From assembly GCA_018335925.1 (NCBI GenBank), contig JAGXRF010000017.1:124001-188000 (forward strand): a DNA stretch of 64,000 nucleotides, written 5' to 3'. Source of the stretch: Flavobacteriales bacterium (lineage in GTDB: Bacteria; Bacteroidota; Bacteroidia; Flavobacteriales; Flavobacteriaceae). Positions 1 through 64,000 of this stretch are shown here, piece by piece. The notes under the pieces were generated by a model. That model saw nothing but the letters and a program-made list of their open reading frames with translations, did no database searches and was not told the DNA's origin. Each line of letters opens with the position of its first letter. The first letter of the stretch is position 1. Position numbers and translations under genes: made by a program.

Positions 1-150
1 GGAATTTTCAATAAGGAAGTAGCAACTAAATTTAAAGATAACGTACTTTCCAAAGGTGGCACCGAATTGCCAATGGAATTGTATAAAAAGTTTCGTGGTC
101 AAGAACCTAAGGTAGATGCCTTATTGAAAAGAGCGGGACTTCTATCATAA
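1..150 (+). CDS. M3 family metallopeptidase, C-terminal fragment
   Basis: The window opens inside a reading frame that runs in frame 1 to a TAA at 148-150 and encodes 49 residues. The fragment contains LSKGGTELPMELYKKFRGQEP followed by DALLKRAGL, which matches the C-terminal end of M3 zinc oligopeptidases (peptidyl-dipeptidase Dcp and oligopeptidase A type). In these enzymes this tail lies after the catalytic HEXXH domain, so the active site is outside the window. Family assignment rests only on this short tail, so whether it is the Dcp or the PrlC type cannot be decided. The 74 bases to the next gene hold no convincing terminator, only an AT-rich stretch with AACCATT and AATGGTT arms around a long loop. 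Confidence 0.75.
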   Translation, partial: GIFNKEVATKFKDNVLSKGGTELPMELYKKFRGQEPKVDALLKRAGLLS

Positions 151-224
151 ATCAATTGATTGTGATGTAAAATTCACAACCATTTGACTAATGAAAATCT
201 ACAAAACAATGGTTTCTGAAATTT

Positions 225-1655
225 TTATTTCAAGATCAACTTTTTTTGAATGCTTTGATTTTTTGATAGTATTTGAATCAAATAAATTCCTTTGACCAAA
301 TCTTGAAGATTAATTACCATAAAACTTGAATATGAATTTGATTTTCTCCAAACTATCTTACCAGATAAATCGGTAATTAAAATCTCTGAATTTTCAGGTA
401 GTTGATGTATATTTATTTCTCCATTACTTGGATTCGGAAATAAGTTAACTTGCTTTTCTTGTAAATCTTCTAATACACTTAAAGCAGCACTTCCGTTTAA
501 TCGAGCTAAAAAACGTCTTTCTGTTCCGTTATAACTTAAAAAATGTCCTCCTATTACTATTTTGCCATCACTTTGTATTAAAAATTGTGCAACACTTCCA
601 CTTCCGGTACCATGAACAACTCCCGCTCCAGGATCAAATGAAGAATCCAAAGCACCATTAGATGTGACTTTAACAATTCCACTTCTATTAACTCCATTAA
701 AAGTTGCAAATGTTCCTCCAACCAGATAATTTCCATCATTTAATAAAGTTACTGTGCTTACAGTTGTACCCCAAGTAGTTTGAGCTCCTGGGTTTGGAAC
801 AAAAGTTGTATCCACTGTCCCATTATTATTCAATCTAGCAATACTACTTCTAGCAAAACCACCAACCGTCGTAAAATTACCTCCAATCATTATTTTACCA
901 TCGGGTAATGAAAGTATAACATCTACATTGTTGATTCCACCAGCACCACCAGAAATAAAAGGAGAAGAGAATGTTGCATCATGCGATCCGTCAGGATTTA
1001 ATCGCACTGTTCTATTAGCAGAGATTCCATTAAATGAAGTAAAAAAACCAGAAAGTAAAATTTTTCCATCTGTTTGTACTGACATTGAAACTGCTTCTCC
1101 AGTAATTCCTGTTAAACCTGTACCTGGATTAAAAGAGCTATCTAAAGTACCATCAGAATTTAGCCTTGCAATACCAGCCCTTGCAGTACCATTGTACTGA
1201 GTAAAACGTCCTGCTATTAAAATTTTTCCATCTGGCAAAACAATTACTTTTCTTATATAATTATTAGCACCTGCTCCTATGTTGAATGAAGAATCTAAAG
1301 TACCATTTGAAAAAAGACGCACCAACCTATTCGCTGGCACATTATAAAAGGTTGTAAACTCTCCCCCTACTAAAATTTTCCCCTCAGAGGTAAACGCAGT
1401 AGAATATAAAATAGAACCAAACAATCCGGGTGAAGTAAAAGTATTATCTAGGGTACCATCCGAATTTAATCGTACTATTCTGTTATCAAAATGGCCGGAA
1501 ACAACAAACTTACCATCTGCTTGTTGTAAAATCGACAAAATTGTGCTATTGGTGTTAAATCCGGGATCAAAAGAAGCATCTAAAGTAGCTTCTTGTGCAA
1601 TCATCAGATGAAAACAAAAAAATAAAAGAACATGTAATAAGTAACATCTTTTCAT
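225..1655 (-). CDS. Secreted delta-60 repeat protein with T9SS C-terminal sorting domain
   Basis: A 476-residue protein with an N-terminal signal peptide (MKRCYLLHVLLFFCFHLMIAQ). Roughly residues 25-390 are about seven copies of the delta-60 beta-propeller-like repeat, seen as recurring RLNSDGTLDSSF and QADGKFVVSGHF-type segments. The last 80 residues carry VNLFPNPSNGEINI and end in a lysine-rich strand, the form of a type A T9SS C-terminal domain. It is therefore predicted to be exported to the periplasm by Sec, moved across the outer membrane by T9SS, and anchored or released. The repeat family has no known catalytic activity, so the function is unknown; binding or adhesion is a guess. It is a single-gene unit, convergent with the upstream peptidase. 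Confidence 0.85.
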   Translation of the reverse strand: MKRCYLLHVLLFFCFHLMIAQEATLDASFDPGFNTNSTILSILQQADGKFVVSGHFDNRIVRLNSDGTLDNTFTSPGLFGSILYSTAFTSEGKILVGGEFTTFYNVPANRLVRLFSNGTLDSSFNIGAGANNYIRKVIVLPDGKILIAGRFTQYNGTARAGIARLNSDGTLDSSFNPGTGLTGITGEAVSMSVQTDGKILLSGFFTSFNGISANRTVRLNPDGSHDATFSSPFISGGAGGINNVDVILSLPDGKIMIGGNFTTVGGFARSSIARLNNNGTVDTTFVPNPGAQTTWGTTVSTVTLLNDGNYLVGGTFATFNGVNRSGIVKVTSNGALDSSFDPGAGVVHGTGSGSVAQFLIQSDGKIVIGGHFLSYNGTERRFLARLNGSAALSVLEDLQEKQVNLFPNPSNGEINIHQLPENSEILITDLSGKIVWRKSNSYSSFMVINLQDLVKGIYLIQILSKNQSIQKKLILK

Positions 1656-1757
1656 AGCTTTAAAGGTTTAATTTAGATTCTTCAAAGAAAATTTTTAACC
1701 TCTTAGTAAGCAATACGTCAAATGACTTATTTTAAATTAACAGTATTATTTATAAAG

Positions 1758-2339
1758 TTACCCATGCACCGAATGATGCTTGCCTAAATCTTGCATTACT
1801 TGTGCTTCGTATGCTAACAATGCTTGCCATTTTTTATTCACTTTTTCCACATCGTCATATTTGCGGGCAAACTTTAAAAACATGGTATAATGTCCGGCTT
1901 CGGATTTCATCAAATCAAAATAAAACTTAGCCAAATTTTTATCCTCTAAATTTTCAGAAAGCACTCTAAAACGTTCACAACTTCTGGCTTCAATCAAGGC
2001 TGCAACCAATAAATGATGTACCAAACCATCGGTACGTGAGCCTCCTTTTGGAAAGAATTGTTGAATTTTCTTTACATATTCATCCGGACGTTGTGGCCCT
2101 AATTCAAACCCATATTCTTTTAACTTGTGCATTACCATTTTAAAATGCCCCATTTCCTCTCGAACCAAGTCGGTCATTTCATGAATTAACTCTGTTTTAT
2201 CCGGATTTGTAACAATAATTGATATTGCCATACTGGCAGCTTTTTGTTCGCACCAAGCATGATCTATCAAAATTTCTTCGATGTTTTTTTCTGCAATATG
2301 AGCCCAACGTGGGTCGGTTGGTAATTTTAATCCTAACAT
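1758..2339 (-). CDS. miaE: tRNA 2-methylthio-N6-isopentenyladenosine hydroxylase
   Basis: A 193-residue diiron monooxygenase of the ferritin-like fold. It hydroxylates the isopentenyl group of ms2i6A at position 37 of tRNAs that read UNN codons. The carboxylate and histidine ligands appear in the expected four-helix order: EEILIDHAWCEQKAA, REEMGHFKMV, EARSCERFRVL and KSEAGHYTMF. The length is normal for the family. It is transcribed alone. A TATTTTTG -7-like element lies at 2356-2363, about 17 bases upstream of the ATG. Confidence is high because all four metal-ligand helices are intact. Confidence 0.9.
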   Translation of the reverse strand: MLGLKLPTDPRWAHIAEKNIEEILIDHAWCEQKAASMAISIIVTNPDKTELIHEMTDLVREEMGHFKMVMHKLKEYGFELGPQRPDEYVKKIQQFFPKGGSRTDGLVHHLLVAALIEARSCERFRVLSENLEDKNLAKFYFDLMKSEAGHYTMFLKFARKYDDVEKVNKKWQALLAYEAQVMQDLGKHHSVHG

Positions 2340-2355
2340 AACAAAGCAATTTGTG

Positions 2356-2363
2356 CAAAAATA
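2356..2363 (-). promoter_or_regulatory. -7 promoter element of miaE
   Basis: TATTTTTG on the minus strand matches the Bacteroidota -7 consensus TAnnTTTG and lies 17 bases before the miaE ATG. No TTTG is seen at the expected -33 distance. Confidence 0.4.
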
Positions 2364-2475
2364 AAACTTTCTGTGGTTATACTCTTAAAAATAACCGACA
2401 AACAAAATCACAAATGGTTGATAAATTGGTAAAAATATTACGTTTTGTTTCACATCAATTTAGCGATTGAATAAT

Positions 2476-2483
2476 TAAATTTG
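2476..2483 (+). promoter_or_regulatory. -7 promoter element of gcvP
   Basis: TAAATTTG matches TAnnTTTG and lies 48 bases before the chosen ATG. It overlaps the TTG that the ORF track used as a start, which argues that the TTG is promoter rather than coding sequence. No good -33 element is visible. Confidence 0.5.
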
Positions 2484-2531
2484 CACTTTATTAATTACTT
2501 TTCAAACCTTTGTTATAATCGCACTACTAAA

Positions 2532-5372
2532 ATGAAAACAGACAACTTTGCTCAACGACACATTGGTCCGAGAGAATCCGATTTACAACATATGTTTCAA
2601 ACCATTGGGGTGGAAAACTTTGATCAATTAATTTTTGAAACCATTCCCGATGATATTTTATTAAAAAGTCCATTACAATTAGAAGCTCCAATGAGCGAAT
2701 ATGAGTTTGCCAATCATATCCAACAATTAGGTGCTAAAAACAAATTATACAAAACCTACATTGGTTTGGGCTACCACCCTACCATTACACCGGCTGTAAT
2801 TCAACGTAATATATTTGAAAATCCAGGTTGGTACACTGCTTACACACCTTACCAAGCTGAAATTGCCCAAGGCAGATTAGAAGCTATTTTAAATTACCAA
2901 ACCGTAGCCATTGAACTAACCGGAATGGAAATTGCTAATGCTTCACTATTAGATGAAGGAACTGCAGCTGCAGAAGCAATGGCCATGTTGTTTGATGTAA
3001 GAACCAGAGACCAAAAGAAAAACAATGCAAATAAATTTTTTGTTTCAGAAGAAATTTTACCACAAACACTTTCTGTTTTGCAAACTCGTTCTACTCCAAT
3101 TGGAGTTGAATTGGTAGTTGGTAACCATGAAACCTTTGATTTTTCCAATGAGTTTTTTGGAGCTATTTTACAATATCCAGGCAAACACGGACAAGTAACC
3201 GATTATACTAGTTTTATTCAGCAAGCAAAGAATAACGACATTAAAGTTGCCGTTGCAGCTGATTTGTTAAGCTTAACCTTATTAACGCCTCCCGGAGAAA
3301 TGGGTGCAGATGTGGTAGTAGGAACTTCACAACGTTTCGGAATTCCGATGGGTTACGGGGGGCCTCACGCTGCTTTTTTTGCAACCAAAGAAGAATACAA
3401 AAGAAGTGTACCAGGAAGATTGATTGGAGTTACGATTGACACCAACGGAAATCGTGCTTTGCGAATGGCTTTACAAACTCGTGAGCAACATATTAAACGT
3501 GAAAAAGCTACTTCAAACATTTGTACTGCCCAAGTTTTGTTAGCAGTAATGGCCGGAATGTATGCCGTATACCATGGTCCAAAAGGATTGACCTACATTG
3601 CCAACAAAATTCACCAAAAAGCAGTGGCTTTAACCAATGCATTGAATCAAATGGGAGTGTATCAAACCAACACCCATTTTTTTGATACTTTATCCTTTAA
3701 AGCAGATGCGAAAAAAGTAGAAAAAGTTGCTTTAGCTAACGAAGTAAACTTCTTTTATCCAGATGCAGAAACCGTAGTTTTATCGTTAAATGAGACTAAT
3801 TCTGTAGAGGACTTACAAAAAATTGTACACATTTTTGCAGAAGCTCTACAAAAAGATGCTGTTCAGGTGGTGTTGGAGAATAACACCCAAATTCCATCGA
3901 ACCTTCAAAGAACTTCTTCTTTCTTAACCCACGAGGTTTTCAATTCCTATCACTCTGAATCGGCATTGATGCGTTACATTAAAAAATTAGAAAGAAAAGA
4001 TTTGGCTTTAAACCATTCGATGATTTCTTTGGGTTCATGTACCATGAAACTAAATGCAGCAGCAGAAATGTTGCCATTAAGCATGCCACAATGGAACCAG
4101 TTACATCCTTTTGTTCCTATAGACCAGGCAGAAGGTTACCAAATTCTTTTGAAAAAATTAGAACATCAATTAAATGTAGTTACAGGTTTTGTAGGCACTA
4201 CCTTGCAGCCTAACTCAGGGGCACAAGGAGAATATGCAGGGTTGATGACCATTCGAGCATATCACATGGCACGTGGAGAAGCCCACAGAAATGTATGTTT
4301 AATTCCGGCATCTGCTCACGGAACCAATCCGGCATCTGCAGCAATGGCAGGAATGGAAATTGTAGTGACAAAAACCATGGAAAACGGAAACATTGATGTA
4401 GAGGATGTTCGTGCAAAAGCATTGCAATATAAAGATAGCTTGTCATGTTTGATGGTAACTTACCCTTCTACACACGGAGTTTTTGAGAGTGCCATAAGAG
4501 AAATTACCCAAATTATACATGACAATGGTGGTTTGGTATATATGGATGGTGCCAACATGAACGCACAAGTTGGCTTAACCAACCCAGCAACCATTGGTGC
4601 AGATGTATGTCACTTAAACTTACACAAAACCTTTGCCATTCCTCACGGAGGAGGTGGTCCGGGAGTTGGACCAATTTGTGTGAACGAAAAATTGGTCGAT
4701 TTTTTACCAACCAACCCAATTATTTCAACTGGAGGAAACCAAGCGATTTCTGCTATTTCAGCAGCTCCTTATGGTTCTGCTTTGGTGTGTTTGATTTCTT
4801 ACGGATACATTTGTATGTTAGGTTCCGAAGGTTTGACCAACGCTACCAAATATGCCATTTTAAATGCCAATTACATGAAAGCTCGATTAGAAGCCCACTA
4901 CCCTATTTTATATACTGGTGAAATGGGAAGAGCTGCACACGAAATGATTTTAGATTGCAGAGCATTCAAACAACAAGGCATTGAAGTAACAGATATTGCA
5001 AAACGATTGATGGATTATGGATTCCATGCTCCTACGGTTTCTTTCCCCGTTGCCGGAACCTTAATGATTGAACCTACCGAATCAGAAGACTTGGCGGAAT
5101 TAGATCGTTTTTGCGATGCGATGATTGCCATTCGTCAAGAAATTGAGGCTGCAACTGCAGAAGATGCAAACAATCCGCTAAAAAATGCACCCCATACTTT
5201 AGCTATGGTAACCGCAAATGAATGGGTGTTCCCGTACAGCAGAGAAAAAGCAGCTTATCCGTTAGAGTATGTAGCAGAAAATAAATTCTGGCCTTCTGTA
5301 AGAAGAGTAGATGAAGCCTACGGTGACAGAAATTTAGTTTGCTCTTGTGCTCCAATTGAAGCGTATATGTAA
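2532..5372 (+). CDS. gcvP: Glycine dehydrogenase (decarboxylating), P-protein of glycine cleavage
   Basis: The single-chain P-protein, 946 residues from the chosen ATG. It is a PLP enzyme that decarboxylates glycine and passes the aminomethyl group to the lipoyl H-protein. The N-terminal FAQRHIGPRESD and the two homologous halves are both present. The PLP-binding lysine lies in HLNLHKTFAIPHGGGGPGVGP in the second half. The ORF track begins 17 codons earlier at a TTG inside the promoter; MKTDNFAQRHIGP is the usual start of the family. The T and H proteins are not next to it, as is common in Bacteroidota. A strong terminator follows at 5450. The gene appears intact. Confidence 0.95.
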   Translation: MKTDNFAQRHIGPRESDLQHMFQTIGVENFDQLIFETIPDDILLKSPLQLEAPMSEYEFANHIQQLGAKNKLYKTYIGLGYHPTITPAVIQRNIFENPGWYTAYTPYQAEIAQGRLEAILNYQTVAIELTGMEIANASLLDEGTAAAEAMAMLFDVRTRDQKKNNANKFFVSEEILPQTLSVLQTRSTPIGVELVVGNHETFDFSNEFFGAILQYPGKHGQVTDYTSFIQQAKNNDIKVAVAADLLSLTLLTPPGEMGADVVVGTSQRFGIPMGYGGPHAAFFATKEEYKRSVPGRLIGVTIDTNGNRALRMALQTREQHIKREKATSNICTAQVLLAVMAGMYAVYHGPKGLTYIANKIHQKAVALTNALNQMGVYQTNTHFFDTLSFKADAKKVEKVALANEVNFFYPDAETVVLSLNETNSVEDLQKIVHIFAEALQKDAVQVVLENNTQIPSNLQRTSSFLTHEVFNSYHSESALMRYIKKLERKDLALNHSMISLGSCTMKLNAAAEMLPLSMPQWNQLHPFVPIDQAEGYQILLKKLEHQLNVVTGFVGTTLQPNSGAQGEYAGLMTIRAYHMARGEAHRNVCLIPASAHGTNPASAAMAGMEIVVTKTMENGNIDVEDVRAKALQYKDSLSCLMVTYPSTHGVFESAIREITQIIHDNGGLVYMDGANMNAQVGLTNPATIGADVCHLNLHKTFAIPHGGGGPGVGPICVNEKLVDFLPTNPIISTGGNQAISAISAAPYGSALVCLISYGYICMLGSEGLTNATKYAILNANYMKARLEAHYPILYTGEMGRAAHEMILDCRAFKQQGIEVTDIAKRLMDYGFHAPTVSFPVAGTLMIEPTESEDLAELDRFCDAMIAIRQEIEAATAEDANNPLKNAPHTLAMVTANEWVFPYSREKAAYPLEYVAENKFWPSVRRVDEAYGDRNLVCSCAPIEAYM

Positions 5373-5378
5373 ATTTTT

Positions 5379-5525
5379 AGTTTCAGGTTTAAAGTTTAGA
5401 GTTGAAACATAGCAAAGCTTGTTTCAATGTCAACTAAGCCTAAATATTTAAAAGTTCAAGATTTAAAAAAATCTTGAACTTTTTTATGTAAAAATTAAAA
5501 CTTTGAACTTGAAACTTGAAACTTT
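5379..5525. repeat. GTTTAAA/GTTTCAG-type intergenic repeat, copy 1
   Basis: The gcvP-globin gap begins with AGTTTCAGGTTTAAAGTTTA and ends with ACTTTGAACTTGAAACTTGA, which are imperfect inverted versions of each other, with a terminator hairpin between them. Closely similar arrays occur at 10525-10601 and 18818-18890, so this is a dispersed family rather than chance low complexity. All three copies lie between genes of the same orientation. Confidence 0.7.
5450..5485 (+). terminator. Rho-independent terminator after gcvP
   Basis: A perfect 15-bp stem, AAAAGTTCAAGATTT paired with AAATCTTGAACTTTT around a four-A loop, is followed by further T residues. It is long and AT-rich and lies inside the repeat array. 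It should end gcvP transcription before the globin gene. Confidence 0.75.
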
Positions 5526-5532
5526 CAAAATT

Positions 5533-5904
5533 ATGAGTGATATCAAAAACCGCGAAGACATTCTTCTTATCCTTAAAGAGTTTTACGAAAAACTCCTTGC
5601 AGATAATTCCATCAATTACTTTTTTACCAAAGTGACCAATGTGGAACAACATTTAGAGGAGCATTTGGAAATATTAGCTACCTTTTGGGAACAGTCCTTA
5701 TTTTTAAAGGGTGGATACTATAACAACATGTTTCAAATACACCAAAAAGTGCATGAAAAAAGTCCTTTTACCAAAGAACATTACCAATCATGGTTACATC
5801 ATTGGAACCAAACCATTGATACCTGTTTTCAAGGAAATTATGCGGAACAAATGAAAACCCAAGCATTAAGCATGGCAACGGTGATGCAAATAAAATTAAA
5901 GTAA
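5533..5904 (+). CDS. Group III (P-type) truncated haemoglobin
   Basis: A 123-residue 2-on-2 globin. FYEKLLADNSINYFF near the N-terminus, the HLEEHLEILATFWEQSLF segment with candidate haem-pocket residues, and HQKVHEKSPFTKEHYQSWLHHW with the proximal histidine region match group III truncated globins. Such proteins bind O2 or NO in the cytoplasm; the physiological role is usually unknown and may be peroxide or NO handling. The ORF track starts at a TTG in the upstream repeat; the ATG giving MSDIKNREDIL is preferred. No clear promoter is seen, and the repeat array occupies its upstream region. Confidence 0.85.
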   Translation: MSDIKNREDILLILKEFYEKLLADNSINYFFTKVTNVEQHLEEHLEILATFWEQSLFLKGGYYNNMFQIHQKVHEKSPFTKEHYQSWLHHWNQTIDTCFQGNYAEQMKTQALSMATVMQIKLK

Positions 5905-5952
5905 GTAAAATATTACCTTATTAATTGCGTTATTTGCACTTAATGTATTTAT

Positions 5953-8727
5953 ATGAAAAAATATTTTCTTTTATTTCTGTTCCCAATAGCATTTGTTTTT
6001 AGCCAAAATTTCATACAAATTCAAGGAAATGCAGTAAGTGCAACCGACCAAAAACCATTAGAATCTGCCACTGTATACTTACAAACAAAAAAAGATAGTT
6101 CGTTAGTGGATTATACCTCCACAGACAAAAATGGAAAATTCTCCTTAAAAATTAAAGCCAATCAACCCCCCACTGTATTAAAAATATCCTACGTTGGTTT
6201 TAAAACCTATCGAAAAGAACTTAATGACTATTCTAAAAATATCGTTTTAGGTAATTTGTTGATGGAAGAAATTTCATCAGAGTTAGATGAAGTTGTAGTA
6301 AAGGCAGATGTTGCACCAATTAAGTTCAAAAAAGACACTCTTGAATTTAACGCATCTTCATTTAAAGTTGCACCAGATGCCAATGTCATGCAATTGTTAA
6401 AACAACTCCCCGGAGTTGAAATAGATGAAAACGGAAAAATAACCGTTAACGGGAAAGAAGTAAATAATGTGTTGGTAAACGGTAAGCCATTGTTTGGAAG
6501 TGATGGCAAAATTGCCATCCAAAATTTACCGGCAGAAATCATCAATAAGGTTCAAATTACTACGACCAAAACCAAAGAGGAAGAATTGGCCAAAGAAGAT
6601 GCCTCTGGAAACGAAGCAACCATCAACTTAACTATTGATGAGGATAAAAACAAAGGACTGATTGGAAGAATCACTGCAGGATATGGTACCAACGAACGGT
6701 ATGAAGCTAGTGGATTGGTCAACTCATTTAAAGGAGACAGAAGGTTTAGCGTTTTAGCGTCTTCAAACAACATTAATTCTACCGGATTTTCGATGGATGA
6801 GGTATTCGACAACATGAATGGTGGGAGAAACTACAATATGTGGAGTAATAGCGATGGCTCTTTTGGGATAAACGACATGCAATTTGGAGGAAACAAAGGA
6901 ATCGTACGAACCAATATGTTAGGCATTAGTTATAGTGACGAATGGTTGAAAAAGAAACTTAGCCCGATTTACACAGTTTTGTACAACAACAACGAAATTA
7001 TAAACGAAAATCAATCGCAAATTGTTCGATTTTTACCTAATGCAACCACCACCACCAATGCCACTTCAAACAACATAAGCAAGGTAGATAACTATAATTT
7101 TAGTCAAGATTACAATATAAAATTAGATTCTACATCCACCCTAAACGTAGCTCCTCGATTTTCAAAGAGCATTCAGTTAAATAACAGAAATTACGAGGCT
7201 GTAACATTTAATGAAAATGCAGATTTATTGAACCGAAATAAAAACACCTCTATTGCAACCAATTTGAACACTTCGTTTTTTAATCGCTTAAACTGGAACA
7301 AACAATTAAAGAAAAAAGGAAGTTACATTAGTTTTCAAAACGAAGTAAGTATTAACGAAACCGACAACCAACAACTGTTTAAAAGTCTTACCGAATTTAT
7401 TGCAACGGGTGCTCCTAATGACGAACGTGATCAAAAAGTATCCAGTACCAGTCGAAGAACCAATGTAAATTTTAGTGGAAATTACAGCACCCCTATTTCC
7501 GACTCTGCAAGTATTGGCATTCAATTAAGTTACTCACAATCCAAACAAAAAGATGCATTACGCACCTTGGATTTTGATGGTGTAAACTATGCCAACTTAA
7601 ATGAGTTTCAATCCAATAACTTTGCAAGTTTAGACGAAAGATATAGAACTTCTGCTACCTTTCGATTGCGAAAAAAGAAAACTCGCGGAGCCATCAGTGC
7701 AGGTACCCAATGGATTAACAACCAAAACGAAGGACTCTATTTAAGTGAAAATTACCAAGAAAACAGAAGATTTTTATATCCTTCGTTCAACACTTGGTTA
7801 AGTTCGGATGTTGGTAAAAACAAATCCATTTATTTTTACGGAAGCTACAATGTAAATTTACCTTCTGCCAGGCAATTATTGGCAATTACAGACCTAAGCA
7901 ATCCGTTGAACACCATTGTAGGAAACACCGATTTAAAACCAACAGAGGTTTTTAACATCTATTTTAATTACAACAATTACGACTATGCCAAAAAAAGCGG
8001 TATTTACTTTTATGGAGGTGGAGATGCTAACAAAAATTCTATTGTAAACTTTACTGTTTTTGACGACAATTTTAAAGCAACTACAAGCTATCAAAACATC
8101 GATTGGAATTACAATGCATTTATGGGAGGAAACTGGAGCAAATCTTTCAGTAAAGAAAAAAATAAGTACCGCATCTCCTTGGGTACTAGCATGAATTATA
8201 ACTTTAATAAAGGATTTATTAATAACGAAATGTTTACTTCCTCCACATGGTCAATAACTCCAAGATTATATACCAATTGGAATGTAGAAAAAATGTTTAG
8301 CATTAGTCCGTTTTACGAATACACCTATTCCAAGGGAAGTTACACCAACTATGTGATAGAATCTATTTCCAATCAATTGCACAAAGTTGCTGTGGAAACT
8401 ACAACGTATTGGCCTAAAAACATCCTATTCGGTAACGACTTTAGTTACAATTACAACTCAAATATTGCAGAAGGATTCAGACGAAACTTTTACCTTTGGA
8501 ATACAAGTTTAGGTTACGAGTTTTATCAAAAAAAGTTAGTAACAAAAGTAAAAGTTTACGATTTGTTAAATCAAAATTTAAGTAATTCACGAACCATTAC
8601 CCCAACAGGTATTACAGATGCAGAAGACTTGATTTTAAGAAGATATACCATGTTTTCGCTCACCTATAAACTTGATAAATTTGGTACTAAAAAAGGAGAA
8701 GAAGAAAGCTTTTTTGATGAGGAATAA
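5953..8727 (+). CDS. Outer-membrane beta-barrel receptor-like protein (TonB-receptor type)
   Basis: A 924-residue outer-membrane protein with a signal peptide (MKKYFLLFLFPIAFVFSQ). Residues of about 25-115 form a carboxypeptidase-regulatory-like domain (SATVYLQTKKDSSLVDYTS). About residues 130-230 form a plug-like segment including LLKQLPGVEIDENGKITVNG and NGKPLFGSDG. The rest is a long aromatic-rich beta-barrel. This matches the large flavobacterial family that resembles TonB-dependent receptors but often lacks a clear TonB box. The ligand is unknown, and no SusD partner, transporter or regulator is adjacent to suggest one. The barrel ends in ...GEEESFFDEE instead of the usual terminal aromatic residue, which is common in this subfamily. 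Confidence 0.85.
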   Translation: MKKYFLLFLFPIAFVFSQNFIQIQGNAVSATDQKPLESATVYLQTKKDSSLVDYTSTDKNGKFSLKIKANQPPTVLKISYVGFKTYRKELNDYSKNIVLGNLLMEEISSELDEVVVKADVAPIKFKKDTLEFNASSFKVAPDANVMQLLKQLPGVEIDENGKITVNGKEVNNVLVNGKPLFGSDGKIAIQNLPAEIINKVQITTTKTKEEELAKEDASGNEATINLTIDEDKNKGLIGRITAGYGTNERYEASGLVNSFKGDRRFSVLASSNNINSTGFSMDEVFDNMNGGRNYNMWSNSDGSFGINDMQFGGNKGIVRTNMLGISYSDEWLKKKLSPIYTVLYNNNEIINENQSQIVRFLPNATTTTNATSNNISKVDNYNFSQDYNIKLDSTSTLNVAPRFSKSIQLNNRNYEAVTFNENADLLNRNKNTSIATNLNTSFFNRLNWNKQLKKKGSYISFQNEVSINETDNQQLFKSLTEFIATGAPNDERDQKVSSTSRRTNVNFSGNYSTPISDSASIGIQLSYSQSKQKDALRTLDFDGVNYANLNEFQSNNFASLDERYRTSATFRLRKKKTRGAISAGTQWINNQNEGLYLSENYQENRRFLYPSFNTWLSSDVGKNKSIYFYGSYNVNLPSARQLLAITDLSNPLNTIVGNTDLKPTEVFNIYFNYNNYDYAKKSGIYFYGGGDANKNSIVNFTVFDDNFKATTSYQNIDWNYNAFMGGNWSKSFSKEKNKYRISLGTSMNYNFNKGFINNEMFTSSTWSITPRLYTNWNVEKMFSISPFYEYTYSKGSYTNYVIESISNQLHKVAVETTTYWPKNILFGNDFSYNYNSNIAEGFRRNFYLWNTSLGYEFYQKKLVTKVKVYDLLNQNLSNSRTITPTGITDAEDLILRRYTMFSLTYKLDKFGTKKGEEESFFDEE

Positions 8728-8784
8728 AAAGAATTAAAATAAGTATTTTATTGTTCTCACTTAAGCGAAAAATTTCGAAATTTA

Positions 8785-8814
8785 ATGGGAGGAGGTAAAA
8801 AAAAATTCAAGTAA
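8785..8814 (+). CDS. Possible 9-residue leader ORF MGGGKKKFK
   Basis: ATG GGA GGA GGT AAA AAA AAA TTC AAG TAA lies immediately before the next gene, and its TAA directly abuts that gene's ATG (TAAATG). The GGAGGAGG inside it could also act as a strong Shine-Dalgarno-like tract, although such tracts are weakly used in Bacteroidota. It may be chance; the abutting stop and start codons are the only reason to list it. Confidence 0.25.
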   Translation: MGGGKKKFK

Positions 8815-9255
8815 ATGAAACTATTATCTGAAATCTTACTAAAAGAAAACTACTATAAAATTACTTTTAAAATTAGTGCTTCTAAGCATTTATTTTTGAA
8901 AGGAAAAATTAACGGAATCGATGGCACGTTTATTTTAGACACAGGTGCTTCAAACAGTTGTGTTGGGTTAGAACAAATAAATAAGTTTCAACTAAAAGCC
9001 AAAGCATCCAAAACCAAAGCAGCAGGTGCAGGTGCGGTGGGTATGGAAACCCAATTAGCAAAAAAAAATGAATTAAAACTTGGCAAATGGAAAACCAAAA
9101 CCCTTACTTTGGTTATTTTTGACTTAACACACGTTAACCAAGCATTAACCGAGCATGGTATGCAAGCAGTAGATGGCATTATTGGGGCAGATGTTTTGAT
9201 GAAAGGCGAAGCCATTATCGACTATTACCACCATAAAGTATATTTGAAGAAATAA
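8815..9255 (+). CDS. Retropepsin-like aspartic protease family protein
   Basis: A 146-residue protein with the aspartyl protease signature LDTGAS (Asp42) and the later GIIGADVL motif, the two hallmarks of a single-domain retropepsin fold. It has no signal peptide or membrane segment, so it is probably cytoplasmic, and dimerisation would be needed for activity. The substrate is unknown. The start ATG lies directly after the stop of a tiny ORF. It is separated from the outer-membrane gene by 87 bases with no terminator, so the two may be co-transcribed. It is convergent with odhB. Confidence 0.75.
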   Translation: MKLLSEILLKENYYKITFKISASKHLFLKGKINGIDGTFILDTGASNSCVGLEQINKFQLKAKASKTKAAGAGAVGMETQLAKKNELKLGKWKTKTLTLVIFDLTHVNQALTEHGMQAVDGIIGADVLMKGEAIIDYYHHKVYLKK

Positions 9256-9257
9256 AA

Positions 9258-9290
9258 AAAGCCCCTTGCTCATGCAAAGGGCTTTCTATT
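9258..9290. terminator. Bidirectional terminator between retropepsin gene and odhB
   Basis: AAAGCCCCTTGC and GCAAAGGGCTTT pair with one mismatch around a TCAT loop. On the minus strand the stem is followed by a T run, so it should work best for odhB, but it also lies just after the plus-strand stop codon. Confidence 0.8.
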
Positions 9291-9305
9291 TTATAAAGGA
9301 GTTGG

Positions 9306-10517
9306 CTACAACTCTAATGCTTTTTTCGGATTGTTGTCCATTAAAATTTCCACTGGATTTTCTAAAGCTTCTTTTACAGCAACCAAGAACCCTACCGATT
9401 CTCTACCGTCAATAATACGGTGGTCGTAGGACAATGCCACGTACATTACCGGAGCAATCACAATGTGTCCGTTTTTCACAATGGCTCTATCTACCACATT
9501 GTGCATTCCTAAGATACCCGATTGCGGTGGATTGATAATTGGAGTACTCAACATACTACCGAAAACACCACCATTAGAAATGGTAAAAGTACCTCCGGTC
9601 ATTTCATCTACAGTAATTTGTCCGTCACGAGCACGTAAAGCCAAACGTTTGATTTCAGCTTCCACTCCTCTAAAAGTCAACAATTCTGCATTTCTAACCA
9701 CAGGAACCATCAATCCTTTTGGACCAGAAACCGCAACTGAAATATCACAAAAATCATAGGTTACTTTTTCTTGCCCATCAATCATCGAATTCACATCCGG
9801 GTATAATTGCAAAGCTCTCACTACTGCTTTGGTAAAAAAGCTCATAAAGCCTAATCCCAATCCGTGTTTTGCTTTAAATGCTTCTTTGTATTCTTCACGT
9901 AAAGCATAAATAGCAGTCATATCTACTTCGTTAAAAGTAGTTAGCATAGCAGTTTCATTTTTGGCAGCTACCAAACGCTCTGCTACTTTTCTTCGCAACA
10001 TCGATAATTTCTGACGCTCTGCCCCTCTGCTACCTCCGGTTGGAGTTCCCATGCTTGGCACCGCATTTACAGCATCTTCTTTGGTAATTCTACCACCTTT
10101 ACCTGTACCAACAATATCACTTGGTTCGATGTTTTTCTCTGCTAAAATTTTCTTTGCAGCAGGAGAAGCATGTCCGCTTGCTGGGGTATTTGCTACCACA
10201 GGTACTGGAGCTGGAGCAGGTTTTTTCTCTTCAACTTTTGGTGCTTCTGCCACTGGTGTTGCACTTGTGGTTGGTGCTGTTGCACTTGTATCAATCAAAC
10301 AAACTACGGCACCCACTGCTACTGCATCTCCTTCAGATGCTTTCAAAGTAATTACTCCACTTGCTTCTGCAGGTAATTCTAAAGTTGCTTTATCCGAATC
10401 AACTTCGGCTATGGCTTGGTCTTTCACTACATAATCTCCATCTTTCACCAACCAAGTGGCAATTTCCACTTCTTTAATAGATTCTCCCGGAGAGGGAACT
10501 TTCATTTCTAAAATCAT
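9306..10517 (-). CDS. odhB: Dihydrolipoyllysine-residue succinyltransferase (E2 of 2-oxoglutarate dehydrogenase)
   Basis: A 403-residue E2 subunit. It transfers the succinyl group from lipoamide to CoA in the TCA cycle. Domains in order: lipoyl domain (about residues 1-77) with EVDSDKATLELPAE and its lipoylated lysine, an Ala/Pro/Val linker, a peripheral subunit-binding domain (ASPAAKKILAEKNIEPSDI, about 115-150) that binds E3, and the catalytic acyltransferase domain (about 170-403) ending in YDHRIIDGRESVGFL with the catalytic His. It follows sucA in the same direction, 90 bases downstream, with a repeat array between. The two form the usual sucA-odhB pair; the E3 gene (lpdA) is elsewhere. 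Confidence 0.95.
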   Translation of the reverse strand: MILEMKVPSPGESIKEVEIATWLVKDGDYVVKDQAIAEVDSDKATLELPAEASGVITLKASEGDAVAVGAVVCLIDTSATAPTTSATPVAEAPKVEEKKPAPAPVPVVANTPASGHASPAAKKILAEKNIEPSDIVGTGKGGRITKEDAVNAVPSMGTPTGGSRGAERQKLSMLRRKVAERLVAAKNETAMLTTFNEVDMTAIYALREEYKEAFKAKHGLGLGFMSFFTKAVVRALQLYPDVNSMIDGQEKVTYDFCDISVAVSGPKGLMVPVVRNAELLTFRGVEAEIKRLALRARDGQITVDEMTGGTFTISNGGVFGSMLSTPIINPPQSGILGMHNVVDRAIVKNGHIVIAPVMYVALSYDHRIIDGRESVGFLVAVKEALENPVEILMDNNPKKALEL

Positions 10518-10524
10518 ATTTTTT

Positions 10525-10601
10525 AGTTTAAAGTTTATTGGGTTTAAAGTTTAAGGTTTAAAGTTTTAAGTAAATATTTTACGAAACCTGAAACTTTAAA
10601 C
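10525..10601. repeat. GTTTAAA/GTTTCAG-type intergenic repeat, copy 2
   Basis: The gap between sucA and odhB is filled by AGTTTAAAGTTTATTGGGTT and GTTTAAGGTTTAAAGTTTTA-like units followed by the inverse GAAACCTGAAACTTTAAAC. It therefore lies within what should be one transcript. The arms can pair to form an intercistronic hairpin. It is related to the arrays at 5379 and 18818. Confidence 0.7.
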
Positions 10602-10607
10602 AAATTT

Positions 10608-13376
10608 TTATCTAAACAAATTCTTGTCAAAAACCATTCTAATCGCATCGTGGTGTCTTCTTCTGTCACGAGTAAAACTACCTGATGCAGGAGCAGCATA
10701 TGCTTTTAGCGAAGCCAACCTCCAAGGCACCAAATCAAAATTCATCAACATATAGCCATAAGCTCCCATGTTTTTTGGCTCCTCTTGGGCCCAAACAAAA
10801 TCATCTGCATTTGGATAGCTTTTAATGATTTCTTGGATTTTATCTGTAGCCAACGGAAACAATTGCTCCAATCTAACCAAAGCTACGTCATTTCTTCCTA
10901 ACTTTTCTCTCTCAGCCTTGATATCGTAGTAAAACTTACCTGATACGAACACCAACGTCTTGATGTCTTTTTTATCTGATACATTCGGATCGTCAATCAC
11001 TTCTTGAAAATGACCATTGGCTAATTCTGTTTTAGCAGAAATTGCCTCAGGGTGACGCAACAAACTTTTTGGCGACATTACTACCAAGGGTTTGCGGAAG
11101 TTGGTTTTCATTTGTCTGCGTAGCAAATGAAAAATGTTAGCTGGAGTGGTCACATTTGCAACATACATATTGTGACGTGCACACAACTGCAAATATCTTT
11201 CCAAACGAGCGGAAGAATGCTCTGCCCCTTGCCCCTCATAACCATGAGGCAATAACATTACAATACCGTTTTGGTTGTTCCATTTGTCTTCACCAGAAGA
11301 AATATATTGGTCAATCATAATTTGAGCCCCGTTTGAGAAATCTCCAAATTGTGCTTCCCAAATGGTTAAGGCATTCGGATTTGCCAAAGCATACCCATAA
11401 TCAAAACCTAACACGCCATATTCTGATAAAAAGGAATTGTAAATGCGAAAGTTTCCTTTGGCATTTGGGATGTTTTGCAATAAAACTACTTCTTCTTCGC
11501 TATCTTCTACTTTAACTACGGCATGACGGTGCGAGAAGGTTCCTCTTTCTACATCCTGACCAGAAATTCTAACATCATATCCTTCTGACAATAACGAAGC
11601 ATAAGCCAAAGTTTCTGCTGTTCCCCAATCAATGGTGTCATTTTCATACATCGTTTTGCGATCGGAGACTATTTTTTGAATTTTATTGATAAACTTTTTG
11701 TCCGCAGGTAAGGTAGAAACCAGATCAATCATTTCGTCTAGCTGACTCTGTGGGAAAGAAGTATCTACTTTTTGCAACATTTTATCGTCACTCACTTGCT
11801 CAAAACCTTGCCATTCATCTTGCATAAAAGGCGTGATAATTGTTAATTGTTTTTGACGAGAAGCTTCTAAATTCTCTTCCAATTTGGCTTTGTATGCTGC
11901 TTCAATTTGATTAATATAATCTTGGTTTACTATACCTTCAACAATCAATTTTTCGGCATAAATATCTCTTGGATTTTTGTGACGAGAAATAATTTTATAT
12001 AAAATTGGCTGGGTAAAACGTGGCTCATCTCCTTCGTTATGACCGTATTTTCTGTATCCTAACAAATCGATAAACACATCTTTACCAAATGTCATTCGGT
12101 ATTCTAAGGCAAATAGCATGGCATGAACTACAGCTTCTACATCGTCAGCATTCACATGTAATACCGGTGACAGGGTTACTTTTGCCACATCTGTGCAATA
12201 GGTAGAAGAACGGGCATCTAAATAGTTGGTTGTAAAACCAACTTGGTTGTTAATAACGATATGTATGGTACCTCCTGTTCTGTAGCCATCTAACTGCGAC
12301 ATTTGCACAATTTCGTATACAATTCCTTGTCCGGCTACAGCGGCATCTCCGTGTACTGCTATAGGCAATACTTTCGAAAAATCGTTCGGGAAATATTTGT
12401 CTTGCTTGGCACGTGCTATACCTTCAATTACTGCACCAACGGTTTCTAAGTGCGAAGGGTTGGGAGCCAAATTAATATTAATTAATTTTCCTGAAGATGT
12501 TTTTCTGTCGGCTGTTAAACCCAAATGATATTTAACGTCTCCATCAAAATACTCTTTGTCGTAATCTTTCCCATCAAATTCTGAGAAAATATCTTGGGTT
12601 GGTTTGCCAAAAATATTGGCTAAAACATTCAAACGACCTCTATGTGCCATCCCCATTACAAACTGCTCTACTCCCATTTCGGCAGCTTTTTCAATTACTG
12701 CATCTAAGCCGGGAATGATGCTTTCACCACCCTCCAACGAAAAACGTTTTTGCCCCACATATTTGGTATGCAAAAAGTTTTCAAAAGATACTGCTTCGTT
12801 TAATTTTCCTAAAATATGTTTTTTCTGAGCTTCGTTAAACGCAGGTAAATTATCGTTTTTACCTAGTTTGTCCTGAATCCATTGTACCACTTTTGGGTCG
12901 CGGATGTACATATATTCCACTCCAATAGATTGGCAATACACATTGTTTAAATGCGATACTATTTCTTGCAAAGTTGCTGCTTGACCAAAACCTACCGTTT
13001 TGGCAGCATCAAATTTTTCGGTTAAATCTGCATTAGAAAGTCCAAAATTTTCTATAGCTAAGGTTGGACTGTAAGTTCTTCTGTCTCTAACCGGATTGGT
13101 TTTGGTAAACAAATGACCACGAGTTCTGTAGCCTTCAATTAATTTTAAAACCTGAAATTCCTTTTCTACTTTTCCAACCAATGCACCATTCTGTTCTGCA
13201 TCTGCTGCATAAGTTGTTAAAGCATCTTGACTTGAAAACTCGTTTGCAAAATCAAAACCTTGAAAAAAGGCCCTCCAGCTTGGCTCTACGCTATCTGGAT
13301 TTTGGGTATATTGTTCGTATAAATCTGCGAAAAATTGGGTATGGGCTGCATTTAAAAAGGAAAACCTATCCATCAT
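10608..13376 (-). CDS. sucA: 2-oxoglutarate dehydrogenase E1 component
   Basis: A 922-residue thiamin-diphosphate enzyme that decarboxylates 2-oxoglutarate and succinylates the E2 lipoyl domain. The N-terminal MDRFSFLNAAHTQFFADLYE and PSWRAFFQGFDF are the E2-binding segment of OGDH E1. The centre holds MAHRGRLNVLANIFGKP, HGDAAVAGQGIVYE and NNQVGFTTNYLDARSSTY of the ThDP and substrate site, and the C-terminal half holds the transketolase-like pyrimidine domain. The length fits the family. MM at the start leaves the first or second ATG possible. It is the first gene of the sucA-odhB unit with a TACTTTTG -7 element 37 bases upstream. Confidence 0.95.
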   Translation of the reverse strand: MMDRFSFLNAAHTQFFADLYEQYTQNPDSVEPSWRAFFQGFDFANEFSSQDALTTYAADAEQNGALVGKVEKEFQVLKLIEGYRTRGHLFTKTNPVRDRRTYSPTLAIENFGLSNADLTEKFDAAKTVGFGQAATLQEIVSHLNNVYCQSIGVEYMYIRDPKVVQWIQDKLGKNDNLPAFNEAQKKHILGKLNEAVSFENFLHTKYVGQKRFSLEGGESIIPGLDAVIEKAAEMGVEQFVMGMAHRGRLNVLANIFGKPTQDIFSEFDGKDYDKEYFDGDVKYHLGLTADRKTSSGKLININLAPNPSHLETVGAVIEGIARAKQDKYFPNDFSKVLPIAVHGDAAVAGQGIVYEIVQMSQLDGYRTGGTIHIVINNQVGFTTNYLDARSSTYCTDVAKVTLSPVLHVNADDVEAVVHAMLFALEYRMTFGKDVFIDLLGYRKYGHNEGDEPRFTQPILYKIISRHKNPRDIYAEKLIVEGIVNQDYINQIEAAYKAKLEENLEASRQKQLTIITPFMQDEWQGFEQVSDDKMLQKVDTSFPQSQLDEMIDLVSTLPADKKFINKIQKIVSDRKTMYENDTIDWGTAETLAYASLLSEGYDVRISGQDVERGTFSHRHAVVKVEDSEEEVVLLQNIPNAKGNFRIYNSFLSEYGVLGFDYGYALANPNALTIWEAQFGDFSNGAQIMIDQYISSGEDKWNNQNGIVMLLPHGYEGQGAEHSSARLERYLQLCARHNMYVANVTTPANIFHLLRRQMKTNFRKPLVVMSPKSLLRHPEAISAKTELANGHFQEVIDDPNVSDKKDIKTLVFVSGKFYYDIKAEREKLGRNDVALVRLEQLFPLATDKIQEIIKSYPNADDFVWAQEEPKNMGAYGYMLMNFDLVPWRLASLKAYAAPASGSFTRDRRRHHDAIRMVFDKNLFR

Positions 13377-13412
13377 TAAATTGGTGTATCAGAGTTGTTT
13401 TTAAAATTGATG

Positions 13413-13420
13413 CAAAAGTA
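13413..13420 (-). promoter_or_regulatory. -7 promoter element of sucA
   Basis: TACTTTTG on the minus strand fits TAnnTTTG and lies 36 bases from the sucA ATG. No clear -33 TTTG at normal spacing. Confidence 0.45.
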
Positions 13421-13514
13421 CAACAAATGCAAAAAATGCACACTTAGTTTTTGGAATTATTTATGAGGAATTCTTGTAAAAAAGATATAGTTTTTAACAC
13501 CTTAAATCCCATTT

Positions 13515-13522
13515 TATTTTTG
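13515..13522 (+). promoter_or_regulatory. -7 promoter element of the small envelope gene
   Basis: TATTTTTG fits TAnnTTTG and lies 37 bases before the preferred ATG at 13560. No -33 match. Confidence 0.4.
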
Positions 13523-13559
13523 TAATATTGAAAATAAGTAAGTGATACGAGAAAAAACA

Positions 13560-14066
13560 ATGAATATGACAAAAAAAATTACTTTTCTTATTTGGTTACT
13601 GCCATTGATAGCATTTTGCCAAACTACAGACCAACCTAGTTTTTGGAAAAAAGTACAATGGGGAGGTGGCGTTGCCCTTAACATAGGCAACCAATTTACC
13701 AATGTTGGAATATCTCCAACAGCCATTTATCCAACTTCCGAAACTACAGCTGTTGGCTTAAGTGCCCAATACCACTATTTACGACAAAGAAATTTTCACC
13801 AAACCCACTTGTATGGGTTGGGAGTGATAGGCTTGTACCATCCGTTTCCGGAGATGCAATTTTCTGCTGAATTGGAACAAACTCGAGTGAACCGAACTTT
13901 TTTTAACCCGATTGAAAAAGACCAATTTTGGAATACAGCATTGTTTTTAGGTGCGGGATATCGCACAGGAAATGTAACGGTTGGTGTGAGATACAATGCA
14001 TTGTTTAGAGATGGCGACAGATTGTACGGAGAAGCCTGGATGCCTTTTGTAAGAGCCTTTTTTTAA
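13560..14066 (+). CDS. Small secreted protein, probable outer-membrane beta-barrel
   Basis: A 168-residue protein with a signal peptide (MTKKITFLIWLLPLIAFCQ). The mature part alternates aromatic and polar residues (GGGVALNIGNQF, VGLSAQYHYLRQRNF, LFLGAGYRTGNVTVGVRYNALF) and ends in FVRAFF with a terminal Phe, as many outer-membrane barrels do. I infer an eight-stranded or similar barrel; the function is unknown. The ORF track starts at a GTG six codons earlier; ATG at 13560 or 13566 gives a cleaner signal peptide. It is convergent with the 118-aa gene and shares its stop bases (TTAA). Confidence 0.65.
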   Translation: MNMTKKITFLIWLLPLIAFCQTTDQPSFWKKVQWGGGVALNIGNQFTNVGISPTAIYPTSETTAVGLSAQYHYLRQRNFHQTHLYGLGVIGLYHPFPEMQFSAELEQTRVNRTFFNPIEKDQFWNTALFLGAGYRTGNVTVGVRYNALFRDGDRLYGEAWMPFVRAFF

Positions 14067-14419
14067 TTGGAGTAATGTTTTCGTAAATACACTTTTTGCC
14101 AAATACGTTTGATCAATAAAAAAGTAACTTGCTCCGAAATTTCTACCATATCATTTGCAGTAATAGATTTTACTTGAGCCTCCGGAACATCTACTATATA
14201 CAACAAATTCAAATATTCGGTAAATTGGTATTGCAATAAATCATACACTTTTTGATGTACTACTTGAATGATTTGCTCTGGAGTTGCTTGTAAAGACAAA
14301 TCTAACGGATGGTTGGCAAACTGAAAATCTTTATTGGTTTGTACGATCAATGCTTCCAACAAATTTTCTTGTTGCACTTGCTTTTCTAACTCGCTTAAAT
14401 GTTGCAACTCCCAACTCAT
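14063..14419 (-). CDS. Conserved hypothetical protein coupled to polyprenyl synthase
   Basis: A 118-residue protein that I do not recognise. It has no signal peptide and no membrane segment. It looks helical, with charged heptad-like stretches (LQHLSELEKQVQQENLLEAL; AQVKSITANDMVEISEQVTF). Its ATG overlaps the stop of the polyprenyl synthase gene by four bases (ATGA), so translation is probably coupled and a role linked to that enzyme is possible. The C-terminal end is basic (RIWQKVYLRKHY). Its stop shares the palindromic TTAA with the convergent gene. Confidence 0.65.
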   Translation of the reverse strand: MSWELQHLSELEKQVQQENLLEALIVQTNKDFQFANHPLDLSLQATPEQIIQVVHQKVYDLLQYQFTEYLNLLYIVDVPEAQVKSITANDMVEISEQVTFLLIKRIWQKVYLRKHYSN

Positions 14420-15387
14420 TGTTCACGGTGCATCAATTGTTCGGCTAAAGCTCGGATAGGAGCTTTGGCACTTTCATCAACAGCAATACTATCTAAAATA
14501 GCAAATGCTTGGTCAGAATAACTTTGTACTGCATCTAAAGCTTTTTGGGCAGCTCCACTTTGTATAAAATAATGTTTTACTGCTTCAATTTTTGGTTGTG
14601 AATTCTCAGGCTGTAAACTATACAAGTGGAGCAATTGCTGTTTGTCTTCCTCTGAAAGCAACTCTAAAGCGTGAATGTATAAGAAGGTTTTTTTATTTTC
14701 GATGATATCTCCACCTACTTGTTTTCCAAAAGTATCCGGATTGCCAAAGCAATCTAAATAATCATCTTGAATTTGAAAGGCCGTTCCAATTTGTAATCCA
14801 AAGGCATACCACAATGCAGCCTCTTTTTCATCAGCCTTATGTACCATGGCTCCCATTTGCATGGCACACCCAAGCAAAACTGCAGTTTTGTACTGAATCA
14901 TCTGCAAGTATTGGGCTATGGTTACGGTTTCCATGTGTTCAAACTCCACATCCCATTGTTGACCTTCGCATACTTGTATAGCTGTTTGGTTAAACAATTG
15001 CAACATAGGAGCCAATACTTCCGGAGGGTATTGCTGCAAACATTGGTAGGCTTTGATCAGCATGGCATCACCAGATAAGATACCAGTATTCAAATCCCAT
15101 TTATGATGAACCGTTTGATTTCCTCTTCGCAATGGAGCTTCATCCATGATATCGTCATGCACCAAAGTAAAGTTGTGAAAAATTTCTACTGCTTTTGCAG
15201 CTTCTATGGCCTCATGGTAATTGCCATAACATGCAGCTGTGAGCAAAGTTAAAACCGGACGAATACGTTTACCGGGCAATTGTAAAATATAATCAATTGG
15301 TTCGTACAAACCCTTTGGATGCTGGTTTTGTGCTACCAAAGGCCATTGGTCTTGTAATACTTTTAGTAAATCAGAAACAGATTGCAT
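14416..15387 (-). CDS. Polyprenyl (isoprenyl) diphosphate synthase
   Basis: A 323-residue trans-prenyltransferase from the preferred ATG. It condenses isopentenyl diphosphate with allylic diphosphates. The first Asp-rich motif DDIMDEAPLRRG lies near residue 80 and the second, DDYLDCFGNPDTFGKQVGGD, near residue 210. The Lys-Arg pair PGKRIRPVL near residue 40 is also intact. A Phe five residues before the first motif suggests a short chain (C15-C20), but product length cannot be fixed from sequence. The ORF track begins seven codons earlier at MYFKNNG; MQSVSDLL is more typical. It heads a two-gene unit with the 118-aa gene. Confidence 0.88.
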   Translation of the reverse strand: MQSVSDLLKVLQDQWPLVAQNQHPKGLYEPIDYILQLPGKRIRPVLTLLTAACYGNYHEAIEAAKAVEIFHNFTLVHDDIMDEAPLRRGNQTVHHKWDLNTGILSGDAMLIKAYQCLQQYPPEVLAPMLQLFNQTAIQVCEGQQWDVEFEHMETVTIAQYLQMIQYKTAVLLGCAMQMGAMVHKADEKEAALWYAFGLQIGTAFQIQDDYLDCFGNPDTFGKQVGGDIIENKKTFLYIHALELLSEEDKQQLLHLYSLQPENSQPKIEAVKHYFIQSGAAQKALDAVQSYSDQAFAILDSIAVDESAKAPIRALAEQLMHREQ

Positions 15388-15529
15388 GCCATTATTTTTA
15401 AAGTACACAAAGAAAAGCTATTTTGTAAAAACCTCTTTAATTGTTTGCATAAAATTACTAGTTTTAAACAACTGTCATCTTTCAAAAAATAAGGCTTGTT
15501 GAATGAATGTTAAATAATTGTAAAGCTTT

Positions 15530-15557
15530 GGAAACTTTTTTAGTTTCTTAAGTTTCC
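15530..15557. promoter_or_regulatory. Candidate TetR operator
   Basis: GGAAACTT and AAGTTTCC form a perfect 8-bp inverted repeat with a 12-bp spacer that also contains AGTTTC. It ends six bases before the -7 element of the regulator gene and covers the region where the -33 element should be. That is where a TetR autorepressor would bind to block RNA polymerase. Confidence 0.55.
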
Positions 15558-15562
15558 ACCAC

Positions 15563-15570
15563 TACCTTTG
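15563..15570 (+). promoter_or_regulatory. -7 promoter element of the efflux operon
   Basis: TACCTTTG fits TAnnTTTG exactly and lies 18 bases before the ATG of the TetR gene. The TTG used as a start in the ORF track is part of this element. Confidence 0.55.
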
Positions 15571-15588
15571 CACCCGAATTTAAAAAAC

Positions 15589-16188
15589 ATGGAAGAACAA
15601 ATTGTACAAAAATCCTCCGAAATGTTCCTCAGCATTGGGTTCAAAACCGTTACCATGGACGACATTGCTAATGAACTTGGGATTTCAAAAAAAACCTTGT
15701 ACCAATACTTTAGTAACAAAAATGATTTGGTGTATTCATGTGCCATGTATTTGTTTGACTTCATAGAGAGCGGGGTTGATCAAATTTGTGCCAAGAGTCA
15801 AAATCCAATTGAAGAATTGTATGAGATAAAAAATTATGTATTACAACATTTAAAAAACGAAACTTCTTCCCCATTTTATCAATTACAAAAGTATTTCCCA
15901 AAAACCTTTCAAGAACTCACTGCCAAACAATTTGAAAAAATGCAAAGCTGCATGGTAACTAATTTACAAAAAGGAGTACAAATGGGCTTGTTTAGAGAAG
16001 ATATCGATTTTGAATTTGTAACGAGATTGTATTACAAAGCAGCAATAGTAATAAGAGACCAAGATGTTTTTCCATTAGATAAATTCACATTACCTCAACT
16101 TGAAAAAAACCTTTTAGATTACCACCTAAGGGCAATTGTAACCCCCAAAGGATTAGAAATTATCCATCAATTAAATCAACAAAACTAA
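15589..16188 (+). CDS. TetR/AcrR family transcriptional regulator
   Basis: A 199-residue regulator. The N-terminal helix-turn-helix FKTVTMDDIANELGISKKTLYQYFSNKNDLV (quoted in parts here: TMDDIANELGISKKTLYQYF) is a canonical TetR DNA-binding domain at about residues 20-55. The remaining 140 residues are the helical ligand-binding and dimerisation domain. It is the first gene of a tetR-tolC-adaptor-RND operon and its stop lies one base from the tolC start. It probably represses the operon through the inverted repeat just upstream and is released by a pump substrate. The ligand cannot be inferred. Confidence 0.92.
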   Translation: MEEQIVQKSSEMFLSIGFKTVTMDDIANELGISKKTLYQYFSNKNDLVYSCAMYLFDFIESGVDQICAKSQNPIEELYEIKNYVLQHLKNETSSPFYQLQKYFPKTFQELTAKQFEKMQSCMVTNLQKGVQMGLFREDIDFEFVTRLYYKAAIVIRDQDVFPLDKFTLPQLEKNLLDYHLRAIVTPKGLEIIHQLNQQN

Positions 16189-16189
16189 G

Positions 16190-17530
16190 ATGCAACCTGT
16201 ATTAAAAATTGTACTTTTTTGGTTCGTTACACTAACTGTTTTTAGTCAAACAGAAACCAAAAAGCTTTCTTTTACTTTGCAAGAAGCCATTGATTATGCC
16301 TTGCAAAATAATTTGAATGCCAAAAATGCCAATCGCGAATTGGAACAAGCAAAGCTCAAAAAATGGGAAACCACTACCATGGGACTGCCACAAATTAATG
16401 CTGCTATCGACTATCAAAACAACTTGGTCATTCAACGTTCGGTAGTTCCGGCTGAATTTTTTGGAGGGAATCCAGGAGAGTTTATCGATGTGGCTTTTGG
16501 TACCAAACACGTGATGATTGGTAGAGCCACATTAAGCCAACTAATTTTTGACGGCTCGTACTTGGTTGGCTTGCAAGCTGCCAAAACTTACCTGAATTTT
16601 TACAAAGACATGCAAGTAAAGACCCGTCAGGAAATTAAACAGCAAATTATTCAAGATTACACCAATGTGTTGTTGTTGGAAAGAAGCATTGAATTGCTCG
16701 AAAAAAACAAAAAAACTTTAGAAAAAAATTACTTCGAAGCTAACCAAACATTTAAAAATGGGTTGATTGAAGAGGAAAGTGTAGAGCAAATTCAAATCAC
16801 CCTTTCTACCATCAACAATAGCTTAAACAACAGCCAACGAATGCTGGTATTAAGCAAACAAATTTTAAAAATTCAATTAGGCTTGGCTTTGGAAGATAGC
16901 ATCCAATTAACGGATAACTTGGATGTGTTAACACAACAAAATTATAGTTTAGAACTTACCCAAAGTACTTTTGATCGTAACAACAACATCGATTATATAT
17001 TAGGTGAGAAAAACCAAGAGCAAATGCGTTTGTTGATGCTACAAGAAAAAAGCAAAGCATTGCCTTCTTTGGCTGCGAATGTAAACTTTGGATACAATGC
17101 TTTTAGCAACGAATTTAGTTTTTTAAATGCCAATCAACGTTGGTTGAATTTTTCCAGCGTAAATGTAGGATTGCAAATTCCGATTTTCAGCAGTTTGGGA
17201 AGAAGTAGCAGAACCCAACAAGCCAAAATTAACTTTGAACGTGCCAAAGAGGAACTTACTAATTTAGGAAAATTATTGGATTTAAAATTCCAACAAGCCA
17301 AAAGCGATTACCAATTTAGCTTGGAAGACTTAGCTACCAACCAATCTAATTTAAAATTAGCAGAACGTATTGAACAAAAACAACAAGTTAAATTCAAAGA
17401 AGGGTTAAGCACCAGCTTTGAGTTTGCTGAAGCACAACGACAGTTGTACAGTGCTCAGCAATTGTACTTGCAATCCATGATCAACGTAATCAATAAAAAA
17501 GCTGCATTAGATAATTTATTAGGAAATTAA
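16190..17530 (+). CDS. TolC-family outer-membrane efflux protein
   Basis: A 446-residue outer-membrane factor with a signal peptide (LKIVLFWFVTLTVFSQ). LQEAIDYALQNNLNAKNANREL is the typical first helix, and the two long coiled-coil repeat halves follow (about residues 30-230 and 250-440). A trimer would form the exit duct of the tripartite pump encoded here. It follows the regulator by one base, so translation is likely coupled. It is followed by a 123-base gap before the adaptor gene that contains a short ORF. Confidence 0.9.
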   Translation: MQPVLKIVLFWFVTLTVFSQTETKKLSFTLQEAIDYALQNNLNAKNANRELEQAKLKKWETTTMGLPQINAAIDYQNNLVIQRSVVPAEFFGGNPGEFIDVAFGTKHVMIGRATLSQLIFDGSYLVGLQAAKTYLNFYKDMQVKTRQEIKQQIIQDYTNVLLLERSIELLEKNKKTLEKNYFEANQTFKNGLIEEESVEQIQITLSTINNSLNNSQRMLVLSKQILKIQLGLALEDSIQLTDNLDVLTQQNYSLELTQSTFDRNNNIDYILGEKNQEQMRLLMLQEKSKALPSLAANVNFGYNAFSNEFSFLNANQRWLNFSSVNVGLQIPIFSSLGRSSRTQQAKINFERAKEELTNLGKLLDLKFQQAKSDYQFSLEDLATNQSNLKLAERIEQKQQVKFKEGLSTSFEFAEAQRQLYSAQQLYLQSMINVINKKAALDNLLGN

Positions 17531-17558
17531 TTCTCAACAAATTCGACTAAAATAACTC

Positions 17559-17657
17559 ATGAAATCGCCATTAAAAAATTTTTGCTGTAAGCAAACGCCA
17601 ATGAAGATTAAGCGATTCCATATGACCGCTGAAAAACAAATAATTATCTCCATATGA
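17559..17657 (+). CDS. Possible 32-residue ORF overlapping the adaptor start
   Basis: ATG at 17559 opens a frame of 32 codons (MKSPLKNFCCKQTPMKIKRF...) that ends in a TGA overlapping the adaptor ATG as ATGA. It is basic and has two adjacent cysteines. It has no recognisable family, and a chance ORF is quite possible in 99 bases. The four-base overlap with the real start would allow translational coupling across an otherwise unusually long gap in the operon. Confidence 0.25.
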   Translation: MKSPLKNFCCKQTPMKIKRFHMTAEKQIIISI

Positions 17658-18817
17658 AAAAAATAATCTCTTTATTCAGTGTATTGGTTCTCCTTTCTTG
17701 TGGAGATAAAAATGCCTCTTCGGTTGAAGAAGTCATCAAAACCAACGATTTAAAACAAATCCAATTGAAGCGAAACGACATTCAAAAACAAATGGATGCT
17801 TTGCTGTTGCAAATTGAAAAATTAGATGTTGCCATTGCAGATTTAGACACCATTAAAAAAAACACCTTGGTTAAAGTTGCAACTGTTAACGATACGATTT
17901 TTAAACATTACATAGAAGTACAAGGAAATGTAGAAACCAAAGAAAACATTTTGGTTTATCCGGAATTTCAAGGAGTACTTACACAATTGAATGTTAAAGT
18001 TGGTCAAAATGTAACCAAAGGTCAGGTGCTAGCCAAAATTGACGATGCCGGCTTAGGTGCTCAATTGGCTCAGGCAGAAACCCAATTAGCTTTGGCAAAA
18101 ACCACTTTTGAACGTCAGAAAAATTTATGGGATCAAAAAATAGGTTCTGAAATTCAATATTTGCAAGCAAAAACCAACATGGAAAGCCAGCAAAAAATCA
18201 TCCAACAAATCAAAGCACAAATCAACAAAACTTTGGTTAGAGCACCTTTTAATGGAACCATTGATGCAGTAAATGTGGAAAGAGGTCAAGTAGTTGCTCC
18301 GGGTACCGCTTTATTTAGAGTAGTTAGTTTACGAGATATGTACGTAAGTGCCAATATTCCGGAAGCTTATTTACAAAACTTGAAATTAGGAGCTCCGGTA
18401 GAAGTGTATTTGCAAGCAATAGGAAAAACATATTCCGGAAAAGTTCGTCAAATAGGCAAAAACATCAACCCTGCCAACCGTACTTTAGCAGTGGAAATTG
18501 CTTTACCAAACCCCGAAAACTTGTTGCGTCCTAATCAAGTTGCTGCACTAAAAATTGAAGATTACGTAAACAACAATGCCATTGTAATTGCCGATATTCA
18601 TTTTACCGAAAAAGCAGATGGGTCTAAAGTATGTTATGTGTTGCAAGATAAACCAAATAATGCTTCCGAAGCTTTAGTAAAAGAAGTAAGTATTGAAATC
18701 GGAAAATTCACCAACAACCAAGTAGAAGTCACCAAAGGATTACAAAACGGAGATCAATTGGTAATTGAAGGAGTGAAACAATTAAAAGACCAATCGAAAG
18801 TAACGGTAATAAAATAA
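17654..18817 (+). CDS. RND efflux periplasmic adaptor (membrane fusion protein), lipoprotein
   Basis: A 387-residue adaptor of the HlyD/AcrA type. The N-terminus ISLFSVLVLLSCGDK has a lipobox with Cys17, so it is a lipid-anchored periplasmic protein. It contains an early coiled coil (about 30-65), a lipoyl half-motif (GVLTQLNVKVGQNVTKGQVL), a hairpin, the second half (KTLVRAPFNGTIDAVNVERG) and beta-barrel and membrane-proximal domains. It bridges the RND pump and the TolC protein. The adaptor-pump gap holds a repeat array, which might lower expression of the pump relative to the adaptor. Confidence 0.92.
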   Translation: MKKIISLFSVLVLLSCGDKNASSVEEVIKTNDLKQIQLKRNDIQKQMDALLLQIEKLDVAIADLDTIKKNTLVKVATVNDTIFKHYIEVQGNVETKENILVYPEFQGVLTQLNVKVGQNVTKGQVLAKIDDAGLGAQLAQAETQLALAKTTFERQKNLWDQKIGSEIQYLQAKTNMESQQKIIQQIKAQINKTLVRAPFNGTIDAVNVERGQVVAPGTALFRVVSLRDMYVSANIPEAYLQNLKLGAPVEVYLQAIGKTYSGKVRQIGKNINPANRTLAVEIALPNPENLLRPNQVAALKIEDYVNNNAIVIADIHFTEKADGSKVCYVLQDKPNNASEALVKEVSIEIGKFTNNQVEVTKGLQNGDQLVIEGVKQLKDQSKVTVIK

Positions 18818-18890
18818 GTTTCAGGTTTCAAGTTTAAAGTTTAAAATTGAACAATATCAGCTTTAAACTTTGAACATTAAACTTTAAACC
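18818..18890. repeat. GTTTAAA/GTTTCAG-type intergenic repeat, copy 3
   Basis: Directly after the adaptor stop, GTTTCAGGTTTCAAGTTTAA and following units are mirrored by CTTTAAACTTTGAACATTAA and ACTTTAAACC. The arms could form an intercistronic hairpin in the pump mRNA. Same family as 5379 and 10525. Confidence 0.7.
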
Positions 18891-18903
18891 AACTAGAAAG
18901 TTT

Positions 18904-21900
18904 ATGAAAAACAAAATCATCAAAACATTCGTCATATCCAATTGGGCAATTGACAATCGGATGACGGTTTACGTAATTACAGCCATCTTGGTAATAGGTG
19001 GACTGATGTCGTACTACAACATGCCTAGAGAAAGTTTCCCAGAAATCAAGGAAACCAAAATATATGTGAGTTCGGTAAATCCAGGCAACTCTGCTGAAGA
19101 TGTAGAGAAACTCATCACCAAACCCTTAGAGGAAGAATTCAACAACATTAGTGGGGTTACCAAAATTACTTCTAATACTGTGGATGACTATTCTTCTATC
19201 ATGGTAGAGTTTGATGAAGACATTACCGTTGAAGCAGCCAAACAAAAAGTAAAAGACCAAGTTGATAAAGTAAAAGCAGAATCAGATTGGCCTGTAATTG
19301 ACGGAGTTGGAAAAGTTGAACCCAATGTATTTGACCTCAACATTGCAGAAGAATTTCCGATATTAAATATCAATTTAACCGGAAATTTCACATCTATTCA
19401 ACTAAAAGAATATGCAGAACATTTAGAAGACAAAATTGAACGATTGCCACAAATTAAAGAAGCTGCCATTCGTGGGGTGGACGATAGAGAAGTGGAAATT
19501 GCAGTAGATATGTTCAAAATGAATGCTGCAATGGTAAGTTTTGACGACATCATCAATGCCATTAAATTTGAAAACAAAACCGTATCTGGTGGTAGTGTTA
19601 CCAATAATATCGTTAAAAAGAACATCAGAGTTATTGGAGAAATTGACAACCCATCTCAGTTAGAAAACATAATTGTTAAAAAGCAAGATGGCAATGTGTA
19701 CTTACGAGATATTGCCACAGTAACTTTTAAAGAAAAAGAAAGAACCACTTATGCTCGAAGCTATGGAGAGCCGGTAGTAATGCTCGACATTAAAAAGCGA
19801 AGTGGAAAAAACATGGTGGAAGCCGTAGAGAGCATCAAAAAAATTGTAGAAGAAGCAAAAGATAAATATTTTCCGGATGGTTTAGAAATAACTTTTGCCA
19901 ACGACCAATCGGTAAGAACTTTAGCACAAGTTGACGACTTGGTGAACAACATTATATTTGGGGTATTATTAGTGGTTGGAGTTTTAATGTTCTTTTTTGG
20001 GTTGAGAAACGCTTTATTTGTTGGGGTCGCCATTCCACTATCTATGTTCATGTCATACATGATTTTAGCATCTATGGGCATTACCCTTAACACCATGGTA
20101 CTTTTTGCTTTGGTTATGGGGCTCGGGATGTTGGTAGATAACGGGATTGTGGTAGTTGAAAATGTATACTCGCTTCTATCAAAAGGGCTACCTATTAAAG
20201 AAGCTGCCAAACAAGGAGTTGGAGAAATTGCCTGGCCTATTATTGCTTCAACAGCAACTACCCTTGCTGCCTTTTTCCCATTAGGATTGTGGCCAGGAAC
20301 CATGGGAAAATTCATGGTTTACTTCCCTATGACATTATCGGTGGTACTATTTTCTTCGCTATTTGTTGCGTTGATTATCAATGCGATGCTGACTTCCCGT
20401 TTTATGAAATTGCAAGAAAGTGAATTACGCAAACCAGCATTAATCAAAATATCTGGTTTAATGGCAATCATTGGTGTGCTGTTGGTAATTGCCGGGTTTG
20501 TTTGGAAAGTTGGCTTGTTTAGAGGTTTAGGAAATTTGATGGTTTTCTTTGCTATCATGATGTGGGTGTACAAATACTACTTGATCAAAGCACAATACTT
20601 TTTTCAAAACATCATTTTAACTTGGTTAGAACGAAAATACCAACGTTTCTTAACCTTTGCATTAATGAAAAGAAACGCATTATGGTTTGTATTAGGTACG
20701 TTTGTAATTTTAATTTTATCCTTTGTTGCAGTGGGAATTGCCAAGCCTAACGTATTGTTTCTCCCAGAAAACGAGCCTAACCAAATCATGGTATACATCG
20801 AATTTTCTGAAGGAACTGATATTCAAAAAACGAATGCTTTTACCAAGGAAATCGAGAAAAAGGTGTACAACGTAGTTTCTAAATACGTAGAAGACAACGA
20901 AAACTTTATGGTGGAAACTGCTATAGCTCAAGTTGGACAAGGAGCAGGAAATCCGCAAACCGAAGGTGGCTCTCAAAACGACTTGCCACACAGAGGTAAA
21001 GTTACCTTTTCTATGCGTGAATTCAAATATCGCAAAGGCATTAAAAGTAGCGATGTGATGGAGGAAATCCGTAAATCGGTTCAAGGTTATGCAGGAGTTT
21101 CTATCATTGTTGAAAAAGAACAAAATGGTCCACCAGCAGGATATCCGATTAATATTGAAATTACCGGAGAAAACTACCAACTCATGTTGGCAGAAGCAGA
21201 GCGAATGAAAGATTTTATCAACACCAAAAATATTGCAGGTATTGAAGAATTAAAAATTGACGTCAATCGTTCTAAAGCCTCTTTAAACGTAGGAGTAGAT
21301 GTAGAAAAAGCCGGTCAGTTAGGCATTACTTCCGGGCAAGTAGGACAAACTTTACGAAGAGCTGTGTATGGGGAAAAAATTTCCACTTACAAAGAAGGAA
21401 AAGACGATTACGAAATCAACGTTCGCTTACAACAAGAACAACGTAACAACGAAAATTTGATTTTCAACCAACCATTAACTTTCCGTGACCAAGCATCCGG
21501 AAGATTGGTACAAGTGCCTATTGCATCGTTAATTGAAAAAGAAAATACCAATTCGTTTAATACCATCAAACGTAAAAATTTGAAGAGAGTGATCACAGTT
21601 TACTCTAATGTAATTGGTGGATATAACGGAAATATATTGGTACAAAAAATACAACAAGAACTGAAAGAATACCAAATTCATCCGGAATTGCAATACCAAT
21701 TTACTGGTGAACAAGAAAAACAAGCTGAAAATATGAGCTTTTTAATCAAAGCGTTGTTGATAGCTTTGGGGGGAATTGTTTTAATCTTGGTTGCTCAATT
21801 TAACTCCGTTTCCAAACCAATCATTATCATGGTTTCGGTATTGTTGAGTTTTGGTGGTGTATTTTTTGGGATGGTATTCTTTAAAAACGATTTTGTAATT

Positions 21901-22371
21901 ATCATGACCATGATGGGAATTATTTCGTTAGCCGGAATTGTTGTGAACAATGCCATTGTTTTGATTGATTATACCCAATTATTAATAGACCGAAGATTGG
22001 CCAAAAAAGGATTAGACGAAAATGGATTGCTAAGCCAAAACGAATACAAAAAAGCCATTATCAATGGTGGAGCATCTCGTTTACGTCCGGTATTATTAAC
22101 TGCAATTACTACCGTTTTAGGTTTGATTCCGTTAGCAATCGGGTTAAACATCGATTTTTTTGGCTTGTTTATCAACTACAACCCTAATATTTATTTGGGT
22201 GGTGATAACGTTATTTTTTGGGGACCATTGGCAAAAACGGTAATTTATGGGTTAATTTTTGCCACTTTCCTTACTTTAATCATTGTGCCTTGTATGTTCT
22301 TTTTGTTGCACAAAGGAAAGATTAGGGTTAAAAACAAAAAGAGAAAAAATTTAGATTCAATAGTGGAATAA
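18904..22371 (+). CDS. Efflux RND transporter permease (AcrB/MMPL superfamily)
   Basis: A 1155-residue inner-membrane proton-driven pump. TM1 (VYVITAILVIGGLMSYYNMPRESFPE) is followed by a large periplasmic porter loop. The central TM block is IIFGVLLVVGVLMFFFGLRNALFVGVAIPLSM and a segment containing VMGLGMLVDNGIVVVENVYS, the conserved TM4 motif with acidic residue. The second half repeats this with IISLAGIVVNNAIVLIDY. It is longer than AcrB (about 1050) because of an extra TM-rich insert near residues 515-600 (ISGLMAIIGVLLVIAGFVWK). It completes the tripartite system; substrates are unknown. Confidence 0.92.
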   Translation: MKNKIIKTFVISNWAIDNRMTVYVITAILVIGGLMSYYNMPRESFPEIKETKIYVSSVNPGNSAEDVEKLITKPLEEEFNNISGVTKITSNTVDDYSSIMVEFDEDITVEAAKQKVKDQVDKVKAESDWPVIDGVGKVEPNVFDLNIAEEFPILNINLTGNFTSIQLKEYAEHLEDKIERLPQIKEAAIRGVDDREVEIAVDMFKMNAAMVSFDDIINAIKFENKTVSGGSVTNNIVKKNIRVIGEIDNPSQLENIIVKKQDGNVYLRDIATVTFKEKERTTYARSYGEPVVMLDIKKRSGKNMVEAVESIKKIVEEAKDKYFPDGLEITFANDQSVRTLAQVDDLVNNIIFGVLLVVGVLMFFFGLRNALFVGVAIPLSMFMSYMILASMGITLNTMVLFALVMGLGMLVDNGIVVVENVYSLLSKGLPIKEAAKQGVGEIAWPIIASTATTLAAFFPLGLWPGTMGKFMVYFPMTLSVVLFSSLFVALIINAMLTSRFMKLQESELRKPALIKISGLMAIIGVLLVIAGFVWKVGLFRGLGNLMVFFAIMMWVYKYYLIKAQYFFQNIILTWLERKYQRFLTFALMKRNALWFVLGTFVILILSFVAVGIAKPNVLFLPENEPNQIMVYIEFSEGTDIQKTNAFTKEIEKKVYNVVSKYVEDNENFMVETAIAQVGQGAGNPQTEGGSQNDLPHRGKVTFSMREFKYRKGIKSSDVMEEIRKSVQGYAGVSIIVEKEQNGPPAGYPINIEITGENYQLMLAEAERMKDFINTKNIAGIEELKIDVNRSKASLNVGVDVEKAGQLGITSGQVGQTLRRAVYGEKISTYKEGKDDYEINVRLQQEQRNNENLIFNQPLTFRDQASGRLVQVPIASLIEKENTNSFNTIKRKNLKRVITVYSNVIGGYNGNILVQKIQQELKEYQIHPELQYQFTGEQEKQAENMSFLIKALLIALGGIVLILVAQFNSVSKPIIIMVSVLLSFGGVFFGMVFFKNDFVIIMTMMGIISLAGIVVNNAIVLIDYTQLLIDRRLAKKGLDENGLLSQNEYKKAIINGGASRLRPVLLTAITTVLGLIPLAIGLNIDFFGLFINYNPNIYLGGDNVIFWGPLAKTVIYGLIFATFLTLIIVPCMFFLLHKGKIRVKNKKRKNLDSIVE

Positions 22372-22377
22372 TTTCAC

Positions 22378-22510
22378 AAGAAGGTGTCCAAAAAGTCTAA
22401 TTTTGTCAAGCTGAACTCGTTTCAGCTTCTATAAATATTGGTGTATCAATAAATTTAGATTCTGAAGTAAATTCAGAATGACAGAATCACAACTTTTTAG
22501 ACACCTTCTT
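22378..22510. repeat. MITE-like palindromic repeat with terminal inverted repeats, copy 1
   Basis: AAGAAGGTGTCCAAAAAGT at the left end and ACTTTTTAGACACCTTCTT at the right end are inverted repeats of 19 bp with one mismatch. Inside lie two REP-like palindromes, GCTGAACTCGTTTCAGC and ATTCTGAAGTAAATTCAGAAT. The GTCAAGCTGAAC...TTTCAGCTTCTA core recurs at 32281-32413. It has no coding capacity. It looks like a small non-autonomous mobile or REP-type element. Confidence 0.75.
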
Positions 22511-22544
22511 TTTATCTTCGAACAGCTTCAATAATGGTCATCTA

Positions 22545-23066
22545 ATGAAGAAATTTTTCTTGCTATTATTTATACTTGCTTTATTTGGTTGTACATCAGA
22601 CACAAAAACGTTTGAAAATGAAGAACTCTCCATTACATTACCCAAATGGGTACAACCAACCAAGGAGTTAAACCCAAATGCTCCTTACCAATGGTGGGAT
22701 CCCGAAAAAAAGTTTTACATCATTCTTAATTCAGAAAGCAAACAAGTAGTTCATGATATTTTGCAAGAAACAGAAGGATTTACTGCAGATTTTAAAGGAA
22801 ATTGTGCTTACTTAAAGAGAGAATTTAAAGAACTTTTTATTACCACCAACATTAATGAAAAAGAGGGAAACTTACACGGAAACAACTTTCAAACTATGCA
22901 ATTACATGCTCGTTTACAAGAATACAAATTTTATTACTCGGTAACTTATGTAGAAACTTCCGACAGATATTATCAACTAGTAATTTGGACAGATTTAGAT
23001 CAAAAAGCAACCTACGAAAACCTCATACAACAAATTTCAACTTCTTTAAAAATAAAAAAGCCCTGA
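22545..23066 (+). CDS. Hypothetical lipoprotein
   Basis: A 173-residue protein with a lipoprotein signal (KKFFLLLFILALFGCTSD, Cys16). The mature part (FENEELSITLPKWVQPTKEL...YYQLVIWTDLDQKATYENLI) resembles small envelope proteins that carry a single alpha/beta domain, but I do not recognise the family. A repeat element occupies its upstream region and supplies part of its likely promoter area (TTTATCTTCG). It is convergent with a MORN-type gene and its stop codon lies within the shared terminator stem. Confidence 0.7.
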   Translation: MKKFFLLLFILALFGCTSDTKTFENEELSITLPKWVQPTKELNPNAPYQWWDPEKKFYIILNSESKQVVHDILQETEGFTADFKGNCAYLKREFKELFITTNINEKEGNLHGNNFQTMQLHARLQEYKFYYSVTYVETSDRYYQLVIWTDLDQKATYENLIQQISTSLKIKKP

Positions 23067-23080
23067 AAAACAGGACTTTT
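23056..23080. terminator. Terminator between convergent genes
   Basis: AAAAGCCCTG and CAGGACTTTT pair around AAAAA with one mismatch, which is a G-U wobble on the minus-strand transcript. The plus-strand stop TGA lies within the stem. Confidence 0.65.
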
Positions 23081-23103
23081 TAAACATTTATTTGTTTGGA
23101 ATA

Positions 23104-23454
23104 TTATCTGTCAGCTTGCACGATTTGCGAAGAAGACCATTTTTTAATTTGAGCAACTCTATTATCGGTAAAATCAACTTCATTTAAATCTTTTCCAACC
23201 CAAAACATCCATTTTCCAACTTTTTCTCCATTTACATATTGTCCCATTGCAGTTTTATTTCCATCTGCATCATACGAAACCCACTGACCGTGTGGTTTGG
23301 CATCTTTATAAAATCCGGTTTGACTTACCTGACCATTATCGTGATAAAAAGTAGACTTTACCATCTGACCAACCACCTCGTGCTTTGGTTCTGTTTGCTG
23401 AGCAAACCCAACCATTCCGAACACGAACAACGAAAATACCAACAACTTTTTCAT
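23104..23454 (-). CDS. Secreted MORN-repeat (YwqK-like) protein
   Basis: A 116-residue protein with a signal peptide (MKKLLVFSLFVFGMVGFAQQ). The mature part has MORN/YwqK-like repeats of the form G-x-W-x-x-Y/F-x-x-x-G-x-K: FYKDAKPHGQWVSYDADGNK and YVNGEKVGKWMFW. Similar small proteins are common in Flavobacteriaceae and have no assigned function; the YwqK name comes from a Bacillus antitoxin-like repeat protein and should not be read as function. It stands alone, with a TATCTTTG -7 element 33 bases upstream. Confidence 0.75.
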   Translation of the reverse strand: MKKLLVFSLFVFGMVGFAQQTEPKHEVVGQMVKSTFYHDNGQVSQTGFYKDAKPHGQWVSYDADGNKTAMGQYVNGEKVGKWMFWVGKDLNEVDFTDNRVAQIKKWSSSQIVQADR

Positions 23455-23487
23455 CTCTTACTTTTTTAATGATTAACAATTACATTA

Positions 23488-23495
23488 CAAAGATA
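23488..23495 (-). promoter_or_regulatory. -7 promoter element of the MORN-repeat gene
   Basis: TATCTTTG on the minus strand fits TAnnTTTG; no -33 match at normal spacing. Confidence 0.4.
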
Positions 23496-23596
23496 GAAAT
23501 TATTTTACACTAATATTACTTTTGCTTAACAATTCGGTAACATTAGATGAAAACTTAACATTGGGGATTGTTATACAGCTGATAATCAAACAAATA

Positions 23597-23621
23597 AAAA
23601 AACCTCCAAATGGAGGTTTTT
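23597..23621 (-). terminator. Terminator after the TlpA-type gene
   Basis: AAAACCTCCA and TGGAGGTTTT form a perfect stem around AA, followed on the minus strand by T residues. It lies 20 bases after the stop of the thioredoxin-like gene. Confidence 0.8.
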
Positions 23622-23641
23622 CATTATAAGTGTAAATGTAA

Positions 23642-24628
23642 CTACATCATTTGTAACAACATCGGCTTTAATTGTGGGCTAGATGGCCTTGGTGCATTCG
23701 GGTCAACAATGTTTCCATCCGGACCAACCAAAATAAATCTTGGGATTCCTTGGATCCCATAATCTTTTACAATACTGGCATTCCAATCGCCTTCTGCAAA
23801 TAATTGTACCCCACCCAATTGTTGGTCAACAATCATTTTTTTCCACTTTTCATAATCTTTTTTGGCATCAATAGAAACACTTAAAAACACTATGTTTTTT
23901 CCTTCCATTTCGTGCTCTAACTTTTTCAAATGCGGAATTTCTGCTCTACAAGGTGCACACCAAGTGGCCCAAATATCAATATACACATACTTTCCTTTAA
24001 AATCAGCCATACTTGATTTTCCACCTTTGTAATTTTCATAACTAAAAGTTGGTGCAGGTTTTCCTTTTAATTTCAACATTTCTTGGTTGCTGTCATACTG
24101 CATTTGGATCATTTGGTGCTCTTGCTGAAACATTTGCGAAACCATGGTTTTAAAACTTTCTGCCAAGCCTGGTCTTTCTAACAAAGCCAAATCATTTTTC
24201 TTTTTTTGTTCAAAAAACTTGGTAAAAGCATCTTTATCCGGATTCTCGAAATAAGTCATCAATCCTCCATCAGAATTTCCTTTATCTGCCAAAACTTTAT
24301 TCTCAGCACTCCCCTTTCCAGTATAGGTAAGTTTTTCGTCAAATTCATTGGCATCAGTAGTCATCACCAAATCAAAACCATTTTCTAAATACATCAAGGT
24401 ATAATCTTGGGCACCATCAAAAAACTGGTGCAAACCGTTGGTAATTTCCAACTCTTGTTCAAAAATACCTTTGGCATTTACCGGAATCATTTTACGATAA
24501 GTTCTGCTGGCAATGTAAACAGTATCAGATTTTCGATTTTTAATTTCAATTTTAATTTTTAGCTTTTCTTGAGCCATCATAGGCAAACTAAAAAACACAG
24601 CCAAAAAGGCGAGGATTAACTTTTTCAT
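23642..24628 (-). CDS. TlpA-family thiol-disulfide oxidoreductase with DUF4369-like N-terminal domain
   Basis: A 328-residue periplasmic protein with a signal peptide (MKKLILAFLAVFFSLPMMAQ). Residues of about 20-110 form a DUF4369-like beta domain (KIKIEIKNRKSDTVYIASRT). After a helical linker, the C-terminal thioredoxin domain starts near GKPAPTFSYENYKGGKSSM and has the active site WATWCAPCRAEIP and the cis-proline segment GIQGIPRFILV. It probably reduces or isomerises disulfides in envelope proteins; the partner is unknown. The ORF track begins 10 codons earlier at a non-ATG codon. A TACATTTG -7 element is 27 bases upstream. Confidence 0.88.
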   Translation of the reverse strand: MKKLILAFLAVFFSLPMMAQEKLKIKIEIKNRKSDTVYIASRTYRKMIPVNAKGIFEQELEITNGLHQFFDGAQDYTLMYLENGFDLVMTTDANEFDEKLTYTGKGSAENKVLADKGNSDGGLMTYFENPDKDAFTKFFEQKKKNDLALLERPGLAESFKTMVSQMFQQEHQMIQMQYDSNQEMLKLKGKPAPTFSYENYKGGKSSMADFKGKYVYIDIWATWCAPCRAEIPHLKKLEHEMEGKNIVFLSVSIDAKKDYEKWKKMIVDQQLGGVQLFAEGDWNASIVKDYGIQGIPRFILVGPDGNIVDPNAPRPSSPQLKPMLLQMM

Positions 24629-24655
24629 TTGGTAAAGATTATTGTTGTGAAAGTT

Positions 24656-24663
24656 CAAATGTA
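24656..24663 (-). promoter_or_regulatory. -7 promoter element of the TlpA-type gene
   Basis: TACATTTG on the minus strand fits TAnnTTTG. Its position supports the ATG at 24628 over the ORF-track start at 24658, which lies inside it. Confidence 0.45.
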
Positions 24664-24778
24664 ATCAATTTGCTTTTGAATTGCACATACCATACCAAAA
24701 TATTGAATTGTTACAAAATAACCACTAAAACAATTCAAATCCGTTAGGAAATATGGAATAAATCTGGGTAAAAAAAAC

Positions 24779-24786
24779 TAATTTTG
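24779..24786 (+). promoter_or_regulatory. -7 promoter element of aspS
   Basis: TAATTTTG fits TAnnTTTG and lies 22 bases before the aspS ATG. Confidence 0.45.
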
Positions 24787-24808
24787 CACCGCTAAAACAC
24801 GCAATATT

Positions 24809-26551
24809 ATGTACAGAAGTCACACTTGTGGAGAATTAAATGAACAACACATAGGCCAAACCGTTACATTAGCAGGTTGGGTACAAAAAGTAAGAGACAA
24901 AGGATTTATGATTTGGGTAGATGTACGTGACAGATACGGCATCACCCAATTGATTTTTGATGCAGAACGTACCGAAGCATCTGTAATGGAATTAGCCAAA
25001 ACTTTAGGAAGAGAGTTTGTAATCCAAGCTACCGGTAAGGTGATTGAGCGTGAAGCCAAAAACAACAACATGACTACTGGAAGTATCGAAATTTTGGTGG
25101 AAGATTTGAAGCTGTTGAATGCTTCTTTGGTACCACCTTTTACCATTGAAGATTCTACTGATGGTGGAGAAGATTTACGCATGAAATATCGCTATTTGGA
25201 TATCCGAAGAAATCCGGTAAAAAACAGCTTGTTGTTTCGTCATCAAGTAACCATGGCAGTGAGAAATTATTTGTCTGCCGAAGGTTTTTGCGAAATTGAA
25301 ACTCCTTATTTGATCAAATCCACTCCTGAGGGAGCAAGAGATTTTGTGGTTCCTAGCAGAATGAATCCCGGACAGTTTTACGCATTGCCACAATCGCCAC
25401 AAACGTTTAAACAATTGTTGATGGTGGGTGGTATGGATAAATACTTTCAAATTGTAAAGTGTTTTAGAGATGAAGATTTAAGAGCCGATCGTCAACCCGA
25501 ATTTACACAAATTGACTGTGAAATGGCTTTTGTGGAGCAGGAAGATATCTTAAACACTTTTGAAGGATTGACTCGCCATTTATTGAAAGAAATCAAAGGT
25601 GTGGATGTAGAAAGTTTCCCGAGAATGACTTTTGAAGAAGCCATGAAAACTTACGGAAACGACAAGCCAGACATTCGTTTCGGAATGAAATTTTGCGAAA
25701 TAACTGATTTTCCGGCAGGCTTTCCGGTTTTTGATGCCGCAGAATTGGTGGTGGGAATTAACGTAGAAGGCTGTGCAAACTATACCAGAAAACAATTAGA
25801 CGAACTTACTGATTGGGTAAAACGACCACAAATTGGAGCTACCGGTTTGGTTTATGTGAGATATAACGAAGATGGTACTTTGAAATCTTCTATAGATAAA
25901 TTTTATACAGAAGATGTATTAAAATGCTGGGCTACACAAATGCAAGCAAAACCGGGAGATTTAATCTTAATTTTATCAGGAAAAACCGACAAAACCCGTT
26001 CGCAATTAAGTGCATTACGAATGGAATTAGGCAATCGATTAGGACTACGTAAACCAGATGAATTTGCACCGCTATGGGTGGTAGATTTTCCGTTATTAGA
26101 ATGGGATGAAGAAAGCCAACGTTACCATGCCATGCACCATCCGTTTACCTCTCCAAAACCTGAGGATATTGATTTGTTAGAAACCAACCCCGGTGCAGTG
26201 AGAGCCAATGCTTATGACATGGTATTAAATGGCAACGAAATTGGAGGTGGTTCGATACGTATTTTTGACAAAGCATTGCAAAGCCGTATGTTTGATTTAT
26301 TGGGTTTTACCAAAGAACAAGCAGAATACCAATTTGGATTTTTAATGAATGCTTTTCAGTTTGGTGCTCCTCCTCATGGTGGTTTGGCTTTTGGTTTAGA
26401 TCGTTTGGTGGCAATTTTAGGAGGCCAAGAAACCATTAGAGATTTTATTGCATTCCCTAAAAACAATTCAGGAAGAGATGTGATGATTGATGCTCCATCG
26501 GTGATAGATGTGGAACAATTAAATGAATTACACATACAATTAAAATCATAA
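24809..26551 (+). CDS. aspS: Aspartate--tRNA ligase
   Basis: A 580-residue class II aminoacyl-tRNA synthetase. The N-terminal OB-fold ([20 protein letters not shown]) binds the anticodon, and motif 2 is [20 protein letters not shown]. The bacterial GAD insertion domain lies near residues 280-410, and motif 3 is [20 protein letters not shown]. The length and the GAD domain indicate the bacterial type. The adjacent small membrane-protein gene starts four bases after its stop. Confidence 0.97.
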
Positions 26552-26555
26552 ATTC

Positions 26556-26789
26556 ATGATTTGGGTAATTAGAATTTTGTTTGTTTTGGTTCTTGGTTTT
26601 ATAGGCTATGGTTGGTGGTTAAATGGCTTAGACTCTAACGAAGGAGATAAATTTGTTGGTATTGGAGTTTTGTTGATGAGTTTGGTATTTATGCCAGTTT
26701 TTTTGTTTCATCGGTATAAAAACAAGAAACTTAGCGACTATACCTTTAAATTTGATGAAAAAACACCCAAAAAACCTGAAAATCAATAA
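26556..26789 (+). CDS. Small two-helix membrane protein
   Basis: A 77-residue protein with two predicted transmembrane helices (WVIRILFVLVLGFIGYGWW and FVGIGVLLMSLVFMPVFLF) and a charged C-terminal tail (KNKKLSDYTF...TPKKPENQ). I do not recognise a family. It starts four bases after aspS, so it is almost certainly co-transcribed and may be translated by coupling. Small membrane proteins of this kind after aspS may be lineage-specific; the function is unknown. Confidence 0.65.
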   Translation: MIWVIRILFVLVLGFIGYGWWLNGLDSNEGDKFVGIGVLLMSLVFMPVFLFHRYKNKKLSDYTFKFDEKTPKKPENQ

Positions 26790-26818
26790 TTTTTCAAAAA
26801 AAATCTCTGAAAAAATCA

Positions 26819-26845
26819 TTGGTGTTGTTTTATAGTCTACCTTTG
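26819..26845 (+). promoter_or_regulatory. Promoter of the cold-shock gene
   Basis: TTG at 26819-26821 and TACCTTTG at 26838-26845, 16 bases apart, match the -33/-7 pattern of Bacteroidota. The -7 box lies 27 bases before the preferred ATG. The ORF-track start at 26819 is inside this promoter. Confidence 0.55.
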
Positions 26846-26872
26846 GCCATTATTAATTTTTTTTTATTCATT

Positions 26873-27070
26873 ATGAGTACAGGTACTGTAAAATTTTTCA
26901 ATGAGTCTAAAGGGTATGGTTTCATCACCGATGAATCAACCGGAAGAGACATCTTTGTTCACGCAACCGGAATTAAGTCTGAGACTTTAAAAGAAGGTGA
27001 CCGTGTTTCTTACGAAGAGCAAGACGGAAGAAAAGGTAAAGTAGCTGCCCAAGTGGTAGTGATCGACTAA
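26873..27070 (+). CDS. Cold-shock domain protein
   Basis: A 65-residue single CSD protein. It has RNP1-like KGYGFI and RNP2-like DIFVHA, with TGTVKFFNESKGYGFITDE at the N-terminus. It binds single-stranded RNA and DNA and acts as an RNA chaperone. The ORF track extends it 18 codons upstream through hydrophobic, promoter-derived sequence; MSTGTVKFFN is the normal start. The untranslated leader is short, so the long 5' leader of the E. coli cspA thermosensor is not present. A strong terminator follows. Confidence 0.95.
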   Translation: MSTGTVKFFNESKGYGFITDESTGRDIFVHATGIKSETLKEGDRVSYEEQDGRKGKVAAQVVVID

Positions 27071-27110
27071 TATATCAGCAGATTATTTAGATTACCGAAT
27101 GGCTAAGCAA

Positions 27111-27138
27111 ACGTCTCCAAAATTGGAGACGTTTTTTT
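27111..27138. terminator. Terminator after the cold-shock gene
   Basis: ACGTCTCCAA and TTGGAGACGT form a perfect stem with an AA centre and are followed by eight T residues. It ends the plus-strand gene just before the convergent glycosyltransferase gene. Confidence 0.88.
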
Positions 27139-27143
27139 TATGT

Positions 27144-27998
27144 TCAAATTTTCAATTTTGCCATCATTTTTTTCCATCGATATTTTCGGATAAACTTTTC
27201 TTGGGCTTTGTTCACCATTTTTGGTTTTCGAGCAAACCACGATTGCAAAAATCCTTGTAAATAAGCAATCAAAAAATGAAAACTTTTTTTCTTCCAAGCT
27301 AACTTTAAAGATGCTATGCAAGTAATCCAAAAACCATAACCAATAGCATAAAAGGCTTCGCCTTGTTTTTTAGCTGCACTTGGGGCATAATTGGCTCCGG
27401 TTGGTTTTAAATGTTTTACTTGTAACGAGGTATCCGTTACTACTCTCCAACCATAAAATTTACATAGTAGCTCATCCAAAGTGTCCCATCCCATTTGAGG
27501 TTGTAAACCTCCTATTTGATTAAAAGCTTCTATGCGATAAGCTTTTAAAGCACCTCTGATATGATCTTGGTCTGTAAGGCTTTCTAAAACCCAATTCTCA
27601 TCTTTTTCAATGTAACAAAACCCACCTGCCATACCAATTTTGGCATCAGATTGAAAATGATTTAATATCGTTTCAAAGTAATTAGCCGGAAAAATTAAGT
27701 CTGCATCAATTTTGGCAATCACATCCAATGTTTCCTCTGCTATGGTTTGCCATCCTTCGTTAAAAGCATGAATTACTTTACTTCCAGGTTGGTGGGTAGC
27801 GGCTGACTTTTTACGCACTAAAGAAATAAAAGGATAAGTATCTACAAAAGTTTGTACTATTTTTTCCGTATAATCGGTTGAGTTATCATTTACCACCACA
27901 ATTTTTGTAGGTAAAACCGTTTGTTCTACCAAAGACTGTAGTGTGAAAGCAATGAATTTTTCTTCATTATAAGTTGGAATAACAATCGCGTATTTCAT
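27144..27998 (-). CDS. Family 2 glycosyltransferase
   Basis: A 284-residue GT-A enzyme. KYAIVIPTYNEEKFIAFTLQSL at the N-terminus, VVVNDNSTDYTEK, and the DAD-like metal motif in IAKIDADLIFP (near residue 115) are typical of GT2. A later ..WDTLDEL segment supplies the candidate catalytic acid. A hydrophobic stretch (FYAIGYGFWITCIASLKLAW) may hold it at the membrane. It starts 12 bases after the methyltransferase gene, the last gene of a KAS III-methyltransferase-glycosyltransferase cassette. The acceptor is unknown; an acyl-derived lipid is suggested by the cassette. Confidence 0.82.
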   Translation of the reverse strand: MKYAIVIPTYNEEKFIAFTLQSLVEQTVLPTKIVVVNDNSTDYTEKIVQTFVDTYPFISLVRKKSAATHQPGSKVIHAFNEGWQTIAEETLDVIAKIDADLIFPANYFETILNHFQSDAKIGMAGGFCYIEKDENWVLESLTDQDHIRGALKAYRIEAFNQIGGLQPQMGWDTLDELLCKFYGWRVVTDTSLQVKHLKPTGANYAPSAAKKQGEAFYAIGYGFWITCIASLKLAWKKKSFHFLIAYLQGFLQSWFARKPKMVNKAQEKFIRKYRWKKMMAKLKI

Positions 27999-28010
27999 CC
28001 AACAAATTCT

Positions 28011-28541
28011 TTAATTGGAGTTTACTTTTTTAGCATATACCAAATAATATCTAGGAGTAAACCACCGCAATAAAGGTCGGATGCCAAACTTTTTTACCGG
28101 ATGGGTAAACTTAAGACTATCTACTATTTCAAAACCTGCTTTTTGTAACAACCAATCTAATTGCCAGGCTTCAAACTCGTGGTAATGTCTGTCCCACGGA
28201 TCGGTTTTACTTTGGTAAGCTTTTGCAAACCACAATCGTAATGGCACCGAGATAAACACTTTATCTGCTTGCACATTTTTTAAGATGGTATATGGATTGA
28301 GCAAGTGTTCTACTATTTCAAATGCAGTAACTGCTTGGTAAGATGCTTTGTTAAGTGCTGAACAATCGTCATCTAAATCTTCTCCGTTGGTATTGATTAC
28401 TTCAAAACCTTTTTCTTTCATTAAATGAGATAACGGATTAGATACGCCCAAATCAAGAATTACTTCATTGGTTGAAAGATGTTTTTGTAAAAAATCTAAC
28501 GTGATTAGAAAGCGTTTTTGCGGATAGGTTTTTTCGTACAT
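28011..28541 (-). CDS. Class I SAM-dependent methyltransferase
   Basis: A 176-residue Rossmann-fold methyltransferase. The SAM-binding motif I is modified to VILDLGVSNPLSHLMKEKG, and motif EIVEHLLNPY lies near residue 85, as in UbiE/Coq-type methyltransferases (AFEIVEHL). The ORF track starts seven codons earlier at a TTG. It lies 43 bases after the KAS III gene and 12 before the glycosyltransferase, so the three are one transcript. The substrate is unknown. The C-terminal half has the basic LLRWFTPRYYLVYAKK end seen in lipid-acting members, but this is only suggestive. Confidence 0.78.
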   Translation of the reverse strand: MYEKTYPQKRFLITLDFLQKHLSTNEVILDLGVSNPLSHLMKEKGFEVINTNGEDLDDDCSALNKASYQAVTAFEIVEHLLNPYTILKNVQADKVFISVPLRLWFAKAYQSKTDPWDRHYHEFEAWQLDWLLQKAGFEIVDSLKFTHPVKKFGIRPLLRWFTPRYYLVYAKKVNSN

Positions 28542-28584
28542 GCCATAAATAATAGGAATCAAAAGTACAACAATTCCGATAGCT

Positions 28585-29643
28585 TTACAATTGGTATGCT
28601 ACCGCATTGATATGCATCCCGGCACCAACAGAAGCAAACAATACATAATCTCCCGGATGTAATTCATGTGGAGGCAAATGTCCGTTTAAAATCATATAAA
28701 ACAAAGTAGGAACTGTTGCAACACTAGAGTTTCCGAGCGTTTGGATGTTCATGGGCATGATATTTTCCGGTGCTTTTTGTTGGTATAATTTATAAAAACG
28801 TTGCACAATAGCTTCATCCATTTTTTCATTGGCTTGATGGATCAAAATTTTACTGATTTTTTCTACTGGCAAGCCTGTTTTATCCCAACAAGCTTTCATG
28901 GCAGCTGGCACTTTTGATAAAGCAAATTCATAAATTTTTCTGCCATGCATTTTAATATATCGCTCTTTCTCTCCTTTTTCTTTTTTATTGCTTGGTCCAA
29001 AAAACAAATAGCCTGCTTCTTCTACTGCATAAGTAGCAGTTTGATGGGCTAAAAATCCGCCTTCTTCTTCCGTAACTGCCAATACTGTTGCACCAGCTCC
29101 ATCAGAAAAAATCATACTATCTCTGTCGTGCATATCTACCACTCTTGACAAAGCTTCTGCACCAATTACCAAACATTTTTTGGCCATTCCGGCTTGTATA
29201 AATGCTTTGGCTTGAATGAGACCTTCTACCCAGCCAGGACATCCGAATAAAATATCATAAGCCACACAATTCGGATTTTGAATGCCTAATTTTTGCTTAA
29301 CTCTACATGCCAAGCCAGGCAAAATATCCGATTGGATGGTATCTTTTTTAACATCTCCAAAATTATGAGCTACAATAATGTAATCTAACTCTTCTCCTGA
29401 AATTCTGGCATTTTCAATTGCTTCTTTTGCTGCTAAATATGCAATATCGGAGGTTTGCATTTCATCAGGTAAATACCTGCGTTCATATATGCCGGTAATT
29501 TCCAAAAACTTCTGAGCAATAACCTCATTGCTGTGTGGAAAAACCTCGCCATCTTCGGTATAAAACTCATGTTGAGAAAAATCTTGGTTAGAGATTTTTT
29601 GGGGTGGAATATAACAACCGTTACCAATGATTTTGTAGTGCAT
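28585..29643 (-). CDS. 3-oxoacyl-ACP synthase III-like (KAS III/FabH-type) enzyme
   Basis: A 352-residue thiolase-fold condensing enzyme. The active-site Cys lies in YDILFGCPGWVEGLI, the His in KILIHQANEKMDEAI and the Asn in QTLGNSSVATVPTLF, the Cys-His-Asn triad of KAS III. FabH of fatty-acid synthesis is usually about 320-335 residues and stands near plsX; this one is longer and heads a cassette with a methyltransferase and a glycosyltransferase. It is more likely a specialised condensing enzyme. The ORF track begins ten codons earlier; ATG at 29643 gives MHYKIIGNGCYIPPQK. A strong palindrome encloses its promoter. Confidence 0.85.
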   Translation of the reverse strand: MHYKIIGNGCYIPPQKISNQDFSQHEFYTEDGEVFPHSNEVIAQKFLEITGIYERRYLPDEMQTSDIAYLAAKEAIENARISGEELDYIIVAHNFGDVKKDTIQSDILPGLACRVKQKLGIQNPNCVAYDILFGCPGWVEGLIQAKAFIQAGMAKKCLVIGAEALSRVVDMHDRDSMIFSDGAGATVLAVTEEEGGFLAHQTATYAVEEAGYLFFGPSNKKEKGEKERYIKMHGRKIYEFALSKVPAAMKACWDKTGLPVEKISKILIHQANEKMDEAIVQRFYKLYQQKAPENIMPMNIQTLGNSSVATVPTLFYMILNGHLPPHELHPGDYVLFASVGAGMHINAVAYQL

Positions 29644-29648
29644 AATAT

Positions 29649-29687
29649 TAAAGCTAAAGTGCAAAATTAACAAACACTTTAGCTTTA
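29649..29687 (-). promoter_or_regulatory. Promoter and operator-like palindrome of the KAS III cassette
   Basis: TAAAGCTAAAGTG (29649-29661) and CACTTTAGCTTTA (29675-29687) are a perfect 13-bp inverted repeat. The 13-bp spacer contains TAATTTTG on the minus strand (29662-29669), which fits the -7 consensus TAnnTTTG, 19 bases before the ATG. A dimeric regulator bound here would cover the -7 element. The transcript should start inside the left arm, so it would not carry the full hairpin, and there is no following T run, so it is not a terminator. Confidence 0.6.
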
Positions 29688-29720
29688 TGTAACGAACAAT
29701 TAATAAAGTATTTCACTTTT

Positions 29721-29744
29721 ACATAAAAAAACTAATTTTTATGT
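29721..29744 (-). terminator. Weak AT-only hairpin after the pirin gene
   Basis: ACATAAAAA and TTTTTATGT can pair around a short loop. All pairs but two are A-T, so it is weak. It is listed because it is the only terminator-like feature downstream of the pirin gene. Confidence 0.25.
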
Positions 29745-29779
29745 TAAATAGAGAAATAATCAAAAATACTACTCTTTTA

Positions 29780-30496
29780 TTATGAAATTTGCATTGGAAC
29801 TTCTAATAATAGTAATTGCGTTCCATCTTGTACTTGAAACTTTACTTCATTGGCACCTACAATTCCTATGGCATCTCTTTGAGTAAGAACTTGGTTGTTA
29901 ATGGTAGCAGCTCCTTGAACTACCATCACATACAATCCATTATTTCCATCTTTCCATCTATAAGAAACTTCTTGAGTTTGGTTAAACTTACCTAAATGAA
30001 ACCAAGCATTTTGATGGATCCAAACCCCATCATCCTCAGGATTTGGTGACAATATTTGTTGCCACTTGTTAAACAAATCAGGTTGATGGATAGATAATTG
30101 TTGGTAGCGTGGAGTTACGTTCTGTTTGTTTGGGAACAACCAAATTTGAAACAATTTGGTTTGTTTGTCCGCATTCGGATTAAACTCACTGTGTTGAATA
30201 CCGGTGCCTGCACTCATCACTTGGATTTCTCCATGTTTGATAATAGATTGGTTACCCATGCTGTCTTTATGAGCCAAATCACCTTCTAACGGTATCGTGA
30301 TAATTTCCATATTATCGTGCGGATGGGTACCAAACCCCATACCGGGAGCAATAGTATCGTCATTCAACACACGCAATACACCAAAGTTTACTTTTTCTGG
30401 ATAATACCAATTGGCAAAACTAAAACTGTGATACGCGTTTAACCATCCGTGGTTGGCATGGCCACGTTCGTTGGCAGGATATAATATTGTTTTCAT
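29780..30496 (-). CDS. Pirin family protein
   Basis: A 238-residue bicupin. The N-terminal cupin holds the metal-binding set GFGTHPHDNMEIITIPLEGD and IQHSEFN, matching the conserved His and Glu ligands of pirins. Some bacterial pirins show quercetinase activity, others regulate enzymes; the role here is unknown. It is a single-gene unit. A TAATTTTG -7 element lies 46 bases upstream of the ATG. The C-terminal cupin has lost the metal ligands, as is usual for the family. Confidence 0.9.
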   Translation of the reverse strand: MKTILYPANERGHANHGWLNAYHSFSFANWYYPEKVNFGVLRVLNDDTIAPGMGFGTHPHDNMEIITIPLEGDLAHKDSMGNQSIIKHGEIQVMSAGTGIQHSEFNPNADKQTKLFQIWLFPNKQNVTPRYQQLSIHQPDLFNKWQQILSPNPEDDGVWIHQNAWFHLGKFNQTQEVSYRWKDGNNGLYVMVVQGAATINNQVLTQRDAIGIVGANEVKFQVQDGTQLLLLEVPMQIS

Positions 30497-30541
30497 CTTG
30501 TTGAAATTTTAAAATTACTTGCATTAAATTAAATTACAACA

Positions 30542-30549
30542 CAAAATTA
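30542..30549 (-). promoter_or_regulatory. -7 promoter element of the pirin gene
   Basis: TAATTTTG on the minus strand fits TAnnTTTG. No -33 element is seen. The rest of the 205-base divergent gap is AT-rich without other recognisable signals. Confidence 0.35.
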
Positions 30550-30701
30550 CTGTAAGCAATTTATATCATCGCTTAATGTAGATTAAGAACAAATATCTGT
30601 TACATTTTTTATTCAAATAATCAAATTTGTGAATAAAAAATCCTGGTTTACAATGTTTTAATTTTTTGTTTAATTTTATGCAAACCAATAAAATTTAATG
30701 T

Positions 30702-31643
30702 ATGATAAAAAAATTACTCTCATTTTGTTATGTAACTATAGTAGTAGCAACTCTGCCATTTACTATAAATGCTCAAAATTTTGACCAAAGTATTTTGACT
30801 CAAAATTTTTCAGGTGTAATTCCAAATGCTTATGCCTCGACTACCGGAACAACTAGTTTTGTTGGCCCATTAACCAATACTGCAAGAACTTATCAAATGT
30901 TAATTGCGGCTAGTGAATTAACTGAATTTGTAAACAAAGAGCTTACTGGCCTACAGTTTCGATTGCAATCTTCTCAAGCTACTGCTTGGCCAACTAGTGA
31001 AATAACGTTTGCTTCTTACGATGTATACTTGAGTGGGTGTGTTAATCCTGCGAATAGAAGTTTTACTTTTTCAGAAAATGTGGTTGGTAATCAAACTCAA
31101 GTTAGAACTGGAAGTTATACAATACCAATAGAAAGTTTTCCAGGAGGTGGAAACCCTAATGGTTTTGGGGCGAATATTGCCTTTAATACCAATTATTTAT
31201 ACACTGGAGGAAATTTACTGATCGAAATACGACATAGTGGCTCTTCAGGAACCTCTAGATCTAATGATGCCATTGGCACTGCTATTACAGGATATGGCAC
31301 AGCTTTTAGTGCCTGTTGGACAGGTAGCTATACCGGAACTGCTGGAGTACAAGGTAATTTTTCTGTGATTCAATTAAATACCAATTCACCTTTGAGCGTA
31401 TTGGAAAACAATAAAAATACCGTTAGGGTATTTCCGAATCCAACTACAGAAAAGTTACATATTCAACATGAGCAAAACCTTGAAAATTGGTATTTATACA
31501 ACATTTATGGTCAATTAATGATGCAAGGTAAGGTATCTTCTAATTTATTTACTTTAGATGTTACCACTTTAAATACCGGAACTTATTTGTTACAATTGAG
31601 TGATGGTGAGAGCATTTCTACCCATAAAATATTGAAAAAATAA
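30702..31643 (+). CDS. Secreted protein with T9SS C-terminal sorting domain
   Basis: A 313-residue protein with a signal peptide (LSFCYVTIVVATLPFTINAQ). Residues of about 25-225 form a beta-rich domain (GLQFRLQSSQATAWPTSEIT; NTNYLYTGGNLLIEIRHSGS) resembling the beta-sandwich found in many Bacteroidota surface proteins; no catalytic motif is seen. The last 80 residues (VRVFPNPTTEKLHI...GTYLLQLSDGE...ILKK) are a type A T9SS sorting domain. It is therefore a probable surface or secreted protein. The function is unknown. Confidence 0.82.
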   Translation: MIKKLLSFCYVTIVVATLPFTINAQNFDQSILTQNFSGVIPNAYASTTGTTSFVGPLTNTARTYQMLIAASELTEFVNKELTGLQFRLQSSQATAWPTSEITFASYDVYLSGCVNPANRSFTFSENVVGNQTQVRTGSYTIPIESFPGGGNPNGFGANIAFNTNYLYTGGNLLIEIRHSGSSGTSRSNDAIGTAITGYGTAFSACWTGSYTGTAGVQGNFSVIQLNTNSPLSVLENNKNTVRVFPNPTTEKLHIQHEQNLENWYLYNIYGQLMMQGKVSSNLFTLDVTTLNTGTYLLQLSDGESISTHKILKK

Positions 31644-31665
31644 AAATCGTTTACATACAAACTAA

Positions 31666-31697
31666 GCCCATATGCAATAAACATATGGGCATTTTTA
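31666..31697. terminator. Terminator between convergent genes
   Basis: GCCCATATG and CATATGGGC form a perfect 9-bp stem around CAATAAA, followed by ATTTTTATTT. It separates the T9SS protein from the Crp-like gene and could act on both strands. Confidence 0.85.
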
Positions 31698-32270
31698 TTT
31701 CCGCAATAATTTAGCTTTCATTTTGCTAAAAAATTCAGGAGTAACTCCCAAGTAGGAAGCTATGTATTTTTGAGAAACTCTTTGTATTAAAGATGGATAT
31801 TTATTGCAAAACTTTACAAAACGTTCTTCGGCAGATAAACTTAAATTATCTAGCAATCTTTCTTGATGAGCTACTAATGAATTCTCTGCTAAAATCCTGA
31901 AAAAACGTTCCAACTTTGGCAATTTTTGGTACAGAACCTCTTGGTTATCTTTGGTTAAAATTACCAATGTAGCGTCTTCTAAAACCTCTATAAACAAGTT
32001 ACCTGGCTTTTGTGAAAAATAACTATACATATCTGCCATCCACCAACCTTCGCATGCAAAATGTAAAATTTGTTCATGGATGTTATCTTTTACACTAAAA
32101 TTTCGCAATACTCCTGATAAAACAAAATACGTTTGGTTGGAAATGGTTCCTGCTTGTTGCAAAATGGTTTTGGCCGGATAGCTATTTATCTCAACCACCG
32201 ATTGCAACAATTGTTGCTCTTCCAAAGAAAGAGGGACATGTTTTTGTATGTTTTGAAAAAGTAATTCCAT
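31695..32270 (-). CDS. Crp/Fnr family transcriptional regulator
   Basis: A 191-residue regulator. The N-terminal cyclic-nucleotide-binding-like beta-roll (SYPAKTILQQAGTISNQTYF...LSGVLRNFSV) spans about residues 20-115. The C-terminal winged helix has VSQKYIASYLGVTPEFFSKM as the recognition segment. It has no cysteine cluster of the Fnr type, and the cAMP-binding RxS pattern is not evident. Many flavobacterial genomes hold several such short regulators with unknown signals. It stands alone, downstream of a repeat element. Confidence 0.85.
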   Translation of the reverse strand: MELLFQNIQKHVPLSLEEQQLLQSVVEINSYPAKTILQQAGTISNQTYFVLSGVLRNFSVKDNIHEQILHFACEGWWMADMYSYFSQKPGNLFIEVLEDATLVILTKDNQEVLYQKLPKLERFFRILAENSLVAHQERLLDNLSLSAEERFVKFCNKYPSLIQRVSQKYIASYLGVTPEFFSKMKAKLLRK

Positions 32271-32280
32271 AGTAAATTGA

Positions 32281-32413
32281 GGGTGACTATAAAGTCAGAA
32301 ATTATGCCATAACCCACTTATTTCAAAATCTTAGCTTTACAAAAACAACGAATAAGATTAGAAGCTGAAACAAGTTCAGCTTGACAAGAATAGAAGAATT
32401 TTAGGACACACCC
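32281..32413. repeat. MITE-like palindromic repeat, copy 2
   Basis: The gap between the aminotransferase and Crp-like genes holds AGAAGCTGAAACAAGTTCAGCTTGAC, the reverse complement of the core of the element at 22378. It is flanked by GGTGACTATAAAGTC on the left and AATTTTAGGACACACCCAC on the right, degenerate forms of the same inverted ends. The palindrome GCTGAA...TTCAGC is preserved with a compensating C-to-T change in the loop. Confidence 0.65.
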
Positions 32414-32416
32414 ACT

Positions 32417-33604
32417 TTAGCTTACCGCTTCTTTGATTCTTTTCAAAGCTTCTATTAACAAGTCTTCACTGGTTGCATAAGAAAAACGAATACAATTCGG
32501 ATTTCCAAAGGCATCTCCGGTAACGGTTGCTACATTAGCTTCTGATAGTAAAAACATCGAAAAATCATTAGCATCATTGATGAATTTTCCTTTTAATGTT
32601 TTTCCAAAATAATTGGAAACATCCGGAAAAACATAAAATGCACCTTCCGGGACATTTAATTTAAATCCGGGAATATCTTTTACCAATCCAACTACCAAAT
32701 CTCTTCGGTTTTTAAATGCTTGTACCATGTTGTTTAATACATCAGGAGGTGCATCAACAGCTGCAATGGTAGCTCTTTGTGCAATAGAATTGGCTCCACT
32801 AGTCACTTGTCCTTGAATTTTAGTACAAGCCTTTGCAATAAACTCAGGTGCTCCGATATATCCAATTCTCCAACCTGTCATCGCAAAAGCTTTCGCAACG
32901 CCATTTACAGTAATGGTTCTGTCAAACATTCCGTCAATTGAACCTATACTGCAAAAAGTACCTGAAAAGTTGATATGTTCGTAAATTTCATCCGCAACCA
33001 TATATACATTTGGATGCTGTAAAATTACTTTTGATAAAGCTTCCAATTCCTCTCTACTGTATACAGAACCACTCGGATTGCATGGAGAACTATACCAAAT
33101 CATTTTGGTTTTTGGAGTAATTGCTTGTTGTAATTGTTCCGGTGTAATTTTAAAATCGGTTTCCACCGAAGTTGGAACAACCACCGGTGTACCTCCAGAT
33201 AACTTGATAATTTCGTAGTAAGAAACCCAATAGGGAGCAGGTAAAATAACTTCGTCGCCTTCATTTAACATCACTTGGGCAATGTTATACAAAGACTGTT
33301 TTGCTCCTGTAGAAACTACAATTTGCGATGGGGTATAATGTAATTGGTTATCTCTTTTAAATTTTCTGCAAATCGCTTCTTTCAATTCCAAATATCCATC
33401 TACAGGAGTGTAGGTAGAATAATTGTCATCGATTGCTTTTTTAGCAGCTTCTTTGATAAAATCAGGGGTATTAAAATCAGGTTCCCCTAAACTCAAACTG
33501 ATGATGTCTTTACCTTGTGCTTTCAATTCTCTTGCCAAAGCAGCCATTGCCAAGGTTTGGGAGGTTTGTAATTGGTTGATCCTATCGGAAAGTACGCTAT
33601 TCAT
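32417..33604 (-). CDS. Pyridoxal-phosphate aminotransferase, class I (aspartate aminotransferase-like)
   Basis: A 395-residue fold-type I PLP enzyme. The PLP-Schiff-base lysine is in NGVAKAFAMTGWRIGYIGAP and the substrate-carboxylate arginine in NCIRFSYATS. SLGEPDFNTPDFIKEAAKKA at the N-terminus is typical of the Igamma subgroup of aspartate or prephenate aminotransferases. I do not give a symbol because several amino acids are possible substrates. The ORF track begins three codons earlier at a non-ATG codon; MNSVLSDRINQLQTS is preferred. It follows the desaturase gene by 33 bases, so the two may be co-transcribed. Confidence 0.92.
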   Translation of the reverse strand: MNSVLSDRINQLQTSQTLAMAALARELKAQGKDIISLSLGEPDFNTPDFIKEAAKKAIDDNYSTYTPVDGYLELKEAICRKFKRDNQLHYTPSQIVVSTGAKQSLYNIAQVMLNEGDEVILPAPYWVSYYEIIKLSGGTPVVVPTSVETDFKITPEQLQQAITPKTKMIWYSSPCNPSGSVYSREELEALSKVILQHPNVYMVADEIYEHINFSGTFCSIGSIDGMFDRTITVNGVAKAFAMTGWRIGYIGAPEFIAKACTKIQGQVTSGANSIAQRATIAAVDAPPDVLNNMVQAFKNRRDLVVGLVKDIPGFKLNVPEGAFYVFPDVSNYFGKTLKGKFINDANDFSMFLLSEANVATVTGDAFGNPNCIRFSYATSEDLLIEALKRIKEAVS

Positions 33605-33637
33605 GAAAATCAAGTTAAAGAGTTAATCCAATTTTAA

Positions 33638-34732
33638 TTAAGCCATTTGAGGTCTTTGTCCTAATTCACGTAAATGACGGAAATGCGATTTAATTGCTTC
33701 TCTAGTAGTTTGATACTCATAGTAAGGCAAGTTGAATTCTTTAGCAGTTTCCTTTACAATTTTTGCGATTTTTCCGTAATGAATATGGCTAATATGTGGA
33801 AAAATATGGTGCTCTATTTGGTGGTTCAAACCTCCGGTAAAAAAGTTTACCAACCAGTTTTTTGGTGCAAAATTAGCAGTAGTGTACAATTGATGAATAG
33901 CCCAAATGTGCTCCATTTTACCTTCTTCATTTGGTTCAGGATTAACGGTATCCTCCACAATATGTGCTAATTGAAACACCATACTTAAAATCAAACCTGC
34001 TGTATAATGCATTACCAAAAAGCCTAATACAACTTTCCACCAAGCGATACCTATTATCATTGGCAACACCAACCAAATACTAAAGTAAATAATTTTGGTT
34101 ACAACCAAAATACTCCAATTTTTTATTGGGTTTGGAAACTCTCCGTAAGATAACTTTCTTTTGATGTATCTGGACATTTGTGCAAAATCGGTAGTAATTG
34201 CCCAGTTAAAGGTCAGCAATCCGTATAACAATACGGAATAATAATGTTGAAAGCGATGAAATCTTTTCCATGGTGATTGCTTGGTAAAACGCATAATTCT
34301 TCCTGCTTCCAAGTCTTCATCGTGCCCGTGAATATTGGTAAAGGTGTGATGCAAAACGTTGTGTTGTACTTGCCAGTTATAAACGTTTCCGGCTAAAATA
34401 TAAATGGAACTTCCCATGATTTTATTTACCCATGGTTTGGTGGAATAAGAACCGTGGTTACCATCGTGCATTACATTCATCCCAACTCCTGCCATGCCTA
34501 TTCCGATGACTACGTTAAGTAATAAATAAGCCCAAAATGGCATTGGTAAAGAAATCATGAAAAAATAAGGGGCCAAAAACAAGGTAAACATCAAAATGGT
34601 TTTTGTGTGTAATTTCCAGTTTCCGGTTTTGGCTATTTGATTTTCTTTGAAATAATCGTTAACTCTTTTGTTTAGTGTTCTAAAAAACTTTAAGCTGTCT
34701 TGTGTTGAAAAGGTAGGAATTTGTGTATTCAT
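33638..34732 (-). CDS. Membrane fatty acid desaturase
   Basis: A 364-residue integral membrane diiron enzyme. The three histidine boxes are HDGNHGSYS, HNVLHHTFTNIHGHDED and HQIEHHIFPHISHIHYG, the last with the Gln of front-end or acyl-lipid desaturases. Several TM helices surround them (LFLAPYFFMISLPMPFWAYL, YLLLNVVIGIGMAG). It inserts a double bond in acyl chains of phospholipids or acyl-CoA and probably adjusts membrane fluidity. The ORF track starts nine codons earlier at MLQYFLIQ; ATG at 34732 lies 24 bases after a TACATTTG -7 element. Confidence 0.92.
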   Translation of the reverse strand: MNTQIPTFSTQDSLKFFRTLNKRVNDYFKENQIAKTGNWKLHTKTILMFTLFLAPYFFMISLPMPFWAYLLLNVVIGIGMAGVGMNVMHDGNHGSYSTKPWVNKIMGSSIYILAGNVYNWQVQHNVLHHTFTNIHGHDEDLEAGRIMRFTKQSPWKRFHRFQHYYSVLLYGLLTFNWAITTDFAQMSRYIKRKLSYGEFPNPIKNWSILVVTKIIYFSIWLVLPMIIGIAWWKVVLGFLVMHYTAGLILSMVFQLAHIVEDTVNPEPNEEGKMEHIWAIHQLYTTANFAPKNWLVNFFTGGLNHQIEHHIFPHISHIHYGKIAKIVKETAKEFNLPYYEYQTTREAIKSHFRHLRELGQRPQMA

Positions 34733-34756
34733 TATTTGTATTAAAAAGTATTGCAA

Positions 34757-34764
34757 CAAATGTA
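34757..34764 (-). promoter_or_regulatory. -7 promoter element of the desaturase gene
   Basis: TACATTTG on the minus strand fits TAnnTTTG. TTG trinucleotides (minus strand) lie about 24-27 bases upstream, a little far for a -33 element. Confidence 0.45.
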
Positions 34765-34822
34765 AGGATTAATGCATTAGTTAAAGGACAACAATTGCCA
34801 ATTTTTAAAATTAAAAAAGCAT

Positions 34823-34830
34823 TATTTTTG
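34823..34830 (+). promoter_or_regulatory. -7 promoter element of rsmG
   Basis: TATTTTTG fits TAnnTTTG and lies 12 bases before the preferred rsmG ATG at 34843, so the leader would be very short. Confidence 0.45.
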
Positions 34831-34842
34831 TTAAAAAAATTC

Positions 34843-35460
34843 ATGGAAGTCCTTACAACTTATTTTCCTCATTTAACTCCGTTACAAATACAACAATTTC
34901 AAGCTTTATATCCTTTGTATTTAGATTGGAATAGCAAGATTAATGTGGTTTCCAGAAAAGATATCGAAGAATTGTACACCCGACATGTATTACATTCTCT
35001 AGGAATTGCAAAAGTTATCTCCTTTCAACCAAACACTAAAATTGTAGATGTAGGCACAGGTGGCGGATTTCCGGGGATTCCGTTAGCTATTTTATTTCCA
35101 GAGTGCCAATTTGATTTAATAGATGTGATTGGAAAAAAAATAAAGGTAGTTAATGAAGTTGCTCATGCTATTGGATTAAAAAACATAAAAGCAACCCAAA
35201 CCAGAGCTGAAACCTTAAAAGATAAATATGATTTTGTGGTAAGTAGAGCGGTTACCAACATGACCGATTTTGTGCAATGGGTGCAACCGCATGTAACGAA
35301 AAATAGTAAAAATGAATTACCTAATGGAATTTTATACTTAAAGGGGGGGGATTTAACCGAAGAATTGGCTCCATTCCCAAAAGCAAAATTGTTCGACTTA
35401 TCTACTTTTTTTTCAGAAGATTTTTTTGAAACCAAAAAGGTGGTTTATTTAGGATTATAA
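34843..35460 (+). CDS. rsmG: 16S rRNA (guanine-N7) methyltransferase
   Basis: A 205-residue enzyme that methylates N7 of G527 in 16S rRNA. The SAM site KIVDVGTGGGFPGIPLAILF and the acidic motif DLIDVIGKKIKVVNEV are intact, as is SRAVTNMTDFVQWVQPHV in the C-terminal part. The ORF track extends 40 codons upstream, across the desaturase promoter and start; ATG at 34843 gives the usual length. An eight-G run at 35343-35350 encodes the conserved YLKGGDL segment and could be prone to slippage. Confidence 0.93.
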   Translation: MEVLTTYFPHLTPLQIQQFQALYPLYLDWNSKINVVSRKDIEELYTRHVLHSLGIAKVISFQPNTKIVDVGTGGGFPGIPLAILFPECQFDLIDVIGKKIKVVNEVAHAIGLKNIKATQTRAETLKDKYDFVVSRAVTNMTDFVQWVQPHVTKNSKNELPNGILYLKGGDLTEELAPFPKAKLFDLSTFFSEDFFETKKVVYLGL

Positions 35461-35466
35461 AATTAA

Positions 35467-35494
35467 TTAGCCCACGATTAAAAACGTGGGCTAA
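35467..35494. terminator. Bidirectional terminator after rsmG
   Basis: TTAGCCCACG and CGTGGGCTAA form a perfect 10-bp stem around ATTAAAAA. It lies between the stops of two convergent genes and is flanked by AT-rich sequence on both sides. Confidence 0.85.
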
Positions 35495-35507
35495 TATTTA
35501 ATAAAAA

Positions 35508-36791
35508 TTAAAATATTTTTTTGATGTGCATAAAATCAAAATAGGCATTTTCTATCGCTTCTCTATGGTCAGGATGCGCAATATCTACCAAAGCTTTCAC
35601 TCTTTGTTTGAGTGTTTTGCCATACAAATCTGCTATCCCATATTCGGTAATTACATATTGTACGTGCGAACGAGTAGTAACCACACCTGCACCTTGTTTT
35701 AAAAAAGGCACAATTCTGGTTTCACCTCTTTTGGTGGTTGATGGCAAAGCAATAATAGCCTTTCCTCCTACACTTAACGAAGCACCACGAATAAAATCCA
35801 TTTGCCCTCCTACCCCAGAATACATCGATCCACCGATTGAATCCGCACAAACTTGTCCGGTTAAATCCACTTCAATTGCAGAATTGATGGCAATCATTTT
35901 TGGGTTTTTTCTAATTCGAGCCGTGTCATTTACCGCAGAACTTTCTTTCATTTCAATAAACGAGTTATCATCTACAAAATCATACAATCTTTTCGAACCC
36001 ATTAAAAAAGTTGCCAAAACTCTTCCTCTGGTTGTGCCTTTGTAGTTACATGTTATCACGTTTTTTTCAATTAAGTCAATCACTCCATCCGAAAACATTT
36101 CGGTATGCAAACCCAAATCTTTATGATTGGTTAATTTACTCAAAGCGGCATTTGGAATTGAGCCTATCCCCATTTGTAAGGTGCTTCTGTCTTCTATTAA
36201 AGAAGCTACATACTCCCCTATTTTCTCTTCTTGCGGAGTAAAAGGTGTTACTTCATGACTATGGATAGGAGTATCTACTAAAACCAAAAAATCGATTTCA
36301 GACTCGTGCAAAATACCATCTCCAAAAGTTCGTGGCATGTTTGGGTTAACCTGTGCTATCACAATTTTTGCGTTTTCAATTGCAGCAATAGTAGCTTCCA
36401 CCGAAACTCCTAAAGAGCAATAACCGTGTCGGTCGGGTGGTGAAACATGAATAAAAACCACGTCTAATACCAATACTTTTTTGCGAAATAAGTGAGGTAA
36501 TTCACTTAAAAAAACAGGGGTATACGATCCGTTTCCTGCTTTTAATGTATGACGTACGTTAGCTCCAATAAAAAAGGAATTCACATGAAAACTTTCTGCT
36601 AAATCCGGATTGGCATAAGGTGCTGCACCTTCGGTGTGTAAATGACAAATTTCTACATTTCTCAATTCAGATGCTCTTTGCGTTAAAGCATGTGTTAAAA
36701 TAGTTGGGGTTGCTGCTGCGGCTTGTACATAAACTCTATCTCCTGATTTTACAACTTTCACAGCTTCTTCTGCAGTAACATATTTGCTCAT
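35508..36791 (-). CDS. Acetyl-CoA hydrolase/CoA-transferase family protein
   Basis: A 427-residue protein of the acetate/4-hydroxybutyrate CoA-transferase type. It has a two-domain NagB-like fold. TLQMGIGSIPNAALSKL and GGSMYSGVGGQMDFIRGASL are typical segments of this family, and the ESSAVNDTARIRKNP region follows the candidate acidic catalytic area. It exchanges CoA between acyl-CoA and a carboxylate, possibly acetate or butyrate. The ORF track begins 14 codons earlier; ATG at 36791 follows a TAAATTTG -7 element by 17 bases. It is a single-gene unit, so the exact substrates cannot be inferred. Confidence 0.85.
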   Translation of the reverse strand: MSKYVTAEEAVKVVKSGDRVYVQAAAATPTILTHALTQRASELRNVEICHLHTEGAAPYANPDLAESFHVNSFFIGANVRHTLKAGNGSYTPVFLSELPHLFRKKVLVLDVVFIHVSPPDRHGYCSLGVSVEATIAAIENAKIVIAQVNPNMPRTFGDGILHESEIDFLVLVDTPIHSHEVTPFTPQEEKIGEYVASLIEDRSTLQMGIGSIPNAALSKLTNHKDLGLHTEMFSDGVIDLIEKNVITCNYKGTTRGRVLATFLMGSKRLYDFVDDNSFIEMKESSAVNDTARIRKNPKMIAINSAIEVDLTGQVCADSIGGSMYSGVGGQMDFIRGASLSVGGKAIIALPSTTKRGETRIVPFLKQGAGVVTTRSHVQYVITEYGIADLYGKTLKQRVKALVDIAHPDHREAIENAYFDFMHIKKIF

Positions 36792-36808
36792 ATCTATCAA
36801 TTTTGGTT

Positions 36809-36816
36809 CAAATTTA
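36809..36816 (-). promoter_or_regulatory. -7 promoter element of the CoA-transferase gene
   Basis: TAAATTTG on the minus strand fits TAnnTTTG. It overlaps the upstream extension that the ORF track called coding, so it supports the later start. Confidence 0.45.
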
Positions 36817-36941
36817 AGTTGTAATTTAAACAAAAAACATGACTTTTCTCATAGTAAGACTTTTAAATAAAAATAAATAGAGGAATGAAAGTTTAAGTAA
36901 AAGGTAATAGATACCAAAAGCACAAAACCACTTTATTTTCC

Positions 36942-36949
36942 TACTTTTG
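36942..36949 (+). promoter_or_regulatory. -7 promoter element of map
   Basis: TACTTTTG fits TAnnTTTG and lies 18 bases before the map ATG. No -33 match. Confidence 0.45.
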
Positions 36950-36967
36950 CAACTTTAAATACCACAA

Positions 36968-37786
36968 ATGATTATCCCAAAAAACAGAGAAGAAATTGAA
37001 TTGATACGTCAGAGTGCCTTGCTGGTTTCCAAAACGTTAGGCATGGTAGCTGGCATTATCAAACCTGGCATTACCACTTTAGAATTAGACAAAATTGCAG
37101 AGGAATTTATCAGAGATAACGGAGGGGTTCCGGGATTTAAAGGACTGTATGGTTGTCCGAGCACTTTACTTACCAGTGTAAATGAGCAAGTAGTACATGG
37201 CTTACCAACCAACCGACCAATTGAAGATGGAGACATTGTTAGTGTGGATTGCGGGGTTTTGATGAACGACTTTTACGGAGATCATGCGTATACCTTTGAA
37301 ATTGGCAATGTAAAACCTGAGACTAAACTCCTATTACAACGCACCAAAGAATCTTTGTATATAGGAATTAAAGAATGTAAAACCGGTAATAGAGTAGGTG
37401 ATATTAGTAATGCCATTCAAAAATACACCGAATCTTTTGGTTATGGTGTTGTAAGAGAATTGGTCGGTCATGGTTTGGGTAGAAAATTACACGAAGAGCC
37501 TGAAGTTCCTAATTATGGTAAAAAAGGAAGTGGAAAATTATTGGTGGAAGGCATGACCATTGCCATTGAGCCTATGATTAACTTAGGAACCAAAAACATC
37601 CAACAATTAAAAGATGGATGGACTATTGTTACCCGCGACAAAAAACCAAGTGCCCATTTTGAGCACAATGTGGCCATTGTTGATGGTAAGCCTGAATTGT
37701 TATCTACTTTTGCTTATGTATACCAAGCTATAGGCATAGAAAGCAATGAAGAAGAAGGGTTAAGACAACAGGCATTGGTTTTATAA
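36968..37786 (+). CDS. map: Methionine aminopeptidase, type I
   Basis: A 272-residue metalloprotease that removes the initiator methionine. The metal ligands appear in order: DCGVLMNDFYGDHAYTF (two Asp), GHGLGRKLHEEP (His), IAIEPMI (Glu), and SAHFEHNVAI (Glu). GFKGLYGCPSTLLTSVNEQVVHG includes the conserved N-terminal histidine. The C-terminal tail is about 15-20 residues longer than in E. coli. It is followed 10 bases later by a methyltransferase gene that is probably co-transcribed. Confidence 0.95.
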   Translation: MIIPKNREEIELIRQSALLVSKTLGMVAGIIKPGITTLELDKIAEEFIRDNGGVPGFKGLYGCPSTLLTSVNEQVVHGLPTNRPIEDGDIVSVDCGVLMNDFYGDHAYTFEIGNVKPETKLLLQRTKESLYIGIKECKTGNRVGDISNAIQKYTESFGYGVVRELVGHGLGRKLHEEPEVPNYGKKGSGKLLVEGMTIAIEPMINLGTKNIQQLKDGWTIVTRDKKPSAHFEHNVAIVDGKPELLSTFAYVYQAIGIESNEEEGLRQQALVL

Positions 37787-37796
37787 ATAAATCAAG

Positions 37797-38579
37797 ATGA
37801 AGAAGTTATTTCGATGGGTATTGAATACCATTCCACGTCCGGTTTTAATTCGGTTGAGTTTGGTGGTTCGACCTGTTTTGGCTAGGTGGCTTAAAGGAAA
37901 TACTTATACCGATCCAATTGATGGAAAAAGTTTTCGCATGTTTTTGCCTTACGGATATGGCACTCAACGAAACAATGTATTGTCTCCAAGCACTTTATCA
38001 CTAGAAAGACATAGGTTATTATGGTTGTTTTTAAAAAATGAAACCAACTTTTTTACCTCTACCGAAAAAATACATTTATTGCATTTTGCTCCGGAGCAAG
38101 CTTTTTACCAATTGTTTAAACAGCAAAAGAATTTGGTATATACCACCACCGATTTGCTTTCTCCATTGGCAGATGTAAAAGCAGATATTTGTAATCTTCC
38201 ATTTGAAGACAACAGTTACGATGTCATATTTTGCAACCATGTGTTGGAGCATATCCCAAATGACACCAAAGCCATGCAAGAATTATACAGAGTGATGAAA
38301 CCCGGAGGTTGGGGAATTTTTCAAATTCCGCAAGATTTAAATAGAGAAAAAACTTTTACGGACGATAGCATCACCGACCCAAAAGAAAGAGCTAAAATTT
38401 TCGGACAATACGATCATGTTCGTGTGTATGGTAGAGACTATTTTAACCAGTTACGTTCTGTTGGGTTTGAGGTAGAAGAAGTTGACTATACTTTGCAACT
38501 AACCTCAGAAGAAGTTACAAGATATTGTTTGGCAAAAGGAGAAATTATTCCATTGGTTAAAAAACCTAAGGCAACTTAA
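37797..38579 (+). CDS. Class I SAM-dependent methyltransferase
   Basis: A 260-residue protein. The N-terminus is basic (MKKLFRWVLNTIPRPVLIRL) and could be a membrane-associated helix. The methyltransferase core has ADICNLPFEDNSYDVIFCNHVLEHIPND and MQELYRVMKPGGWGIFQIP, as in Methyltransf_11 members. A canonical glycine-rich motif I is not clear: the corresponding segment reads IHLLHFAPEQAF. The gene follows map by 10 bases. Its last 14 bases overlap the convergent apbE gene. The substrate is unknown. Confidence 0.8.
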   Translation: MKKLFRWVLNTIPRPVLIRLSLVVRPVLARWLKGNTYTDPIDGKSFRMFLPYGYGTQRNNVLSPSTLSLERHRLLWLFLKNETNFFTSTEKIHLLHFAPEQAFYQLFKQQKNLVYTTTDLLSPLADVKADICNLPFEDNSYDVIFCNHVLEHIPNDTKAMQELYRVMKPGGWGIFQIPQDLNREKTFTDDSITDPKERAKIFGQYDHVRVYGRDYFNQLRSVGFEVEEVDYTLQLTSEEVTRYCLAKGEIIPLVKKPKAT

Positions 38580-39558
38580 TAGCTTTTAAACCTTCGCTTT
38601 CAAAGATTTTGATTTTTCCATTTTCTTCATACACAACAAATGCCAATAGCTGTGGTCTTTGGTTATAAAATTCCATCAATTGCTTTGGTTCCATCAACAT
38701 GGTAGCCGTTGCGTATGCATCCGCTTCTGCAGTGGTTTTAGCTAAAATAGTAGCACTTAAAATACTGGTCTTGGTAGCTAATCCGGTTTTCGGATGGATG
38801 ATATGTACAAATCTCTGCCCAGTAACTGAATCCGTTTTAATTTTTCTATAATTCCCGGAGGTAGCCAAACCCAAATCGGTTTGAGATAACTTGGCAATCA
38901 ACTTTCTGCCATGTTCCGGATTTTGCAATGGATCGTCAATACCGGTTGTCCAAGGTTTTTTAGTTTCTAAATTTTGGCCGAAAGTAAATATCTCTCCTCC
39001 TATTTCAACCAAAGCATTTTTAATGCCTTTACTCTTTAAATGGGCAACTAAAACATCCACTGCATATCCTTGAGCTACAGCATTAAAGTCAAAATACATA
39101 GCTTGATGTTTTTTGGCAATGCGTTTTTCATTTAATCGAATTTTATCAAAACCTACCAATTGCAATAAGCTATCTAAGCTATTTTCTTTCCATTCGATAC
39201 TTTGTTTAGAAGGCCCAAAACCATAAGCATTTACCAATACTCCAATAGTTGGATCAAATAAACCATCTGTATCATGATAAACTTTTTGAGAAATTTTAAA
39301 ATTCTCCACAAAAAAATCATCCACTTCTACAGCTTCATCTCGATTAATTTTGCTGATGATAGAATTTGGAATATAGGTAGATAATGACATATCAAATTGA
39401 TGTAAAATCGAATCAATTTCCGCTTTTTCTACTAAAGACTTATCCGAAAAATATTTGATGTAATAGGTGGTACCTTGGGTTTCTCCTTGCAATTCAAAAG
39501 CTTTTTCTTTGCAAGAAAACAAGGTAAATAAAAAAACAGCACTAACTAATTTCCACAT
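38566..39558 (-). CDS. apbE: FAD:protein FMN transferase (ApbE)
   Basis: A 330-residue lipoprotein (signal MWKLVSAVFLFTLFSCKE, Cys16). It attaches FMN through a phosphoester bond to threonine in targets such as NqrB and NqrC. FDMSLSTYIPNSIISKIN near residue 60, DFNAVAQGYAVDVL near residue 170, IGGEIFTFG and a C-terminal ATMLM-like stretch (AEADAYATATMLM) match the family. It lies just after the nqr operon, so NqrB and NqrC are its likely substrates. The ORF track begins nine codons earlier; MWKLVS gives the lipoprotein signal. Its start overlaps the preceding 121-aa gene by 17 bases. Confidence 0.92.
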   Translation of the reverse strand: MWKLVSAVFLFTLFSCKEKAFELQGETQGTTYYIKYFSDKSLVEKAEIDSILHQFDMSLSTYIPNSIISKINRDEAVEVDDFFVENFKISQKVYHDTDGLFDPTIGVLVNAYGFGPSKQSIEWKENSLDSLLQLVGFDKIRLNEKRIAKKHQAMYFDFNAVAQGYAVDVLVAHLKSKGIKNALVEIGGEIFTFGQNLETKKPWTTGIDDPLQNPEHGRKLIAKLSQTDLGLATSGNYRKIKTDSVTGQRFVHIIHPKTGLATKTSILSATILAKTTAEADAYATATMLMEPKQLMEFYNQRPQLLAFVVYEENGKIKIFESEGLKAIKLP

Positions 39559-39907
39559 AACCTTCGTAAAAAATGGCATAATCATCGGTTTTATAAATTG
39601 GTTTTTCTACATCGTTGGCATTGGCAATACCCACCCCTGCAAACAATACTTTGGCTTTTAATTTCTCTGCATGTGCTTTAAAAGTTTCCATCCAAACCAC
39701 ATCATATTGTTGAGGATGGTTTGGATAAGTTGCCACTTGTACCAACACAAAGTGTAAGGTATTGGTAGGCTTATCTACACACACAAACTGTGGATGTTTT
39801 TTTAACTGGCTGTTAATTGCAATAAATTCAAAACCCTTGGCCTCTAAATCCTTTCCAACATGGTTCATTGCCAATTGATGTAATTCTAAAGCACTTAATG
39901 TTTCCAT
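39542..39907 (-). CDS. Conserved small protein between nqrF and apbE, function unknown
   Basis: A 121-residue soluble protein. It has no signal peptide or TM segment. It appears alpha/beta, with QLKKHPQFVCVDKPTNTLHF and EKLKAKVLFAGVGIANANDVEKP. I do not assign a domain; small proteins in this position are sometimes labelled as NQR subunit F, which this is not, because the complete nqrF is next door. It overlaps the apbE start by 17 bases and is separated from nqrF by a terminator, so it is co-expressed with apbE from its own promoter. A role in NQR assembly or flavinylation is inferred from context only. Confidence 0.7.
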   Translation of the reverse strand: METLSALELHQLAMNHVGKDLEAKGFEFIAINSQLKKHPQFVCVDKPTNTLHFVLVQVATYPNHPQQYDVVWMETFKAHAEKLKAKVLFAGVGIANANDVEKPIYKTDDYAIFYEGYVEIS

Positions 39908-39911
39908 GATG

Positions 39912-39919
39912 CAAAATTA
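39912..39919 (-). promoter_or_regulatory. -7 element very close to the 121-aa gene start
   Basis: TAATTTTG on the minus strand fits TAnnTTTG and ends only four bases before the ATG. With the usual -7 spacing, transcription would start at or next to the ATG, implying a leaderless mRNA, unless translation starts at the second Met (residue 14). Confidence 0.45.
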
Positions 39920-39944
39920 GTTTTTGGATGATAAAACATTACAT

Positions 39945-39973
39945 AAAAAAAGCCAATTCTTTCGAATTGGCTT
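39945..39973 (-). terminator. Terminator of the nqr operon
   Basis: On the minus strand AAGCCAATTC and GAATTGGCTT form a perfect stem around GAAA and are followed by seven or more T residues. It lies directly after the nqrF stop. Confidence 0.88.
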
Positions 39974-39979
39974 GATTTT

Positions 39980-41275
39980 TTATCCACCGAAGTCGTCAAA
40001 ACGAATATTTTCTGGTGGGATTCCGAAGTCTTCACCCATTTTCTGAACAGCTTTGTTCATCATTGGTGGACCACAGAAGTACAATTCGATATCTTCCGGA
40101 GCATCGTGTTTCGATAAGTAATTATCAATTACACAGTTGTGGATAAAACCAACAAAACCATCTCCTTCGCCATCTAAACCATCTTTTACTTTCCAATTAT
40201 CTTCTGGTAATGGTTCAGACAATGCCATGTAGAATTTAAAGTTAGGGAAATCTTTCTCTAAAGCTCTAAAATGGTCAACATAGAATAATTCTCTTTTAGA
40301 ACGACCTCCATACCAATAAGTAACCTTTCTTCCTGTTTTTACCGTACGGAACAAATGGTATAAGTGCGAACGCATTGGAGCCATACCGGCACCACCACCA
40401 ACATATAACATTTCTGCATCACTCTCATTGATAAAGAATTCTCCATAAGGACCTGACACAACCACATCATCACCAGCTTTTCTGGAGAAAATATAAGAAG
40501 ACGCAACACCTGGATTTACATTCATCCATCCGTTTTTAGCTCTGTCCCAAGGTGGGGTAGCTACACGAACGTTCAACATAATTTTTCTTCCTTCTGCAGG
40601 GTAAGAAGCCATTGAATATGCTCTTTCCACAGTCTCCGGGTTTTTCATTACCAAACTCCACAATTGGAATTTATCCCATTCAGCTTTGAACTTTTCAGGT
40701 TCTCCTGGATGTTCTTCAGGGTGAGCAGTAATGTCGATATCGGCATATTTAACTTCACATTTTGGAATTTCTATTTGGATGTAACCACCAGCCTCGTAGT
40801 GCATGTCCTCAGGCAATTCCACAATAAATTCTTTAATAAAAGAGGCTACGTTATAGTTAGAATAAACTTTAGCATTGAATTTTTTAATTCCGAATACTTC
40901 TTCCGGAACTTCAATTACCATGTTATTTTTTACTTTGACCTGACAACCTAATCTCCATCCTTCTGCAATTTCTTTTCTGGTAAAATGAGGTTCTTCAGTT
41001 GGTAAAATAGATCCACCCCCATCTAACACTTTACATTTACACTGTATACAAGTTCCACCACCACCACAAGCAGATGGCAAAAAGATTTTGCTATTTCCAA
41101 GGGTAGAAAGTAAAGTAGAACCAGATCCTACTTCAATTTCGTTTTCCCCATTAATTTTAATTTTTACTGGTCCAGAAGGCATTAATTTAGCTTTGGCTCC
41201 TAATAACATAGAAACCAATAAAAAAATCACTACTAAAAAAACAACCACACTGGCAATTACTACGATAGTATTCAT
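39980..41275 (-). CDS. nqrF: Na+-translocating NADH:quinone reductase subunit F
   Basis: A 431-residue entry subunit. An N-terminal TM helix ([20 protein letters not shown]) anchors it. The 2Fe-2S ferredoxin domain has [14 protein letters not shown] and a later Cys (WRLGCQVKV). The FAD domain shows [13 protein letters not shown], and the NADH domain [20 protein letters not shown] and [14 protein letters not shown]. It oxidises NADH and passes electrons into the complex. The length is slightly above the Vibrio protein (about 408). It is the last gene of nqrABCDEF and is followed by a strong terminator. Confidence 0.96.
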
Positions 41276-41294
41276 ACGTTAATTGTAAAGAAGA

Positions 41295-41912
41295 TTAAAT
41301 TTTAATACCCATAAAGCTCATGAAAGCAATTGCCATCAATCCTGTAATAAGGAAGGTAATACCCAAACCTCTTAATGGAGCAGGTACATGAGAGTAAGCG
41401 ATTTTTTCGCGAATAGCTGCAATTGCTAAAATGGCTAGAAACCATCCAATACCAGAACCTAATCCGTAAGTTGCTGCTTCTACTACAGTTCCAAAGTCTT
41501 TTTGCTGCATAAACAATGCTCCTCCTAAGATGGCACAGTTAACAGCAATTAATGGTAAGAAAATACCCAAAGCACCATACAATGCCGGAGCAAATTTTTC
41601 TACAATCATTTCTACTAATTGCACCATAGAAGCAATCACGGCAATAAACATGATAAAGCTTAAGAAACTCAAATCAATTGAAGCATATTCTTCTCCTAAC
41701 CATGCCAATGCTCCTGCTTTCAATAAATAATTATCTAATAAATAGTTGATAGGAACAGTAATAGACAAAACGAAAACAACTGCTAACCCTAAACCAACTG
41801 CAGTTTTTACTGTTTTTGAAACCGCTAAATAAGAACACATCCCCAAGAAGTATGCGAAAATCATATTTTCGATGAAGATGCTTTTGACAAATAAACTTGC
41901 TAAATCTTGCAT
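41295..41912 (-). CDS. nqrE: Na+-translocating NADH:quinone reductase subunit E
   Basis: A 205-residue six-helix membrane subunit. The cysteines that with NqrD hold the intramembrane iron centre are visible in [14 protein letters not shown] (first helix) and [15 protein letters not shown]. With NqrD it forms an inverted-topology pair like RnfA/RnfE. The gene lies 19 bases from both nqrD and nqrF in a single transcript. Confidence 0.95.
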
Positions 41913-41931
41913 AAAATTTCAGTTTTAAGGA

Positions 41932-42579
41932 TTAGTGCTTTTCGATTAATTTGGTGTTTTTGGTTCTTTGTAACCAAATTAACACAGCTACTACAATCAA
42001 TGCCATTGGTGACAATAACATCAAACCGTTATTTTCGTAACCTGCTTCGTAAAAAGATGGAGGAATGATTTGAGCTCCCATTAACTTGCCTGAGCCTAAT
42101 AACTCACGAATAATGGCAACAATAATCAAAATGATTCCGTATCCGAAAGCGTTTCCGATACCATCTAAGAAGGACCTCCACACCCCATTACCTAAAGCAA
42201 AAGCTTCTAATCGGCCCATTACGATACAGTTGGTAATAATCAAACCAACAAAAACCGATAATTGTTTGCTAACATCATAGGCAAAAGCTTTCAATACTTG
42301 GTCTACTAAAATTACCAATGAAGCAATAATCACTAACTGAACGATGATACGAATACGATTAGGAATTAAATTTCTAATCATAGAGGTCACCACATTACTT
42401 GCACCCATTACAGCCATTACGGAAATTGCCATTACAATAGCAGGTTTTAACTGCACGGTAATTGCCAATGCCGAACAAATACCCAATACTTGCACAGTAA
42501 TAGGGTTGTTGTCGTTAAACGGATCTGTCAAAAGGGCTTTATTTCTTTTGGAGAACAAAGGTTCTTTTTCTGCTGACAT
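41932..42579 (-). CDS. nqrD: Na+-translocating NADH:quinone reductase subunit D
   Basis: A 215-residue six-helix membrane subunit homologous to NqrE and RnfE. The iron-centre cysteines are in [15 protein letters not shown] and [15 protein letters not shown]. It starts four bases after nqrC. The C-terminal helix ends with a basic tail ([15 protein letters not shown]). Confidence 0.95.
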
Positions 42580-42583
42580 AATA

Positions 42584-43315
42584 TTAATTGTTTAGAGCTA
42601 GTTGAGATTTTTGATTTTTAAGAAAATTCTTGTAGTGTGCCAAACGTTCTACAAACATGTTGGTAACACCATCTCCGGTAATGGTAGCACCAGAAATTGC
42701 ATCTACTTTGTTATCTTCTTTATCATCACCACCGGTATATCCTTTGGCCACGGTTACCCCAACCAATTCTCCGTTGGCATCAAAAATCTTTTCATTGATA
42801 AATCTTTCCTGAAACCAAGCTTGGGTAATTTCTGCACCTAAACCAGGAGTCTCTCCTTTGTGGTCAAAAACTACACCTTTAATAGTGTTCATGTCTTCAT
42901 CCAAAGAAATGTATCCCCAAATAGCATCCCATAAACCGGAACCTCTTAAAGGAATGATATAGAATTTTTTCCCTCCATTGTTTGCAACAAACAATGGAAA
43001 TTTTTGCTCGGTTACTTTCTTTTTCAACTCATTTTTTAAATCCACGTTAAATGCACCGTCTCTATCTTCGGTAGCAGTTCCGTCAGGATTTACTAAAAAT
43101 GCTTGTTGAATTACTTCGTCGTATTTGGCTTGAGCTTCCTCTCTGGTAATATCAGTGATTCCCACTGTAGCCAAAATATTTTGCATCTTTTCGTTCTTGA
43201 TGTTTACATCTTGCATAGGCTTTAAAGAAGTAGCAGCAATGGCCAACAAAGCTCCTACTATAATTACCATTACAGCTGCAAACAAAAAGGTATAGGCATT
43301 ACTTTCTTTGTTCAT
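42584..43315 (-). CDS. nqrC: Na+-translocating NADH:quinone reductase subunit C
   Basis: A 243-residue periplasmic flavoprotein with one N-terminal TM helix ([20 protein letters not shown]). The covalent FMN site is [16 protein letters not shown], with the acceptor threonine near residue 211, matching the ApbE recognition pattern. It passes electrons to NqrB. The gene begins two bases after nqrB and the maturation enzyme apbE is encoded just beyond nqrF. Confidence 0.96.
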
Positions 43316-43317
43316 GA

Positions 43318-44469
43318 TTAGGCAGTTTTAAGTTTAGCTACACGTTTTTTACGTTTGGATATGTTGGCTTGTACCACATAATGATCGATGGTAGGAGCAA
43401 AAACATTTAACAATAAAATTGCCAACATTACTCCTTCTGGATAAGCTGGGTTGAATACTCTAATTAAAATACTGAACAACCCTATCAAGAAACCGTAAAT
43501 CCATTTACCACGCTCGGTTTGAGCAGCAGAAACCGGGTCGGTAGCCATAAATACAATACCAAAAGCCAATCCACCTACCAATAAATGGTTCATACCAAAC
43601 TGCATCAATGCATTAGCTCCCCATAATTCAAACAAATAAGCAGTAAATGCAGCACCTAAGAATCCGCTGAAGATAATTTTCCAACTACCTACTCCTGTTA
43701 ATATCAAAATAGCTGCACCAACTAAAATCCATAAGGTAGATGTTTCAGAAATAGATCCGGGAATGCTACCTGCAAACATGCTCCAAGCTTCAAAGCCAGC
43801 TTCTTTACCAGCAGCTAATTTCCCTAAAATAGTTTCTCCTGAAATACCATCCACTTTCATGGCATCTGAAACCCATACTTTGTCACCCGACATGTAAGTT
43901 GGGTAAGCAAAAAATGCAAATGCTCTTGCAGTTAAAGCAGGGTTTAAAATATTCATTCCGGTACCTCCAAAAGCTTCTTTACCAAGTATAACAGCAAATA
44001 CAACGGAAATAGCCAACATCCATAATGGCAAGTCCACAGGCATGATCATCGGAATCAACATCCCGGTAACCAAATAACCTTCATTAACTTCGTGTCCTCT
44101 TTTAATAGCAAAGTAAAACTCAATAGCCAAACCTACACCATAAGATACGGCAATTATTGGAAGTACTTTCCATAAACCATGAGAAAACACATTCCAAAAA
44201 CTCATATCAGAGCCATCTATTTGAATAAAGTGTTGGTACCCGGTATTGTAAATTCCGAAGAATAAAGCTGGCAATAATGCCAAGATTACCGTTACCATGG
44301 TTCGTTTCAAATCTACCGCATCACGAATATGAGCACCGTGTTTGGTGGTGTGATTTGGCACAAACAAAAAGGTATCAAAAGCGTTGATGGCTGGGGCAAA
44401 TTGTTCTAATTTTTGTCCTTTGCCAAAGGGCTTTTTTAATTCATCTAATTTTTCGCGTAAAAATTTCAT
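43318..44469 (-). CDS. nqrB: Na+-translocating NADH:quinone reductase subunit B
   Basis: A 383-residue membrane subunit that holds the covalent FMN and riboflavin and forms the sodium path. The N-terminal segment and about ten TM helices (VILALLPALFFGIYN, MLAISVVFAVILGKEAFGGTG) match the family. GTGMNILNPALTARAFAFFAYP is a conserved stretch. The flavinylation site reads KVDGISGETILGK, with Thr near residue 213; the family pattern usually has Ala before the Thr, so Glu here is unusual but not necessarily inactivating. It lies between nqrA and nqrC in one transcript. Confidence 0.95.
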   Translation of the reverse strand: MKFLREKLDELKKPFGKGQKLEQFAPAINAFDTFLFVPNHTTKHGAHIRDAVDLKRTMVTVILALLPALFFGIYNTGYQHFIQIDGSDMSFWNVFSHGLWKVLPIIAVSYGVGLAIEFYFAIKRGHEVNEGYLVTGMLIPMIMPVDLPLWMLAISVVFAVILGKEAFGGTGMNILNPALTARAFAFFAYPTYMSGDKVWVSDAMKVDGISGETILGKLAAGKEAGFEAWSMFAGSIPGSISETSTLWILVGAAILILTGVGSWKIIFSGFLGAAFTAYLFELWGANALMQFGMNHLLVGGLAFGIVFMATDPVSAAQTERGKWIYGFLIGLFSILIRVFNPAYPEGVMLAILLLNVFAPTIDHYVVQANISKRKKRVAKLKTA

Positions 44470-44489
44470 ATCACTATAGCAATTTTTTG

Positions 44490-45839
44490 TTATCCTACTT
44501 CTTTAATCATCAAATCCAATGCTTCTCTAATAATTGCCTGAGCTTCTAATTTAGAAGTATTGGTATAATCGATTAAGGCAAAATCTTCTGGGGCAACTTC
44601 GTAAATACCCAAATTTTCCATCTTTTCGATATCGTGTGTAATACAAGCCTTTAATAGCTGCATTGGAAAAATATCCATTGGCATTACTTGTTCCATTTCA
44701 CCGGTTACTACCAATGCTCTTTCTTCTCCGTTTAAATTGGTATCAGGAACATATTTTTTACCTGGCATTAACCATGATAAAGCAGTACGTTGCATACTGT
44801 GCTTGCTTGGCCCAGCAAAAGGCAACCAACCAAACATGCGATATTCGTTACCTTCTTTAATTACCGAAACAGTATTTGCGTAAAAACCTAAGTTACCACC
44901 AATATGTGATTTGGTACCAGTCAAAACATCTCCAGAAATGATTCTTACTTCTCCAGCATTGATTTTTCCGTCAACCAATTTGGCAACTTCACTGCCAATG
45001 GTAATGTTGTAATATTGTGGATTTTTTACTTCTGCACCAGCCAAAGCAATGGTTTTGGTTGGGACAAAAGTTCCGGTTTGGAAAAATGTTCCTATGATTG
45101 CTACATCTTGAGGAGCAACTACCCAAACTTTTTCTCCTTGGTTGATAGGATCTATTTTATTGATTTGTACCCCAACGTTTCCAGCTGGGTGTGGTCCGGT
45201 TACTTTGTGTAATTCTACATTTTTAGTGTTGCTAAAAATAGAATTTCCTTTTCCGGTTACAGACAAATGTACTTTTCCTTTGGTTAATTTTGCCAATGCA
45301 TTAACTCCAGCTTGAAAAGCTTCTAATTTATCTTGCATCACAAATTCTACATCTGAAGATAGCGGTGCAGAACTGTATGCTGAAATAAAAATAGCTTTTG
45401 GAGTGTCTGCAGAATGAGCAATCACATCATATGGCCTTTGTTTGATAAATGGCCAACATCCAGATGCTAACAACAAAGTTTTTACCTCTTCACCACTCAT
45501 GGCTTCAACGTTTTTAACTTCGTGCTTTACAGGAGTGTCCTGAGCATCTGCTTGAATTCTAATTTCTAAAATCACACGTTTTTCTCCTCTTACGATTTCG
45601 GTAATAGTACCGTTAACCGGAGAAACAAACATGACTTTTTCATCTGATTTGGAATAAAAAATAGGTTCTCCCGCTTTAACAGAAGCTCCTTCTTTTAAAA
45701 TTAATTTTGGAGTAACCCCATGAAAATCAGAAGGCTTGATCACAAAAGAAGACGATCTTGCTACTTCAGAAATTTGTTTTTGTGCCTCCCCAACCAAATT
45801 CAGATGCAGACCTTTGGTAATTTTAATGTCTTTGGACAT
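44490..45839 (-). CDS. nqrA: Na+-translocating NADH:quinone reductase subunit A
   Basis: A 449-residue peripheral subunit. It has an N-terminal lipoyl-like barrel (DIKITKGLHLNLVGEAQKQI...DFHGVTPKLILKEGASVKAG), HKVTGPHPAGNVGVQINKID, and VVTGEMEQVMPMDIFPMQLL near the C-terminus. It is homologous to RnfC but lacks its iron-sulphur clusters, as expected, and contacts quinone. It is the first gene of nqrABCDEF, which ends 5.9 kb later at a terminator. A consensus -33/-7 promoter lies 42 bases upstream. Confidence 0.95.
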   Translation of the reverse strand: MSKDIKITKGLHLNLVGEAQKQISEVARSSSFVIKPSDFHGVTPKLILKEGASVKAGEPIFYSKSDEKVMFVSPVNGTITEIVRGEKRVILEIRIQADAQDTPVKHEVKNVEAMSGEEVKTLLLASGCWPFIKQRPYDVIAHSADTPKAIFISAYSSAPLSSDVEFVMQDKLEAFQAGVNALAKLTKGKVHLSVTGKGNSIFSNTKNVELHKVTGPHPAGNVGVQINKIDPINQGEKVWVVAPQDVAIIGTFFQTGTFVPTKTIALAGAEVKNPQYYNITIGSEVAKLVDGKINAGEVRIISGDVLTGTKSHIGGNLGFYANTVSVIKEGNEYRMFGWLPFAGPSKHSMQRTALSWLMPGKKYVPDTNLNGEERALVVTGEMEQVMPMDIFPMQLLKACITHDIEKMENLGIYEVAPEDFALIDYTNTSKLEAQAIIREALDLMIKEVG

Positions 45840-45880
45840 AAGAATGGGTATAAATTAAAACTAGTTTTCAAAAATTGGTG

Positions 45881-45913
45881 CAAATTTAATTATTAATAAT
45901 AGACTTTCTCAAA
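45881..45913 (-). promoter_or_regulatory. Promoter of the nqr operon
   Basis: On the minus strand TTTG (45910-45913) and TAAATTTG (45881-45888) are separated by exactly 21 bases. This fits the Bacteroidota consensus TTTG-N19-21-TAnnTTTG. The -7 box lies 42 bases before the nqrA ATG. The other side of this 203-base gap shows only a weak AAAATTTG for the plus-strand gene. Confidence 0.7.
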
Positions 45914-46042
45914 CCTATTAACATTTGTCTTTAACATTTTAAGTTAATTTAAAATGATTCTAAATAATAAAAATCGATTTGTCATAAAAAGCATTGTTTG
46001 GTCTAAAATTTGTTAAATTAGCAGATTGATAAATGTAAGATT

Positions 46043-47299
46043 ATGCAAAAAATATACACCATTTGGCTTTTACTATTTGGTATTTCAGTTTGGAGTCAAG
46101 TAGAAGAGGAAGTTAATCCTCCTTACCATATCAAATCTGTAGCATTTCAACAAAACGGACAAAACGTAGTACCATTTTTTAAATTAGGTGACCCATTTCA
46201 ATTGGTGTTTGACGATTTATATGGAGACGAATCGAATTACTACTATACCATTACCCATTGCAATTATAACTGGACCAAATCGGTTTTGATGATCAATGAA
46301 TACTTAAACGGTTTAGACAACCAATTGATTATTGATTATGAAAACTCATTTAACACCTTACAAACCTATTCGCATTACCGATTGACTTTTCCGAATAGAT
46401 TTACCAAGGCTTTAAAAGTAAGCGGAAACTATGTTTTGAAAATTTTTAACTCCAAGCAAGAATTAGTGTTTTCCAGAAAGTTTATTGTATATGAGGATTT
46501 GGTAAATGTGCCATTGCAAGTACGCGTTCCGAGAGAAGTAGTTTTGATGGATCGCAAACACAATTTAGATTTTAGCATTACTCCCAGAAATATCGTTTTT
46601 CAAGATCCCATCAAAAACGTGCAAGTGGCTATTTACCAAAATGGAATTTGGGAAACAGAAATCAGAAACATCAAACCAATGTTTACTACTGGAAATTCGT
46701 TAATTTATAGATACGACAAAGAAACCCAATATTGGGCTGGAAACGAATTTTTATTTTTTGACAACAAAGACATACGAAATGCTGCAAACAATGTAAGAAG
46801 AATTTCTGCTACCAAAGATGGCTTATACAACACCTTTTTGTTCACAAGCCAACCAAGAGCAAACCAACCTTATACTTTTTTCCCGGATGTGAATGGTAAT
46901 TTTCAACCCAGAAACATCAATACTCGCGAAAACGACAATACAGAAGCCGATTATAGCTGGGTATATTTTAGTTTAAATGCTCCATTAATAGATAGTAAAA
47001 GTAAAGTATTTATCACTGGTATGTTTAACAATTACGCACGAAGTGCGGAGTTTGAAATGGAATACAATGCCAAAACTGGTTTGTTTGAAAAGGCTTTGAT
47101 GATGAAACAAGGTTTTACCAATTTTCAGTATACCGTAGTAGATAAAAAAGGAAAAATAGATTGGGAAAATGCCATGGATGGCAACTTTTTTCAAACGGAA
47201 AACAACTATAGCATTTTTGTTTACTACCGAGCAAACAACGATCGATTTGATCGAGTAATTGGCAAAGGAAGTGCAAGTTCGGTAGATATAATTCGATAA
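46043..47299 (+). CDS. Type IX secretion system plug protein (DUF5103)
   Basis: A 418-residue periplasmic protein with a signal peptide (MQKIYTIWLLLFGISVWSQ). The DUF5103 domain covers nearly the whole length: PPYHIKSVAFQQNGQNVVPF, YYYTITHCNYNWTKS, and NVPLQVRVPREVVLMDRKHN. In Flavobacterium the homologue binds the SprA translocon and closes its periplasmic side; here the same role is inferred by family. It is followed three bases later by the DUF3667 gene and then apaG, forming an operon. The window contains two likely T9SS cargo proteins. Confidence 0.85.
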   Translation: MQKIYTIWLLLFGISVWSQVEEEVNPPYHIKSVAFQQNGQNVVPFFKLGDPFQLVFDDLYGDESNYYYTITHCNYNWTKSVLMINEYLNGLDNQLIIDYENSFNTLQTYSHYRLTFPNRFTKALKVSGNYVLKIFNSKQELVFSRKFIVYEDLVNVPLQVRVPREVVLMDRKHNLDFSITPRNIVFQDPIKNVQVAIYQNGIWETEIRNIKPMFTTGNSLIYRYDKETQYWAGNEFLFFDNKDIRNAANNVRRISATKDGLYNTFLFTSQPRANQPYTFFPDVNGNFQPRNINTRENDNTEADYSWVYFSLNAPLIDSKSKVFITGMFNNYARSAEFEMEYNAKTGLFEKALMMKQGFTNFQYTVVDKKGKIDWENAMDGNFFQTENNYSIFVYYRANNDRFDRVIGKGSASSVDIIR

Positions 47300-47302
47300 A
47301 AA

Positions 47303-48421
47303 ATGACCCAATACCGTGGCACTAAATGTTTAAATTGTGAGCATCCGTTAGATGTTTCTGATAAATATTGTTGTAATTGTGGACAAAAAAATACCACCAA
47401 AAGACTGTCGGTTAAAGACTTTTTTCATGAATTTTTATCTAACTTTTATGCTTATGATTCTAAAGTAAAGAATACTATTTTTTCACTTTTCACTAAACCC
47501 GGTCATGGAGCCTTAGAGTTTATACAAGGAAAAAGGGCTAGCTATGCCAATCCATTTCGATTTTATTTAAGTGTTTCTTTGGTATACTTTATTATTGTTG
47601 GATTTTATGATAAAGTAAATAAACTTTCGGATCCAGAAGAAATTGTTTCAGAAAAAGAAGCCAGATCAAGAGATTCCATAGCACAAGTTGCTGTTTTAGA
47701 CAGTATTAAAAAAGCTTATGACAACAATCCAAATGCCCAAAAAATTTTTCCTTCCCCTGAAAAATTGGTGGAAATAAAAGTAGATACGGTAAATGTTTCG
47801 CAAAAAAAGGATACCGTTAACAAACTATATTACCAACAAGACTTACACAGTTTTGGCTTTTTGGAGCGAACCATCTACAAAACAGAATCTATGTACGAAT
47901 TAGTGGAAAAAAACGAACAAATCACTCCAAAAAAATTGATAGATTCTTTGCAATATGAACCCAGTTTTTTCAACTATTTTTTGGCAAGAAAAACAGTTCA
48001 AATAGAAGAAATTTTTGGCAGCTCTAAAGAAGAGGCCAAGCACAAAGTAGGTCAATATTTTATGGAAAAATTTCCATTCATTTTGTTTGTCTCCTTGCCA
48101 TTTTTAACTATCGCATTTTATTTAATATACTACCGTCAACACAAAACATATGCAGAACACATGGTTTTGACTTTTCAAATCATGTCGTTTGTGTTCTTAT
48201 TACTATTGTTGTTATTTTTTTTAGAGTCTTTTTTCTCCATTTCCTTACACGCTTGGCTTGGTCTTTTACTTTTGCATTACGTATATAAATCGCTTAGAAA
48301 TTTTTACCAACAAGGTCGTTTTAAAACAATAATAAAAATTGGAATCTTAACCATACTTTTATCGTTTGTAACTTCTTTAACAGGATTGATGATGTTGCTA
48401 TTTGCATTTTTATTATATTAG
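47303..48421 (+). CDS. DUF3667 domain membrane protein with zinc ribbon
   Basis: A 372-residue protein. The N-terminus KCLNCEHPLDVSDKYCCNCG has two CxxC pairs that form a zinc ribbon. VKDFFHEFLSNFYAYDSKVK and YANPFRFYLSVSLVYFIIVG follow, with four or five TM helices in the C-terminal half. This is the DUF3667 family; function unknown. The middle section has a long polar stretch and a coiled-coil-prone region. It is co-transcribed between the T9SS plug gene and apaG, so a link to the cell envelope is possible. Confidence 0.8.
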   Translation: MTQYRGTKCLNCEHPLDVSDKYCCNCGQKNTTKRLSVKDFFHEFLSNFYAYDSKVKNTIFSLFTKPGHGALEFIQGKRASYANPFRFYLSVSLVYFIIVGFYDKVNKLSDPEEIVSEKEARSRDSIAQVAVLDSIKKAYDNNPNAQKIFPSPEKLVEIKVDTVNVSQKKDTVNKLYYQQDLHSFGFLERTIYKTESMYELVEKNEQITPKKLIDSLQYEPSFFNYFLARKTVQIEEIFGSSKEEAKHKVGQYFMEKFPFILFVSLPFLTIAFYLIYYRQHKTYAEHMVLTFQIMSFVFLLLLLLFFLESFFSISLHAWLGLLLLHYVYKSLRNFYQQGRFKTIIKIGILTILLSFVTSLTGLMMLLFAFLLY

Positions 48422-48425
48422 CACC

Positions 48426-48812
48426 ATGATTTCTCAAGTAACCTGTGGCATAAAAATTTCTGTAAAGACAAGTTTTGAAGGAACTTACTTCAAAAACTAC
48501 CGCTTGCATTTTGCATTTAGTTACCAAATCACTATTGAAAATCAAGGAAAAGACTCTGTTCAATTACAATCCAGGCATTGGGAAATTTTTGATGCCTTAA
48601 ACCATCCGGAAATTGTGGATGGTGAAGGTGTAGTTGGCAAAAAACCAACTTTAAAACCTGGTGAAACACACACCTATTCTTCTGGCTGTTTGCTAGCTTC
48701 ACCTCACGGGAGTATGCGAGGTTTTTTCAACATGATTAATTTTAGCAACTCAAAAAACTTTAGAGTAATTATTCCAAGTTTCAAATTACATGCTCCTTTT
48801 GCTTTGAATTAG
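48426..48812 (+). CDS. apaG: ApaG family protein
   Basis: A 128-residue fibronectin III-like fold protein (DUF525). ISVKTSFEGTYFKNYRLHFA and QLQSRHWEIFDALNHPEIVD are typical; GEGVVGKKPTLKPGETHTYS carries the conserved GxGVVGxxP motif. In Enterobacteria ApaG is linked to diadenosine tetraphosphate metabolism and cation resistance, but its biochemical role is not settled. The ORF track begins eight codons upstream, inside the DUF3667 gene; ATG at 48426, four bases past that stop, is preferred. Confidence 0.9.
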   Translation: MISQVTCGIKISVKTSFEGTYFKNYRLHFAFSYQITIENQGKDSVQLQSRHWEIFDALNHPEIVDGEGVVGKKPTLKPGETHTYSSGCLLASPHGSMRGFFNMINFSNSKNFRVIIPSFKLHAPFALN

Positions 48813-48853
48813 TGTTTTGAATTCAAAGTAATTTTTTCTTTCACATTTAAAGT

Positions 48854-48905
48854 AAATAAGTATATACAATTACCAAATAAGTATCCCGTTTTTTATCTAT
48901 TTTTG
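48854..48905 (+). promoter_or_regulatory. Direct repeats and promoter of pruA
   Basis: AAATAAGTAT occurs at 48854-48863 and 48875-48884, exactly 21 bases apart (two helical turns). It is followed by TATTTTTG at 48898-48905, which fits the -7 consensus. The second copy covers the area where -33 would be. This looks like a site for a regulator bound to one face of the DNA. The remaining leader to the pruA ATG is about 87 bases and contains a short GGTTTT/AAAACC stem. Confidence 0.45.
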
Positions 48906-48992
48906 TGGTTAATTACAAAATTTGATGGTTTTGTCGTAAAAACCGCAAAAATCTCATTTTACAACTAATGTTTAACTACAAAATACACCAAC

Positions 48993-50618
48993 ATGTTAAA
49001 AGGTTTTTTTCAAGTACCTAAAGCAATCAACGAACCTGTAAAATCTTACGCTCCTGGAACTCCCGAAAGAGAGGCAGTGCTCAACACGTATCGCGAAATG
49101 TGGCAAGAAAAAATTGACGTGCCATTATACATAGGTAAAGAAACCATTCGCACCAACAAAACTGCAAGCATGCATCCTCCTCACGACCATCAACATCAAG
49201 TAGGAGTATACCATTTGGCAGAAAAACACCATATTGAACAAGCCATTGATGCAGCTTTAGAAGCTCGCAAACAATGGGCTGCCATGAGTTGGGAAAACAG
49301 AGCTTCGATATTTTTAAAAGCAGCGGAATTATTGGCAGGACCTTACAGAGCCAAAATCAATGCTGCTACCATGATTGCCCAATCCAAAACCATTCACCAA
49401 GCAGAAATTGATGCTGCTTGCGAAATGATTGATTTTTTAAGATACAATGTGCAATACATGACCCAAATTTATGCTGACCAACCTAACTCCGATTCAACCA
49501 CATGGAACCGAGTAGAATATAGACCATTGGAAGGATTTGTGTATGCCATTACCCCGTTTAACTTTACTGCTATTTCCGGAAATTTACCTACTTCTGCTGC
49601 CATGATGGGGAATGTGGTAATTTGGAAACCTGCTGCTACCCAAGTGTACTCAGCCAGAGTATTGATGGAAGTTTTTTTAGAAGCCGGATTGCCAATGGGT
49701 GTCATCAATATGGTAATGGGTAACTCGTCAATGATTTCGGAGGTTTTATTAAACAACCCTCATTTGGCAGGAGTTCATTTTACTGGTTCTACTGAGGTGT
49801 TTAATGATATTTGGAAAACCATCGGAAATAACATTTCTACCTACAAAACCTACCCTAGAATTGTGGGAGAAACTGGAGGAAAAGATTTCATCTTAGCACA
49901 TCCATCTGCCAATGTAAAACAAGTGGTGACAGGAATTGTAAGAGGTGGTTTTGAATTTCAAGGACAAAAATGTAGTGCTGCATCCAGAGTTTATTTACCG
50001 AAAAGCATGTGGGTAGAAGCAAAAAGCTTGCTAGAAACCGACATCCAATCCATTAAAATGGGCTCACCGGAAGATATGAATAACTTTTTTACTGCGGTGA
50101 TTTCAGAAACCTCATTCAACAAATTAGCCGGATATATCGATAGAGCCAAACAAGATGCAGATGCAGAGGTAATTATTGGTGGGAATTACGACAAATCCAA
50201 AGGTTATTTTATCGAACCAACTGTGATATTAACGTCTAACCCAAAATATGTTACCATGGAAACCGAACTATTTGGGCCTGTGGTGACCATTTATGTGTAT
50301 GACGATAGCCAATGGAAAGAAACCTTACAATTGGTAGACGAAACCTCGGCTTATGCTTTAACCGGAGCCATATTTAGTCAAGATCGTTATGCAGTGGAAG
50401 AAGCTACCGTTGCTTTGCAAAATGCAGCAGGAAATTTTTATATCAACGACAAACCAACTGGTGCGGTAGTAGGAATGCAACCATTTGGAGGAGCCAGAGC
50501 TTCCGGAACAAATGATAAAGCTGGAAGTGCTCAAAACTTATTGCGTTGGGTATCGGTAAGAACCATCAAAGAAACCTTTGTTACTCCAACAGATTACAGA
50601 TATCCATTCCTTGGATAA
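48993..50618 (+). CDS. pruA: L-glutamate gamma-semialdehyde dehydrogenase (P5C dehydrogenase)
   Basis: A 541-residue aldehyde dehydrogenase that oxidises P5C-derived glutamate semialdehyde to glutamate in proline catabolism. The catalytic Glu and Cys are in RIVGETGGKDFILAHPS and EFQGQKCSAASRVYLP. The NAD fold has ITPFNFTAISGNLPTSAAMM and VHFTGSTEVF. Length fits the stand-alone (monofunctional) P5C dehydrogenase; no PRODH domain is present and putA is not adjacent. It stands alone with repeats and a promoter upstream and a terminator downstream. Confidence 0.95.
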   Translation: MLKGFFQVPKAINEPVKSYAPGTPEREAVLNTYREMWQEKIDVPLYIGKETIRTNKTASMHPPHDHQHQVGVYHLAEKHHIEQAIDAALEARKQWAAMSWENRASIFLKAAELLAGPYRAKINAATMIAQSKTIHQAEIDAACEMIDFLRYNVQYMTQIYADQPNSDSTTWNRVEYRPLEGFVYAITPFNFTAISGNLPTSAAMMGNVVIWKPAATQVYSARVLMEVFLEAGLPMGVINMVMGNSSMISEVLLNNPHLAGVHFTGSTEVFNDIWKTIGNNISTYKTYPRIVGETGGKDFILAHPSANVKQVVTGIVRGGFEFQGQKCSAASRVYLPKSMWVEAKSLLETDIQSIKMGSPEDMNNFFTAVISETSFNKLAGYIDRAKQDADAEVIIGGNYDKSKGYFIEPTVILTSNPKYVTMETELFGPVVTIYVYDDSQWKETLQLVDETSAYALTGAIFSQDRYAVEEATVALQNAAGNFYINDKPTGAVVGMQPFGGARASGTNDKAGSAQNLLRWVSVRTIKETFVTPTDYRYPFLG

Positions 50619-50677
50619 AGGAACTAAAATTTTAAAAGAAATCTAAAAGCATACATTTTAGAAACCTAATTTTAACC

Positions 50678-50717
50678 AAAAGGTTAGTAAACTCAAAAAA
50701 GTTCTCTAACCTTTTTT
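50678..50717 (+). terminator. Terminator after pruA
   Basis: AAAAGGTTAG and CTAACCTTTT form a perfect 10-bp stem around an 18-base loop, followed by TTTT. It lies 60 bases after the pruA stop. Confidence 0.7.
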
Positions 50718-50733
50718 ATTGGAACAAAACATC

Positions 50734-51264
50734 ATGTTATACTGGATTTTTCAAAGTTATTACCGTAAAAACCAAAAACCAAAAGCACAATTGTTGGATC
50801 GGGTAAAAATGACCCAAAGCGTATCATTTAAAGATTTAGATATTTACCAACATGTAAATAATGCTCGTTATTTAAACAAATATGAAATTGCTCGTTGGCA
50901 TTTTTGTATCCAAACCGGGTTGACCAAATTTTTATTAGAACAACGCATACAATTTATTGTGGTAGGGGCCGAATTATCTTACATAAAAGAATTGAAGTGG
51001 AGAGAGAAATTTCAAATCCACACCCAACTAGTTGGAGCAGATGATAAATATGTTTACTTTGAGCAAACCATACACAGCAACGGAAAAATCAAAAACCACG
51101 GCATGTTTAAAGTACTTTTTTTACAAAAGAAAAACAAACTAAGTCCTGCTGAAATATTTCAAATGATGGGAGTAAACAATCCCCCACCCCAATTACCAGC
51201 TCATTTTGAAGCATGGCAAAAAACCATCCAAGAAAAGAAACAATACACGAAATCGTTAGCGTAA
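50734..51264 (+). CDS. Hotdog-fold acyl-CoA thioesterase-like protein
   Basis: A 176-residue protein of the 4HBT-like/THEM6-type hotdog family. VSFKDLDIYQHVNNARYLNK has the central Asp-x-x-x-His-x-Asn pattern of hotdog thioesterases, and FIVVGAELSYIKELKWREKF is the next strand pair. It would cleave an acyl-CoA thioester; the substrate is unknown. The ORF track begins five codons earlier at a TTG inside the terminator's tail; MLYWIFQSYYRK is preferred. It is followed by gpmI 62 bases later with its own promoter. Confidence 0.8.
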   Translation: MLYWIFQSYYRKNQKPKAQLLDRVKMTQSVSFKDLDIYQHVNNARYLNKYEIARWHFCIQTGLTKFLLEQRIQFIVVGAELSYIKELKWREKFQIHTQLVGADDKYVYFEQTIHSNGKIKNHGMFKVLFLQKKNKLSPAEIFQMMGVNNPPPQLPAHFEAWQKTIQEKKQYTKSLA

Positions 51265-51293
51265 AAAACAAAATGGTTTCCATGTAATTCTCT

Positions 51294-51301
51294 TAAATTT
51301 G
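51294..51301 (+). promoter_or_regulatory. -7 promoter element of gpmI
   Basis: TAAATTTG fits TAnnTTTG and lies 25 bases before the gpmI ATG. Confidence 0.5.
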
Positions 51302-51326
51302 TACTTCATTAAACACCTATCGCATC

Positions 51327-52844
51327 ATGCAAAAAAAAGTTCTTTTGATGATTTTAGATGGCTGGGGACACTCCCCTGACCCTTCTGTTTCTGCTGTTGA
51401 TCAAGCAAATACTCCATTTATAGACAGCTTGTACCAAAACTACCCAAGTGCTACCCTTAGAACAGATGGTTTGCATGTAGGATTGCCAGATGGTCAAATG
51501 GGTAATTCAGAAGTAGGACACATGAACTTAGGTGCCGGTAGAATTGTATATCAAGAATTAACTCGCATTAATTTGGCTTTACAAAACCAAACTTTAGCCA
51601 AAGAAAAAAGTTTGCAAGATGCTTTTTCTTATGCCAAAGACAACCATAAAAAAGTACACTTTTTAGGATTGGTTTCCAACGGTGGCGTTCACTCTCATAT
51701 TAGCCATTTAAAAGGTTTGGTAGAAGCTGCCCACCAATTTGGTTTAACAGATTGTTATTTACATGCTTTTACTGATGGAAGAGACGTTGACCCAAAAGCT
51801 TCGTTACAAGATTTACAAGAATTGTTGCCAGTTTTAGAAAAGAACCAAACCAAATTGGCAAGTTTGATAGGCAGATATTATGCCATGGATAGAGACAAGC
51901 GATGGGAACGTGTGAAATTAGCATACGATTTATTGGTACATGGCAAAGGAACCCCAACCAAAGATATTTTAAAATCTGTGCAAGAGAGTTATGACAACCA
52001 AATTACTGATGAATTTATTGCTCCATTGGTAATAACCAATGAACAGCAACAGCCATTGGCTACCATTGCACCGGATGATGTAGTGATTTTCTTTAATTTT
52101 AGAACCGACAGAGGAAGAGAACTTACAGAAGTATTGAGTCAAAAAGATTTTCCGGAATTTGACATGAAAGCTTTGCCTTTGTATTATGTTACCATGACCA
52201 ATTACGATGAAACGTATCAAAATGTGAAGGTAATTTACAACAAAGACAACCTGACCAATACCATTGGTGAGGTAATTTCCAATGCTGGTAAAAAACAAAT
52301 TCGCATTGCTGAAACCGAAAAATATCCGCACGTTACGTTCTTTTTTTCAGGTGGAAGAGAAGAAACTTTTGAAGGGGAGACTCGAATTTTAAGAGCTTCT
52401 CCAAAAGTAGCCACCTACGATTTAAAGCCTGAAATGAGTGCTTATGAACTTAGGGATGCTCTATTACCTGAATTAGCAAATGAAACTGCTGATTTTATTT
52501 GTTTGAATTTTGCCAACGGAGATATGGTTGGCCATACCGGAGTGATGGAAGCTGCCATACAAGCATGTGAAGCGGTAGATGTTTGCGTAAAAGATTTGAT
52601 TGAAACCGCATTAGCCCATCAATATACTACGATTGTAATTGCAGACCATGGCAATTGTGAAACCATGAAAAATCCGGATGGGAGTCCGAATACGGCACAC
52701 ACCACCAATCCGGTTCCGATTATTGTGGTAGACAACGAAATTAAGGAGGTAAAATCGGGAGTTTTAGGAAATATTGCTCCCACCATTTTGCATTTAATGG
52801 GAATTGAAAAACCTGAGGAAATGGATTTGGAGAGCTTGGTGTAG
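51327..52844 (+). CDS. gpmI: 2,3-bisphosphoglycerate-independent phosphoglycerate mutase
   Basis: A 505-residue Mn2+-dependent enzyme of glycolysis. MILDGWGHSPDP holds the first metal-binding Asp, and GQMGNSEVGHMNLGAGR the phosphorylated Ser. Metal ligands recur in IVIADHGNCETM and FANGDMVGHTGVMEA. The length is normal for the family. It stands alone with a -7 element 25 bases upstream and is followed by a structured element and a convergent gene. Confidence 0.97.
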   Translation: MQKKVLLMILDGWGHSPDPSVSAVDQANTPFIDSLYQNYPSATLRTDGLHVGLPDGQMGNSEVGHMNLGAGRIVYQELTRINLALQNQTLAKEKSLQDAFSYAKDNHKKVHFLGLVSNGGVHSHISHLKGLVEAAHQFGLTDCYLHAFTDGRDVDPKASLQDLQELLPVLEKNQTKLASLIGRYYAMDRDKRWERVKLAYDLLVHGKGTPTKDILKSVQESYDNQITDEFIAPLVITNEQQQPLATIAPDDVVIFFNFRTDRGRELTEVLSQKDFPEFDMKALPLYYVTMTNYDETYQNVKVIYNKDNLTNTIGEVISNAGKKQIRIAETEKYPHVTFFFSGGREETFEGETRILRASPKVATYDLKPEMSAYELRDALLPELANETADFICLNFANGDMVGHTGVMEAAIQACEAVDVCVKDLIETALAHQYTTIVIADHGNCETMKNPDGSPNTAHTTNPVPIIVVDNEIKEVKSGVLGNIAPTILHLMGIEKPEEMDLESLV

Positions 52845-52886
52845 AATCATACATTATCTCATTCGCTAATTAGCTAATTATCTAAT

Positions 52887-53033
52887 TACCCTAGCCCTGA
52901 TGGCAGTGGCAGCCTTGTGCAGACAAATGTTTGTTTTTGTTGGTTGTACCAAGCGACCAACGGAAGCTTGGTAAAGCCTTACAAAAACTGCATTTGGCAA
53001 ACAAGCTAGAACGGACAGCAGGAATTAGCTTCA
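52887..53033 (+). ncRNA. Nested-hairpin RNA-like element
   Basis: A 147-base stretch that can fold into one long nested hairpin. The base has CTAG and CCTG paired with CAGG and ATTAG (one G-U). Moving inward, CTTGT pairs with ACAAG, CAAATG with CATTTG, GTTTTTGT with ACAAAAAC (perfect), and ACCAAGC with GCTTGGT. The ends CTAGCCCTGATGGCAG and ACGGACAGCAGGAATTAGC flank the variable inner stem. From memory such a conserved frame with a variable hairpin recurs in flavobacterial intergenic regions; I could not search. It might match a known Bacteroidota RNA motif such as Flavo-1 in Rfam. It is more than a terminator because of its length and unpaired conserved flanks. Confidence 0.55.
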
Positions 53034-53045
53034 AAAAAAGAAAAA

Positions 53046-55442
53046 TTAGGTTTTGGATTTGAGCCATTTTTTAGCTTTTTCGTATTCTAAAAAGTAGCGA
53101 ATGCTAACCGAAAAAGTGTGGTTTAAATTATTCTCGAACAGATTACTGAAATTTTGTCCGAAATTATAGTTGGCTTCATTGATAAATTGATTGCCGGTGT
53201 TGCGATACAAAAACGACATTTGACTTCCGGGTGCAAACCACCAAACATAGGAAAAGTCTAAATTCCACAACCCAAAATTATTGTCTCTATTTCGGTCAAA
53301 AGCGATAGGGGCAAAAGTACCATTTGGCAACAAAACCAAATAATCGTTGTTTTGTACCACCGACCAATAATGACGCACGGATAAGTTAAAGGTCATGTCT
53401 TGGTTGATTCCGTATTTTGCGGTTACTGTTTGGGTATACGTATCGCGATCACGCAATCCTAAAATTACTTGTTGGTTTTGAAAGCCTGTCCACCCTACAT
53501 CGTTAAACTGTTTGTTGAAATTAAAACGATAAATCACATTTAATTTATCGCTAAAACGATACCTTGGTGAGATGGAGTAGTTCCAATTGGATCGATTTTC
53601 TTGGTCAAAATAATTGAAACTAAAATTCAAATCCAAAGCAAACTTACGGTTGTAATTACTGGAAAAAGAATACCATGTCCCCCAATTTTTTGGCACAATT
53701 AAAAATCGGCCCTCTACCCTTGGATCATAATAATCGTAGGTATCGGTTGGTGCTACATAGCCTCCAAAACCAAAATAGTCATTCTTTAAAGTAGTGGAGT
53801 TGATATTTAATCCAAGTGTACTTTCTTGAGGCTTTCCGGTTTCTTTGTTGTATTGAAAATAATGGTATGTATTGGCACTAAAAGAGTTAAAAATTTTGGT
53901 AGGATTTAAAATTCGATAGTTCAAATTCAAATTACCTTCGGTATAATTGGTAATAAAATTTATACCCAAATCGTTGATGTCGTAATCTTTGGTCATGCTT
54001 GATAGGTAAGCATTGTAACGAAATTTACCATAGGTTTTACCAAAATAGGATTCCCAATGCACCCCGCTTTTACTTTCCAGTCCATATTGGCTACTCATTT
54101 TTACACTACCTCCGTAATTATAAGTATTCTTTTTGGTGTTCAAATCGGCCAAAACTCCTAAAACATTGGCATCTCTAAAATGTCCGGATCGTGTCACATT
54201 GGTATTGATTACCGTTACGGAGGAATTCTGGTTAAAACGTTGGTCAAAAACAGTAACATTAAAATTAGTTAAAGGCTCCACCACTTCTGATCGAATTTCA
54301 CCGGTATCTTCATTCTCAATCAAAACCTCCGTTCTTTCGGTAATGGCATTTAAAAATCCTATCCCCAAGCCATCTTTTCCTCTTCCGGAAATTTTAGTGG
54401 CATTAATCATGTTTACAGCACTCGGAAAGTATTGCACTTTTTCGTTTTCGGCTACATTAGGAAATTGTGTTGGAGGTCCACCAATTCTTCTGGTGTACAA
54501 CAAACCTCCCTTGTTAAACAAATCGGTTCCTTCGGTAAAAAACGGACGGTTTTCGTTAAATTGCTGTTCAAATGGACCTAAATTTAAAATCACATTATCA
54601 AAAGCAGCTTGTCCGAAATCGGGCACCAATACAGCATCTAAAGTATACGCATCATTGATCCCGTATTTTACATCCATACCGGCTTTAAACAAAGAAGATT
54701 GGTTATTTCCTAGTATGCTGTGATAGCCGGAAGTATAAGGAATAAAAAACAATCGCAATGGTGGTTGGATATTAGAAATTCCTTTCAAAACTCCAGCTTG
54801 ACGAATGATGCCTCCTTTTTTTAAATCGATGTGGTTCCAAGTGTACTTATATCGCAATCTGCGGAATTCTCGTAAAAAGTTCAGTCCCCATACTTGGTCT
54901 TTTTCTACCGAAAACCGAAGAGCTGCATAGGGAATTTTCATTTCTATCACCCAACCAAAATCGGTAATTTTTACAGCACTTTTCCAAATGCCATCCCATG
55001 AAAAATCCTCTCCACCAGCTTCTAAAGCAACTGCATCCATTTGTGTTCCGGCTGCACTTACAAAAAATCGGAAATCTTGCTGACCATCATTAAATCCGTT
55101 GATAAAAACCCCAAAGTGATCGGAAGTAGCAAAGCGATCTCGTTGGGTAATTTCCTTCATTATTTTATTGGGTTCACTATCGTATAAAATAGCTCCAATA
55201 TAAATGGCTTCGTCATCGTATAAAATTTTTACTTCGGTTCTGTTTTCTTTAGGCTCTTCTACTCCATTATCTGGTTCAAACATCACAAAATTAGTGGCAA
55301 CAGAAAGGTGGTTCCATGCTTCTTCTTCTAAAACTCCATCAATACTAATAGGTTGTTGAATACGTTTGGCTACCAATTCTTTTTTGTTGTTTTGGGCCAA
55401 CATTCCTATAGTGAAAAACAAAAAGATGAAAATTCGATACAT
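53046..55442 (-). CDS. DUF5916/CBM9-domain outer-membrane protein
   Basis: A 798-residue protein with a signal peptide (MYRIFIFLFFTIGMLAQ). Residues of about 25-215 form a CBM9-like domain (QPISIDGVLEEEAWNHLSVA; DDEAIYIGAILYDSEPNKIM; WVIEMKIPYAALRFS). The C-terminal 560 residues are DUF5916-like, rich in alternating aromatic and polar strands, and look like an outer-membrane barrel (LNLNYRILNPTKIF, SYVWWFAPGSQMSFLYRNTG). The substrate is unknown; despite the CBM9 label such proteins are not clearly tied to glycan use. It is a single-gene unit. Confidence 0.82.
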   Translation of the reverse strand: MYRIFIFLFFTIGMLAQNNKKELVAKRIQQPISIDGVLEEEAWNHLSVATNFVMFEPDNGVEEPKENRTEVKILYDDEAIYIGAILYDSEPNKIMKEITQRDRFATSDHFGVFINGFNDGQQDFRFFVSAAGTQMDAVALEAGGEDFSWDGIWKSAVKITDFGWVIEMKIPYAALRFSVEKDQVWGLNFLREFRRLRYKYTWNHIDLKKGGIIRQAGVLKGISNIQPPLRLFFIPYTSGYHSILGNNQSSLFKAGMDVKYGINDAYTLDAVLVPDFGQAAFDNVILNLGPFEQQFNENRPFFTEGTDLFNKGGLLYTRRIGGPPTQFPNVAENEKVQYFPSAVNMINATKISGRGKDGLGIGFLNAITERTEVLIENEDTGEIRSEVVEPLTNFNVTVFDQRFNQNSSVTVINTNVTRSGHFRDANVLGVLADLNTKKNTYNYGGSVKMSSQYGLESKSGVHWESYFGKTYGKFRYNAYLSSMTKDYDINDLGINFITNYTEGNLNLNYRILNPTKIFNSFSANTYHYFQYNKETGKPQESTLGLNINSTTLKNDYFGFGGYVAPTDTYDYYDPRVEGRFLIVPKNWGTWYSFSSNYNRKFALDLNFSFNYFDQENRSNWNYSISPRYRFSDKLNVIYRFNFNKQFNDVGWTGFQNQQVILGLRDRDTYTQTVTAKYGINQDMTFNLSVRHYWSVVQNNDYLVLLPNGTFAPIAFDRNRDNNFGLWNLDFSYVWWFAPGSQMSFLYRNTGNQFINEANYNFGQNFSNLFENNLNHTFSVSIRYFLEYEKAKKWLKSKT

Positions 55443-55505
55443 TCGTAAAAATAAAGCCCCAAAAGTAGATTTTTTGATAGAGGTAGAAGTAAAATTAAAT
55501 TTAAT

Positions 55506-55937
55506 TTAAGAATTCCATGAACGAAACATCACCACATGAGGGCCAATTCCAACAACTTCAAAAATATCTCCAATGGGTTTGTATCCTAACTTCTCGTAAA
55601 ATACTCTGGCAGAAATTCGGGCATTGAACCAAATGACTTTGGGAGAAGGCAATTCTTTTTCGATAAAGTGCACTAGTTGAGCACCTATTTTTTTGCCTTG
55701 AAATTCAGGCAATACAGCCATCCCTCGTAATTGAAAACAATTTTCATTTGGCCAATTATCATGTGATGAATGTAAAATGGTAGCCACACCAATGATTTTT
55801 CCATTTTCAAAAAAACCGAAATGTTGTGTGGTGGGCAAATCATCTCCGTCAAAACGACAAGTTTCTATAGGCTTTCCGGGTCGTAATACCGGATGACGAA
55901 CCACATAAGTATCTTGAGAAGATATTTTTCGAATCAT
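55506..55937 (-). CDS. GNAT family N-acetyltransferase
   Basis: A 143-residue acyltransferase. The acetyl-CoA-binding loop is in LRGMAVLPEFQGKKIGAQLV (Q/R-x-x-G-x-G/A type), followed by VIWFNARISARVFYEKLGYK, the usual end of the fold. The acceptor is unknown. It is a single-gene unit; the 121 bases to the tRNA contain that tRNA's promoter but no convincing promoter for this gene. Confidence 0.88.
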   Translation of the reverse strand: MIRKISSQDTYVVRHPVLRPGKPIETCRFDGDDLPTTQHFGFFENGKIIGVATILHSSHDNWPNENCFQLRGMAVLPEFQGKKIGAQLVHFIEKELPSPKVIWFNARISARVFYEKLGYKPIGDIFEVVGIGPHVVMFRSWNS

Positions 55938-56014
55938 GGTAATTGGCTAAAATACTGATAATAAATGTACTTTTTAAATTTTCGTTGAAAGAGAAAATTT
56001 TTTTTGAAAAAATG

Positions 56015-56047
56015 TTTGCATCAAAGATAAGATATTCTATATATTTG
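56015..56047 (+). promoter_or_regulatory. Promoter of tRNA-Gly
   Basis: TTTG (56015-56018) and TATATTTG (56040-56047) are separated by exactly 21 bases, matching the Bacteroidota -33/-7 consensus. The tRNA begins 12 bases after the -7 box. Confidence 0.75.
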
Positions 56048-56058
56048 CACTCACAAAT

Positions 56059-56131
<73 letters not shown>

Positions 56132-56141
56132 CTGCTAAAAG

Positions 56142-56167
56142 CCTCAAGAAAATCTTGAGGTTTTTTT
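56142..56167 (+). terminator. Terminator after tRNA-Gly
   Basis: CCTCAAGA and TCTTGAGG form a perfect stem around AAA, followed by seven T residues. It lies 10 bases after the tRNA and just before the end of the convergent regulator gene. Confidence 0.92.
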
Positions 56168-56169
56168 GT

Positions 56170-57153
56170 TTATAATGAATTTCTAAGAATGATTTTGGAA
56201 GGATTGTGCACTTGAACTCTCTTTTTATTTAAAATCATTTGTGCCATAGTTTTTCCCATCAACTGAAAATCGGTGGTAATGGTAGTAATGCCTTTTTCTA
56301 CAATCTTTTTTAAAGGGGTATCGTTGTACGAAATAATTCCGTAATCTTTTGATAATACCAAGTGATTGGCATGAGATGTTTCTACAATTTGCACCAAATC
56401 TCTATCTCTCGGAACAATAAAAACTGAATGCACTTGCAATAAATCTTCTGAAAAATTGGGAATTACTTGATAAGGAATTTTTGTTGTTTCTGCAAACTTT
56501 ACAAATCCCTCTACCATGCCAAGTGGCTCTTTTTCTTCAGGAAAAATCAACACCAATTGTTCGTATTTTTTTAATTTCACTTGTACTTTGGTTAATGCTG
56601 CATAGATATCTACAGCAAAATCTTGATGTACTGATGCATAATCCTGCCATTCCGGTCGGGTTTGGTCTAACAAATACACTTCTTCCTTAGGCAACTTTTG
56701 GATAGAAGTTTCTATACCAATTAGATTAGATGGCATAATTACATAATCGGAATAATTCCCGTTGGCTTCCTCTATCAAAGCCCGAAATACTTTTGGATTA
56801 AAATGATGGAAAAACACATCTACTACTACATTTTCCCCTAAATGCTGTTGCAACGACCAATATAATTCCTCTTTAAAGGCATTTAATTCATCAAATAACA
56901 CAAAAACTTTTCTTTGGGTTTCTACTTGGTAACTTTTTACAAAATAACCTTTACCTACCACACTTTGCACAATGCCTCTTTTCTTTAAGGTTTCATAAGC
57001 CAACAAAACCGTGTCTCTGGAAACACGATAATGCATGCAACATTTGGCAACAGAAGGCAATTTTTCTCCCAATTTCCAATCTTTAGAAGCAATTGCTTGT
57101 TCTATAAATCCAACCAATTGAACGTATTTTGGCACGCCATTGTCTACAAACAT
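56170..57153 (-). CDS. GntR-family regulator with sugar-binding-type C-terminal domain
   Basis: A 327-residue regulator of the AraR architecture: a GntR winged helix (about residues 1-70, LPSVAKCCMHYRVSRDTVLL and LKKRGIVQSVVGKGYFV) fused to a LacI/periplasmic-binding-protein-like domain (about 75-327, DYVIMPSNLIGIETS; LVLSKDYGIISYNDTP). It lies divergently from the galactan operon, with repeats between them, so it is the probable regulator of that operon. The effector is probably galactose or a galacto-oligosaccharide, by inference from the neighbours. I do not see which sugar would bind. Confidence 0.9.
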   Translation of the reverse strand: MFVDNGVPKYVQLVGFIEQAIASKDWKLGEKLPSVAKCCMHYRVSRDTVLLAYETLKKRGIVQSVVGKGYFVKSYQVETQRKVFVLFDELNAFKEELYWSLQQHLGENVVVDVFFHHFNPKVFRALIEEANGNYSDYVIMPSNLIGIETSIQKLPKEEVYLLDQTRPEWQDYASVHQDFAVDIYAALTKVQVKLKKYEQLVLIFPEEKEPLGMVEGFVKFAETTKIPYQVIPNFSEDLLQVHSVFIVPRDRDLVQIVETSHANHLVLSKDYGIISYNDTPLKKIVEKGITTITTDFQLMGKTMAQMILNKKRVQVHNPSKIILRNSL

Positions 57154-57169
57154 GATGTGGATACTTTAA

Positions 57170-57215
57170 AAACCGGTAGGCAAGATACAAAAAAACCGGT
57201 AGGTAGTGGTAGGTA
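57170..57215. promoter_or_regulatory. Candidate operators of the GntR-type regulator
   Basis: AAACCGGTAGG occurs at 57170-57180 and 57193-57203, 23 bases apart, and a partial copy (TGGTAGGT) follows at 57208. The core ACCGGT is itself a palindrome. They lie between the divergent regulator and galM, just upstream of a -7 element, so either activation or repression is possible. Confidence 0.6.
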
Positions 57216-57233
57216 CACAAACAGAGGTTTGTC

Positions 57234-57241
57234 TATTTTTG
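57234..57241 (+). promoter_or_regulatory. -7 promoter element of the galactan operon
   Basis: TATTTTTG fits TAnnTTTG and lies 22 bases before the galM start codon. No -33 element is present at normal spacing; the repeats at 57193-57215 occupy that area. Confidence 0.5.
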
Positions 57242-57263
57242 AATATCCACTAAAACCATACCC

Positions 57264-58280
57264 TTGAAAAAAGAAAACGTTTTCGGAAATTTATCTACAG
57301 GTGAAACTACCAAGCTATATTCCATCCAAAACAAAAACGGGATGACATTGTATGTCACCAACTATGGAGCAACGGTAACAAAACTAATAGTCCCTACAAA
57401 CGAGGGTATTACAGATGTGGTGTTGGGATTTGACCGAGTTGAAGATTATGAAAAATCGTATGAATTACCAAGTGCTCCATATTTTGGTACCATTATTGGT
57501 CGAGTAGCCGGAAGGATTGCAAATGCAAACTTTACATTGAATGGCAAAAAATATGAAGTTACCCAAAACCACGGAAAACATCATTTACATGGGGGTAAAA
57601 ACGGATTCGGTCAAAAGCTTTGGGAAGTAAAACAATGGGAGGTCAACCTCATTACCTTACACTACCAAAGTAGTGATTTAGAAGAGGGATATCCGGGGAA
57701 TTTAGACGTTTTGGTGACTTATGAAATTTTAGAAAACAATACTTGGAAAGTTTCTATGGAAGCATGGTGTGATCAGGACACCACGATAAATTTAACCCAA
57801 CATACTTATTTTAATTTAGATGATAAAGCAACGGATTTAAGTGAGCATTTGATAAAAATCCTTGCCCAGGAAATGCTTGAGACAAATGCAGAAATGATTC
57901 CAACCGGAACTTTTGTCTTAACAAAAGAAAGCAATTTTGATTTCTCTACTTTTCAAAAAGTTCCAAAAAGCATAGATACTACTTTTATAAACCAAAACAA
58001 CTTACAAGAAATTGCCATTTTACAGTCGTTAAGTAACGGTATGCAAATGAAAGTTTACACCAACCAAGCCGGTACACATGTGTACGTTGGGGGCAACTGT
58101 TTTGATCAAATTATTGGCAAAAACCATCTAAAATACCACACTTATAGTGGAATCTGTTTTGAAGCACAAGGATTTCCGGATGCCATTCACCATGCTAACT
58201 TCCCTAGCATTGTATTAAAAAAAAACACCAAATACCAACACGAAACTTGTTTTCAATTTGAAAATTTATCAAATAGATGA
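57264..58280 (+). CDS. galM: Aldose 1-epimerase (galactose mutarotase)
   Basis: A 338-residue GalM. It interconverts alpha and beta anomers of galactose before phosphorylation by GalK. GRVAGRIANANFTLNGKKYE, HHLHGGKNGFGQKLWE with a candidate catalytic His, QHTYFNLDD with the second His, and GICFEAQGFPDAIHH with the catalytic Glu are all intact. The only in-frame start codon before the conserved region is TTG at 57264; upstream, a TGA at 57240-57242 closes the frame. It is the first gene of the galactan operon and overlaps the next gene by ATGA. Confidence 0.93.
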   Translation: MKKENVFGNLSTGETTKLYSIQNKNGMTLYVTNYGATVTKLIVPTNEGITDVVLGFDRVEDYEKSYELPSAPYFGTIIGRVAGRIANANFTLNGKKYEVTQNHGKHHLHGGKNGFGQKLWEVKQWEVNLITLHYQSSDLEEGYPGNLDVLVTYEILENNTWKVSMEAWCDQDTTINLTQHTYFNLDDKATDLSEHLIKILAQEMLETNAEMIPTGTFVLTKESNFDFSTFQKVPKSIDTTFINQNNLQEIAILQSLSNGMQMKVYTNQAGTHVYVGGNCFDQIIGKNHLKYHTYSGICFEAQGFPDAIHHANFPSIVLKKNTKYQHETCFQFENLSNR

Positions 58281-59344
58281 AAAAACTCATTGCTTACCTG
58301 TCCATTTTTGTGATTTCTTGCAGTAGCAATGAAGAAGTCAATAACCAACCAGAACCTCAGCCTATTGAAGAGGAAATTCGCGGTGCCGATTTGTCTTTTT
58401 TACCCGAAGCAGAAGCAGCCAATGTGGTTTACAAATTCAATCAGCAAAACCAATCACCTTTAATTACTTTAAAAAACAAAGGAGCCAATTATATTAGACT
58501 TCGAATTTGGCACCAACCATCCGGAATGCATAGCTCTTTAGCAGAAGTGAAAACCATGGCTCAAAGAATCAAACAAGCAGGAATGAAAGTTTGGCTTACG
58601 GTACATTATTCCGATACTTGGGCTGATCCGGGGCAACAACAACTTCCGGCAGCTTGGCAAAATTTAAATTTTTCGCAAGTACTTTCCGAAGCCACAGCCT
58701 ATACCCAATTACTATTGCAAGAAATTCAACCAGACCTAATTCAAATTGGCAATGAAATTAATGTGGGATTGCTACATCCACACGGACATTTGATTCAACA
58801 AAAAAACCAATGTATTCAATTGTTGCAATCCATTGCTCAAACCATTCGAACCAATCGTCCGAACTGCAAAATTATGTTACACTATGCAGGTTTAAACGGA
58901 AGCAATTGGTTTTTTGACCAAGTAAAAACAGTTGATTATGATTATATGGGGTTGTCTTTCTACCCAATTTGGCACGGTCAAAGTCTCACCGAATTATCAC
59001 AAACTATTGCCAATTTAAGCTCTACCTATCAAAAGAAAATTGTTTTGGCTGAAGTAGCTTACCCATTCACCTTAAATTGGAATGATTGGACCAATAACAT
59101 TGTTGGGCTTTCCAACCAGTTAGTTCCGAATTATCCTGCCACCCCTCAAGGACAAAAAGATTATTTACTTGCCATTAAAAATTTGAAAAACACCCATGCC
59201 AATTATCTAGGATTTTGTTATTGGGGCACGGAATGGGTCTCGTTTTACGGAAATCAAGCCACCAATGGTTCCAGTTGGGAAAACCAAGCTTTGTGGGATT
59301 TTAACGGAAATGCCTTACCTGCACTTGATGCTTTTAACCCATAA
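58277..59344 (+). CDS. GH53 endo-beta-1,4-galactanase, lipoprotein
   Basis: A 355-residue glycoside hydrolase of family 53 that cuts beta-1,4-galactan. The signal LIAYLSIFVISCSSNEEV ends in a lipobox, and the acidic tail after Cys (NEEVNNQPEPQPIEEE) suggests surface exposure. Catalytic residues are the acid/base Glu in IQIGNEINVGLLHPHG and the nucleophile in IVLAEVAYPFTLN. LWYTVHYSDTW-like and WADPGQQQLPAAW segments match the family. It is translated in coupling with galM (ATGA overlap) and is followed by a paralogue three bases later. Confidence 0.93.
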   Translation: MKKLIAYLSIFVISCSSNEEVNNQPEPQPIEEEIRGADLSFLPEAEAANVVYKFNQQNQSPLITLKNKGANYIRLRIWHQPSGMHSSLAEVKTMAQRIKQAGMKVWLTVHYSDTWADPGQQQLPAAWQNLNFSQVLSEATAYTQLLLQEIQPDLIQIGNEINVGLLHPHGHLIQQKNQCIQLLQSIAQTIRTNRPNCKIMLHYAGLNGSNWFFDQVKTVDYDYMGLSFYPIWHGQSLTELSQTIANLSSTYQKKIVLAEVAYPFTLNWNDWTNNIVGLSNQLVPNYPATPQGQKDYLLAIKNLKNTHANYLGFCYWGTEWVSFYGNQATNGSSWENQALWDFNGNALPALDAFNP

Positions 59345-59347
59345 ATT

Positions 59348-60454
59348 ATGAGGAATACGTTATTTTTTTTGGTTTTATTTGGTTCGATGTTATTCGGACA
59401 AAGTAACTTTTATTTGGGAGCAGATTTGTCTTATGTAAATGAAGTAGAAGATGCCGGAGCAGTATATCGATATAAAAAAAAGAAAATAGACCCTTACCAA
59501 TTGTTCGCACAAAAAAAATGCAACTTAGTTCGTTTGCGTTTATGGCATCAGCCTTCCCACTCACCTTATTCTAACTTGGCAGATGTTACCAAATCTATCC
59601 AAAGAGCAAAAAAACAAAGCATGCAAGTTTTATTGGATTTTCACTATTCTGATACTTGGGCTGACCCGGAAAAACAATACATCCCAAAAGCTTGGAGCGA
59701 AATTTCGGATCTAAAAATTTTAGGTGACTCTGTTTACCAATACACCTACAAAACACTAGAACATTTGTTTCGATTAAAACAACTGCCAGAAATAGTACAA
59801 ATTGGAAACGAAACCAATAGCGAAATTTTACAACCTGAAGGAAAACATGCAGAGAAAATTAATTGGGAAAAAAATACCTTTTTATTAAACCAAGGATTAT
59901 TGGCTGTAAAAGATTTTAACGAAAAACACCAAACCAACATCCAACGTATGTTGCACATTGCACAACCCGAAAATGCATTGTGGTGGTTTGAAGAAGCAGA
60001 TCAAAATGGCATTGAAAATTACGAATGGATTGGCTTGTCCTATTATCCGTTGTGGAGTAAATATACCATGGAACAACTTCCGGAGGCATTATCCATATTA
60101 AAAGAAAAGCACCAAAAAGAAATCATGATAGTAGAAACAGCCTATCCATTTACCTTAACAAACATCGACAAAGCAAATAATATATTAAACGAAAAAGCTC
60201 TTTTGCCTGAATTTCCATGTAGCCCGGAAGGACAAAAAAAATACATGATTTCTTTGGTAAACCAAGCTATAAAAGGTGGTGCCAAGGGAGTGATTTATTG
60301 GGAAGCCGCATGGGTAACCTCCAATGCACATACCTTATGGGGACATGGCTCTCATTGGGATAATGCCACATTTTTTGACAGTTCCAATCAAAATGAAGCC
60401 TTGCCTGTATTTGATTTTTTTAATCCGAAAAACTACCTTTTTCAAAACAATTAA
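59348..60454 (+). CDS. GH53 endo-beta-1,4-galactanase, second copy
   Basis: A 368-residue GH53 enzyme. The signal MRNTLFFLVLFGSMLFGQ has no lipobox cysteine, so it should be released into the periplasm or further. Catalytic residues are in IVQIGNETNSEILQPEGKH and IMIVETAYPFTLT, and LLDFHYSDTWADPEKQYIP matches the first copy. It is divergent in sequence from the first copy, so the two probably differ in location or substrate length. It follows the first copy by three bases. Two GH53 genes in series are a distinctive feature of this locus. Confidence 0.92.
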   Translation: MRNTLFFLVLFGSMLFGQSNFYLGADLSYVNEVEDAGAVYRYKKKKIDPYQLFAQKKCNLVRLRLWHQPSHSPYSNLADVTKSIQRAKKQSMQVLLDFHYSDTWADPEKQYIPKAWSEISDLKILGDSVYQYTYKTLEHLFRLKQLPEIVQIGNETNSEILQPEGKHAEKINWEKNTFLLNQGLLAVKDFNEKHQTNIQRMLHIAQPENALWWFEEADQNGIENYEWIGLSYYPLWSKYTMEQLPEALSILKEKHQKEIMIVETAYPFTLTNIDKANNILNEKALLPEFPCSPEGQKKYMISLVNQAIKGGAKGVIYWEAAWVTSNAHTLWGHGSHWDNATFFDSSNQNEALPVFDFFNPKNYLFQNN

Positions 60455-60456
60455 GC

Positions 60457-62784
60457 ATGAAAAAACTAGGCCTTTTTATACTACTAACCGTTTGCATTTC
60501 TTGTAACCAACCCCAAGAAAATTGGAAAAACGAAGTTGCTTTGTTTAACGAAAATTGGGAATTTACTTTAGATAGTACCTCTAATCAATGGACACAAATT
60601 ACAGTTCCACATACCCCACAATTAGAGCCTTTGGTAATTTTGAAGCAATGGCAAGGCAACTGCTGGTACCAAAAAAAATGGGAAATAACAGAATTAGACC
60701 AAAAAAAGCATTTTTTAGAATTTGAAGGAGTAATGCATGAAGCCACCTTTTGGCTGAACGGAAAAAAAATATACCATCACCAAGGGGGGTACACTCCTTT
60801 TGTTGTGAATTTGAATACAGCCGTACAAAAAGGGGAAAATCATTTGGTAGTAAAAGTGAACAATGAAGACAATGGGGATATTCCTCCGGGAAAAACTTTA
60901 GAAACGCTTGACTTTAATTTCTATGGAGGCATCTACAGAAATGTGCATTATAAAAAAATAGGTTCCGTTCACATTACTGATGCCATTTTAAATTTTCAGG
61001 ACAAAAACTCAGGATATATCATTCATTTTGAAGAAGTTTCTAAAAATTTGGCACTAGGCTTTGTTCAAGCAGAAATTGCAAATCAAACCGAAACTAACCA
61101 AAAAGTACAAATGAAAGTCATCTTTGCATATGATGGCAAAACTGTGGAAACATTTGAAAGTGATTGGAATAACATTGCTAAAAACAGCAAAAGTGTTATT
61201 AAAGTACAAACACAAATCACCAAACCTCAACTTTGGGATGTGGTAAAACCAAATTTACATGAAGTAACCATTCAAATTTGGAATGAAAACAAACAGCTAG
61301 TTCACGTAGAAAAAGAAAGCATTGGCATTCGAAAATTTGAATTGAAAGAAGATGGCTTTTATTTAAACAACCAACCAATGTTTTTACAAGGCACCAATCG
61401 TCACCAAGAATATCCTTATGTTGGGTATGCCATTTCAGACGAAGCCAATTACCGAGATGCCTATAAAATTAAACAAGCAGGTTTTGAATTTGTTCGATTA
61501 TCTCATTACCCACATTCCACTTCGTTTATGAAAGCATGTGATGCATTTGGTTTAATTACGATGAATTGTATTTCGGGATGGCAATATTATGGAGGGGAAA
61601 AATTTGTAGAAAACTCCATCAAAGAAATTCAAATATTGGCCAAAAGAGATCGCAATAGAACATCCGTAGCATTTTGGGAAGTTTCGTTAAACGAGAGCGA
61701 AATGCCTGATGCATACATGGAAAAAGCCAACCAAACTTTAAGAGAATCATTATTTTACCAAAAAGCCATCACCGCAGGTTGGATAGATCATCCGAGTTAC
61801 GATTTATTTATTCCAGCTCGTCAACATGCCAAGCCTCCCATATATTGGAATCATTATGAAAAAGGCAATCGAAAAATTTTAATTGCAGAATATGGCGATT
61901 GGGAATACTATGCACAAAATGCAGGATTTAACCAAACCGCTTTTGCAGATTTACAACCTCAAGATAGAAGCAGCAGACAACTTCGTTCCGCAGGAGAAAA
62001 ACGTTTATTACAACAAGCTTTTAATTATCAAGAAGCTTTTAACTCCAACTTAAAAGGAAAACATACCATTGGCCATGCCAATTGGCTGATGTTTGATTAC
62101 AATCGTGGCTATGCTCCTGATTTAGAAAGCTCAGGAATTAGCGATATTTTTCGCATTCCAAAATTTGCCCACTACTTTTACCAAAGTCAACGTGATTTAA
62201 GTAAGTTTCCAAATACAGAACCTACCCTATTTATTGCCAATTATTGGAACGATGTAAACACAAAAACCATCACCGTTTTCTCCAATCTAGAGGAAATTGC
62301 TTTGTACATAAATGAGGAATTAGTCGAAAGAAAAAGACCAACCATCAATTCTTTTTCTGACCAATTATTACATCCTCCGTTTGTATTTGAAATCAAACAA
62401 ATGAAACCCGGAGTAATCAAAGCAATTGGATTTAAAAACGGAAAGGCAATTAAAGAACATCTGGTAAAAACTCCAGAAAGCCCAAAACAAATTCAACTAG
62501 AACTAGATTTATCCAACACACCTGTTTCCAAAAGCCATCCGGATTATTTGTTTGTATATGCAAAAATTGTGGATCAAAACCAAACATTGGTTCCAGATGC
62601 TACTAATAAAGTTTCTTTTACGATTCAAGGAGCAGAAATTATTGGCCCAAGTGAAGTGAATGCAGAAGCCGGAATAGCTACCATCTTAGTAAAAACAAAC
62701 CCAAGAAACGAAACCTTTAGCATAGAAGCATCTTCCAAAGGATTGGCAAAAGGAAAAATATTACAGAAAAAAATCACCAAATAA
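60457..62784 (+). CDS. GH2 family beta-galactosidase-type enzyme, lipoprotein
   Basis: A 775-residue glycoside hydrolase of family 2. The signal GLFILLTVCISCNQ has a lipobox cysteine. Domains in order: sugar-binding jelly roll (about 20-180, WYQKKWEITELDQKKHFLEF), immunoglobulin-like (about 190-280), TIM barrel (about 290-600) with acid/base Glu in FWEVSLNESEMPDA and nucleophile in ILIAEYGDWEYYA, then further beta domains. The expected role is to release galactose from galacto-oligosaccharides made by the GH53 enzymes. GH2 includes other activities, so the exact bond is inferred from context. Confidence 0.9.
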   Translation: MKKLGLFILLTVCISCNQPQENWKNEVALFNENWEFTLDSTSNQWTQITVPHTPQLEPLVILKQWQGNCWYQKKWEITELDQKKHFLEFEGVMHEATFWLNGKKIYHHQGGYTPFVVNLNTAVQKGENHLVVKVNNEDNGDIPPGKTLETLDFNFYGGIYRNVHYKKIGSVHITDAILNFQDKNSGYIIHFEEVSKNLALGFVQAEIANQTETNQKVQMKVIFAYDGKTVETFESDWNNIAKNSKSVIKVQTQITKPQLWDVVKPNLHEVTIQIWNENKQLVHVEKESIGIRKFELKEDGFYLNNQPMFLQGTNRHQEYPYVGYAISDEANYRDAYKIKQAGFEFVRLSHYPHSTSFMKACDAFGLITMNCISGWQYYGGEKFVENSIKEIQILAKRDRNRTSVAFWEVSLNESEMPDAYMEKANQTLRESLFYQKAITAGWIDHPSYDLFIPARQHAKPPIYWNHYEKGNRKILIAEYGDWEYYAQNAGFNQTAFADLQPQDRSSRQLRSAGEKRLLQQAFNYQEAFNSNLKGKHTIGHANWLMFDYNRGYAPDLESSGISDIFRIPKFAHYFYQSQRDLSKFPNTEPTLFIANYWNDVNTKTITVFSNLEEIALYINEELVERKRPTINSFSDQLLHPPFVFEIKQMKPGVIKAIGFKNGKAIKEHLVKTPESPKQIQLELDLSNTPVSKSHPDYLFVYAKIVDQNQTLVPDATNKVSFTIQGAEIIGPSEVNAEAGIATILVKTNPRNETFSIEASSKGLAKGKILQKKITK

Positions 62785-62810
62785 ACACTACCAAAACTCA
62801 TTAAAAGCTC

Positions 62811-63980
62811 ATGAAGAAAAAACTTGTCAAACAAACCAGCCAATACTTCGAAAAAGCTTACCAAAGTCAACCAGATTTGGTGGTGCTTTCTCCTGGTAGA
62901 ATCAATTTGATTGGAGAACATATCGACTACAATGACGGATTTGTGATGCCCGCAGCCATCAATCGATACGTATGTTTTGCCATTAAAAAGACGGAACAAA
63001 ATACTGCAAAAATTATTTCTATTGATTTAAATCAAACCCATGAGTTTGATTTAAGTCAACCTATCAAAAAGCACCAAAAAACATGGATCAATTATTTTGC
63101 TGGAGTTTTACACCAAATGCAAGAATTAATTCCGCAAGGTGTACAAATTGTATTTAGCAGTAACTTGCCTATTGGTGCCGGACTTTCCTCATCAGCTGCT
63201 GTAACTTGCGGATTTGCATTTGCTTTAAATGAATTGTTTCAATTACACATTCCAACTTTAAAATTAGCCCAAATTGCCCAAAAAACAGAGCATGATTTTG
63301 TAGGAGTGAAATGTGGCATCATGGACCAATATGCCAATTTATTCGGAAAGAAAAACCACTTTTTGTGGTTAGATTGCGTGGATTTTAGCCACCAGAAAAT
63401 AGCTATTGACATGAGTAAACATCAATTATTGTTGATTGATAGCCAAGTAAAACATTCACTTTTAGCCTCTGGGTATAACGATAGAAGAGCAGCAGCAGAA
63501 AAAGGAAAAGCATGGTTGATGGCACAATATCCGGAAATCAAATCTTTTAGAGATGTTACCAAAAAACATCTGGAAATTCTACACAAAAATGTTTCTAAAG
63601 AAGTATATGACTGCTGTTTATTTGTAGTAGAAGAAATCCAAAGAGTAAACTATTCTGTAAAAGCAATTCACCATTACAAAAATGAACAATTGGGAGATTA
63701 TTTATACCAAACCCACCAAGGTTTGTCAGAGCTATACCAAGTTAGTTGTGTGGAATTAGATTATTTAGTAAAAGAAGCTAAAAAAAGCAAAGATGTATTA
63801 GGTGCCCGAATGATGGGAGGTGGCTTTGGAGGTTGTATGCTTACTTTAATTGAAAAAGATGCTGTAAAAGAATTTACGGAAAGTATCTTAAAAAATTACT
63901 TTGAAACTTTTGGGGTTCATGCCAAAGCTTACCAAATTAAAATTGCAGATGGCACCCACGTATACCAAACAAACAACTAA
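62811..63980 (+). CDS. galK: Galactokinase
   Basis: A 389-residue GHMP kinase that phosphorylates galactose at C1. The sugar-binding signature is GRINLIGEHIDYNDGFVMPAAINRY, the ATP site PIGAGLSSSAAVTCGFAFAL, and the third motif GARMMGGGFGGCMLTL. All three are intact and the length is normal. It follows the GH2 gene by 26 bases and precedes a probable galT by four bases, in keeping with Leloir-pathway use of the released galactose. Confidence 0.96.
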   Translation: MKKKLVKQTSQYFEKAYQSQPDLVVLSPGRINLIGEHIDYNDGFVMPAAINRYVCFAIKKTEQNTAKIISIDLNQTHEFDLSQPIKKHQKTWINYFAGVLHQMQELIPQGVQIVFSSNLPIGAGLSSSAAVTCGFAFALNELFQLHIPTLKLAQIAQKTEHDFVGVKCGIMDQYANLFGKKNHFLWLDCVDFSHQKIAIDMSKHQLLLIDSQVKHSLLASGYNDRRAAAEKGKAWLMAQYPEIKSFRDVTKKHLEILHKNVSKEVYDCCLFVVEEIQRVNYSVKAIHHYKNEQLGDYLYQTHQGLSELYQVSCVELDYLVKEAKKSKDVLGARMMGGGFGGCMLTLIEKDAVKEFTESILKNYFETFGVHAKAYQIKIADGTHVYQTNN

Positions 63981-63984
63981 TTAC

Positions 63985-64000
63985 ATGAAAACCTTTGATA
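63985..64000 (+). CDS. galT: Start of the next gene, probably galT (cut by window end)
   Basis: ATG AAA ACC TTT GAT opens four bases after the galK stop and encodes MKTFD before the window ends. UDP-glucose--hexose-1-phosphate uridylyltransferases of Bacteroidota often begin like this and commonly follow galK. Five residues cannot prove it; the call rests on context. Confidence 0.4.

Follow-up and report, generated by a model that had tools for sequence, protein, structure and literature searches.

In IS10-type protection against read-through translation, a gene start is masked when read-through RNA pairs across an inverted repeat. A hairpin with promoters inside it is known from the leader of gene e (lysozyme) of phage T4 (PMC3014915, which cites McPheeters et al. 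1986), where the 5′ strand of the stem harbours late promoters; the short RNAs from these are well translated, while the long transcripts fold and give ~100-fold less synthesis (PMC3014915). In Flavobacterium johnsoniae, the -7 element of promoters is TAHHTTTG, with G at −5, and A residues at leader positions −3, −6 and −12 are favourable, while structure near the start codon accompanies lower translation (PMC6847099). Start sites of F. psychrophilum have the same pattern, TAnnTTTG (PMC9723704).

Organisation of the KAS III cassette

The DNA analysed (the window) is a 64,000-nt stretch of a Flavobacterium contig. It includes a cassette of three genes, the first of which is KAS III-like, and a pirin gene upstream:

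27144..27998, minus strand: family 2 glycosyltransferase gene, gene 3 of the cassette
28011..28541, minus strand: methyltransferase gene (Methyltransf_23), gene 2 of the cassette
28585..29643, minus strand: KAS III-like gene, 352 aa, with ATG at 29643
29780..30496, minus strand: pirin gene, the next gene upstream in the same orientation, from which read-through may come

The window's own genes were scanned, and gene names in relatives were assigned by inspection of translations. In the relatives examined, the usual order is gcvP - (truncated haemoglobin) - KAS III - methyltransferase - glycosyltransferase 2 - mlaE - mlaF, and this conserved neighbourhood (relatives L033–L099) suggests a lipid or envelope role. 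In the window, the neighbourhood is broken on both sides, and the KAS III/methyltransferase/glycosyltransferase 2 trio lies between pirin and a cold-shock gene and aspS. Thus, the trio appears to have moved together with its promoter.

Inverted repeat upstream of the KAS III gene

An inverted repeat with 13-bp arms and no mismatch, TAAAGCTAAAGTG-N13-CACTTTAGCTTTA, is located at 29649–29687 between the pirin and KAS III-like genes. It had been described in a sequence-only reading of this DNA, and both its sequence and its coordinates were found to be exact. In gene-strand order, the segment reads TAAAGCTAAAGTG-TTTGTTAATTTTG-CACTTTAGCTTTA-ATATT-ATG, the last triplet being the start of the KAS III-like gene. 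The following features are distinguished in the intergenic region:

29644..29657, minus strand: predicted leader of 14 nt carrying A at −3, −6 and −12, its start deduced from the -7 box
29649..29661, minus strand: 3′ arm CACTTTAGCTTTA, predicted to cover −4 to +9, with its end within the translation initiation region
29662..29669, minus strand: -7 box TAATTTTG, consensus TAHHTTTG (PMC6847099, PMC9723704), 18 nt before the ATG and position-conserved in orthologs
29662..29674, minus strand: spacer TTTGTTAATTTTG of 13 nt, the loop of a hairpin if transcribed
29675..29687, minus strand: 5′ arm TAAAGCTAAAGTG (gene strand), predicted to cover −30 to −18, positions being counted from the -7 box, whose G is taken as −5 (PMC6847099)
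29717..29748, minus strand: imperfect AT-only stem between pirin and the palindrome, a weak terminator candidate (−8.7 kcal/mol over 29710–29752)

Within each arm, TAAAG is directly repeated at a 6-bp step. The palindrome is not followed by a T run on either strand.

The significance of the repeat was assessed in dinucleotide shuffles by counting perfect inverted repeats with arms of at least 13 bp and a spacer of 3–20. Such a repeat was present in 6.4% of 500 shuffled 64-kb windows (mean 0.07 per window), and in 2.2% when each arm had to contain 4 or more G/C. When the 136-nt intergenic region was shuffled alone, the figure was 0.135%; hence, the palindrome is striking locally and only mildly so globally. 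As an inverted repeat centred on the -7 box, it is the strongest of the 71 orthologous promoters with a recognisable box (score 15.4), and 0 of ~1400 shuffles got to 14 by the same score.

Only one perfect inverted repeat in the window is longer: AAAAGTTCAAGATTT at 5450–5483, with 15-bp arms and a 4-nt loop.

Promoter of the cassette

A set of 112 distinct upstream regions of KAS III orthologs was used for comparison. A TANNTTNG -7 box was found 10–32 nt ahead of the ATG in 71 of them, and its position shows a clear peak, with 62 matches at 15–24 nt before the ATG (two bins) versus ~0–5 per 5-nt bin farther upstream. The TAATTTTG box of the window fits the -7 patterns of both F. johnsoniae and F. 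psychrophilum and would place the start of transcription at ~29657. Relative to this predicted start, the palindrome runs from −30 to +9; its 5′ arm lies above the -7 box, and its 3′ arm extends over the start and the leader. The suggestion that the palindrome encloses a -7 box on the minus strand was therefore confirmed by the conserved position of the box in orthologs, and, as judged from these sequences, it is well supported that the KAS III cassette has a real promoter within the palindrome.

Predicted folding in read-through transcripts

The reading favoured here, tentatively and with a probability of roughly 0.35, is that the palindrome may act as an RNA hairpin in transcripts reading through from pirin and so block translation of the KAS III gene. 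As gene-strand RNA, the palindrome is predicted to fold with −16.5 kcal/mol. In read-through RNA from pirin, it would form a stem of 13–14 bp covering the mRNA up to −6 relative to the KAS III start codon, which would reduce translation. Since the position-conserved -7 box lies in the loop, transcripts born at the internal promoter (~29657) should lack the 5′ arm; they would have an open leader of 14 nt and be translated. Long RNAs would thus fold and promoter-born RNAs stay open, so that the cassette would be insulated from upstream transcription and expressed solely via its own promoter. The predicted mean unpaired probability at −15 to −1 is 0.87 in a transcript from 29657 versus 0.28 in a read-through transcript from the end of pirin; i.e. 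only in the long transcripts would the predicted stem mask the region where translation is initiated.

The arrangement of the genes is favourable for such a block: pirin is codirectional, its stop lies 137 nt from the KAS III ATG, and a terminator scan gave no canonical terminator in the interval. Read-through from pirin, the exact start site and the effect on translation are putative. Some points count against the hairpin. The AUG itself is outside the stem, and the structure is not kept in relatives: across the 71 orthologs, the mean predicted occlusion in read-through transcripts is 0.178, compared with 0.175 in shuffled upstream DNA, and the orthologs as a group show no excess over shuffles. 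The window's own locus stands no higher than about the 97th percentile of shuffles.

Other RNA structures were considered. An attenuator-like pairing of 29684–29692 with 29719–29727 was rejected at −4.5 kcal/mol (46-nt segment), versus −16.5 kcal/mol for the palindrome. Promoter hairpins were likewise rejected as a recurrent trait of the orthologs: 3 of 71, namely the window's own, L021 and L161, are in the upper tail of inverted-repeat scores, but predicted folding gave the orthologs no excess over shuffles. Covariation in close relatives was set aside, as the best orthologs found are 68% identical and thus too distant for alignment of the promoters. There was no Rfam match at gathering score at the palindrome locus. 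Elsewhere in the window, a Flavo-1 RNA is recognised by Rfam at 52889–53029 (46.8 bits).

The KAS III promoters of two relatives (L021 and L161) contain long imperfect inverted repeats, with arms of 19 and 21 nt, that surround the -7 box and extend as far as the start codon. Their sequences are unrelated to the palindrome of the window.

The proposed hairpin resembles that of T4 gene e in that the translation start is masked by a stem with an internal promoter in its 5′ strand, such that long RNAs fold and short ones do not. It differs in that the ribosome needs no Shine-Dalgarno sequence here and the start codon is not included in the stem; furthermore, the structure in the window is not conserved in relatives and is known from sequence and predicted folding. 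Folding of read-through RNA on an inverted repeat over a gene start is also proposed here as in IS10-type protection, whereas no mobile element is present at the palindrome and its sequence is single-copy.

Alternative explanations

Because the orthologs behave like shuffles and the locus itself is at about the 97th percentile, a palindrome with no function of its own is nearly as likely as a functional hairpin. It would have arisen either as a chance repeat or as a quasi-palindrome perfected by template switching in replication. This accords with its single copy, its restriction to one lineage and the lack of any tendency to such structures in the orthologous promoters as a group. A repeat of this length is present in ~6% of shuffled windows, so that a genome of 3.6 Mb should contain several, and the number of windows scanned was large. 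The low local chance (0.14%) argues against a neutral origin, and the centring of the palindrome on the -7 box would be a further coincidence.

In the sequence-only reading, the palindrome was taken for a strong operator of a dimeric regulator encoded elsewhere. In pattern searches of the genome, no second copy was found with up to 3 mismatches tolerated. A search with the inner 8-mers at any spacing of 2–30 recovered only the palindrome itself, and the outer 7-mers occur at 5 genomic places versus 2 in the control, the other places lacking the inner repeat. A relaxed 18-base pattern gave only three poor matches genome-wide. Single arms with at most 1 mismatch gave 13 genomic matches, including the palindrome's own two, versus 9 for the reversed control; the 11 further matches are background, all lie within ORFs, and no other intergenic copy of an arm is present among them.

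Conservation was likewise absent. None of 399 other genomes of the genus contains a copy with 12-bp arms, and no such repeat lies on the promoter upstream of the KAS III orthologs, the very comparison with related species by which the operator had been proposed to stand or fall. Half-sites for one dimer are usually about one to one and a half helical turns apart, though exceptions exist. The centres of the arms are 26 bp apart, or ~2.5 helical turns, a spacing that, on general grounds, would not readily suit one dimer. Given the lack of recurrence and of conservation, an operator of a regulon is not supported. As it was found nowhere else in the genome or the relatives searched, the palindrome is more probably an RNA hairpin peculiar to this lineage, or fortuitous, than a multi-gene switch.

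An operator with a single target, on which a tetramer or two dimers would hold both arms and block RNA polymerase at the KAS III promoter only, is unlikely. The span of −30 to +9 is the best place for occlusion, each arm has its TAAAG direct repeat, and the palindrome has a low local probability of arising by chance. However, the genome shows neither a second site nor enrichment of half-sites, the palindrome is conserved neither in the 399 genomes of the genus nor in the orthologous promoters, and the half-site centres are ~2.5 helical turns apart. Furthermore, no regulator gene is divergent from, or next to, the KAS III gene. The earlier statement that no regulator is adjacent holds only roughly: a gene for a cNMP-binding (Crp/Fnr-type) protein is located at 31695–32270, ~2 kb upstream.

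An intrinsic terminator of the upstream pirin unit is improbable: the palindrome forms a strong stem 92 nt past the pirin stop and no other canonical terminator precedes KAS III, but neither strand has a U tract after the stem, the terminator scan did not call it, the spacer is 13 nt long, and the structure sits on a downstream promoter. Origin from a repeat family or mobile element and viral origin were rejected, as no good second copy of the intergenic DNA exists elsewhere in the genome and the palindrome has no match in viral contigs.

During the genome searches, matches on contig C17 (~33.8–54 kb) were seen to recur in reverse order on contig C43, with positions summing to ~96,278. Such a pattern would be expected if C43 repeated part of C17 in inverted form, through strain mixture or duplication, which is consistent with the contamination estimate of 5.9%.

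A putative MarR-type operator in related promoters

A different palindrome, TATGCRYGCATA, a probable MarR/beta-oxidation operator, is present in 24 of the 112 orthologous KAS III promoters (e.g. L020, L023, L048, L065 and L099). Of the 17 that have a recognisable -7 box, 15 carry it at a fixed distance of 34 nt above that box. In the organism's own genome and the relatives searched (L193–L207), all copies whose context was examined are intergenic, and reversed-pattern controls gave none. The genes preceded by TATGCRYGCATA are those for a MarR protein, etfBA, an SDR-type dehydrogenase (293 aa), KAS III and an outer-membrane-type protein. The distances between TATGCRYGCATA and the -7 box are ~11–14, 21–23 and 34 nt, which are roughly helical steps.

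The genome studied has three copies, at C98:6756 and C98:6785 (L191, L192) and at C18:151970 (L190). Two sites precede a MarR gene, by genes for a 3-hydroxyacyl-CoA dehydrogenase and an AMP-binding ligase, and one precedes etfB. All three are on contigs other than that of the window, and TATGCRYGCATA is absent from the window's KAS III promoter. The MarR protein would be the one that binds these sites, and TATGCRYGCATA likely marks a MarR-controlled fatty-acid degradation regulon of Flavobacterium, as suggested by the genes that it precedes. Like the palindrome of the window, TATGCRYGCATA is a palindrome upstream of KAS III genes of this orthologous group; it differs in sequence, in lying above the promoter core and in recurring across a regulon.

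These observations admit a broader scenario, in which the cassette was rewired in this lineage, from gcvP/mlaEF to behind pirin and without the putative MarR/beta-oxidation operator found in many relatives, and the new palindrome serves as a private switch or translational insulator. Taken as a whole, this is more doubtful than the single-target operator considered above.

If the proposed hairpin does insulate the cassette, it would be a bacterial case of a promoter inside a hairpin, as in phage T4, from a phylum whose members do without Shine-Dalgarno sequences. Otherwise, the palindrome is a warning against taking every perfect palindrome at a promoter for an operator. The TATGCRYGCATA site merits more attention than the palindrome of the window. 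By this comparison, the conserved KAS III cassette of many flavobacteria belongs to an apparent MarR-controlled regulon of fatty-acid degradation.
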